A stretch of 44,888 bases of DNA from Nocardioidaceae bacterium (GTDB lineage: Bacteria > Actinomycetota > Actinomycetes > Propionibacteriales > Nocardioidaceae): positions 1 through 44,888 of the forward strand of contig JACCVZ010000067.1 of NCBI GenBank assembly GCA_013697905.1. The letters run 5' to 3'. Within the stretch, counting starts at the first letter, position 1, and every line of letters begins with the position of its first letter. Of the stretch, positions 1 through 44,888 are shown piece after piece. The position numbers and the translations under genes are program-made. The notes below the pieces were generated by a model, which did no database searches, had not been told where the DNA came from, and was given only the letters and a program-made list of their open reading frames with translations.

Positions 1-2
1 GT

Positions 3-119
<117 letters not shown>

Positions 120-266
120 CGCCCCTATCATTCGACCGACCCGCTCGTACCGCCGCCGCAATGCACCCGGCGACCGCACCCTGCGCGTTTCGAATTGTTC
201 CGCACCCGTGCTGAGAGCCGGTTGTCCACCCCTCAGACCTCGCCACGGTGATGCGGGACTGATAAC

Positions 267-281
267 CTATGTCTCACATAG
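267..281. promoter_or_regulatory. Inverted repeat CTATG-TCTCA-CATAG upstream of the DAO-GcvT gene
   Basis: Perfect 5+5+5 palindrome in non-coding leader. Confidence 0.4.
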
Positions 282-290
282 CGATGCTTG

Positions 291-307
291 GTTGCGCCAA
301 ACGCAAC
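291..307. promoter_or_regulatory. Candidate operator GTTGCG-CCAAA-CGCAAC
   Basis: Perfect 6-N5-6 palindrome; same 17-bp architecture as 12098-12114. Confidence 0.6.
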
Positions 308-382
308 AAGTTCCTCTCGAGTTCGCCTGCTAGGCCCCAGCATCGTCCGTCAGCCCTCGAACGTTCGGAGGAAGGCATCTCC

Positions 383-2899
383 ATGGCAGCTCTGCCCCCT
401 AGCGCCCGCGCCGTCGTCATCGGTGCGGGCATCGTCGGCAACAGCCTCGTCTACCACCTGGCTCGGCTCGGCTGGAGCGACATCGTGCAGATCGACAAGG
501 GCGCACTTCCGAACCCGGGTGGCTCGACCGGCCATGCGTCCAACTTCATCTTCCCCGTGGACCACTCCCGCGAGATCACCGACCTGACCCTCGACTCCGT
601 GAAGCAGTACATGGAGATGGGTGTCTTCACACAGTCCGGTGGCTTCGAGGTCGCGCGGACCGAGGAGCGGATGGAGGAGCTGCGCCGGCGGATGTCGTCG
701 GCGAAGGCGTGGGGCATCGAGTCCGAGCTCGTCACCCCCGAACAGGTCGTAGAGACAGTGCCCTTCCTCGACCCGTCAGCGATCGTCGGAGCGTTCTGGA
801 CCCCGTCGGTCGGGGTCGTCGACTCGTTGCGCGCGGGCACGATCATGCGAGAGCGCGCCTTGGAGCTTGGCGCGCTGAGGGTCGTCTCGAGCGTCGAGGT
901 CACCGGATTGGACGTCGAGGAGGGGCAGATCCGCCGGGTCCGTACGTCGGGGGGCGACGTTGAGGCCGAGACCGTCGTCATCGCGTGCGGCGTCTGGAGT
1001 CCCAAGGTTGCGAAGATGGCCGGCGCCCACATCCCGCTCACCCCGGCCGTGCACCAGATGATCAGCGTCGGCCCGGTTCCCGTCCTCGCCCAACAGGACG
1101 GCGAGATCACCTTTCCGATCGTGCGCGACATGGACACCTTCTGCTACGAGCGGCAGCACGGCGCCGACATGGAGGTCGGCTCCTACGCGCACCGGCCGAT
1201 CCTGCACGACCCCGAGGACATCCCATCGATCGAACAGGCCAAGCTCTCGCCGACCGAGATGCCATTCACGGCCGAGGACTTCGACCAGCAGCTCGAGGAG
1301 GCGCTCGAGCTCATGCCCGACATCCTCGGCGACGAACAGGCCGAGATTCGCTACGCTATCAACGGCCTGCTGTCGTTGACCCCGGACGGTGCACCACTAC
1401 TGGGTGAGACCCCGGAGGTCAAGGGCCTCTGGTCCGCGGCCGCGGTGTGGATCAAGGAGGGACCCGGCGTTGGTCGCGCGGTCGCGGAATGGATGACAAA
1501 CGGGTTGCCCGAGATCGACCTCGCCCACTCCGACATCGCACGCTTCTACCCGCACCAGCAGACTCGCGGCCACATCAGGGCACGCACCAGCGAGGCGTTC
1601 AACAAGACCTACGGGATCGTCCACCCGGGCGAGCAATACCAGAGTGACCGCTGCCAGCGACTGGCCCCGATGCACGCCTCCCAGCAGGACATGGGGGCGG
1701 TCTTCATCGAGGCCGCCGGCTGGGAGCGCCCGCTCTGGTACGCCTGCAACGACGGACTTCTCGAGGAGTATGGCGCCGCCGTGATGCCCCGCGAGCACGA
1801 GTGGGACTCCCGCTGGTGGTCGCCGACCATCAACGCCGAGCACTTGGCCATGCGCGACCGCGCCGGCATCATCGACCTCTCGGCCTTCGCCATCTTCGAC
1901 GTCGTCGGGCCTGACGCCACCGATGCCGTCCAGTCGATTGTGGTCGCTCAGGCCGATGTGGCGCTCGGTCGCGTCATCTACACGCCGGTGCTCGACGGCC
2001 GCGGCGGCTTCCGGTCCGACCTCACGGTGATGCGGCTGGCGCACGACCGGTTTCGGGTCGTGACCGGTGGCGCCCACGGCATGGTCGACCGTAAGTGGTT
2101 CGCCGACCGGATGCCGAAGGACGGCACCGCCTCCGTCGTCGACCTCACGTCGGCGTACACGACCATCGGGCTCTGGGGGCCAAGGGCACGCGACATCCTC
2201 GGCGAGCTGACCCGAGACGACATCAGCCACGAGGGCTTCGGCTTCGGATCCTGCCGAGACATCGAGGTCGACTCGATGTCGGTTCTCGCGTCGCGGATCT
2301 CGTATGTCGGCGAGCTGGGTTGGGAGCTGCATGCTCCGATCGAGCAGGGCGCACGACTGTGGAGCCTGCTCCACGAGGCGGGTGCCACCCACGGTGCCGT
2401 CCCGGTCGGCATCGGCGTCTACGGCACCACAGGTCGGATCGAGAAGAGCTATCGCGCGTTCGGCTTCGAGCTCGATGCCGAGCGCAGCATCGTCGAGGCC
2501 GGAATGCCGCGGCCGAAGGTGAAGTCGGTCGACTTCGTCGGGCGCGAGGCCTACCTCAAACAGCGAGCCGAGGACCCCAAGGCGGTGCTCTGCACCATGG
2601 CCGTGGATGACCACACCTCCGCAACCGGGGTGAAACGCTACATGCTCGGCGGCGAACCCATCCTGACCTCCGACGGGGGCGTGCTGACAGACGACCACGG
2701 TCATCGGCCCTACGTCACGACCGCCGGCTCCGCGCCCTCGCTCGGCAAGCACCTGCTGATGGCCTACCTCCCGCCCTCGGAGGCCGTGGTCGGCAACGAG
2801 CTGTCGGTCTCCTACATGGAGGAGCGGTATCCCGTCACCGTGGCTGCGGCGGACGCGACACCGGTGTTCGATCCCGACAACGACCGGATCCGGGGGTAG
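383..2899 (+). CDS. FAD-dependent oxidoreductase / GcvT-type aminomethyltransferase fusion (dimethylglycine/sarcosine dehydrogenase-like)
   Basis: N-terminal VVIGAGIVGNSLVYHLARLG dinucleotide-binding motif; GSTGHASNF resembles the His-FAD region of DMGDH/SDH; C-terminal GcvT-like domain. ATG at 383 preceded by GGAGGAAGG. Confidence 0.85.
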   Translation: MAALPPSARAVVIGAGIVGNSLVYHLARLGWSDIVQIDKGALPNPGGSTGHASNFIFPVDHSREITDLTLDSVKQYMEMGVFTQSGGFEVARTEERMEELRRRMSSAKAWGIESELVTPEQVVETVPFLDPSAIVGAFWTPSVGVVDSLRAGTIMRERALELGALRVVSSVEVTGLDVEEGQIRRVRTSGGDVEAETVVIACGVWSPKVAKMAGAHIPLTPAVHQMISVGPVPVLAQQDGEITFPIVRDMDTFCYERQHGADMEVGSYAHRPILHDPEDIPSIEQAKLSPTEMPFTAEDFDQQLEEALELMPDILGDEQAEIRYAINGLLSLTPDGAPLLGETPEVKGLWSAAAVWIKEGPGVGRAVAEWMTNGLPEIDLAHSDIARFYPHQQTRGHIRARTSEAFNKTYGIVHPGEQYQSDRCQRLAPMHASQQDMGAVFIEAAGWERPLWYACNDGLLEEYGAAVMPREHEWDSRWWSPTINAEHLAMRDRAGIIDLSAFAIFDVVGPDATDAVQSIVVAQADVALGRVIYTPVLDGRGGFRSDLTVMRLAHDRFRVVTGGAHGMVDRKWFADRMPKDGTASVVDLTSAYTTIGLWGPRARDILGELTRDDISHEGFGFGSCRDIEVDSMSVLASRISYVGELGWELHAPIEQGARLWSLLHEAGATHGAVPVGIGVYGTTGRIEKSYRAFGFELDAERSIVEAGMPRPKVKSVDFVGREAYLKQRAEDPKAVLCTMAVDDHTSATGVKRYMLGGEPILTSDGGVLTDDHGHRPYVTTAGSAPSLGKHLLMAYLPPSEAVVGNELSVSYMEERYPVTVAAADATPVFDPDNDRIRG

Positions 2900-2904
2900 C
2901 CGCG

Positions 2905-3678
2905 ATGGTCAACGTCATGGTGTGCATCAAACGTGTCCCGGAGACGTCAGGTCAGATCCTGCTTTCCGACGATGCCCAGTCGATCGACGCGCGGCACGTC
3001 GGATACACGCTCAGCAGCCACGAGGAGTGCGCGGTCGAGCTGGCCATCCAGATCGCCAAGGCGACCGACGGAGAGTCGACCGTGCTCACCGTAGGGTCGC
3101 AGGACGCGGTCGAGCAGGTGCGCAACGCGTTGGCCGTCGGCTGCTCGGCCGCTGTGCTGGTCGAGGCCGACCCGGCGGCGTACGGTCCCGCCGATGTCGC
3201 ACAGGCCATCGCCCAGGTGGTGCGGGCGCGTGAGGCGGCGGGTACGTCGTACGACGTCATCCTGGTCGGCAACGACGCGGCCGACACCGGCGACTTCCAA
3301 GTCGGCGTCCGGCTCGCCTACGCTCTCGGTCGACCGGTGCTCACTGGGATCTCGACTGTCGAGATGTCCGGCGACACCGCGATCGCCAAGGGCAAGGGTC
3401 CCGAGGGCACCGAGGTCTTCGAGATCCCGCTACCAGTGGTGATCGCCATCCAGGAAGGCGGCATCGAGCCGCGTTACCCCTCGATTCCTGGCCGCATGAA
3501 AGCCAAGCGCATCCCGATCGACACCGTGAGCTCGCCGATCGAGCCAGCGGGCACGGGGCGAGTACGGCTCGAGCTTCCACCGGCCCAACCGAGCGTGGTC
3601 GAAGTGTTGGGTGAGGGACCAGAGGCCGCGCCTGCGGTCGTCGAATTGTTGTACAGGCTGGGGGTGGTGACGAAATGA
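2905..3678 (+). CDS. etfB: Electron transfer flavoprotein beta subunit
   Basis: MVNVMVCIKRVPET..., VGNDAADTGDFQVGVRLAYALGRP motif; immediately followed by etfA. Confidence 0.88.
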   Translation: MVNVMVCIKRVPETSGQILLSDDAQSIDARHVGYTLSSHEECAVELAIQIAKATDGESTVLTVGSQDAVEQVRNALAVGCSAAVLVEADPAAYGPADVAQAIAQVVRAREAAGTSYDVILVGNDAADTGDFQVGVRLAYALGRPVLTGISTVEMSGDTAIAKGKGPEGTEVFEIPLPVVIAIQEGGIEPRYPSIPGRMKAKRIPIDTVSSPIEPAGTGRVRLELPPAQPSVVEVLGEGPEAAPAVVELLYRLGVVTK

Positions 3679-4673
3679 GCTCGGCAGTCCTCGTCCTGGT
3701 GGAGACCGACGCGCACCGGGTCACCGAGACGTCGCTCGAGACGCTGACGTTCGCCCGTGACCTCGTGAAGCGTCGCGACGGCGCCCAGTCGCATGCCTTG
3801 CTGGTAGGGCCGGTGGACGCAGACCTGCGCGCCACCGCGCTTTCCCAGCTCGCCGACCAGGGCGTAGACGTCGTCCACGTTGCGCAGCACGACGGGTTGT
3901 CCGCCTACTCCGCAGCCAGTTGGGCCACTGCAGTGGTCGCAGCGGCGGCCGCTTCCTCTGCAGCCGTCGTGCTCGCTCCGGGCACTCCGCGCGGCAGCGA
4001 GATCATGGCGCATGTCGCCGCCCGGCTCGACACGGCGATGGCGGCCAACGTTGTGGCCGTCGGCGAGGTCGACCCGCTGGTCGTGTCCCGACAGGTGATG
4101 GGCGGCGCCGTGCTCGAGCTGATGCGGTTGACGGGCCGGCCCGCCGTCCTGACTGTTGCGGGGCACGCTGTCGAGCCGGCGAGCGCCGACCACTCGACAC
4201 AGCCGGAGGTGAACGAGCTGCAGATGGACCTGCTCGAAACCGACCTGCTGGGTCGCGTCGTCCGCGTCGAGGCCAGCGAGCTCGACGACACAGCGGCCCT
4301 CACCGGAGCTCGCGTGGTCATCGGTGCCGGTCGCGGCGCGGGGAGCGCCAACGGCTTCGACGGCCTGCTGGAGCTGACCAGGCTGCTCGGCGGGGCCCTC
4401 GGGGTCTCGCGGGTGGTCACGGGTCTGGGCTGGCGCCCCCACCACGAGCAGGTGGGACAGACCGGCACCCGGATCACCCCCGACATCTACATCGCCTGCG
4501 GCATCAGCGGGGCGATCCAGCACTGGGCGGGATGCCAGGGGGCGAAGACGATCCTGGCCATCAACACTGACCGGGACGCGCCGATGGTGACCCGAGCGCA
4601 CTACGCCGTGATCGGGGACCTGCACGAGATCGTCCCTGCGGTCAACGAGGAGCTGCAGCGACGAATGGGTTGA
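3675..4673 (+). CDS. etfA: Electron transfer flavoprotein alpha subunit
   Basis: C-terminal [48 protein letters not shown]-binding signature; overlaps etfB stop. Confidence 0.92.
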
Positions 4674-4706
4674 ACCGACCCGCCAAGGCCGTCCGCTGCG
4701 ACGGGT

Positions 4707-4737
4707 GAGGGCCCACGACCGGAGGTCGTGAGCCCTC
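4707..4737. terminator. Hairpin between convergent etfA and SBP genes (possible bidirectional terminator)
   Basis: GAGGGCcCACGACC-GGA-GGTCGTGaGCCCTC: 13 pairs, one mismatch, 3-nt loop. Confidence 0.65.
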
Positions 4738-4759
4738 CACGTCGAGTAATGGACGCCGG

Positions 4760-5731
4760 CTACTGCCCGAGCCAGGCGTTGACCTTGTCGGGGTTCTCCT
4801 CGACCCACTTCTGCGCCGCGTCGTCAGGGTCCATCTGGTCTTCGGCGATCATCTTGGCGACCTCGTTCTGATCATCGTTCGTCCACTGGAAGTTCTTCAC
4901 CAAGTCGTAGCCGGGTGAGCCAGACTCGGCGAAGTCCGTTGCCACGATCTTGTCCAACGTGTAGACCGGGTAGTCGCACGCAACCTTCTCCGGGTCGGCG
5001 TCACAGCCCTCGGTGTACTTCGGGAGCTCGACCTTCTCGAGCGGCACCTCGGACAGGAACCACTGCGGCGCATAGAAGTAGCCAAGCATCGGCGTCTTGT
5101 TCTCCTCCGCGTTGCGGAAGCCCTCGATCAGAGCGTTCTCGCTGCCCGCGAAGACGACCTTGTAGTTCAGGTCGAGGTTCTTGACCAGCGCCTCGTCGTT
5201 CGTCACGAACCCGGGGTCACCGTCGAACAAAGTGCCCTTGTCGCCGGACTCCGGTGTCTTGAAGAGATCGGCGTACTTGTTCAGGTTCTTCCAGTCGAGA
5301 ATGTCCGGGTACTTCTCGACCATCCACGGCGGGACGTACCAGCCGATGATGCCTTCGTTGCCGTTGGGCCCGGCGCTCATCGCCGACCCGTCGCCACCTG
5401 GGGACTTGAAGTACTTCTTCTGCAACTCGGGATGCCCCCAGTTCTCGATGACGACGTCGACCTCGTCCTCTGCGAATCCCTGCCAGGACACCTGCTCGTC
5501 GAGGTCCTTGTAGTCGACCGTGCAGCCGAGCTTGGACTCGGCGATGTAGCCGACGACATGGGCGCTGGCCTCGTAGCCGACCCAGGGGTTGATCGCCATG
5601 TTGATCGTCCCGCAGTCCTCGCCCCCGGCGGCTGTCTCGTTCTTGATGTCGCCGCCGCCGCACGCGCTCACGGCGAGCACGGACGACACGGCAACAACCG
5701 CGAGCACTGCTCGCGAGCGGGTGACTCTCAT
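4760..5731 (-). CDS. Glycine betaine/proline betaine-type ABC transporter substrate-binding lipoprotein (OpuAC/ProX family)
   Basis: Lipobox LAVSACGGG; NMAINPWVGYEASAHVVGYI, DVVIENWGHPE, several Trp consistent with an aromatic cage; GGAGG before ATG 5731. Confidence 0.88.
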   Translation of the reverse strand: MRVTRSRAVLAVVAVSSVLAVSACGGGDIKNETAAGGEDCGTINMAINPWVGYEASAHVVGYIAESKLGCTVDYKDLDEQVSWQGFAEDEVDVVIENWGHPELQKKYFKSPGGDGSAMSAGPNGNEGIIGWYVPPWMVEKYPDILDWKNLNKYADLFKTPESGDKGTLFDGDPGFVTNDEALVKNLDLNYKVVFAGSENALIEGFRNAEENKTPMLGYFYAPQWFLSEVPLEKVELPKYTEGCDADPEKVACDYPVYTLDKIVATDFAESGSPGYDLVKNFQWTNDDQNEVAKMIAEDQMDPDDAAQKWVEENPDKVNAWLGQ

Positions 5732-5759
5732 TTTTCCTCCTTGGGGACGGCCCACACCG

Positions 5760-7811
5760 TCACGAACTGCTTGACAACAACGGAAATCTCTTTCTGGTGG
5801 TGTTCTTGGCCCTGGCCCCGGCAGGTGCGGCCGAGGACGAACGCCGGGCGCTGTAGGTGGTGATCCGGTCGAGCATGATGCCGATCAAGACGATCGACAC
5901 GCCGGCGGCCAAGCCCTTGCCGGCGAACTCGGACTGACGGAATCCGTAGACGATGTCGAACCCGAGGGCGCCTGCCCCCACCATGCCTCCGATCACAACC
6001 ATCGACAAGACGTAGAGGAGACCCTGGTTCGCGGCGAGCAGTAGCGCGCCGCGAGCCATCGGCAGCTGCACCTTCCAGATCATCTGCAGGCGGCTCGTTC
6101 CGGCAGCCTCGGCGGCCTCGACCGTGGTGGCGGAGACTCCACGCACCCCGTCGGCGATCAGCTTGATTGCGACCGGTGCGGCGTAGATGACTCCGGCCAC
6201 CATGGCAGTGAACCGGTTCGCGCCGAACAGAACCAGCACAGGGATCAGGTACACGAATGGCGGCAGCGTCTGGGCGGCGTCGAGGAAAGGTCTGACGGCG
6301 CGATCGACATTCTTGCTGCGACCCATCCAGACACCGACGACGATTCCGAGGAGCATCACGACCACCGTCGCCACCAGGACCGCGGTGAGCGTGATCATCG
6401 CGTTGTTCCACAGGTCCAGGAAGTACAGGCCCGTGAGACAGATGACTGCCGCCCCGAGCGCCCGGTTGCCCCCAGCGATCCAGGCGATCGCACAGATCGC
6501 CGCGCCGGCAACGAACCAGGGCGACCCGGCAATCAGGTCTTGCACAGGGTTGAGGAATGACAGCGTGAACCGCTCCTGGATGCTCGTTGTCACGCTGGAG
6601 AAGTCCGCGCGCAGCCAGCCGGAGAAGTCGTCGACCCGCAGCTGGATCCAGGTGCCGATGTCGAGGCCGGCGGGGAACTCGTTGGCCCAGCTGTAGCCGT
6701 TGGACAGGTAGACCGCGACCGCCGCGACAGCAGCGCCGACACCCAGCACCACCCACCGCTGGCGCCCTCTGTCGCGTCCGGAGCGAGCAGCCGTTTCGGC
6801 CCGGATGCTCGCCGCCGTCGTCGTGCGGTCGAGCATGATCGCCATGATGACGATGGCGAGGCCGGCGACGAACGCCTTGCCGAGCTGGCCTCGGCGGAGG
6901 CCCTCGAGCACCGGTTGCCCAAGACCGGGTCCGTCGACGTAAGCCGCGATGGTGGCCATCGACAACGCCGCCATCGTGGTCTGGTTGACGCCGACGATGA
7001 TCGTGCGTTTGGCCATCGGCAGCTCGACGTTGCGCAGCCGCTGCCAGCGGCTCTGGCCGAGCGAGTCGGTGGCCTCGATCGTGGTCGACGAGACGGCACG
7101 GATCGCATACGCCGTCACCCGCACCGCGGGCGGCATCGCGTAGACGAGGGTCACGAGGGCCGCTACCGCTGGACCGATGCCGAACAGGATGCTGAACGGC
7201 AACAGGTAGACGAACGACGGCATCGTTTGCATCACGTCGAGGATCGGGGTCACGATCGCAGAGACCACCTTGCTGTGTCCCATCCAGATTCCGATCGGGA
7301 TGCCGAGCAGCAGCGCGACTGCCACCGCAACGCTCGTGACGATCAGCAGGTCCATCGCGTCGGGGTAGTAGCCGAGCATCCCGAAGAGCAGGAAGCTCGC
7401 AGCCACGATCAGTACCGGACGCCAGCCGGCGACAGCGTAGGTCGCCAGGCTCGCCAGGGCCAGCGCGCCGAGCCAGCCGACTTGTGGAAGGGGTCGCGGG
7501 AACTCCGGAACGGTGAAGAGATGCTGGAAGAACAACAACGTTGCATCCATGGCGTCCGCGAGAGCGGCGAGTGCGGCGGTGACGACATTGTTGGCTTCCT
7601 CGATCGACGTCGTCAGGCGCAGGAACCAGCCGTGGATGTCAGTGCGGTCCGACGCCTGGATTGCCAGGGTGGAGTCACCGCGCGTGAAGGTCCAGACCAG
7701 CACCCAGATGACGATGACGGCGAGGAGGGAGACCAGACGCCACCGAGATCGCAGCGTCGCGACCAGCCCAGTGTCGAGGGTCCTGGCGCTCCTGGTGGCG
7801 ACGGAGCTCAC
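5760..7811 (-). CDS. ABC transporter permease with two fused ProW-like domains
   Basis: Two repeats of GIxxGxWMGxSKxVxxxxxPxLDxxQTxPxFVYLxPxxxLFG in one 683-aa ORF. Confidence 0.87.
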
Positions 7812-8884
7812 GCCCGCACGCTTTCCTCGGCGACGACGATCCGCAAGATGGCGTCGTCGTCGACGATGCCGACGAGCTTTCCGTCATCGACCACGCGGAC
7901 GACGTGGTCCGAGGCCAAGGCAGCGCGGGCCGCCTGCCGGACGATCGTGTCGGACGACATCACCAGGCCCTCACTGGAGTCATCCGGGCGAGGGTCGCGC
8001 ATCACGTAGCGCAGGGTCAGCACGTGCGAGCGGGGTACGTCGCTCACGAAGTCACGCACGTAGTCGTCAGCCGGGCTGGCGACGACCTCTGCCGGCGTAC
8101 CGATCTGAACGACCTCGCCGTCACGCATGATCAGGATGCGGTCGCCTAGCTTCAAGGCCTCTTGGAGATCGTGGGTGATGAAGACCATCGTCTTCTGCAG
8201 GTCCTCCTGGAGGCGGATCACCTCGTTTTGCATGTCGCGGCGGATGAGGGGGTCGAGCGCCGAGAACGGCTCGTCGAAGAGCAGCAACGCCGGGTCGCCG
8301 GCCAGAGCTCGGGCCAGTCCGACGCGCTGCTGCATGCCGCCCGAGAGCTGGTCGGGATAGGAGTGCTCGTTGCCCTCGAGCCCGACCAGATCCACGATCT
8401 CGGCGGCTCTCTTGCGGCGTTCGGCCTTTCCTACACCGCGAATCTCGAGTCCGTAGGCGACGTTGTCGATCACCTGCCGGTGCGGCAGCAGACCGAAGTG
8501 TTGGAACACCATTGCCACGTGGTTGCGTCGCAGGTCGCGCAGTGTGGACTCGGAGGCGCCGACCACGTCAGTGCCGTTGATGGTGACCGTGCCCGCGGTC
8601 GGCTCGATCAGCCGGGTAAGGCACCGGACCAGCGTGGACTTACCTGAGCCGGACAGCCCCATCACGACGAATACCTCACCCGCGGCGACCTCGAAGGAGA
8701 TGTCCTTGACCGCAGCGACACAGCCGGTCTCTTTCAGCATCTCGTGGCGGGGCAGGTCGGCGTCCGGGCTTCCGATGATCTTGTCGGCCTTGGGCCCGAA
8801 CACCTTCCAAAGCCGATCGACCGCCAGGGCGGCCGGCTGTTCGGCGTTGGCCTGCGGCGGGGTGACGGTCGCGGTGTCGGTCAT
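7808..8884 (-). CDS. Glycine betaine/proline transporter ATP-binding protein (ProV/OpuAA-like, C-terminal CBS-like region)
   Basis: [42 protein letters not shown] 8884 overlaps the stop of the GMC oxidoreductase. Confidence 0.92.
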
Positions 8885-10593
8885 GACGTGACTTCGCTTT
8901 CGGTGGTGGACCGTGTCGAGGCATGCAGCGGCATCTCGTCGCGGTAGCGGTAGTACGGCACATCCTCGGCGACAAGTGGGGGGTTGTCGAGGATCAGGTC
9001 CGCGGCCTTCTCTGCCACCATCATGATCGGGGCGTAGATGTTGCCGTTGGTGATTGACGGCATCACCGAGGCGTCGACGACGCGGAGCCCCTCGACGCCG
9101 TGGACACGCATCGACTGCGGGTCGACGACCGACATCTCGTCGACACCCATCTTGGCGGTGGAGCAGGGATGCAAGGCCGTCTCGGCGTCCGTCGCCACCC
9201 AGGCGAGGATCTCGTCGTCGGTCTGCACGCTTGGTCCGGGCGAGAGCTCGCCGCCGTCGTAGGGCTCGAAGGCCGGCTGGTTGAGGATCGTGCGGGCGAC
9301 GCGGACCGCCTCGACCCACTCCTTGCGGTCGGTGCGGGTCGAGAGGTAGTTGAACCGTAGCGCCGGGTGCCGCTTGGGATTGGTGTCGGTGATCTTCACG
9401 GACCCGCGCGTGTCGGCGTACATCGGACCGACGTGCACCTGGTAGCCGTGGCCCTTCGTCGGCGCGGAGCCGTCGTACCTGATCGCGAGCGGAAGAAAGT
9501 GGAACATCAGGTTGGGGTAGTCGACCTCGTCGTTGCTTCGGCAGAACCCCCCACCCTCGAAGTGGTTGGTGGCCCCGAGGCCCTTGCGGAAGAACAGCCA
9601 GTCGAAGGCGATCTTGGGGCGAGCGCGCCAGCGCAGCCCGGGTGCGATCGACACCGGCTTCTTTGAGGCGTGCTGAACGTAGACCTCAAGGTGGTCCTGG
9701 AGGTTCTCCCCGACGCCCGGGAGGTGCTGGACGATGCCGATGCCGAGGCGACCCAGCTCGTCGGCATTGCCGACTCCAGACAACTGAAGCAGCTGTGGGG
9801 AGTTAATGGCACCGCCGCACAAGATGACCTCGTGGGCCTCGACGGCGCGGTGCAGCCGGCCGCCCTTCAGGTAGTCGACTCCGACGGCGCGACGGCCCTC
9901 GAAACGGACCTTGGTGGTGAGGGCGAGCGTCTCCACGCTGAGGTTCGGGCGGTCCATCACCGGGTGCAGGTAGGCGCGTGCCGCCGACAACCTGCGACCC
10001 CGATGCACGTTGCGGTCGAAACGAGCAAAGCCTTCCTGACGATAGCCGTTGACGTCGTCGGTCAGGGGATAGCCGGCTTGCTGAGCCGCTTCGAAAAAGG
10101 CCGAAAACAACGGGTTGGCGGCGGGACCGCGTTCAAGCACAAGAGGACCCTGGCCGCCGCGCCACTTGTCGGCGCCGGCCAGACAGGTCTCCATCCTCTT
10201 GAAGTACGGCAGACAGTGCAGATAGTCCCAGCCCGCCATGCCCGGCTCGGCTGCCCATCGCTCGAAGTCCAACGGGTTTCCCCGCTGGAAGATCATGCCG
10301 TTGATGCTGCTGGACCCGCCGAGCAGCTTGCCGCGCGCATGGAAGACACGCCGCCCACCCATGAACGGCTCGGGCTCGGACTCGTACTTCCAGTCGTAGA
10401 AGCGGTTCTCGATGGGGATCGGCAAGGCCGCTGGCATGTGGACGAGCGGGTCGAGGCGAAAATCGGAGTGGCCCGCCTCGAGCACCAGCACGAACATCGA
10501 CGCGTCGGCGCTGAGACGGTTAGCCAACGCGCAGCCTGCGGAACCACCACCGACGATGACGAAGTCCCAGGGCCGCTCCCTGCCGGGCCGCAT
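8881..10593 (-). CDS. betA: GMC-family oxidoreductase, choline dehydrogenase-like
   Basis: [75 protein letters not shown]. Confidence 0.85.
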
Positions 10594-12065
10594 CAGCCGT
10601 CCCCGAACCAGCGCTGGACCTCAGGTCGCACGTTGTGCCAGATGTGCTTGGTCTCGCGGTACTCGTCGAGGCCCGCCACCCCCAGCTCACGGCCGACGCC
10701 GGACTGTTTGTAGCCGCCCCACTCGGCCTGGGGTACGTAGGGGTGGTAGTCATTGATCCAGACCGTGCCCATGCGCAGCCGGCTCGCCACCCGCTCCGCA
10801 CGGCCGGCGTTGCTCGTCCAGACGGCGCCGGCGAGGCCGAAGATGGTGTCGTTGGCGATGCGAACGGCATCGTCTTCGTCCACGAAAGTCTCGACCGTGA
10901 GCACCGGCCCGAAGGACTCGTTCTGCACGACGCTCATTGAGGACGTGCAGCCATCGAGGATCGTGGGGAGATAGTAGAAGCCCACGCTCAACGCCGGGTC
11001 GTCTGGGCGCGACCCACCGCAGCGAACCTGCGCGCCCTCGCCGCGGCCCGCCTCGACGTACGCCTCGACCTTGGCGCGGTGCTCGGCGGAGATGAGCGGG
11101 CCTGTCTCGGCCTTGTCGTCGAACGGCCCTCCAAGCCGGATGCGCTCAGCGCGGACGACGAGCTCGTCGACGAACTTGTCCTTGACCGAACCCTCGATCA
11201 GGAGCCGGGCGCCGGCGGAGCAGACCTGGCCGGAGTGCAGGAATATCGCAGTCAGCGCGAAGTCGAGGGCAACCTCGAGATCGGCGTCCGCGAAGACGAT
11301 GTTGGGATTCTTACCGCCGAGCTCGAGGGCCACCTTCTTCACCGTCGGCGCGACGGCGGCCATCAGCTGGCGCCCGGTGCCCAGCCCACCGGTGAACGAG
11401 ACCAGATCGACGCCCGGATGGGTCGTCAGCAGGGCACCCGCCTGTGGGCCGGCTCCCAGCACGAGGTTGCCGACGCCTGCAGGCAGGCCCGCCTCGATGA
11501 GATAGCGCATCAACAAGATGGCTGTCGAGGGTGTCAGCTCGCTCGGCTTGAGGACGAACGTGTTGCCGGCAGCCAGGCAGGGCGCCACCTTCCACGACGT
11601 CTGCAGGAGGGGGTAGTTCCAGGGCGTGATGAGCGCGCAGACGCCGATCGGCTCGTGCACGACGCGGCTGCGTACGTCGGGGCGGCCGGTATCGACGACG
11701 CGCCCGGCGGTCCCCGCCGCGGCGCCCGCATAAAAGCGGAAGACGGCCACGACGTCGTCGACGTCGTACTCGCTCTCGACCAGGCGCTTGCCGGTGTCGA
11801 GCGACTCGGCTCTGGCCACGTCACTCTTGTGGCTGGCGAGCAGGTCGGCGACCCGGTGGAGAAGGGCACAGCGGTCGTGGACCGAACCGCTGGGCCAGCT
11901 CGACTCGTCGAAGGCTCGTCGGGCAGCGAGGATCGCGTCCAGCGTGTCATCGGGTCCGGCCTCGTCGACGGTGACGGTCAGCGAGCCGTCGGCAGGGCAG
12001 CGGATATCGCGCTGGCCACCGGCCAGCGCGGCCCGCCAGGCACCGTCGATGTAGAGCTCGGGCAC
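10593..12065 (-). CDS. betB: Aldehyde dehydrogenase, betaine-aldehyde dehydrogenase-like
   Basis: [64 protein letters not shown] start at 12065 ([11 protein letters not shown]) with GGAG spacing preferred over the track's 12113 start. Confidence 0.87.
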
Positions 12066-12097
12066 ATCATCTCCGCTGGGGGTAGATCCGCAGGATT

Positions 12098-12114
12098 GTT
12101 GCGGATGATGCAAC
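12098..12114. promoter_or_regulatory. Candidate operator GTTGCG-GATGA-TGCAAC
   Basis: 17-bp GTTGC-N7-GCAAC palindrome upstream of the GTG start; same architecture as 291-307; extra half-site CGCAACAAG at 12128-12136. Confidence 0.6.
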
Positions 12115-12207
12115 TATTTCTGCTGGACGCAACAAGACAACCAGGGTCGCTGCAGCACCGTCAAGCACTGGTACGCGTTCGTGACCCCGCGAGCAGGACT
12201 TTCGGCC

Positions 12208-13005
12208 TCATCCACGCCAGCCCAGTCGTCCCGAAACCTCGTCCGCCGCCGACATCACGTCGTCGGCAAGCAGGGGCACTCGCCGCGCGTCGAGCCGGAA
12301 CGTCGGGCCGGAGATGCTCATCGACGCCGTCACCTCCCCGTGGCTGTTGCGCACCGGCGCGGCCACCGCCGTGAGGCCGATCTCGAGCTCATCAATGGCA
12401 ATGGCATACCCGCGGTCGCGCACCTCGGCCAGCTCTCGCGCGAGCGCGTCGGTCGTGGTGATCGTATGGACGGTGAAGGATCTGAGGTTGCCAGTGTGGG
12501 TCGCCACGTCGGTCTGGTCGAGGCCGCTCAGCAGCACCTTGCCGTTCGACGTCGCGTGCAACGGGATCCGCTGTCCTACCCAGTTGTGCGGTTGCAGCGC
12601 CGACGACCCTGCCACCTGGTCCATGTAGAGCGCGGCACCGTCGGAGAGGACCGCTATGTTGACCGTCTCGCCGGTCCGCTTGGCCAGCAGCCGGGTGACC
12701 GCTCTGCTCTCCTGAACCAGGTCGAGCCGCGACGTCGTCGCACCCGCGAGGCGGAGGATGCCGGTGCCGAGCCGATACTTGCCGCGCCCGACATTCTGCT
12801 CCACGAGTCGGCGCCGTTCCAGCGCCGCCACCAACCGGAAGGCCGTCGACTTGTGGACCCCCAGCTCCCTCGCCAGGTCGGTGACACCCACCTCACCTGA
12901 GCGAGCCAGGATCTCCAGGATCGTGACCGCCCGGTCGACCGACTGGACCGTACTGCTCCCGGCCGCAGCCGACGAGATGGTGGAAGGAGAGGCGATGTTG
13001 CTCAT
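12208..13005 (-). CDS. IclR-family transcriptional regulator
   Basis: SVDRAVTILEILARSGEVGVTDLARELGVHKSTAFRLVAALERRRLVEQ wHTH plus IclR effector domain. Confidence 0.93.
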   Translation of the reverse strand: MSNIASPSTISSAAAGSSTVQSVDRAVTILEILARSGEVGVTDLARELGVHKSTAFRLVAALERRRLVEQNVGRGKYRLGTGILRLAGATTSRLDLVQESRAVTRLLAKRTGETVNIAVLSDGAALYMDQVAGSSALQPHNWVGQRIPLHATSNGKVLLSGLDQTDVATHTGNLRSFTVHTITTTDALARELAEVRDRGYAIAIDELEIGLTAVAAPVRNSHGEVTASMSISGPTFRLDARRVPLLADDVMSAADEVSGRLGWRG

Positions 13006-13064
13006 GGCGAGACACTAGTGCATGAATAGCGACAGTGCGCCGAGCCACCGGTCATACTTTCGCC

Positions 13065-13931
13065 ATGGCTGCCACTCACTCGCACGACTTCGTCCTCACC
13101 TTGCGCTGTCCAGACCGACCAGGGATCGTGCACGCCGTCTCCGGCTTTCTCGTCGAGCAGACGGGCAACATCAGCCAGAGTCAACAGTACGGTGACGTCG
13201 AGACCGGGAGCTTCTTTCTGCGCGTCCAGTTCGAGGTGCTCGGCGAGCAGGTGACGGTCGAGCAGCTGCGGGGACGCTTCGCCCCCGTCGCCGAGAGCTT
13301 CTCGATGACGTGGGAGATGTGGGACGCTGGCGCTCGCTACACCACCTTGATCATGGTGTCGCGCTTCGGCCACTGCCTTAACGACCTGCTCTTTCGCTGG
13401 AGCAGCGGAGCCCTGCAGATCGACATCCCCGCCATCGTGTCGAACCACCGTGACTTCGAGCGGTTGGCCGCGTCGTACGACATCCCGTTCCACCACATCC
13501 CGGTGACGCCGGACAACAAGCCCGCCGCCGAGCAGCAGCTGCTCGAGCTGGTCGACGGGCTCGACGTGCACCTGGTCGTGCTGGCGCGCTATATGCAGGT
13601 GTTGTCGGACGATACCTGCCGGGCGCTCTCGGGTAAGGCGATCAACATCCACCACTCGTTCCTGCCCAGCTTCAAGGGCGCTCGGCCCTACCATCAGGCG
13701 CACCAGCGGGGTGTGAAGCTGATCGGCGCGACCGCGCACTACGTGACCTCCGACCTCGACGAAGGTCCGATCGTCGAGCAGGACGTCGCACGCGTCGACC
13801 ATAGCTTCACCCCTGACCAGCTTGTGGCGGCCGGCCGAGATGTCGAGAGCCAGGTCCTCTCGCGGGCCGTCCGATGGCATGGCGAGACCCGGGTCATGCT
13901 CAACGGCACCAAGACGGTCGTCTTCCGTTGA
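13065..13931 (+). CDS. purU: Formyltetrahydrofolate deformylase
   Basis: LTLRCPDRPGIVHAVSGFLVEQTGNI (ACT) plus INIHHSFLPSFKGARPYHQAHQRGVKLIGATAHYVTSDLDEGPIVEQD. Confidence 0.95.
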   Translation: MAATHSHDFVLTLRCPDRPGIVHAVSGFLVEQTGNISQSQQYGDVETGSFFLRVQFEVLGEQVTVEQLRGRFAPVAESFSMTWEMWDAGARYTTLIMVSRFGHCLNDLLFRWSSGALQIDIPAIVSNHRDFERLAASYDIPFHHIPVTPDNKPAAEQQLLELVDGLDVHLVVLARYMQVLSDDTCRALSGKAINIHHSFLPSFKGARPYHQAHQRGVKLIGATAHYVTSDLDEGPIVEQDVARVDHSFTPDQLVAAGRDVESQVLSRAVRWHGETRVMLNGTKTVVFR

Positions 13932-14013
13932 CCTGCCACCTTCTTGGCGTTGACCCGCCACCTTCTTGGGTTGACCCGCCACCTTCTTGGCGTTGACCCG
14001 TCAAGTTGTCGGC
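13927..14013. repeat. Left array: 3-4 tandem copies of GTTGACCCGCCACCTTCTTGG(C)
   Basis: Copies at 13927, 13949, 13970 and a diverged one at 13992; period 21-22 bp. Confidence 0.9.
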
Positions 14014-14136
14014 GTAACGCCGACCCCGTCCTGCTTCACTGACATTGGCCGGCCTACCGGCATCCCTCGCCGTGGTTGATGGGACCCCTGTGGATAACAG
14101 CCCCGCGCGTGGCGCGATCTCGGGCAGGGTCCTCTG

Positions 14137-15054
14137 ATGATGCTCGCGACTCAGATTCCTGACGGCCCATTCACCTGGTCGATGATCCGAGACTCCGGCG
14201 TGGCTCGTGAGCAGTTGACCGCCTGGGTCACCAATCGCCAGGTACGACGCATCCTTCAGGGCGTATACGTCCGGAGCGACGCTCCCGACGACCCTCGTGC
14301 CCGCGCCCGTGCCGCTGCGCTCGTGATGAGACCGTTCGCCGTTGTGTGCGACCGTTCCGCGGCGTGGATTCATGGCGTCGACACGTTCGAGTTTCGCGAG
14401 CTTGAGATCTTGCCGCCGCTTGAGACATGGGTCTTGCGCAACCACTCCCGAATCCGTCGGAGGGCTTGCGCAGGCGGACAACGCGACCTTGCCGGCGGTG
14501 ACATCATGACGATCGGTGAGATACGGCTCACCACGCCATTGCGAACCGCACTGGACTTGGCATGCCGGTTGAGCCGTCGCGAGGCCCTGGCTGCACTCGA
14601 TGGATTCAGGCGCGTTCATGGCCTCACCCATAAGGACTTCGAGCGAGAGCTACCTCGGTATCGCCGCCGTCGCGGCGTGGTCCAGCTCCGGCAGCTGATC
14701 CCGTTGGCGGACGGGCGCTCAGAGTCCCCAGGGGAGTCGTGGACCCGGCTGTGCATTGTCGATGACGGGCTCCCCTGCCCCACCCCCCAGTACTGGTTGG
14801 TTCACCGAGGAGTGCCGATCTTCCGGCTCGACCTGGCGTACCCGGCATGCAGGGTGGCGATCGAATACGACGGCTCGGAGTTTCACGACTCCGTCGACCA
14901 GCGGGAGCATGACGCTAAGCGCCGCGAGTGGCTGAGACGACACGGGTGGACGGTCATTGTGGTACGTAAAGACTCTTTCACGGGTGACGTACTGGCGGCG
15001 TGGTTAATCGAGCTCCGCCGCGCGCTGTCTGCTCGCGGCCGTGTCGCCCGGTGA
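14137..15054 (+). CDS. AbiEi-antitoxin-like N-terminal / DUF559 (Vsr-like nuclease fold) C-terminal protein
   Basis: Winged-helix start (SGVAREQLTAWVTNRQVRRILQGVYV) and C-terminal CRVAIEYDGSEFHDSVDQREHDAKRREWLRRHGWTVIVVRKD. Confidence 0.7.
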   Translation: MMLATQIPDGPFTWSMIRDSGVAREQLTAWVTNRQVRRILQGVYVRSDAPDDPRARARAAALVMRPFAVVCDRSAAWIHGVDTFEFRELEILPPLETWVLRNHSRIRRRACAGGQRDLAGGDIMTIGEIRLTTPLRTALDLACRLSRREALAALDGFRRVHGLTHKDFERELPRYRRRRGVVQLRQLIPLADGRSESPGESWTRLCIVDDGLPCPTPQYWLVHRGVPIFRLDLAYPACRVAIEYDGSEFHDSVDQREHDAKRREWLRRHGWTVIVVRKDSFTGDVLAAWLIELRRALSARGRVAR

Positions 15055-15076
15055 CCGTGGCCAACACCAAACGAAC

Positions 15077-15110
15077 TGGCGGGTCAACAACAACGAAATG
15101 GCGGGTCAAC
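15077..15110. repeat. Right array: two TGGCGGGTCAAC copies in inverted orientation to the left array
   Basis: 15077-15088 and 15099-15110, 22-bp period; core is the reverse complement of the left-array core GTTGACCCGCCA. Confidence 0.88.
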
Positions 15111-15118
15111 GGAAAGGG

Positions 15119-16558
15119 TCAGTCGCCGAGCTCGGCGCGGCGACGGGAGACGTACTCCGCCAGCTCGGTCCGGATCGCGTCGTCGAGCGGTGGCGGCTCG
15201 AAGGCCTCGAGCTTGGCGCGGTAGATCTTCGTCGCCCGGGCCGCCGTATCGAGGCTGCCACCGCGCATCCACCGCTCGTAGTTGTCGGACGAGGACAGGA
15301 ACGGCCGGTAGAAGCAGGTCCGGAAACGTTCCATCGTGTGCATCGCGCCCAGGAAGTGACCCCCGTGGCCGACCTCCACATGGGCGTCGAACGCCAGCGT
15401 CGCCTCATCGATCTCTAGCGGCGTGAACTCGACCTGCAACATCTCCAGCAGCTGTACGTCGACGATGAACTTCTCGAAGCCCGCGACCAAGCCGCCCTCG
15501 AGCCAGCCGGCCGCGTGCATCACCCAGTTTGCCCCCGCCAAGAATGTCGGGAGCAACGTCATCACCGCCTCATATCCGGCCTGCGCGTCAGAGACCTGGC
15601 TCGACGTCAGTCCCCCACCGGAGCGGAACGGCAGTCCGAAGTGGCGCGCGATCTGGCCGGTGCAGAACAGGCCGATCGCCGACTCAGGGGTGCCGAACGT
15701 CGGCGAGCCCGACTGCATGTCGATGTTGGACAGGAACGAGCCGAAGATGACGGGCGCGCCTGGCCGGATGAGCTGCGCCAGAGCGATGCCCGACAGGGCC
15801 TCGGCGATCTGCTGCACGAGCGCTGCTGGGATCGTCACCGGCGACATCGCGCCCATCAAGATGAACGGCGTCATGACGACGGGCTGCGCCGCACCGGCGT
15901 ACTCGAAGAGCGCGTCAAGCATCCGGTCATCCCAGCGCAGCGGCGAGTTGCAGTTGATGAGCGAGATCGACACCGGGGTCTTCTCGATCACGTCGCGGCC
16001 GCCGAACAGGATCGCTCCCATCGCAATGGTGTCGGCAGCGTTGACGCCTGACACGACGTTGCCCATGTAGATCTTGTCCGTCAGCGTCTGCAGCGCAAAC
16101 GTCATATCGAGGTGGCGCGAGTCGAGCGGAGTGTCGTTGGGCTCGCAGACGACCCCGCCGGCCGAGTCCATCACGTCGTAAGACTGCGCGAGCCTGGAGA
16201 AGTTGCGGAAGTCCTCCATCGTCGCGTCGCGGCGTACGTCGCCCTCCCGCACGAACGGCGGGCCGTACACCGCTCCGAACGCCATCGAGTTGCCGCCGAT
16301 GTGGACCGAGTTGGCCGGGTTGCGGGCCGCCACGTCGAACTCCTTCGGGGCCTTCGCCACCTGAGCGAGCACGAACTCGGGGTCCAGGAAGACGGTGTTG
16401 TCCTCCACCCGTTGGCCGGCTTGGCGAAACAGCGCCAATGCCTGCTCCGACATGAACTCGACACCGATCTCGGTGACGATCCGCCGCCAGCCGGCGTCGA
16501 GCTTGGCCATGGCGTCCTCGGACAGCACCTCGTAGCGCGGCATCGTGTTGGTGAACAT
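15119..16558 (-). CDS. MttB-superfamily (non-pyrrolysine) trimethylamine/glycine betaine:corrinoid methyltransferase-like protein
   Basis: MttB-type sequence (GGGLTSSQVSDAQAGYEAVMTLLPTFLAGANWVMHAAGWLEGGL...); uninterrupted ORF with no in-frame stop; adjacent corrinoid and activation genes. Confidence 0.9.
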   Translation of the reverse strand: MFTNTMPRYEVLSEDAMAKLDAGWRRIVTEIGVEFMSEQALALFRQAGQRVEDNTVFLDPEFVLAQVAKAPKEFDVAARNPANSVHIGGNSMAFGAVYGPPFVREGDVRRDATMEDFRNFSRLAQSYDVMDSAGGVVCEPNDTPLDSRHLDMTFALQTLTDKIYMGNVVSGVNAADTIAMGAILFGGRDVIEKTPVSISLINCNSPLRWDDRMLDALFEYAGAAQPVVMTPFILMGAMSPVTIPAALVQQIAEALSGIALAQLIRPGAPVIFGSFLSNIDMQSGSPTFGTPESAIGLFCTGQIARHFGLPFRSGGGLTSSQVSDAQAGYEAVMTLLPTFLAGANWVMHAAGWLEGGLVAGFEKFIVDVQLLEMLQVEFTPLEIDEATLAFDAHVEVGHGGHFLGAMHTMERFRTCFYRPFLSSSDNYERWMRGGSLDTAARATKIYRAKLEAFEPPPLDDAIRTELAEYVSRRRAELGD

Positions 16559-16653
16559 CAGGTTTTCCGACCTTTCTGCCAAGGCACGCGGCCACCACTT
16601 GGACGTCGACAGGTGCGACCGTACGACGCGCGCGCTTCCAGCATTTAATCATG

Positions 16654-16675
16654 ATGTGGAACACAGGTTCCATAT
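16654..16675. promoter_or_regulatory. Candidate IclR operator ATGTGGAAC-ACAG-GTTCCATAT in mttB/iclR divergent promoter
   Basis: 8 of 9 symmetric pairs around a 4-bp centre; additional TTCCA half-site at 16636-16640. Confidence 0.6.
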
Positions 16676-16743
16676 TGTGGTTTCATGGACGGGGTCACAT
16701 CAGCCGACCTGACCGCATCCGTCGACACCGAGGAGTCTGCCTC

Positions 16744-17498
16744 ATGCCCGCCAGCGGCACCCAAGCCATCGACCGCGCCGCCGAACTGCTGTCGCGCGTG
16801 GTGCTGGCCGACGAGCCACCGTACTTCGGTGATCTGGTGCACGACAGCGGGCTCGCCAAGTCGACCGCGTCAAGACTGCTGCAGGCACTCGAGCGTCATC
16901 GCCTCGTGCACCGCGTCCCCGACGGCAGCTACGAGGCCGGTCCGCTGTTCGCTCTGTACGCCACCCGCCACGAGCCGAACGCCGAGCTGATCCGGGTCGC
17001 TCGACCCGTCCTGGAGGCGCTCAGCGAGGCCACCGGAGAGACCGTCAACCTCGCGATGGTCCGCGGCCACACCGTCGTCCAAGTGGCGCAGATCGACTCG
17101 ACCTTCCTGCTCGGTACCACGAACTGGGTCGATCTGGAGGTCCCCGCACACTGCTCGGCCCTCGGCAAGGTGTTCTACGCCGAGGGTGTCATCGCCGTCC
17201 CCGACGCTGAGATGGAGCGGCGCACAGCCACCACCATCACCGACCCCGGCGCCTTCACGCGCAGCCTCGCCCAGGTCCGCGCTCAGGGGTACGCCGAGGC
17301 GCTCGGAGAGCTCGAGACCGGACTCGACGCCGTGGCGGCTCCGGTACGCGACCGAACCGGCAACGTCGTCGCCGCGCTCGGCATATCCGGGCCCAGCAGT
17401 CGGTTCGGCGCGGGGCGACGGCTCGGTGCGCTGTTGAGGTCTCACGCCGAGGAGCTGTCCGAGATCCTCGGCCACCGAAAGAGAAAGGACGGCGCCGC

Positions 17499-17502
<4 letters not shown>
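16744..17502 (+). CDS. IclR-family transcriptional regulator
   Basis: TQAIDRAAELLSRVVLADEPPYFGDLVHDSGLAKSTASRLLQALERHRLVHRV; effector domain. Track start 16651 would lie inside the operator region. Confidence 0.9.
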
Positions 17503-18164
<662 letters not shown>

Positions 18165-18224
18165 CCACATCCTCGTCCCATCTCTCCCCCCGAGTGCCCA
18201 CCCCTGCCGCTGAGGAAACCGCGC

Positions 18225-19151
18225 ATGCACACTGTCTTGAGCTCCACCACCAAGGACGTCACCATCGGTCACGACCAGCCGTTCTGCGTCATCGGCGAGC
18301 GGATCAACCCGACTGGAAGACGGATCTTCCAAGAACAGCTGCGAGCCGGCGACCTGTCCGCGATCGAGCGCGATGTTGCGGCGCAGGTGGCCCAGGGCGC
18401 GATGGTGCTCGACGTCAACATGGGCGTACCGCTCACCGACGAGCCGGCGCTGTTGAAGAAGGCGATCACACTGATCCAGAGCCTCACGGACCTGCCCATC
18501 TGCATCGACTCATCGGTGGTCGAGGCGCTGGAGGCGGGACTGAGCGTCTACGAGGGGCGGGCGCTAGTCAACTCGATCACCGCCGAGGACGACCGGATGG
18601 CCGAGATCCTCCCGCTGGTGAAGCGGTATCACGCGGCCGTCATCGCGCTGCCCAACGACCACGACGAGATCCCGATGGAGGCAGACAAGCGTCTGCTCCT
18701 GACGAGGAAGATCCTCGACACCGCTGTCGACCGTTACGGACTCGCGGTCGAGGACATCGTGATCGACCCGTTGGCGATGCCGATCGGCGCCGATCCCACC
18801 ATCGTCAACGTCGCCTACGAGACCATTCACCGGATCCGCGACGAGTTCGGCGTCAACATGACGCTGGGCGCATCCAACGTGTCCTTCGGCATGCCGGGGC
18901 GGCATGCGATCGGCGCGGCCTTCCTCCCGATGGCGATGACCGTGGGGTTGACGAGCGCCATCATGGACGCGCGCACACCCCAGCTGATCGAGGCGGTCAA
19001 AGCCGCCGACCTGCTGCTCGGTCACGACGAGTGGGGCATGAGCTGGATCGCAGCCCACCGGGCCAAGCTGGCGACCGCGCAGGCCGCCGACACGGCCGCC
19101 GCCGGTGAGGTCTCCCAGGAGCCGAGCTTGGGCAAGGCCGCGACCAGGTGA
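18225..19151 (+). CDS. Methyltetrahydrofolate:corrinoid methyltransferase-like (MtgA/AcsE-type pterin-binding)
   Basis: FCVIGERINPTGRRIFQEQL, MVLDVNMGVP, ICIDSS, TLGASNVSFGMPGRHAIGAAFLPMAMTVGLTSAIMD. Confidence 0.9.
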   Translation: MHTVLSSTTKDVTIGHDQPFCVIGERINPTGRRIFQEQLRAGDLSAIERDVAAQVAQGAMVLDVNMGVPLTDEPALLKKAITLIQSLTDLPICIDSSVVEALEAGLSVYEGRALVNSITAEDDRMAEILPLVKRYHAAVIALPNDHDEIPMEADKRLLLTRKILDTAVDRYGLAVEDIVIDPLAMPIGADPTIVNVAYETIHRIRDEFGVNMTLGASNVSFGMPGRHAIGAAFLPMAMTVGLTSAIMDARTPQLIEAVKAADLLLGHDEWGMSWIAAHRAKLATAQAADTAAAGEVSQEPSLGKAATR

Positions 19152-21094
19152 GCATGGGTGACGACACCCCGCGGCTGCACCCCGACGAGCTGAGGCGCGA
19201 GGGCCTGATCGTCCGGCCGGCAGGCCGCGACGACGGCAGCAGCGCGGTGCACGACGGGACGGGCCGCATCCGCCTGCGCTTCCAGCCCTCCGACCGCGAG
19301 GTCAGGGTGCCGCCCGGTGTCAGCGTCTTCGACGCGGCCAGCTGGAACGGCATCGCGATCGACTCGACCTGCGGAGGTCACGGCACCTGCAAGAAGTGCA
19401 AGGTGCAGATCGTCGACGGCTCGGTCCCCGTCCAGCGGCTCGACATACGCAGCTTCACCGGCGAACAGCTGCAGAACGGGTGGCGGTTGGCCTGCCTGAC
19501 CCAGGCGACTCGGGACCTCACCATCGACGTTCCTCCGATGCTCACCCGGCCGAAGGCCGCGACGGTCGGGGTGGGACGGCAGGTGATCTTGCGGCCGGCC
19601 ATTCAGAAGCGCTATGTCGAGCTGACCGAGCCCACCCTGTCCGACCAGACCACCGACCTGGCCCGGCTGTTGGCCGCGATCGAGGACCTCGAGCTGCGCG
19701 TCGACCTGCACGCCCTACGACGACTGCCGGCCGTGGCGCGGCGCAGCGACTTCAAGCTGACCGCCGTCATCGTCGACGACGTGCTCATCGACGTCGAGGA
19801 AGGCGACACGACCGAGCGTCGTTACGCCATCGCCTTCGACCTGGGTACGACGACGGTGGTGGCCACCCTGCTCGACACGGCAACCGGGACACCGGCAGCG
19901 GTCGCCTCCATGCTCAACAAGCAGCAGCCGTTCGGCGGTGACGTCATCACGCGGATCAGCGCGACGATGATGGACCCGAACGCGCTCGACCGCTTGCGCC
20001 GGCTGGCCCACGACACGCTCGACGAGCTGACCCGCGAGGTCTGCGCCGAGGCCGGGATCGACCCGGCGGAGATCTACGAGATCGCGGTGGCGGGCAACGC
20101 CACGATGGCGGCGCTGGCGCTCGGCATCGACCCTGAGCCACTGGGTGTTGCGCCGTTCGTGATGTCGTCGGCGACCATGCCGGAGCTGCTCGCGACCGAT
20201 CTCGGGGTCCGGGTACACCCCCGGGCGCGCGCCGTCGTACTGCCGGCGCTCGGTGCGTACGTCGGCGGCGACATCGTCGCCGGCATGCTCGCCTCCGGGA
20301 TGGACCGGGACAAGCGGCTGCGGCTCTTCATCGATGTCGGCACCAACTGTGAGATCGTCCTCGGCGACGGTGAGCGGATCCTGTCCACCGCGGCGCCGGC
20401 AGGACCGGCGTTCGAGGGCGGCGCGATCCGGTGCGGCATGCGTGCCGCCGACGGGGCGATCGAGGTCGTCAAGGTCGCTGACGACGCCGTCGCGTGCCAG
20501 GTGATCGGCGACGTGCCCGCGCAGGGCCTGTGCGGTTCGGGACTGGTCGACGCGGTCTCGGAGCTGGTGCGCGTCGGACTGCTGGACGCGAGTGGCCGCT
20601 TTGTCGCCGAGGATGTCGCGACGGCGGTCCACCCGGGCCTCGCTGACCGGCTCGGGGTCATCAACGGTGAACGGGTCTTCGCACTGTCCTGGCACGAGGA
20701 CGGCGCGCAGCAGCTGGAAGACTCTGTCTATCTCAGCCAACGCGACGTCCGTGAGCTCCAGTTCGCCAAGGCGGCGATTTCGACCGGGTGGACCTTGCTG
20801 CTCGAGGAGCTTGGCGTCGAGCCCGCCGACGTACAACAGGTGTTGCTCGCAGGTTCCTTCGGGTCCTACCTGTCCCCGGCCAGCGCCATCCGGATCGGGC
20901 TGGTGCCGAAGCTTCCTGTGCTGCGGATCGTCAGCGCTGGCAACGTCGCCGGTGAGGGCGCGAAGATGGCGCTGCTCAGCGTCCAGGAGCGCCGGGGTGC
21001 CCACGCGTTGCTCGAGGAGGTGCGGTATGTCGAGCTCTCCGACCGGCCCGACTTCAACGACCAGTTCATCGACCAGCTCGCCTTCCCCGGCTGA
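19148..21094 (+). CDS. Corrinoid activation/regeneration protein, RACo-like ([2Fe-2S] plus ASKHA ATPase)
   Basis: [17 protein letters not shown] (C-x5-C-x2-C) and later [54 protein letters not shown]; overlaps the preceding stop. Confidence 0.93.
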
Positions 21095-21119
21095 ACGAGC
21101 GCACGCTGCGGTTGCAGCC

Positions 21120-21749
21120 GTGCCGGGCTTGAGTCCTTCTGCCGCGCCGCCGACCGGTCACATCGCAGCAAGGCGTGCCGTGATCGCCTGCGGCGCGATC
21201 GCCCAACCCTGCAACGAGATCGTCCAGCGCCGCGGCTGGCCCGTCGACATCCATCCGCTTCCGCCCTTGCTGCACAACCGACCCGACCGCATTGCCGGTG
21301 AGGTTGAACAACTCGCGATGGAACTGGCGAGCCGCTACGACCAGGTCGCCGTCGCATACGCCGACTGCGGGACCTACGGCGCACTTGACGAGGTGTGCGA
21401 CCGCTTGTCGCTGCGACGGTTGGCGGGACTGCACTGCTACGACGTGTACGCCGGCGCAACGCGGCTGCAGGCATTCTTCCGCGAGCAACCCGGTACCTAC
21501 GTGCTCACCGACTTCTTGGCTCGCTCCTTCGCGCGGACGGTCGTCACGGAACTGGGGCTGGACCGCTACCCCGACCTGCGCGACTCCTACTTCGGTCACT
21601 ACACCCGAGTGATGTGGCTGGCCCAGCGACCCGACCGGGAGACGCGGGAGCTGGCCGAGCGCGCTGCCGCCACGATCGGGCTCCCGCTCACCGTCGTCGA
21701 GACCGGGACCGGGGGGCTGGAGCGCGAGCTGGAGAGCTTGCTGACATGA
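21120..21749 (+). CDS. DUF1638 family protein (start uncertain)
   Basis: [14 protein letters not shown]..., [73 protein letters not shown]. Confidence 0.75.
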
Positions 21750-21774
21750 GGCCATCGGGGTCGCTGCCCCCGGC

Positions 21775-22638
21775 TCAGCCCTGCGACCGCGCGTCCGTTC
21801 GGCCGAGGACTTCCTGGCGCCAGGCCTCCGTCTCGGCGACCTGGTTGAACGTGAACAAATGCAGACCGCGCACCTGCAGAGCGGGGTCGGTGAGCAACGG
21901 CGCGGACTTCTGGAGGAACCGCTCCGGACTGAACCCACCGGGCACGGCGATCCGCGCGAAGGTGGTCGCGTGGGACTTCAGGAACCGGACCGACTGACCC
22001 ACCCCGACCTTCGCCGCCATGCTGACCAGCTTGGCCCTTTCGACCGGACCGGGAAGCCCGAGTAGCACCGGCAGCGTGATGCCACGGCGGCGCATCCGAC
22101 CCAACCAGCCGCCGATCGCCTCGGAGTCGAAACACAGGTTGCTGACAACGTACGTCGCGTGCTGGCGCTTGTCCCACATCGACTGGATCGTGACGTCGTC
22201 CTCGATCGCCGGATGGCTCTCGGGGTAGCCGGTGATGCCGACCTCGGCGAAAGGCCGCCCCAGCTGGGTGAGGTGCTCCAGCATGGCGAGGGAGCCGGCG
22301 TACTCTCCGGCGGGTGGGTCGGCGTCCCCTGCGGGGCAGAAGACATTTGTGACGCCGATGCCGACCAGCCGGTCGGCGATCTCGGTCAGCTCGGAGTTGC
22401 CGGAGATCATCCGCGCAGCAAGATGGGGGACGACGCGGTAGCCGTGCGCCACCAGTCGCGAAGTGAGGTCGAGCGTCGCCTCGATGCCTTTCGCGGGGCT
22501 CGCCGTGACCGTCAACGTCACGTCGCGCGGCACCGCGTCGACGAGCGTCTGCTCCACCTTCGCGGTCGGTAGCACCTCGTAACGGGCGGTCGCGAGCGCC
22601 TTCCGCACCACCGCCTGCGTCGCGGCTTTGTTGCGCAT
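21775..22638 (-). CDS. metF: Methylenetetrahydrofolate reductase-like protein
   Basis: VTLTVTASPAKGIEATLDLTSRLVAHGYRVVPHLAARM..., VFCPAGDADPPAGEY, GFSPERFLQ, GLHLFTFNQVAETEAW; 287 aa. Confidence 0.82.
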   Translation of the reverse strand: MRNKAATQAVVRKALATARYEVLPTAKVEQTLVDAVPRDVTLTVTASPAKGIEATLDLTSRLVAHGYRVVPHLAARMISGNSELTEIADRLVGIGVTNVFCPAGDADPPAGEYAGSLAMLEHLTQLGRPFAEVGITGYPESHPAIEDDVTIQSMWDKRQHATYVVSNLCFDSEAIGGWLGRMRRRGITLPVLLGLPGPVERAKLVSMAAKVGVGQSVRFLKSHATTFARIAVPGGFSPERFLQKSAPLLTDPALQVRGLHLFTFNQVAETEAWRQEVLGRTDARSQG

Positions 22639-22727
22639 CGCTCAACCCATCTCGTTATACGCACCAGCACTTGGGGGACCATCGTAGACGGCGCGGACCT
22701 CGCTGGGAATGCCCGGCGTCCGCGTGG

Positions 22728-23012
22728 TCAGGCAGGTCGGGAGGGGATCGCTGCGGCGAGGACGATCATGCCGGCGCAGCAGATACCCAGCGCGGTGAGG
22801 TCGACGTACCGGCGCCGCACCCGGAGCATCCCGGCACGCTCCTCCGGCAACACCGCGCGCGACACAAACGCGACGCCGAACGCGACGCCCATCACGCTGG
22901 TGCCGGTGCGCCAGGCGCCGTACGTCACGATGCCGAGGCCGACGAACAGCACGGCGAGCACCACGAGATAGATGATCCCACCCGTCGTGGAGGGCTTCTT
23001 CAGCCAGTTCAC
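22728..23012 (-). CDS. DUF3017 membrane protein
   Basis: Short hydrophobic protein overlapping the folD stop, as is usual in actinobacteria. Confidence 0.75.
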
Positions 23013-23866
23013 CGCAGCCCGGCCGCACGTTCAGCGGCCTCGACGACATTGGTGAGCAGGAGTGCCCGCGTCATCGGTCCGACGCCGCCCGGCATCGGAG
23101 CGACGTGACCGGCTACCTCGAGCACCTCAGGTGCGACGTCTCCGACGATCCCAGCGGCAGTGCGAGAGGTCCCGACGTCGAGCACGACAGCGCCGGGGCG
23201 AACCATGTCCTCGGTGATGAGCCCGGCGACTCCTGCCGCCGCGACGACGATGTCGGCGCGCTGCACGTGGGTCGCCAGGTCCCTCGTGCCGGTGTGGCAC
23301 AACGTCACCGTGCAGTTCTCCGTACGCCGGGTGAGCAGAAGGCCGAGCGGGCGACCGACCGTGACACCGCGGCCGACAACGCAGACCTCAGCGCCTTCGA
23401 GCGTGACCTCGTACGCGCGCAGAAGCTCGACGATCGCGCGCGGCGTGCAGGGCAATGGGCCGTCGGCCATCAGCACGAGTCTCCCAAGGTTCATCGGGTG
23501 CAGCCCGTCGGCGTCCTTGTCGGGGTCGACCAGCTCGAGGGCGCGCTGCGAGTCGAGATGCTTGGGAAGTGGGAGCTGCACGATGAACCCGGTGCAGGTG
23601 GGGTCCTCGTTGAGCGCGACGATGCGTTCGGTGAGGAACTGCTGGTCGATGTCGGCGGGGTGATGCTCCCGCAAGGAGGCGATGCCGACCTGCGCACAGT
23701 CGCGGTGCTTCCCGCCGACGTAGGACATGCTCCCGGGGTCGTCGCCGACCAGCACGGTGCCGAGACCCGGGGTGACTCCCTGGCCGGCAAGCCGCTCGAC
23801 GCGTTGCTTAAGGTCGTCTCGGATGGCCGCCGCGGTCGCCTTACCATCCAGGATCTGCGCAGTCAC
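23009..23866 (-). CDS. folD: Bifunctional methylene-THF dehydrogenase/methenyl-THF cyclohydrolase
   Basis: [70 protein letters not shown]. Confidence 0.96.
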
Positions 23867-23968
23867 GCGCCGATTGTGTCACGGCGCTGACCGCCCGCCT
23901 TGTCGTACGGCCGCTCCTCAACGCGCGGCTTGACCGTCGGGCACTCACCGCGAACAGGACACGCCACC

Positions 23969-25524
<1,556 letters not shown>

Positions 25525-25528
<4 letters not shown>

Positions 25529-26130
25529 AAGATGGTTGCCTTCCTGCCGGTGATGCTGAACCCGCGGCGGGCGATGCGCCCGACCGCATCGACGAGCATG
25601 GCCCGTTCCGCGACCTTGATCCGCTCGTGTAGGGACTCCGCGGTGTCGTCGTTCTCGACGGGCACCGCGGTCTGCGCCAGGATCGGCCCGGTGTCGACGC
25701 CTGCGTCGACGACAAACAACGTCGCGCCGGTGATCTTCACTCCGTGGTCGAGAGCTTCCTGTGGGGCGCGTATGCCGGGGAACGACGGCGACAACGCCGG
25801 GTGGGTGTTGACCGTGCGTCCGCCGAATCTGCGAAGGAACTCCGGGCCGGTCAGCTTCATGAACCCCGCCAGCACCACCAGGTCGGGCTCGTGGGCCGCC
25901 GCCGCGTCGGCGAGGGCCACGTCCCAGCCGGCGCGGTCGGCGTACGACGACAGCGAGAGCTCGAATGTCGCGATACCTGCAGCCGCAGCCCGGGCCACCC
26001 CACCGGTGCCCTGACGGTCGGCACCCACGGCGACGACGTCGGCGCCGTACGCCGGGTCACGACAGGCGTCGAGCAACGACTGCAGGTTGGTGCCGCCCCC
26101 CGACACCAGGACGACCAGACGCGCAGGCAC
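25525..26130 (-). CDS. purN: Phosphoribosylglycinamide formyltransferase
   Basis: [78 protein letters not shown]. Confidence 0.96.
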
Positions 26131-26220
26131 ACAGGCTCCTCAGATGGTGGCAACGGCCGACGCACACGATAGCGACATGACCAGAGGCCGGCTTCGCGTA
26201 GTCGGGGGCGGACGGAACGA

Positions 26221-27423
26221 TCAGAGCCCACTCCGGCGCGTCAGGCCGGTGCCGGCCCAGCGCGCTCCGGCAGCCGTCACAGCGCCGCCCAGCAGGAACG
26301 CCAACGCGCAGACGCCCATCGTGCCCCAGACGTCCGGGCCGATGTCCTGCATCCGGCCCGGCCCGACCGAGCCTCGGGACAGCGCGGTCAAGGCTGCGAA
26401 GCCGACTCCGCCCAGCAGCCCGGCCAGGCCACCACGCAGGGCAGCATGGTCCACCCCGTAGACCGGAAAGTGCCGCACGGCGACCACACCGGCGACCGCG
26501 CCGGCCAGAACCGGCAGCACGACGAGCGCGCTCAACCACCAGGAGGAACCGTCACCTTGGGGCAGTGCCCCCAGCAGCGGGAAGGCGGGCAATACGCCGA
26601 GGTGGACGTCGCCGGGCGCGACGGAGGTGCCGGTCCCGAGCGAGAATCCAGGTCCGGCGATGAAGGCACCCGCGCTCAGCACAGCGTTCGGCACCAGAGC
26701 GGCGCCCAGCAGGGCCAGCACAAGACCGCCGAGGATGCCTGCCCCGGCTCCCTCCGCAAGCGTCGTCACGTCGCCGAAGTGAACCAGCAGGCTTGCAGTG
26801 AACAGCAACGCCCCAGACGCCACCATCACCGCTAACCCGGTGACACCGCCGTACAGGCTGGCTCGCACCTCCTCCGGGAGCAGGGCGAAGAGCTCGTGGC
26901 CGCGACCCGTTCCTCGCAGTACGCCGAGGCCGCCGAGCACAAGTGCCAGCCCCGCCGGCGCCACGGCGCTGCGCACCAGGCCGGCGTGCACGGTCTGAGT
27001 CGAGGTGAGCACGGCGACAGCGGCACCGGCGGCGCCGTATCCGAGGGTCCCCGCAGCCACGCCCGCAGCCACGTCGCCCCAGCCGCGCACCACCGAGTGG
27101 GCCCCCGCCCACCGACCGGTGCGGTAGAGCAGGTAGCCCCACAGACACATCAACCCGAGCGGCACGGCAGTAAGAGCGGTGCCTTCAACTATCAGGCCGC
27201 TGCCGTTGCCGACGAGCCAGCCGAAAGCGCCGGTGCGAACGGCCGAGCCGAACGCACCTGAGCCGCCGGAGAACCACACAGCCACGGCAACCGCGAGACA
27301 GCTGATGAGACCGACCGCGGCAGTGCCCGCAACAGCCAGCAGGGTCGACAGCGCCAGGGGTCGGCTCGGCGTCGGCTCGGTCGGCCGGACCCTCAGGATG
27401 GGACGGGACACGAGCTCAGTCAT
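26221..27423 (-). CDS. DUF6350 family multi-pass membrane protein
   Basis: Multiple TM segments; position upstream of purN typical of actinobacteria. Confidence 0.7.
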   Translation of the reverse strand: MTELVSRPILRVRPTEPTPSRPLALSTLLAVAGTAAVGLISCLAVAVAVWFSGGSGAFGSAVRTGAFGWLVGNGSGLIVEGTALTAVPLGLMCLWGYLLYRTGRWAGAHSVVRGWGDVAAGVAAGTLGYGAAGAAVAVLTSTQTVHAGLVRSAVAPAGLALVLGGLGVLRGTGRGHELFALLPEEVRASLYGGVTGLAVMVASGALLFTASLLVHFGDVTTLAEGAGAGILGGLVLALLGAALVPNAVLSAGAFIAGPGFSLGTGTSVAPGDVHLGVLPAFPLLGALPQGDGSSWWLSALVVLPVLAGAVAGVVAVRHFPVYGVDHAALRGGLAGLLGGVGFAALTALSRGSVGPGRMQDIGPDVWGTMGVCALAFLLGGAVTAAGARWAGTGLTRRSGL

Positions 27424-27586
27424 TGCCGTTCATCGTCTCCCGGGGGACGCCCAGCGTGATGGCTGACACGCCGCACGCCTGCGCTCCGAGGCCAAGGATC
27501 GTCACCGCGGCGGGTTTGTTCTTCCTCACCGATACTCGTTACCGTCGCACCAGGGCTGTCCCCACCCCCGGCAAGGAGTGACGTCG

Positions 27587-29434
27587 ATGTCGCGCGCCGA
27601 CGCATACGCTGCGTTCTACCGCGAGGGCCGCACCCGGCTGCTGGTGCAGGTCTACGCCTTCTGCGGCGACACCGAGGTCGCCCAACGGGCGCTGTCCGAC
27701 GCCTACGTCGCCGCCGCGCACCACTGGCGCAAGCTGGCCGGCGTCCGCGACCCGGACGCGTGGATGCGCGAGCGGGCGTTCCGGGCCACGAGCCGCGCCC
27801 AGAACCAGGGCCGCAAGCCGTGGTATGTCCGTGCCAAGAGAACGGCCGACGAGCACCGCGGCCTGCTCCACGTCCTGCACGCACTCGAGCCGGCCGACCG
27901 GCAGCTGCTGATCGTGCGATCACTGGCCGGTGTCGACCTCTCCACCGCGGCCCGCGAAGTCGGGTTGACCGACGAGGCGGCCGAAGCATCACTCCAGCGC
28001 TCCGCCGACCGCCTGCGCAGAGCCGGCACCGACCCCTCCCCTGCCGCCGTCACCGCCGCGCTGGCGGGCCTGCGGCACGACCTGACCGCGGAACCCGTCG
28101 AACGGGCCAGCCGGCTCCGGCGCGAAGGCAACCGTCGCAGGCATACCCACATGGCGCTGGCCGGCCTCCTTTCGCTGGCGCTCGTGATCGGCGCCGGTGC
28201 GCTGACCGCCACCCGGTTGCCGACGCCGAACGCTCCCGAGGCAACTGCCCCGACGCCCGACCGGCCCACCGTCACACCCGACCGGGCGGACCCCGCGCCG
28301 GAGCCGGCGTTCGACACCACCGAGCTGTCCTCCGTCGCAGACCTGCGAAGGCTTGGCTTACCCCGCCCATGGCGACTCATCGAGACATCGCCCGACTTCG
28401 GTGTCACGACGCCGTACGACGCGTGCCTGCCAGCAGTGCCGAGCGACCCACACGCCGAGCACTCATGGGTCCGCACGTTCGAGTCCGGCACCGGGAGTCG
28501 CCGCACCGTGGCTGTCCACGCGCTCGAAGTCTCAAGATCGGCCGACGCCTCTGACCGCAACTACAGGCGACTGGTGAAGACGTACTCCGGCTGCCTCGCG
28601 GACAACCACCAGATTGAGCGTTACGCAGCACTGCGTGGCGTCGGTGACGCAGGCAGCCTGATCACGATGCGATACGTCGACCGCCGAGGCATCCACGACC
28701 AGCAGGTGGCCATCGCCCAGTCCGGAACTGCGGTCATCACCTGGGTCATCGACGCCCCCACGACCGGACCGGTGGTCGGTGCGCGGCTGGTCGGACTCGC
28801 CGCGGCGTCCGTGCGCCGCGTGTGTGCGGCAGCAACCGGCAGCTGCGGTCGGCGCCCTTTCACCGCGGTCGAACAACCACCGCCGAGCGTCGACCGCGCC
28901 AAGGGCTTTCTCACCGTGGTCGACCTGCCGGTCTTCGCCGGTCTCACCGACCCATGGGTCGCGACCGGGCCGAGCACCGCGCGGATCAATCCGGCCGCCA
29001 CCGACTGCGACCGCGCCGACTTCGCCGGTGCCGGGGCCGAGCTGATCCGCGCCCGCAGCTTCGTGGTACCCGACGCAGAGAGGCTGCCGGACATCTTCGG
29101 CATGACGCAGACGGTGGGCAGGTTCGGCTCCGTCGACGCGGCCAACGCGTTCCTCGACGAGGTCGACGCATCCGTCCGAGGTTGCAGCGATCGTCAGATC
29201 TCCCTCGAGGTCAATGCCGACGACCCCATCACGGTGGCGCGGGGGGGCGGGCGCACCTACGAGATCACCCTGACCACCTCGGAGTCACGCACGATCACTT
29301 TCCGGATGGGACTGATCCGGGTGGGCACCCAGGTTGCCCAGATAACCTTCACGCCCAGCGAGCGGTTCGACGTGTCTCCCGACGAGTTCGATCAGGTCGT
29401 GCAACGCGCCGCCTTGCGGGCCACCCAAGCGTGA
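27587..29434 (+). CDS. ECF sigma-like N-terminal region fused through a TM helix to a large extracytoplasmic domain
   Basis: YAAFYREGRTRLLVQVYAFCGDTEVAQRALSDAYVAAAHHW (region-2-like), EPADRQLLIVRSLAGVDLSTAAREVGLTDEAAEASLQRSADRLRR (region-4-like), TM MALAGLLSLALVIGAGALTA, ~400-aa C-terminus; AAGGAG at 27573. Confidence 0.7.
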   Translation: MSRADAYAAFYREGRTRLLVQVYAFCGDTEVAQRALSDAYVAAAHHWRKLAGVRDPDAWMRERAFRATSRAQNQGRKPWYVRAKRTADEHRGLLHVLHALEPADRQLLIVRSLAGVDLSTAAREVGLTDEAAEASLQRSADRLRRAGTDPSPAAVTAALAGLRHDLTAEPVERASRLRREGNRRRHTHMALAGLLSLALVIGAGALTATRLPTPNAPEATAPTPDRPTVTPDRADPAPEPAFDTTELSSVADLRRLGLPRPWRLIETSPDFGVTTPYDACLPAVPSDPHAEHSWVRTFESGTGSRRTVAVHALEVSRSADASDRNYRRLVKTYSGCLADNHQIERYAALRGVGDAGSLITMRYVDRRGIHDQQVAIAQSGTAVITWVIDAPTTGPVVGARLVGLAAASVRRVCAAATGSCGRRPFTAVEQPPPSVDRAKGFLTVVDLPVFAGLTDPWVATGPSTARINPAATDCDRADFAGAGAELIRARSFVVPDAERLPDIFGMTQTVGRFGSVDAANAFLDEVDASVRGCSDRQISLEVNADDPITVARGGGRTYEITLTTSESRTITFRMGLIRVGTQVAQITFTPSERFDVSPDEFDQVVQRAALRATQA

Positions 29435-29513
29435 CTCGCCGGACTGGTGGAGCCCAGGGCGATCCGACTGTGACGGCACCGAGGCGACCTGTCGGCCGGA
29501 TTGTTCGGGCACG

Positions 29514-30395
29514 CTACTGCTCGAGCAGGTCCCGCATCAGCTGAGCCGTCTCGGACGGAGTCTTGCCGACCTTGACGCCAGCCGCTTCGAGGGCTTCCTT
29601 CTTGGCCTGCGCTGTCCCGGACGAGCCGGACACGATCGCTCCGGCGTGACCCATCGTCTTGCCTTCCGGAGCGGTGAAGCCGGCGACGTACCCGACTACG
29701 GCCTTGCTGATGTTGTCCTCGATGTACGCCGCCGCACGCTCCTCGGCATCGCCACCGATCTCGCCGATCATCACGATGGCGTCGGTGTCTGGGTCGTCCT
29801 GGAACGCTTGCAGTACGTCGATGTGGGTGGTCCCGACGATGGGGTCCCCGCCGATGCCGACTGCGGAGGAGAAGCCGATGTCACGCAGCTCGTACATCAT
29901 CTGGTAGGTCAGCGTCCCAGACTTCGACACGAGACCGATGCGCCCGGCCTTGGTGATGTCTGCCGGGATGATTCCGGCATTGGACTTGCCGGGGCTGATC
30001 AGCCCGGGGCAGTTGGGGCCGATCACCCGTGAGGTGCCCTTGGACTGCGCATAGGCGAACAGCTCCGCGGTGTCACTGACTGGCACTCCCTCGGTGATCA
30101 CCACGATGAGCGGGATGCCGGCGTCAACGGACTCCACGACCGCAGCCAACGTGTGCTTCGGCGGCACGAAGACCACCGAGACGTCCGCCCCGGTGGCCCC
30201 CACGGCTTCGGCGACAGAGTTGAACACCGGGACGGAAGCACCGTCGAAGTCGACGGTCTGACCACCCTTCTTCGGCGTCACTCCGCCCACGACGCTGGTG
30301 CCGGAGTCGAGCATCCGCTGGGTGTGCTTCGAGCCCTCGGATCCCGTCATGCCCTGCACGATGACCTTGGAGCCCTCGGTCAGGAAGATCGCCAT
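29514..30395 (-). CDS. sucD: Succinyl-CoA ligase alpha subunit
   Basis: [69 protein letters not shown]. Confidence 0.97.
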
Positions 30396-30396
30396 G

Positions 30397-31572
30397 TCAG
30401 CTCCTGTCCGATGGTGCGGACGATTCGGCGAGCTCGGCGGCCCTGTCGGCGCCGCCGTCCATGGTGTCGGCGAGCGTCACCAGTGGGTGGTGGGCATCGT
30501 CGAGAATCCGGCGGCCCTCCACGACGTTGTTGCCGTCGAGGCGCACGACGAGGGGCTTGTTCGCCTCGTCACCCAGAAGCTCGAGCGCGTTGACGATGCC
30601 GTTCGCGACCGCGTCACAGGCGGTGATGCCGCCGAACACGTTGACGAAGACACTCTTGACCTGTGGGTCGCCAAGAATGATGTGCAGGCCGTCCGCCATC
30701 ACCTCGGCCGACGCGCCACCCCCGATGTCGAGGAAGTTGGCGGGCTTCACTCCCGAGTGCTTTTCCCCGGCGTACGCCACCACGTCAAGGGTCGCCATCA
30801 CGAGCCCGGCACCGTTGCCGATGATCCCGACAGCGCCGTCGAGCTTCACGTAGTTGAGCCCCTTCGCCTTCGCCTCCGCCTCGAGCGGCGCTTCAGCGCC
30901 TTTGTCCTCGAAGGCCGAGTGGTCGGCGTGCCGGAAGTCGGCGTTGTCGTCAAGGGTCACCTTGCCATCGAGCGCGTCGAGGTGGCCGTCACCGAGCCGG
31001 ACGAGAGGGTTCACCTCGACGAGCGACGCGTCCTCCTCGACGAAGACCGTCCACAACTTCTGGATGACGCCGACTGCTTCGTCGGCCACGTCGGCCGGGA
31101 AGCCAGTAGCCTCGACGATCTCGTGAGCCTTGGCCTCGTCGACACCGACCAGCGGGTCGATAGCCACCTGAGCGACGGCATCCGGGTTCTCATGTGCCGT
31201 GACCTCGATCTCGACACCCCCCTCGGTGCTGGCGATGCAGAGGTAGCGACGGTTGGTCCGGTCGACGAGGTACGAGAAGTAGTACTCCTCGGCGATGTCA
31301 GCGGTCGGAGCCACCAGCACTCTGCGGACGATGTGACCGTTGATGTTCATGCCCAGGATCTCGCCGGCCCTCGCGACGGCGTCCTCGGGGCTTTCGGCGA
31401 GCTTCACACCGCCCGCCTTCCCGCGGCCACCGGCCTTCACCTGCGCCTTGACGACGACGCGGCCACCGAGCCGCTGAGCCGCGTCGTGCGCGTCCTCGGG
31501 GTTCTCGACGACTACGCCCATGGTTACGGGCACGCCATGCTTGGCGAACAGCTCCTTCGCCTGGTACTCCAT
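30397..31572 (-). CDS. sucC: Succinyl-CoA ligase beta subunit
   Basis: [19 protein letters not shown]..., [53 protein letters not shown]. Confidence 0.96.
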
Positions 31573-31746
31573 CAGATCCACGGTGTCGCCGTCCTTCTGG
31601 CTCTGTCCGACGGGCCGGTGTCCCGCTGCTGCCCAGGCGCCGCCGACCATGGGCGTCAGCAGCGGAAAGGTTCCGTGGGGAGCCTAGCCAGCCGAAACTG
31701 ATTTGGCAGACTCGGGGTAGCCAGCCGCCAAACTCGAGAGGATCCC

Positions 31747-32685
31747 GTGACGGACCACGCCCACCCAGCCGGATCCCCTGCGGCCTCCTCGCCCACGACG
31801 ACGCGCCGGACGGTCATTTCGGGGGATCTTCCGCTTGCGGTCTGGCAGACCCGCGCGATCGGCCCCCCTGTCGTCTTCGTGCACGGGTTCCCTGACACGC
31901 ACACGGTCTGGGACCCGGTGGTGCATCGCCTGCAGGATCGCTTCCACTGCGTGACGTACGACGTCCGCGGAGCGGGCGAGTCCGGGGTGCCCGAGCGCCA
32001 GGACGACTACGCAATCGCACACCTCGTCCGCGACCTGGCAGTGGTGATCGACGTCGTCTCCCCTGACCGCCCGGTGCACCTCGTCGGCCACGACTGGGGT
32101 TCGATCCAGGCCTGGGAGGCAGTCATCCGGGAGACGTCGGACCCGCGTTTCAGCGGTCGAATCGCCACCTACACGACGATCAGTGGGCCCTGCCTGGACC
32201 ACGTGCACGCGTTCTCGCGTTCCGCTCGACGCGGCAGCTGGCAGCTCAGGCGCCAAGGCCTCCACCAGTTGTTGCACTCGTGGTACATCTTCGCGTTCCA
32301 GCTGCCACGCCTGCCGGAGTTCCTCCTGCGACGCCACCATGGTTCGCTGCAAACCGGTGGCGGCCGCTGCAGCCACTTCGGCCCGACACTTCCCGACGAC
32401 GCTGTCAACGGACTCAACCTCTACCGCGCGAACATCTTCGCCCGCCGTGAGCGGGTGCCGGGCGGCGCCACCACCGACCTCCCCGTGCAGCTCATCGTGC
32501 CACTACGCGACAAGTATGTGCTGCCCCAGCTCACCCACGACCTGCACCGCTTCGCCTCGGACCTGACGCGTCTCGAGATCGACGCCGGCCACTGGGTTCC
32601 CCAGTCGCGGCCAGGAGAGGTCGCCGCGGCGTTGGCGGGCTTCGTCTCCGCCCACGACATGGGTCCCCGAGGGCCTTACCCCTGA
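31747..32685 (+). CDS. Alpha/beta hydrolase (epoxide hydrolase-like)
   Basis: PPVVFVHGFPDTHTVWDPVV, VHLVGHDWGSIQAWEAV, LEIDAGHWVPQSRPGEVAAALAGFV. Confidence 0.88.
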   Translation: MTDHAHPAGSPAASSPTTTRRTVISGDLPLAVWQTRAIGPPVVFVHGFPDTHTVWDPVVHRLQDRFHCVTYDVRGAGESGVPERQDDYAIAHLVRDLAVVIDVVSPDRPVHLVGHDWGSIQAWEAVIRETSDPRFSGRIATYTTISGPCLDHVHAFSRSARRGSWQLRRQGLHQLLHSWYIFAFQLPRLPEFLLRRHHGSLQTGGGRCSHFGPTLPDDAVNGLNLYRANIFARRERVPGGATTDLPVQLIVPLRDKYVLPQLTHDLHRFASDLTRLEIDAGHWVPQSRPGEVAAALAGFVSAHDMGPRGPYP

Positions 32686-32703
32686 GGCCTTAGCGAGCAG
32701 GCT

Positions 32704-33099
32704 TCAGGCGTCTGTCATCGCACGGTGGACCCAGTGCACGACGTCTTGGGTCTTCGTGCCGGGCGTGAAAATCTTGGCGACTCCGACCTCCTCGAGCAGG
32801 GGAATGTCGGCCTCGGGGATGATGCCGCCACCGAAGACGATGATGTCGGAGGCGTCACGCTCGTCGAGCAGCTGCATGACCTTCTTGAATAGCGTCAGGT
32901 GAGCGCCGGATAATACCGACAGGCCCACGATGTCGGCGTCCTCCTGGATGGCGGTCTCGACAATCTGCTCGGGCGTCTGATGCAGGCCGGTGTAGACGAC
33001 CTCCATGCCCGCGTCGCGCAGTGCTCGGGCAATCACCTTGGCGCCGCGGTCGTGCCCGTCGAGTCCGGGTTTGGCGACCACGATCCGTATCGGGGCCAT
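32704..33099 (-). CDS. Stand-alone cobalamin-binding domain protein (methylmalonyl-CoA mutase small/C-terminal-domain-like)
   Basis: [68 protein letters not shown]...[26 protein letters not shown]. Confidence 0.92.
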
Positions 33100-33462
33100 G
33101 TCGAGCTCACCGCCTCTGTGCCGTGCCACGGGCGAGTCCTCGTGACGTCGTACGACGGGTCGAGACTAGCCAATCGGCGTACCACCGGCACGAGGTGGCC
33201 ACGGCGGCCCGGATCCTGCGTCACACCCCGACTCGACCGGTGCGGAGTTTACTCGGAGCAACGCTGAATTCACGCAAGGTCACCGAAGGATGGACGTCGG
33301 GTGACCCCTCACACACCCGGCGTCACAAGGTGAACTTTCCGGCCTCATCGCGTAACCTCGCCTGGGTCCACAGCCGACCAGCCGCCGGTTTCCCACGGTG
33401 GCAGATTCGGCTAGCGTCGGACATTCCTGCCCCACGTTGTCTGCCGGAAGGAACTCCCCAGC

Positions 33463-34329
33463 GTGTCGACGCATCGCGCCGCCAGGCACCGCGCCAACCA
33501 GGCCGACGAGCAGCGTCCCCGACAACACTCCTCCTTCTTGGCGCCTGGCCGTCGTAGGACGTTGCCCGCGCCCCGACGATCCGGCCGCGTCGCGACACCG
33601 TCCATGATCGGCGGTCTCGCGCTGCTCGTCGCCGCGGTCGGCGCCGCCACGGCGGGCCAGGCCATCACCGCAGGACAAGACGCCACGCCGACATCATCGG
33701 CGCAGCACGGCTCGTACGTCGCCTCGATGTCGTCGGCCCCCCTCGAAGGTCGTGACGCCACCACGGTGAGTCGGTCCGCCGTGCGCCCGATGCTGGCGCA
33801 GAAGCACACCGCCAAACGCTCGGCCGCCACGACAGCCGCCCAGCAGCTCGCCGCAGAGCGCAACGACAAACTGGGAGATGCGGCCGCGGAGGCCGAGAAC
33901 TACGCCAAGGAGCTGTCGAGCAACGAGTGGGTGTTCCCGACCACCGGCTTCCACATCTCCACCTGGTTCGGCGAGGCCGGCCCCTACTGGGCGTCGGGCT
34001 ACCACACCGGAATCGACTTCGCGACCGCCTACGGTACGCCGACGGTTTCGGTCACCAACGCGACCGTGGTCCAGACGGGCTGGGACGGCCCCTACGGCAA
34101 CCAGGTCCGACTTCGGCTCGAGAACGGCGATGAGGTCTGGTACAACCACCTCAGCTCCATCGACGTGCTCACCGGCCAGCAAGTCGTCAAGGGCCAGCAG
34201 GTGGGTCGGGTCGGTGAGACCGGCAACGCGTACGGCGCACACCTGCACTTCGAGTACCGGCTGGCGTCGGACCTGCACAACGGCATCGACCCGCGTCCCT
34301 ACTTCCTCGAGCACGGTCTCGGTCTCTGA
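33463..34329 (+). CDS. M23-family metallopeptidase with N-terminal signal/TM
   Basis: TSWFGEAGPYWASGYHTGIDFATAYGTPTVSVTNATVVQTGWDGPYGNQVRLRL..., YGAHLHFEYR. Confidence 0.9.
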   Translation: MSTHRAARHRANQADEQRPRQHSSFLAPGRRRTLPAPRRSGRVATPSMIGGLALLVAAVGAATAGQAITAGQDATPTSSAQHGSYVASMSSAPLEGRDATTVSRSAVRPMLAQKHTAKRSAATTAAQQLAAERNDKLGDAAAEAENYAKELSSNEWVFPTTGFHISTWFGEAGPYWASGYHTGIDFATAYGTPTVSVTNATVVQTGWDGPYGNQVRLRLENGDEVWYNHLSSIDVLTGQQVVKGQQVGRVGETGNAYGAHLHFEYRLASDLHNGIDPRPYFLEHGLGL

Positions 34330-34422
34330 CCCGGCCACCGCTGCCCCGACTGCCGAGGTCGGCCCATGGCCTGCGATTCGGTGACGTCCTCGTAGGGATC
34401 TGTCGGCGTCGCGACGTAGCAT

Positions 34423-36864
34423 ATGACCACGATGTCCGCGCTCTTCCCACTGCCTCAACTTGCCGAGTCATCGTCGCCACCGCCCACCGAGGACGCGCCC
34501 GCACGGCGACGTCAACCTAGTCGAGAGGAGCTGCTCGAGGGGCTTAACCCGTCGCAGCGAACTGCTGTCACCCATGAGGGGTCAGCCCTTCTCGTGGTCG
34601 CCGGTGCGGGTTCCGGGAAGACCCGGGTCCTCACCCGGCGCATCGCCTGGTTGCTGGCACAGCGCGGCACCCACCCCGGCTCGATCCTGGCGATCACCTT
34701 CACGAACAAGGCAGCGGCCGAGATGCGGGAGCGCGTGGCCGAGCTCGTGGGTGGACGCGCCAAGATCATGTGGGTCTCGACGTTCCACTCGTCCTGCGTC
34801 CGGATCCTGCGCAAGGAGATCGGTCGCCTGGGCTTTCGTTCTAACTTCTCGATCTACGACGACGCCGACGCGCGCCGGTTGATGACGCTGGTGTGCCGCG
34901 ACCTCGACCTCGACGCCAAGCGCTACAACCCGAGGGCGGTGCTGAACTGGGTCAGCAACTGCAAGAACGAGCTGCTCGACCACGAGGCGGCAGCAGCCAG
35001 GGCGAAGAACCACCTGGAGCGGACCTACGCCGAGTGCTACGCCTCCTATCAGCAGCGCCTCCAGGCCGCGAACGCCCTGGACTTCGACGACCTGATTATG
35101 ACGACGGTGCACCTGCTCCATGCGTTCCCTGAGGTGCGGGAGACCTACCGTCGCCGGTTCCGGCACGTGCTCGTCGACGAGTACCAGGACACCAACCATG
35201 CCCAGTACGCCCTCATCCGGGAGCTTTGCTCGGACACGTCGGCCCGGCGTACGTCGGACGGCGACCTTGTCGGGGTCGGGCCCACGAGCACGTCTGCCAG
35301 GCCCGAGACACCTGCAGCCGAGCCGGCCGAGCTGATGGTGGTGGGCGACTCGGACCAGTCGATCTACGCGTTTCGCGGCGCCAACATCCGCAACATCCTC
35401 CAGTTCGAGCAGGACTTCGCAGGCGCGAGCACTGTGGTGCTCGACCAGAACTACCGCTCCACACAGAACATCCTCAGTGCGGCCAACGCGGTGATCGCCA
35501 ACAATCCCAAGCGCCGTCCCAAGAACCTCTGGTCCGAGGCCGGCGACGGCGAGCTGATCTGTGGCTACGTCGCCGACGACGAGCACGACGAGGCGCAGTT
35601 CGTGGCGGAGGAGATCGACAGGCTCACCGACGACGGCATCGCCAAGCCGAGCGATGTTGCCGTGTTCTACCGGACCAACGCCCAGAGCCGTGTCTTCGAA
35701 GAGGTGTTCATCCGGGTGGGTCTTCCCTACAAGGTCGTCGGCGGGGTGCGGTTTTATGAGCGGCGTGAGATCCGTGACGTGCTCGCCTACCTCAGGGTGC
35801 TCGCCAACCCCGACGACACCGTGTCGTTGCGGCGCATCCTCAACGTGCCCAAGCGTGGCATCGGCGACCGTGCGGAGGCCTGTGTCGATGTGCTGTCCCA
35901 GCGCACCGGTGTGTCGTTCTGGGAGTCGTTGCGCAAGGCCGAGGACGCCCCCGCGATCGCCACCCGCTCCCTGAAGAACATCCAGGCATTCGTTGCGGCC
36001 ATGGAGAAGCTGCAACAGATGGTCGAGCAGGGCGAGCGGCCAGACGACATCGTCGACGCGGTGCTCACCTCGTCCGGCTACCTGGCCGAGCTCGAGGCCT
36101 CCGACGACCCCCAAGACGAGGCGCGGGTCGAGAACCTCGGCGAGCTGCTGGCTGTGGCCCGCGAGTTCGCCGACGAACAGGATGCCGCCAGGCTCGGCGA
36201 CTTCCTCGAACGCGTCGCGCTGGTGGCCGACGCCGACCAGATCCCCGATGGCGACGAGTCCGACGGCGTGGTGACCCTGATGACGCTGCACACAGCGAAG
36301 GGACTGGAGTTTCCCATCGTCTTCCTCAGTGGGCTCGAGGACGGCATCTTCCCGCACTCACGTGCGCTCGGCGACCCGGTCGAGCTCGAGGAGGAGCGAC
36401 GACTGGCGTACGTCGGCGTCACCCGCGCACGTCAGCGGCTCTACCTTTCCCGGGCCCTAGTCCGCTCCGCCTGGGGCGCCCCCTCGCACAACCCCGCGTC
36501 ACGGTTCCTCGACGAGATCCCCGGCGCGCTGATCGACTGGAAGCGCACCGAGTCCGCACAGACGACCTGGGGCAGCTCGTCGGCGTCGTCGCGGTATGCC
36601 GACTCCGCAGGCTATCTGCGTGGCCCGGCGACCTCGCCGATTCGCCGCAGCGCCCGCCAGCTTCCGGCGCCCAAACCGACGGGCGGAACCCGTCCCGTCC
36701 CCTCGTTGGCGCCCGGTGATCGTGTCGTCCACGACACGTTCGGCATGGGCAGCGTGGTGACAGTCGAGGGGCAGGCGGACAACGCGGTCGCCTCGGTCGA
36801 TTTCGGCTCGAGCGGGATGAAGCGCCTGTTGCTGCGTTACTCCCCCGTCGAGAAACTGTCCTAG
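34423..36864 (+). CDS. pcrA: UvrD/PcrA-type ATP-dependent DNA helicase
   Basis: LNPSQRTAVTHEGSALLVVAGAGSGKTRVLTRRIAWLL, VVGDSDQSIYAFRGANIRNILQF, VTLMTLHTAKGLEFPIVFLSGLEDGIFPH, C-terminal DRVVHDTFGMGSV. Confidence 0.96.
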   Translation: MTTMSALFPLPQLAESSSPPPTEDAPARRRQPSREELLEGLNPSQRTAVTHEGSALLVVAGAGSGKTRVLTRRIAWLLAQRGTHPGSILAITFTNKAAAEMRERVAELVGGRAKIMWVSTFHSSCVRILRKEIGRLGFRSNFSIYDDADARRLMTLVCRDLDLDAKRYNPRAVLNWVSNCKNELLDHEAAAARAKNHLERTYAECYASYQQRLQAANALDFDDLIMTTVHLLHAFPEVRETYRRRFRHVLVDEYQDTNHAQYALIRELCSDTSARRTSDGDLVGVGPTSTSARPETPAAEPAELMVVGDSDQSIYAFRGANIRNILQFEQDFAGASTVVLDQNYRSTQNILSAANAVIANNPKRRPKNLWSEAGDGELICGYVADDEHDEAQFVAEEIDRLTDDGIAKPSDVAVFYRTNAQSRVFEEVFIRVGLPYKVVGGVRFYERREIRDVLAYLRVLANPDDTVSLRRILNVPKRGIGDRAEACVDVLSQRTGVSFWESLRKAEDAPAIATRSLKNIQAFVAAMEKLQQMVEQGERPDDIVDAVLTSSGYLAELEASDDPQDEARVENLGELLAVAREFADEQDAARLGDFLERVALVADADQIPDGDESDGVVTLMTLHTAKGLEFPIVFLSGLEDGIFPHSRALGDPVELEEERRLAYVGVTRARQRLYLSRALVRSAWGAPSHNPASRFLDEIPGALIDWKRTESAQTTWGSSSASSRYADSAGYLRGPATSPIRRSARQLPAPKPTGGTRPVPSLAPGDRVVHDTFGMGSVVTVEGQADNAVASVDFGSSGMKRLLLRYSPVEKLS

Positions 36865-36885
36865 TTACGCAAGGCCCGCGTGACG

Positions 36886-37272
36886 TCACCAGAAGACGGC
36901 GACACCGACGTTGCCCGCGGTCAGCAGCATGATTGCACCGAACAGCCCGGCGGGGATGGTGTCCTTGCGGCGGTTCACCCAGCAGAGCACGGCGGCAACT
37001 AGCCCGACCGCCAGCTTGACGGTGACCTTCCAGTTGTCGATCGGGTCGTTGGCCCCTTCGATGACTCCGACCAGCAGCAAGCCGGTCACGATTTGGATGA
37101 GTGCGCCGTACAACATGGCTGCGTTGACGACCTTGTACTCGTCGCGGAACTGCACAAGGGCGCCACCGAAGAGCGCTGCGAAGCCCAACAGGTGGATGAA
37201 CAACAAGATGTGGCGCAGCAGGTCCACGGAGCGTCCCCTTTCGGTCGCGGGCGGCGAGCGGTCTTCGGGCAT
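36886..37272 (-). CDS. Small integral membrane protein
   Basis: Four apparent hydrophobic segments, LLRHILLFIHLLGFAALFGGALVQ. Confidence 0.65.
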   Translation of the reverse strand: MPEDRSPPATERGRSVDLLRHILLFIHLLGFAALFGGALVQFRDEYKVVNAAMLYGALIQIVTGLLLVGVIEGANDPIDNWKVTVKLAVGLVAAVLCWVNRRKDTIPAGLFGAIMLLTAGNVGVAVFW

Positions 37273-37278
37273 TCTGCC

Positions 37279-37923
37279 CTACAACAGGCGGCGCTCCGAC
37301 GCCCACCGCGTCAACTCGTGGCGGCTCGACAGCTGGAGCTTGCGAAGCACGCTCGACACATGGCTCTCCACGGTCTTGATCGAGATGAACAGCTCCGCAG
37401 CGACCTCTTTGTACGCGTAGCCACGGGCGATCAGTCGCATCACCTCGCGCTCACGCTCCGTCAGCCGGTCGAGGTCCCCGTCGACTGAGGCGACCTCGAA
37501 CTGGCCAGCGAACGCGTCAAGCACGAAACCCGCCAACCGAGGTGAGAAGACCGCGTCGTTGTCGGCGACCCGACGGATCGCGGCGATCAGCTCCGCGCCG
37601 GTGATGTTCTTGGTGACATATCCGCGGGCTCCGCCCCGGATCACCGCGATCACGTCCTCGGCGGCGTCGGAGACGCTCAAGGCGAGGAACTTGACCTCCG
37701 GTTTCCGCGTCGAGATTCGCCGTAGCACCTCGGCACCCCCTCCGCCGGGCAGGTGCACGTCCAGGAGGACGACGTCGGGCAGCGACGACATGATGATCCT
37801 CACCGCCTCGTCGGCATCGGCCGCCTCGCCGACGATGTCGAAGACACCGGTCAGCTCCGACTTCACCCCGGTGCGGAACATGGCGTGGTCGTCGACGATG
37901 ACCAAACGCAGGAGTGGTGTCAT
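37279..37923 (-). CDS. NarL/LuxR-family response regulator
   Basis: LRLVIVDDHAMFRTGVKSEL receiver; LTEREREVMRLIARGYAYKEVAAELFISIKTVESHVSSVLRKLQL HTH; ATGA overlap with the kinase. Confidence 0.94.
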   Translation of the reverse strand: MTPLLRLVIVDDHAMFRTGVKSELTGVFDIVGEAADADEAVRIIMSSLPDVVLLDVHLPGGGGAEVLRRISTRKPEVKFLALSVSDAAEDVIAVIRGGARGYVTKNITGAELIAAIRRVADNDAVFSPRLAGFVLDAFAGQFEVASVDGDLDRLTEREREVMRLIARGYAYKEVAAELFISIKTVESHVSSVLRKLQLSSRHELTRWASERRLL

Positions 37924-39218
37924 GGGCGTCCTTCTTCCGCCTCGCGCTTCGACGTGGGGCTCGAAGATGTTGGCCTCGCTGCGGGGGACGCGCCGTTGCA
38001 CGGCATCGTCAACCGCACCTCGGTGCCATCACCCGGCTTGCTGCGGATGACCGCATCGCCACCGTGGCGGGCCACCCGGTCCACGATGGAGCGGCGTACT
38101 CCGAGCCGGTCCTCGGCCACCTGCTCAAGCTCGAAGCCGCGGCCGCGGTCGCGTACAAAGATCTCGGCAGTTCCCGACCCTACCTCGACGAAGACATCGA
38201 CCCGGTCGGCGCCGGAGTGACGCGAGGCGTTGACGACGGCCTCGCGGGTGGCCGCCATCAGCGCCCGCGTCGAGTCGACGAGGGCAAGGTCGCCGACCAT
38301 CACCAGCTCGATCGGAACATGGTGGACGTCCTCGACCTCGGCGACGGCGCGCTGCAGAGCGGAGCGCAGCGTGTCGGTCTGCCGGTCATCAGCCTCGAAC
38401 AGCCAGGTGCGCAGCTCGCGCTCCTGTGTGCGCGCTAGCTGGCTCACCGCAACCGGGTCGGCGGCCTGGCGCTGGATCAGGGCAAGAGTCTGCAGCACGG
38501 AGTCGTGAAGGTGGGCGGCGACGTCGGCGCGTTCCTGGCTGCGGACCCGCTCTGCACGTTCTTGTCGCAGCTGCCGGGTGAGCGTCAGCAGCCATGGCCC
38601 CAGCACGAGTCCGACGCCCACGATGGCAAGCGCGATGGCGCCGAGCGTGTCATCGAGTGCCCCCGACACCCCGGCCTGGAACAGGGCAAGAAACACCGCA
38701 CCGGTGACCAAGGCCAGGCCCACTACGACACGGAGCCAGCTCTTCCAACCGGATCCCAACGAGAGCCAGTCGGTCCGAGAGCCCTCATCGGACTGCCACC
38801 ACAACAGGCCGAGCCCGGCCAGTGCCACTGCAAGCGGCCAGAAGATGCGCGGGCTCGTCCACAGCCCCGCCACCTGCAGCAGCACGACAGCTCCCAGCCC
38901 GAAGATCATCAGCGACAACGCCACTCCCATGTCATCGCCGCGGCGTGAACGGCTCGGGGTCCGCATGCCCCGCCGGGTGGCCGATCCCAGACCTGGTGCG
39001 GTGTCGTCCTCATCGATGGTGGCTACCGGCAACAGCACCCACAGGGCGGCGTACACGACTACCCCGAATCCGCCGCACAGCGCCAGAGCGACGAAACCCA
39101 CCCGCGCATGCAGCGGATCAAGCCCGAGGTGTGTGGCGAGACCCGACGCAACGCCGCCGAGGAACGAGTCCTCAGGGTCGCGGTAGGCGCGCCGGGCACG
39201 CTGGACTGTCTGGGACAT
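37920..39218 (-). CDS. PspC-domain sensor histidine kinase
   Basis: N-terminal PspC motif RAYRDPEDSFLGGVASGLATHLGLDPLHAR, TM segments, HLHDSVLQTLALIQRQA, C-terminal HATPase DRGRGFEL. Confidence 0.92.
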   Translation of the reverse strand: MSQTVQRARRAYRDPEDSFLGGVASGLATHLGLDPLHARVGFVALALCGGFGVVVYAALWVLLPVATIDEDDTAPGLGSATRRGMRTPSRSRRGDDMGVALSLMIFGLGAVVLLQVAGLWTSPRIFWPLAVALAGLGLLWWQSDEGSRTDWLSLGSGWKSWLRVVVGLALVTGAVFLALFQAGVSGALDDTLGAIALAIVGVGLVLGPWLLTLTRQLRQERAERVRSQERADVAAHLHDSVLQTLALIQRQAADPVAVSQLARTQERELRTWLFEADDRQTDTLRSALQRAVAEVEDVHHVPIELVMVGDLALVDSTRALMAATREAVVNASRHSGADRVDVFVEVGSGTAEIFVRDRGRGFELEQVAEDRLGVRRSIVDRVARHGGDAVIRSKPGDGTEVRLTMPCNGASPAARPTSSSPTSKREAEEGRP

Positions 39219-39358
39219 GTGTCCATGATCGTCGCATAGCGGCTCGGTGACCATCCGATGGCTCCCTGATGTCTGGACGGCCGGTGTCAGGGTCACATCA
39301 AGGAGATGGGGGCTGTCCCCGATACCGCTGCGGCACCACAGCGGCGAGGCTTTCTGAC

Positions 39359-40819
39359 ATGACCCAGCAACCCCAATCCTCCGAGGCCGGTCCCCGAGTC
39401 AGTCGCGAGCAGGTCCGAGACATCCGCACCATGCGCCGGGCCCGGCACGACAAGATGGTCGCCGGCGTCTGCGAGGGACTCAGCCGCCACCTCGACGTCG
39501 ATCCCCTCGTCGTCCGGGTCGTGTTCGCGGCCCTGACGCTCTTCGGCGGAGCGGGGGTGGTGCTCTACTGCCTCGCTTGGATCACCATTCCGACCGAGGA
39601 CAGCTACGACTCGCCTGCGTCGACCTGGTTGCGCCGGGACCCCGAGCGGATCCTCGTTGCCGGCCTGGCGATCGCGGCGGTCGCGACGATCGCGACGATG
39701 ATCGGGGCAATCGGCTTCAGTGCGCCCAACCCGTTCCCTGCCATCGTGATCGGGCTGCTCGCCCTCGTACTCTTCGCCGTCTTCACTCGGCGTCCGAGTG
39801 ACGGCGGGAGCGTGACGACTGCATCGTCAGGCGTGGTCGCCCCGAACCGCTCGTCCGGTGCGGTGATGGATGCGACCAGCGGCTCGGTCTCTTCGCCGGT
39901 GGTCCCGTCGTCGGACGACGAGCCGACGTCCGTGCTGCCGACGACCAGCACCCACGTCGCTGAGCACGACCAGGCTGAGCACACTGCTCCGCTGCCGGTG
40001 GAGGAAACCCGGCGGCCCTGGTGGCGGCGTCCCGGGGGCACGGGTTCGGATGATCCGGCGCAGCCGCGCACCCCTGCGTCGCCCCCTTCGCCTCCCCGGC
40101 CCAAACGGCCGCGGCGCGAGCCCTCCCACCTGCTCGGTGCCACCCTTGCCACCATCGCGCTGGCCCTGGGCACGGTCTGGGTCATCGACGAGACCGTCGT
40201 CGGACTGCTGCCACCGTCGGTCTACCCCGGCACCGCCCTCGGGATCATCGCAGCGGCGCTGCTGGTGGGCACCCGGTTCGGACGCAGCCGCTTCCTCATC
40301 TTCCTCGGCCTGGTCACCACCTTCTTGACGGTGGTCTCGACCGTGGTCGGGCCAGGTCCTTACGGCGAGGCGACCTACCGCCCGACCGCGGCTGCCGACG
40401 TTCGGTCGACGTACGAGCATGGCGCCGGGCTGCTCATCGTGCGCCTCGACGACGTGCAGGACCCCACAGCGCTGGACGGGCGTGTCATCGACGTCGACTC
40501 CTCGGTGGGGCAGGTCGATGTCATTGTGCCGTCGTCGGTGGACGCCACGATCAGCGCACATGTCGACGGTGGCGAGATCACCGGCCCCACCTACGTCGGG
40601 ACGCGGAGCGGTGGCTCACAGTCCGCCACCCTGGTCCCACGAGACGACGACGATCCGGACGTGACAATCGACATCGAGCTGACCTTCGGCCAGATCAACA
40701 TCATGCGTGCTGACTGCCCTGGCGACGGCAACAGCGCCGCTCGCACCGGCATCTTTTCGACCTACCAACCGTTCGACGCACTCTCAGGAGGCACCCGTGT
40801 TCCCTCGGCATGCAACTGA
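39359..40819 (+). CDS. PspC-domain membrane protein with extracytoplasmic C-terminal domain
   Basis: RARHDKMVAGVCEGLSRHLDVDPLVVRVVFAALTLFGGAGVVLYCLAWITIP; divergent from the PspC kinase. Confidence 0.88.
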   Translation: MTQQPQSSEAGPRVSREQVRDIRTMRRARHDKMVAGVCEGLSRHLDVDPLVVRVVFAALTLFGGAGVVLYCLAWITIPTEDSYDSPASTWLRRDPERILVAGLAIAAVATIATMIGAIGFSAPNPFPAIVIGLLALVLFAVFTRRPSDGGSVTTASSGVVAPNRSSGAVMDATSGSVSSPVVPSSDDEPTSVLPTTSTHVAEHDQAEHTAPLPVEETRRPWWRRPGGTGSDDPAQPRTPASPPSPPRPKRPRREPSHLLGATLATIALALGTVWVIDETVVGLLPPSVYPGTALGIIAAALLVGTRFGRSRFLIFLGLVTTFLTVVSTVVGPGPYGEATYRPTAAADVRSTYEHGAGLLIVRLDDVQDPTALDGRVIDVDSSVGQVDVIVPSSVDATISAHVDGGEITGPTYVGTRSGGSQSATLVPRDDDDPDVTIDIELTFGQINIMRADCPGDGNSAARTGIFSTYQPFDALSGGTRVPSACN

Positions 40820-41090
40820 CGTCATCTCGTTGGTGTTCGGCGCGATCTTCGCCGGCTTCACCGTCGTCTGGCTGCTCACGCTGACCGAGGCGATCGGCCT
40901 CGACGACGCGCGGCTGGCGGGTCCGGTGGCGTTGATCACCGCGGGCGCCATCGGTCTGGCTGCCGCGCTGCGGCCGCGCAGACGCGGCGGCCAGCCAGGC
41001 GACGACTCGGTCAGGGCCACGCCCGCATACGAAGAACCCGGCGAGGGACGCGATGAAGAACCCGACGAGGGGCGCTCGCTGCGGCTGTGA
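40797..41090 (+). CDS. Small membrane protein
   Basis: GTG start at 40797 overlapping the previous gene, preceded by AGGAGG; two hydrophobic segments. Confidence 0.6.
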   Translation: MFPRHATDVISLVFGAIFAGFTVVWLLTLTEAIGLDDARLAGPVALITAGAIGLAAALRPRRRGGQPGDDSVRATPAYEEPGEGRDEEPDEGRSLRL

Positions 41091-41251
41091 CACACGGTCG
41101 GGACGGGCCGGGGGAAGGGACCGGCGGGTCGAGGTGTCTCGATCCGCCGGTCCCTGTCGGTGCCCCGTTCGCCGCCGACGACCGCCGCCGGGGCGTGCGC
41201 ACGCTAAACGGTTGGCGCCGCAGGCCCTCTCATCTCTACCGTTGGTGTGTT

Positions 41252-42961
41252 ATGCGTCAGCTGCCCCTCCCCGACCCGGGGACACCCGACGCCCGCTCCC
41301 CCGGCCGCTACCTGTGGTGGGTGGCTTGCGGGCAGCTTCCGACGATGGTCGCAGGGATCACCTTCGGCATCGTGTGGATGGTGGCGCAGGCGGTGATGCC
41401 GGCGATCATCGGCCGAGCCATCGACGAGGGCGTGCGTGCCGACGACATGGGGCGGCTGGCCTACTGGGCGGCGGCGCTACTCGGCATCGGCGTCCTCCAG
41501 GCTGTCGCCGGGGTCGCGCGCCACCGCTTCGCCGTGCAGAACTGGCTGATTGCGGCGTACCGGACAGTGCAGGTGGTCGCGCGGCACAGTGTCCGGCTCG
41601 GCGCCACTCTGCCGCGGAGGATCTCCACCGGCGAGGTGGTTTCGATCGGCGCGTCCGACCTCGCCCATGTCGGCAACTCGATCGAGGTGATGGGCCGGGC
41701 GTTCGGCGCCGTCGCGGCCTTCTTCGTGGTCGCAGCGATCTTGCTCAACGCGTCGATGACACTGGGCCTGCTCGTCCTCATCGGTGTCCCGGCCCTACTG
41801 CTGTTGCTGGGCCCACTGCTGAAACCGCTGCAGAGACGAAACCTGGCTCAGCGCGAGATGATGGGCGAGCTCAACACGCTCGCCTCCGACATCGTCGGTG
41901 GGCTCCGGGTGCTGCGAGGCGTCGGCGGCGAAGAGGTCTTCCACCACCGGTACTCCGAGGAGTCCCAGAAGGTTCGCCAGGCCGGTGTCCAGGTGGCTCG
42001 GCTTCAGTCCATGCTCGACGCTCTGCAAATCTTCCTGCCAGGAGTGTTCGTTGTGCTCGTGGTGTGGCTCGGCGCACGCTTCGCGGTCGAGGGCAAGATC
42101 GAGCCGGGCGAGCTGGTGGCGTTCTACGGCTATGCGGCGTTCCTCATGATCCCCCTCCGGACAGGAACGGAGGTCGCCAACAAGCTCATCCGAGGGCTCG
42201 TCGCGGGCCGTCGTATCTGCCGGGTGTTGTCGGTGGAGCCCGAGGCGCAAGACATCGAGCAGCCGCGGGTCGCGTCGACCGCGAGCGACCTGGTCGACGT
42301 CCGCACCGGTCTCCGTGTCCGGCCAGGACACCTGACGGCGATCGTGTCCGAGCTGCCACACGAGTCGGCAGCCATCGCCGACCGGCTCGGCCGGTTCGCC
42401 GACGGCCCGGCAACGCTTGACGGCGTGTCGCTGTCCGACCTCGAGCGGGCCTTTGTTCGCCGAGCGATCGTCGTCAGCGACGCCAACGCCACGCTCTTCA
42501 GCGGACGGCTTCGCGACGAGCTCGACGTCCATGGCACGGCGGGCGACGACGACCTGATGTCGGCGATCTTGACGGCATCCGCTGAAGACGTGATGGACAC
42601 GCTCTCCGACGGCCTCGACACCGATGTCGAGGAGAGAGGTCGTTCGTTGTCGGGTGGGCAACGGCAGCGCCTGGTGCTCGCCCGTGCCCTCGTCGGCGAC
42701 CCAGACATCTTGGTGCTGGTCGATCCCACGTCCGCCGTGGACGCGCACACCGAGGCCCGGATCGCCACCCGGCTGCGCGAGCATCGCGCCGGGAAGACGA
42801 CGGTCGTCATCACCGCAAGTCCGTTGATGCTCGACCAGGCCGACGAGGTGGTGCTGGTGCAGGCCGGCAGAGCGGTCGCCGTCGGGACGCACCGTGACCT
42901 GCTCGACGAGCCTCGGTACCGACGCGTAGTGGCACGCGGTGAGGATGAGGTGTCGGCATGA
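41252..42961 (+). CDS. ABC exporter half-transporter (TMD-NBD) with degenerate Walker A and B
   Basis: TMD followed by LSGGQRQRLVLARALVGDPDILVLVDPTSAVD; no GxxGxGKS/T in the Walker A region (HLTAIVSELPHESAAIADRLG). Confidence 0.88.
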   Translation: MRQLPLPDPGTPDARSPGRYLWWVACGQLPTMVAGITFGIVWMVAQAVMPAIIGRAIDEGVRADDMGRLAYWAAALLGIGVLQAVAGVARHRFAVQNWLIAAYRTVQVVARHSVRLGATLPRRISTGEVVSIGASDLAHVGNSIEVMGRAFGAVAAFFVVAAILLNASMTLGLLVLIGVPALLLLLGPLLKPLQRRNLAQREMMGELNTLASDIVGGLRVLRGVGGEEVFHHRYSEESQKVRQAGVQVARLQSMLDALQIFLPGVFVVLVVWLGARFAVEGKIEPGELVAFYGYAAFLMIPLRTGTEVANKLIRGLVAGRRICRVLSVEPEAQDIEQPRVASTASDLVDVRTGLRVRPGHLTAIVSELPHESAAIADRLGRFADGPATLDGVSLSDLERAFVRRAIVVSDANATLFSGRLRDELDVHGTAGDDDLMSAILTASAEDVMDTLSDGLDTDVEERGRSLSGGQRQRLVLARALVGDPDILVLVDPTSAVDAHTEARIATRLREHRAGKTTVVITASPLMLDQADEVVLVQAGRAVAVGTHRDLLDEPRYRRVVARGEDEVSA

Positions 42962-44718
42962 GAGAGCTCCTGCCCGTGGCCGACGCACGCGAGGTCCGTC
43001 GCTATGCGCGCCAGATGGCGCGGCAACATCCACGTCAGCTCACGACAGCAATCTGCTTGCACGTGCTCGCCGCCATTGCTGGCCTGGCGGCACCGCGGCT
43101 GATCGGCAACCTCGTCCAGGACGTGTCCGAAGGCACCACGGTCTCGACAGTGGACAAGACGATCATCGCCATCGCGGTCTTCTTGCTGGTGCAGACCGTG
43201 CTCACCCGCTATGCGCGGTACGCGTCCTTGGTGTTGGGCGAGAAGGTGCTCGCTGAGCTGCGCGAGAACTTTGTGAAGCAGTCGCTGGCATTGCCGGTTA
43301 GCACCGTGGAGCGGGCCGGCACCGGCGACCTGCTGACGCGCACCTCGCGCGACGTCGAAGCGCTCGGCTGGTCGGTCAGGTTCGCGCTGCCCGAGACCAT
43401 CATCGCGTTCGTCACGACGGTCTTCTCGATCGGTGCCTGCATCTTGGTGGGGGTCTGGGTGCTGGTGCCCCTCATGCTCGGCGTACCGCTGCTGTTCGTG
43501 GCGACGCGCTGGTACCTGCGGCGTGCCCGCGACGGCTATCTGCGCGAGTCGGCGTCGTACGCCGCCATCAACGCGAGCCTCGCCGAGACGGCCGAAGGTG
43601 CCCGCACCGTCGAGGCGCTCGGGCTCGAGAAGCGGCGGCTGGACCGGATCGACGCCGACATCGCCGAGTCGTTCGCGGCGGAGCGCTACACGCTGATGTT
43701 GCGGACCGTGTGGTTCCCGTCGGCGGAGATCGGTTACCTCATCCCCACGGTCGCCACACTGCTGTTCGGCGGCTGGTTGCACAGCCGCGGCCAGGTGGAG
43801 CTTGGTGACGTCATCGCTGCAACGCTGTATGTCCAAGCGCTGATCGACCCCGTCGACCGGTTGTTGTCGTGGCTGGACGAGCTCCAGATCGGTGCGACGT
43901 CGCTGGCCCGGCTGCTCGGCGTCGGCAGCGTCCCCGACGATCGGGCGGTGTCGGGCCGAGAGCCGGCGCACGAGCGCATCGACGCAGACGACGTGCACTT
44001 CGCCTATGTCGAGGGCCGCGACGTCCTGCACGGGATCGACCTGCACGTCGACCGAGGTGAGCGCATTGCCATGGTAGGTCCCTCCGGCGCCGGCAAGTCG
44101 ACGATGGGCCGGCTGCTGGCTGGGATCCATCCTCCCGGCGCCGGTACGGTGACGATCGGTGGCGTCGGGATGACTGAGCTGCCCCTTGATGACCTCCGCA
44201 GACATGTCGCGCTGGTTACCCAGGAGCACCACGTCTTCGTCGGCACGTTGCGTGAGAACCTCGCGCTTTCCCTCAGTGACCGGGACTCCGACGAGACGAT
44301 GCGGGCGGCGCTGCGGGCCGTCGACGCCGAGGCGTGGGCGCTGGCACTGCCGGACGGCCTCGACACCCGGGTGGGCTCCGGCGGCCTGTCGCTGGCGCCT
44401 GCCCAGGCGCAGCAGCTGGCGCTGGCCCGGCTGGTCCTCGCCGACCCGCACACCTTGGTGCTCGACGAGGCGACGTCGCTGATCGACCCTCGGGCCGCCC
44501 GACATCTCGAGCGTTCGCTTGCAGGCGTCCTCGCTGGACGAACGGTGATCGCCATCGCGCACCGGCTCTTCACCGCGCACGACGCCGACAGAGTCGCCGT
44601 CGTCGAGGACGGTCGGATCACGGAGATAGGCTCCCACGACGAGCTGATCGCCGCCGATGGTTCCTACGCCGCGCTGTGGCGGTCCTGGCACGGCGAGACC
44701 GAAGGAGTCTCGGCATGA
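42958..44718 (+). CDS. ABC exporter half-transporter (TMD-NBD) with canonical Walker A/B but degenerate signature
   Basis: IAMVGPSGAGKSTMGRLLAGI, TLVLDEATSLID, but LSLAPAQAQQLALARL in place of LSGGQ; ATGA overlap with partner. Confidence 0.92.
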   Translation: MRELLPVADAREVRRYARQMARQHPRQLTTAICLHVLAAIAGLAAPRLIGNLVQDVSEGTTVSTVDKTIIAIAVFLLVQTVLTRYARYASLVLGEKVLAELRENFVKQSLALPVSTVERAGTGDLLTRTSRDVEALGWSVRFALPETIIAFVTTVFSIGACILVGVWVLVPLMLGVPLLFVATRWYLRRARDGYLRESASYAAINASLAETAEGARTVEALGLEKRRLDRIDADIAESFAAERYTLMLRTVWFPSAEIGYLIPTVATLLFGGWLHSRGQVELGDVIAATLYVQALIDPVDRLLSWLDELQIGATSLARLLGVGSVPDDRAVSGREPAHERIDADDVHFAYVEGRDVLHGIDLHVDRGERIAMVGPSGAGKSTMGRLLAGIHPPGAGTVTIGGVGMTELPLDDLRRHVALVTQEHHVFVGTLRENLALSLSDRDSDETMRAALRAVDAEAWALALPDGLDTRVGSGGLSLAPAQAQQLALARLVLADPHTLVLDEATSLIDPRAARHLERSLAGVLAGRTVIAIAHRLFTAHDADRVAVVEDGRITEIGSHDELIAADGSYAALWRSWHGETEGVSA

Positions 44719-44888
44719 CCCCCACTCCGCCCGACCGCGTACGCCCGGACTGGTCCGGTGGCGAGCGCTCCCAGCTGGCACAGGTGCTCGACTACAACCG
44801 GGCCAGCGTGCGGCTCAAGGCCGCAGGGCTCACCGACGAGCAGGCCCGCCAGCGGCTCACACCGTCGCCGTTGACCTCGATCGCCGGC
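44715..44888 (+). CDS. DinB/DUF664 family protein, N-terminal fragment (truncated by window end)
   Basis: MTPTPPDRVRPDWSGGERSQLAQVLDYNRASVRLKAAGLTDEQARQRLTPSPLTSIAG; ATGA overlap with ABC gene. Confidence 0.65.
   Translation, partial: MTPTPPDRVRPDWSGGERSQLAQVLDYNRASVRLKAAGLTDEQARQRLTPSPLTSIAG

Follow-up and report, generated by a model that had tools for sequence, protein, structure and literature searches.

What kind of element occupies the gap between the convergent genes purU and mttB in a Nocardioidaceae genome, and how could the inverted arrays of short repeats that bracket its single gene have arisen? The preliminary description of this locus had read it as a possible transposase-less cassette, perhaps mobilized in trans by IS21- or Tn7-type machinery. 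We analyzed the islet within a window of 44,888 nt (the whole stretch of DNA under study; GCA_013697905.1, contig JACCVZ010000067.1), which belongs to a metagenome assembly of 394 contigs, referred to here as the window genome.

The islet between purU and mttB

The islet and its neighbors have the following features:

13035..13931, plus strand: purU (formyltetrahydrofolate deformylase), left convergent neighbor, stop within the first repeat
13923..14007, minus strand: left array, cores at 13927-13938, 13949-13960, 13970-13981, and 13992-14003; outer end overlaps the purU stop
14008..14136, plus strand: spacer from left array to start codon, presumed promoter or leader of the nuclease gene
14137..15054, plus strand: AbiEi-EDxHD nuclease gene, 305 aa
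14137..14721, plus strand: AbiEi-antitoxin-like DNA-binding region, residues ~1-195 (Foldseek, PADLOC, Pfam)
14722..15036, plus strand: EDxHD/Vsr-like nuclease domain, residues ~196-300 (Foldseek, conservation in 42 homologues, Pfam)
14734-14736, 14830-14832, 14863-14865, 14884-14886, and 14911-14913, plus strand: predicted active-site codons E200, D232, E243, H250, and D259, respectively
15070..15114, plus strand: right array, two 22-bp units, cores at 15077-15088 and 15099-15110, inverted relative to the left array
15119..16582, minus strand: mttB-family methyltransferase homologue, right convergent neighbor

The left array consists of four ~22-bp units, in which the minus-strand core TGRCRGGTCAAC recurs at spacings of 22, 21, and 22 bp, and the right array of two units with the plus-strand core TGGCGGGTCAAC 22 bp apart. 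This agrees with the three to four left and two right units described previously. When at most one mismatch was allowed, the repeat core gave six matches in the window compared to 0.42 expected, and six were reached in 0 of 100 shuffles. The earlier placement of the islet exactly between the two convergent genes was also borne out: the first repeat of the left array contains the purU TGA (13929-13931), and 8 bp separate the last core of the right array from the mttB-like stop (15119-15121). The identity of purU was confirmed by TIGR00655, and the right neighbor is an MttB-family homologue with a score under the TIGR02369 cut-off. The reported ~16-bp terminal inverted repeat is present, with one mismatch, at 13923-13938 and 15099-15114, but repeat core makes up 12 of its 16 bases. 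Its TTCC extension is, on the left, the last codons of purU and does not recur at other arrays in the window genome; thus, the islet has no true transposon terminus, and a transposon-like end beyond the repeat unit was rejected. A simple scan of the spacer found no sigma-70-like site and no intrinsic terminator. The islet as a whole gave no Rfam match and no hairpin or terminator-like site, and we therefore rejected an RNA element or intrinsic terminator as its identity.

The protein encoded by the islet has an AbiEi-antitoxin-like N terminus and a DUF559/MTES_1575 Vsr-type nuclease at its C terminus, as identified by Pfam and PADLOC. The PADLOC AbiEi models match the N-terminal part with an E value of 2.8e-10, and Pfam AbiEi_4 was found in 29 of 42 family members. 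An AlphaFold2 model built with 42 homologues (pLDDT 93.9, pTM 0.90) was compared to known structures with Foldseek, which returned, each with probability 1.00, the AbiEi antitoxin 6y8q (E 1.5e-5) and the I-Bth0305I catalytic domain 3r3p (TM 0.72 on target), followed by Vsr; the resemblance to TnsA was weak (rank 22, probability 0.66). E200 is invariant, and at least 39 of the 42 homologues retain D232, E243, H250, and D259 at each of these positions. We infer from the layout of these residues that they correspond to the active site of the EDxHD nuclease family (PMC3943268), with each residue assigned putatively to its place in the motif. AbiEi proteins bind 23-bp repeats, and one of them, Rv2827c, binds four at once (PMC7319586). 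The predicted structure indicates that the product of the islet gene is a fusion of a homing-type nuclease with an AbiEi-type DNA-binding part.

Matched arrays in a family of single-gene elements

The window genome carries a second nuclease copy, 58% identical to the first, that likewise lies between inverted outward arrays with a different spacer. Homologues gathered by scans, which came mainly from Nocardioidaceae, gave 80 unique elements after profile-based orientation and de-duplication. We scored the match between left and right flanks as the number of 9-mers common to one flank and the reverse complement of the other. The median was 25 shared 9-mers, and 72.5% of the 80 elements reached at least 10, compared to 6.2% for same-strand comparisons, 11.4% for flanks exchanged among elements, and 4.2% around 144 other genes at the same loci. 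The repeat sequence is particular to each element and varies from one element to the next. The dominant unit length is 21 to 22 bp in 45 loci and 31 to 32 bp in 19 loci, equal to two or three helical turns. On the protein tree, this length class changes twice, versus a minimum of 12 changes in 1000 shuffles (the positions of L093, L094, L098, L102, and L112 in the first protein tree were not relied on). A common core, TGNCNNNTCRRC, occurs 124 times in the outward orientation versus 8 times inward.

The nucleases of same-site elements are mostly 60 to 79% identical, their flanking proteins mostly 82 to 100%, and the left array usually fits its own right array better than it fits the arrays of its neighbors. 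The islet is one member of a large and apparently undescribed family of single-gene elements with element-specific matching arrays; no earlier description of such elements was found in the open-access literature searched. Orientation-specific flank matching was absent from 29 distant relatives except L209, distant homologues in other actinobacterial families mostly lack matched arrays, and a phylum-wide generality of matched arrays was therefore rejected. L209 (G328:C1:2095782-2096618), a homologue from outside the order, has matched inverted arrays with units of ~38 bp, another helical multiple. In the complete genome G084, a third nuclease paralogue (L138:17463-18518 plus flanks, G084:C1 ~997,500) is flanked by a 33-bp repeat family that stands beside families of 22 and 31 bp, giving several nuclease-repeat families in a single genome.

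Dispersed arrays and the occupancy of gene junctions

Repeats of this kind are also found away from any nuclease gene. The window genome contains ~25 more gene-less arrays of TG[ACG]CGG[GCT]TCAAC, and the 13-mer TGNCGGGTCAACG has 45 matches there compared to 0 to 4 in 12 other genomes. The preliminary description had considered that the repeat could be a widespread intergenic motif unrelated to the element ends; it is indeed widespread in intergenic regions of the window genome, but the copies belong to the element's own repeat family. In G084, a repeat of its nuclease has 251 matches versus 18 for the control, and solo arrays of both the 22-bp and the 31-bp types are present. A 19-mer unit is present in 118 copies in G234 and absent from eight other genomes, of which three are congeneric. 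G234 has a full element at relA-DUF349 and array-only copies with an identical 22-nt unit at purU-mttB, and it is the only genome shown to combine a full element with identical solo arrays at a junction occupied elsewhere by another element. In the congener G219 (77% complete genome), the repeat of its own nuclease was found only at its own element, with no dispersal.

Many units form direct tandem arrays; the only inverted pairs are those made by two arrays that face each other across a variable spacer. A conserved mobile unit within the solo arrays was rejected, given that their spacers are not conserved and have only degenerate repeat units in common. Neither a target-site duplication nor a clean minimal insertion unit could be defined from the arrays compared.

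The placement of the arrays is far from random with respect to genes. In the window genome, 21 of 26 arrays have their outer edge against the 3' end of a neighboring gene, as do 18 of 22 in G084 (39 of 48). The orientation is fixed, and the gene calls behind these counts, made with our own codon-usage caller, are approximate. One more array of the window genome adjoins the 3' end of a tRNA-Glu gene, and 46 of 77 nuclease elements lie between convergent genes. We surveyed the relA-DUF349 junction at 30 loci plus L044. In several genomes, including the congener G219, the stop-to-stop gap is only 4 to 32 bp. In the window genome, the junction holds inverted arrays from that genome's own repeat family, back to back and without a gene. 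Other array-only forms are found in further genomes, and a full element, belonging to one or the other unit class (p22 or p32), is present in six. At purU-mttB, G219 carries a nuclease of 50% identity with an unrelated 22-bp repeat, next to an mttB that is 94% identical. Because both junctions hold differing nucleases and repeats across relatives, we conclude that they have been re-occupied by different lineages. The view of the islet as a discrete element with inverted-array ends is supported, and the occupancy of such junctions is polymorphic between relatives, including at the purU-mttB gap, for which such a comparison had been proposed earlier. Vertical conservation at the site holds to the extent that nuclease elements at this junction are common to relatives, but each has its own repeat. 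At another junction, site A, one nuclease lineage has been retained across the genus.

Two side observations concern these junctions. In L195 (G231), the 57-bp stop-to-stop gap of purU-mttB is almost wholly one palindrome with an array-like core, and it may be a minimal derivative. At site A, the elements of L063, L114, and L117 differ in orientation from those of the other loci, so that either orientation occurs at one conserved junction; in part this reflects separate lineages (L114 and L117) and in part perhaps an inversion (L063).

Candidate mechanisms and related systems

Searches for other machinery were largely negative. No IS21 transposase (NF033546) scored over the cut-off in the window genome, where three weak partial matches reached at best 23.5 bits, a result that is not absolute in a draft genome; an IS21 origin was rejected on this basis. 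RAYT (PF01797) was absent from all 6 genomes searched, with control genomes positive, and a RAYT origin was likewise rejected. No TnsB or TnsA transposition genes are present in the islet. Carriage by plasmids or phages was rejected, given that only weak DUF559 matches were found, on 3 plasmids, and no nuclease homologue was found in 50,697 phage records.

We consider the best explanation, and one to which we lean on balance, to be a repeat system similar to REPIN/RAYT in which the driving enzyme is a non-homologous nuclease of the homing type. The AbiEi-type region would bind the ~22-bp (or ~32-bp) units, with one protein for every two or three turns of the helix, and the EDxHD domain would cut at or beside cognate repeats or at target 3'-end junctions. 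Recombinational repair after cutting could then copy and homogenize the repeat units. Binding, cutting, and a role of cutting as the driver of copying are all inferred here. The expected outcome would be a matched inverted pair of arrays around the gene, with protein and repeats changing jointly and fast, and gene-less arrays of the same repeat dispersed to the 3' ends of other genes. Several results count against this explanation: the undispersed repeat of the G219 element, in a 77% complete genome; the distant actinobacterial relatives that mostly lack matched arrays; and the lack of a definable target-site duplication or minimal insertion unit, together with the non-conserved spacers of solo arrays. 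More tentatively, we suggest that these elements may form a new class of mobile DNA, in which self-propagating, helically phased recognition arrays are spread to gene 3' ends by a homing-type nuclease-AbiEi fusion without a transposase, recombinase, intron, or intein, and in which nuclease and repeat co-evolve so fast that close relatives carry unrelated repeat families.

Cutting by itself does not account for the fixed orientation of the arrays at gene 3' ends, which also fits a regulatory role. The protein could be mainly a DNA-binding regulator, with arrays that act as directional terminator- or roadblock-like sites at gene 3' ends to the benefit of the host and a nuclease that is incidental or directed against invading DNA. 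The 39 of 48 arrays abutting 3' ends are consistent with this, as are the persistence of elements at site A across the genus and the fact that AbiEi proteins are known autoregulators that bind 23-bp repeats (PMC7319586). However, the active-site residues are conserved, the islet has no hairpin or terminator, and arrays that are wholly different between close relatives, or present and absent at one junction, are unexpected of a conserved regulatory site; we regard this role as unlikely to be the main one. Autoregulation also enters the notion of a type IV toxin-antitoxin or anti-phage gene, in which the arrays would be operators of an AbiEi-family gene with a fused nuclease. The PADLOC matches and the position of the left array upstream of the start codon point in this direction, but the islet has no AbiEii partner gene, further arrays are found downstream of the gene and at many loci unlinked to it, and the phage records hold no homologue, leaving such a gene very improbable.

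The polymorphic junctions could instead reflect a free-standing homing endonuclease that homes into empty convergent-junction alleles between cells, with the arrays as by-products (protected or scarred target sites) and not a dispersing population. The modeled EDxHD homing-type fold, the coexistence of empty and occupied alleles in the family, and the hits of different nuclease lineages on the same junctions (p22 and p32 types at relA-DUF349) would all suit it. Homing would not be expected to leave gene-less arrays at tens of unrelated 3' ends in one genome, though, and matched, helically phased left-right arrays are no known feature of such enzymes, making this distinctly improbable. The mobilization in trans proposed in the preliminary description, by an array-binding IS21- or Tn7-type transposase, drew on the resemblance of multiple ~22-bp inverted subterminal sites to such ends. 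It is largely refuted and now has next to no likelihood: the window genome has no IS21 transposase over the cut-off, the islet has its own homing-type nuclease gene and its repeats track that protein and no IS, and neither a transposon-like terminus nor a duplication was found.

The preferred reading, a nuclease-driven repeat system, invites comparison with REPIN-RAYT systems, in which a low-copy chromosomal enzyme gene has its own repeat on either side in inverted orientation, non-autonomous copies are dispersed, and persistence is long (PMC8049555). The islet-type gene likewise lies between inverted copies of a genome-wide dispersed repeat found in intergenic 3' regions. In contrast, the enzyme here is an AbiEi-EDxHD nuclease and not an HUH Y1 transposase, which is absent, the repeats are tandem helically phased arrays and not single hairpin doublets, and the arrays take a fixed position and orientation at gene 3' ends. 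Because no RAYT was found and the units form tandem arrays, the family is not a member of REPIN-RAYT. With I-Bth0305I, an EDxHD homing endonuclease, the modeled islet protein appears to share the catalytic fold and the E, D, H, and D residues, and the repeated occupancy of the same junctions would be consistent with copying into cleaved empty alleles. The islet nuclease differs in that it is not intron-borne, has an AbiEi region in place of the phage DNA-binding tail, and is associated with flanking and dispersed arrays. AbiEi antitoxins of type IV toxin-antitoxin systems have the same two-part DNA-binding fold (6y8q), and members bind 23-bp repeats (PMC7319586), whereas the islet is a single gene between purU and mttB with no AbiEii nucleotidyltransferase toxin, a fused nuclease, and arrays far from the gene. 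The C-terminal domain is of the same family as the DUF559/MTES_1575 Vsr-type REase, described within a very large multi-domain protein with no mention of array bracketing in the part of that source consulted (PMC3710099). IS21 and Tn7 ends also have several ~22-bp sites per inverted end, but the sites of the islet vary with its own protein.

To our knowledge, the enzymes linked to date with dispersed repeats of the REP type are HUH tyrosine transposases. The present elements pair a repeat population with an unrelated, homing-type nuclease in a REPIN-RAYT-like relation, in most of a large family annotated only as "AbiEi / DUF559 domain." If the enzyme does cut and spread its own repeats, this would be a second origin of REPIN-like systems and would account for many short intergenic arrays in Nocardioidaceae. 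The ~80 natural protein-repeat pairs with known matches would make the DNA-recognition code of the AbiEi region readable, and the route of nuclease-driven repeats to gene 3' ends would become testable in culturable Nocardioides.

Arrays were also seen around sequences other than nuclease genes. In the window genome, outward inverted arrays of its own family surround arfB, which encodes a ribosome rescue hydrolase, with no nuclease present (L018:1892-2499, C164), and two arrays lie 1.2 kb apart with no recognizable nuclease gene between them (L019:2776-4047, C169), possibly a decayed element. In G234, arrays of its repeat surround single ordinary genes at L245, L256, and L258, as though cassettes had arisen with genes other than the nuclease.
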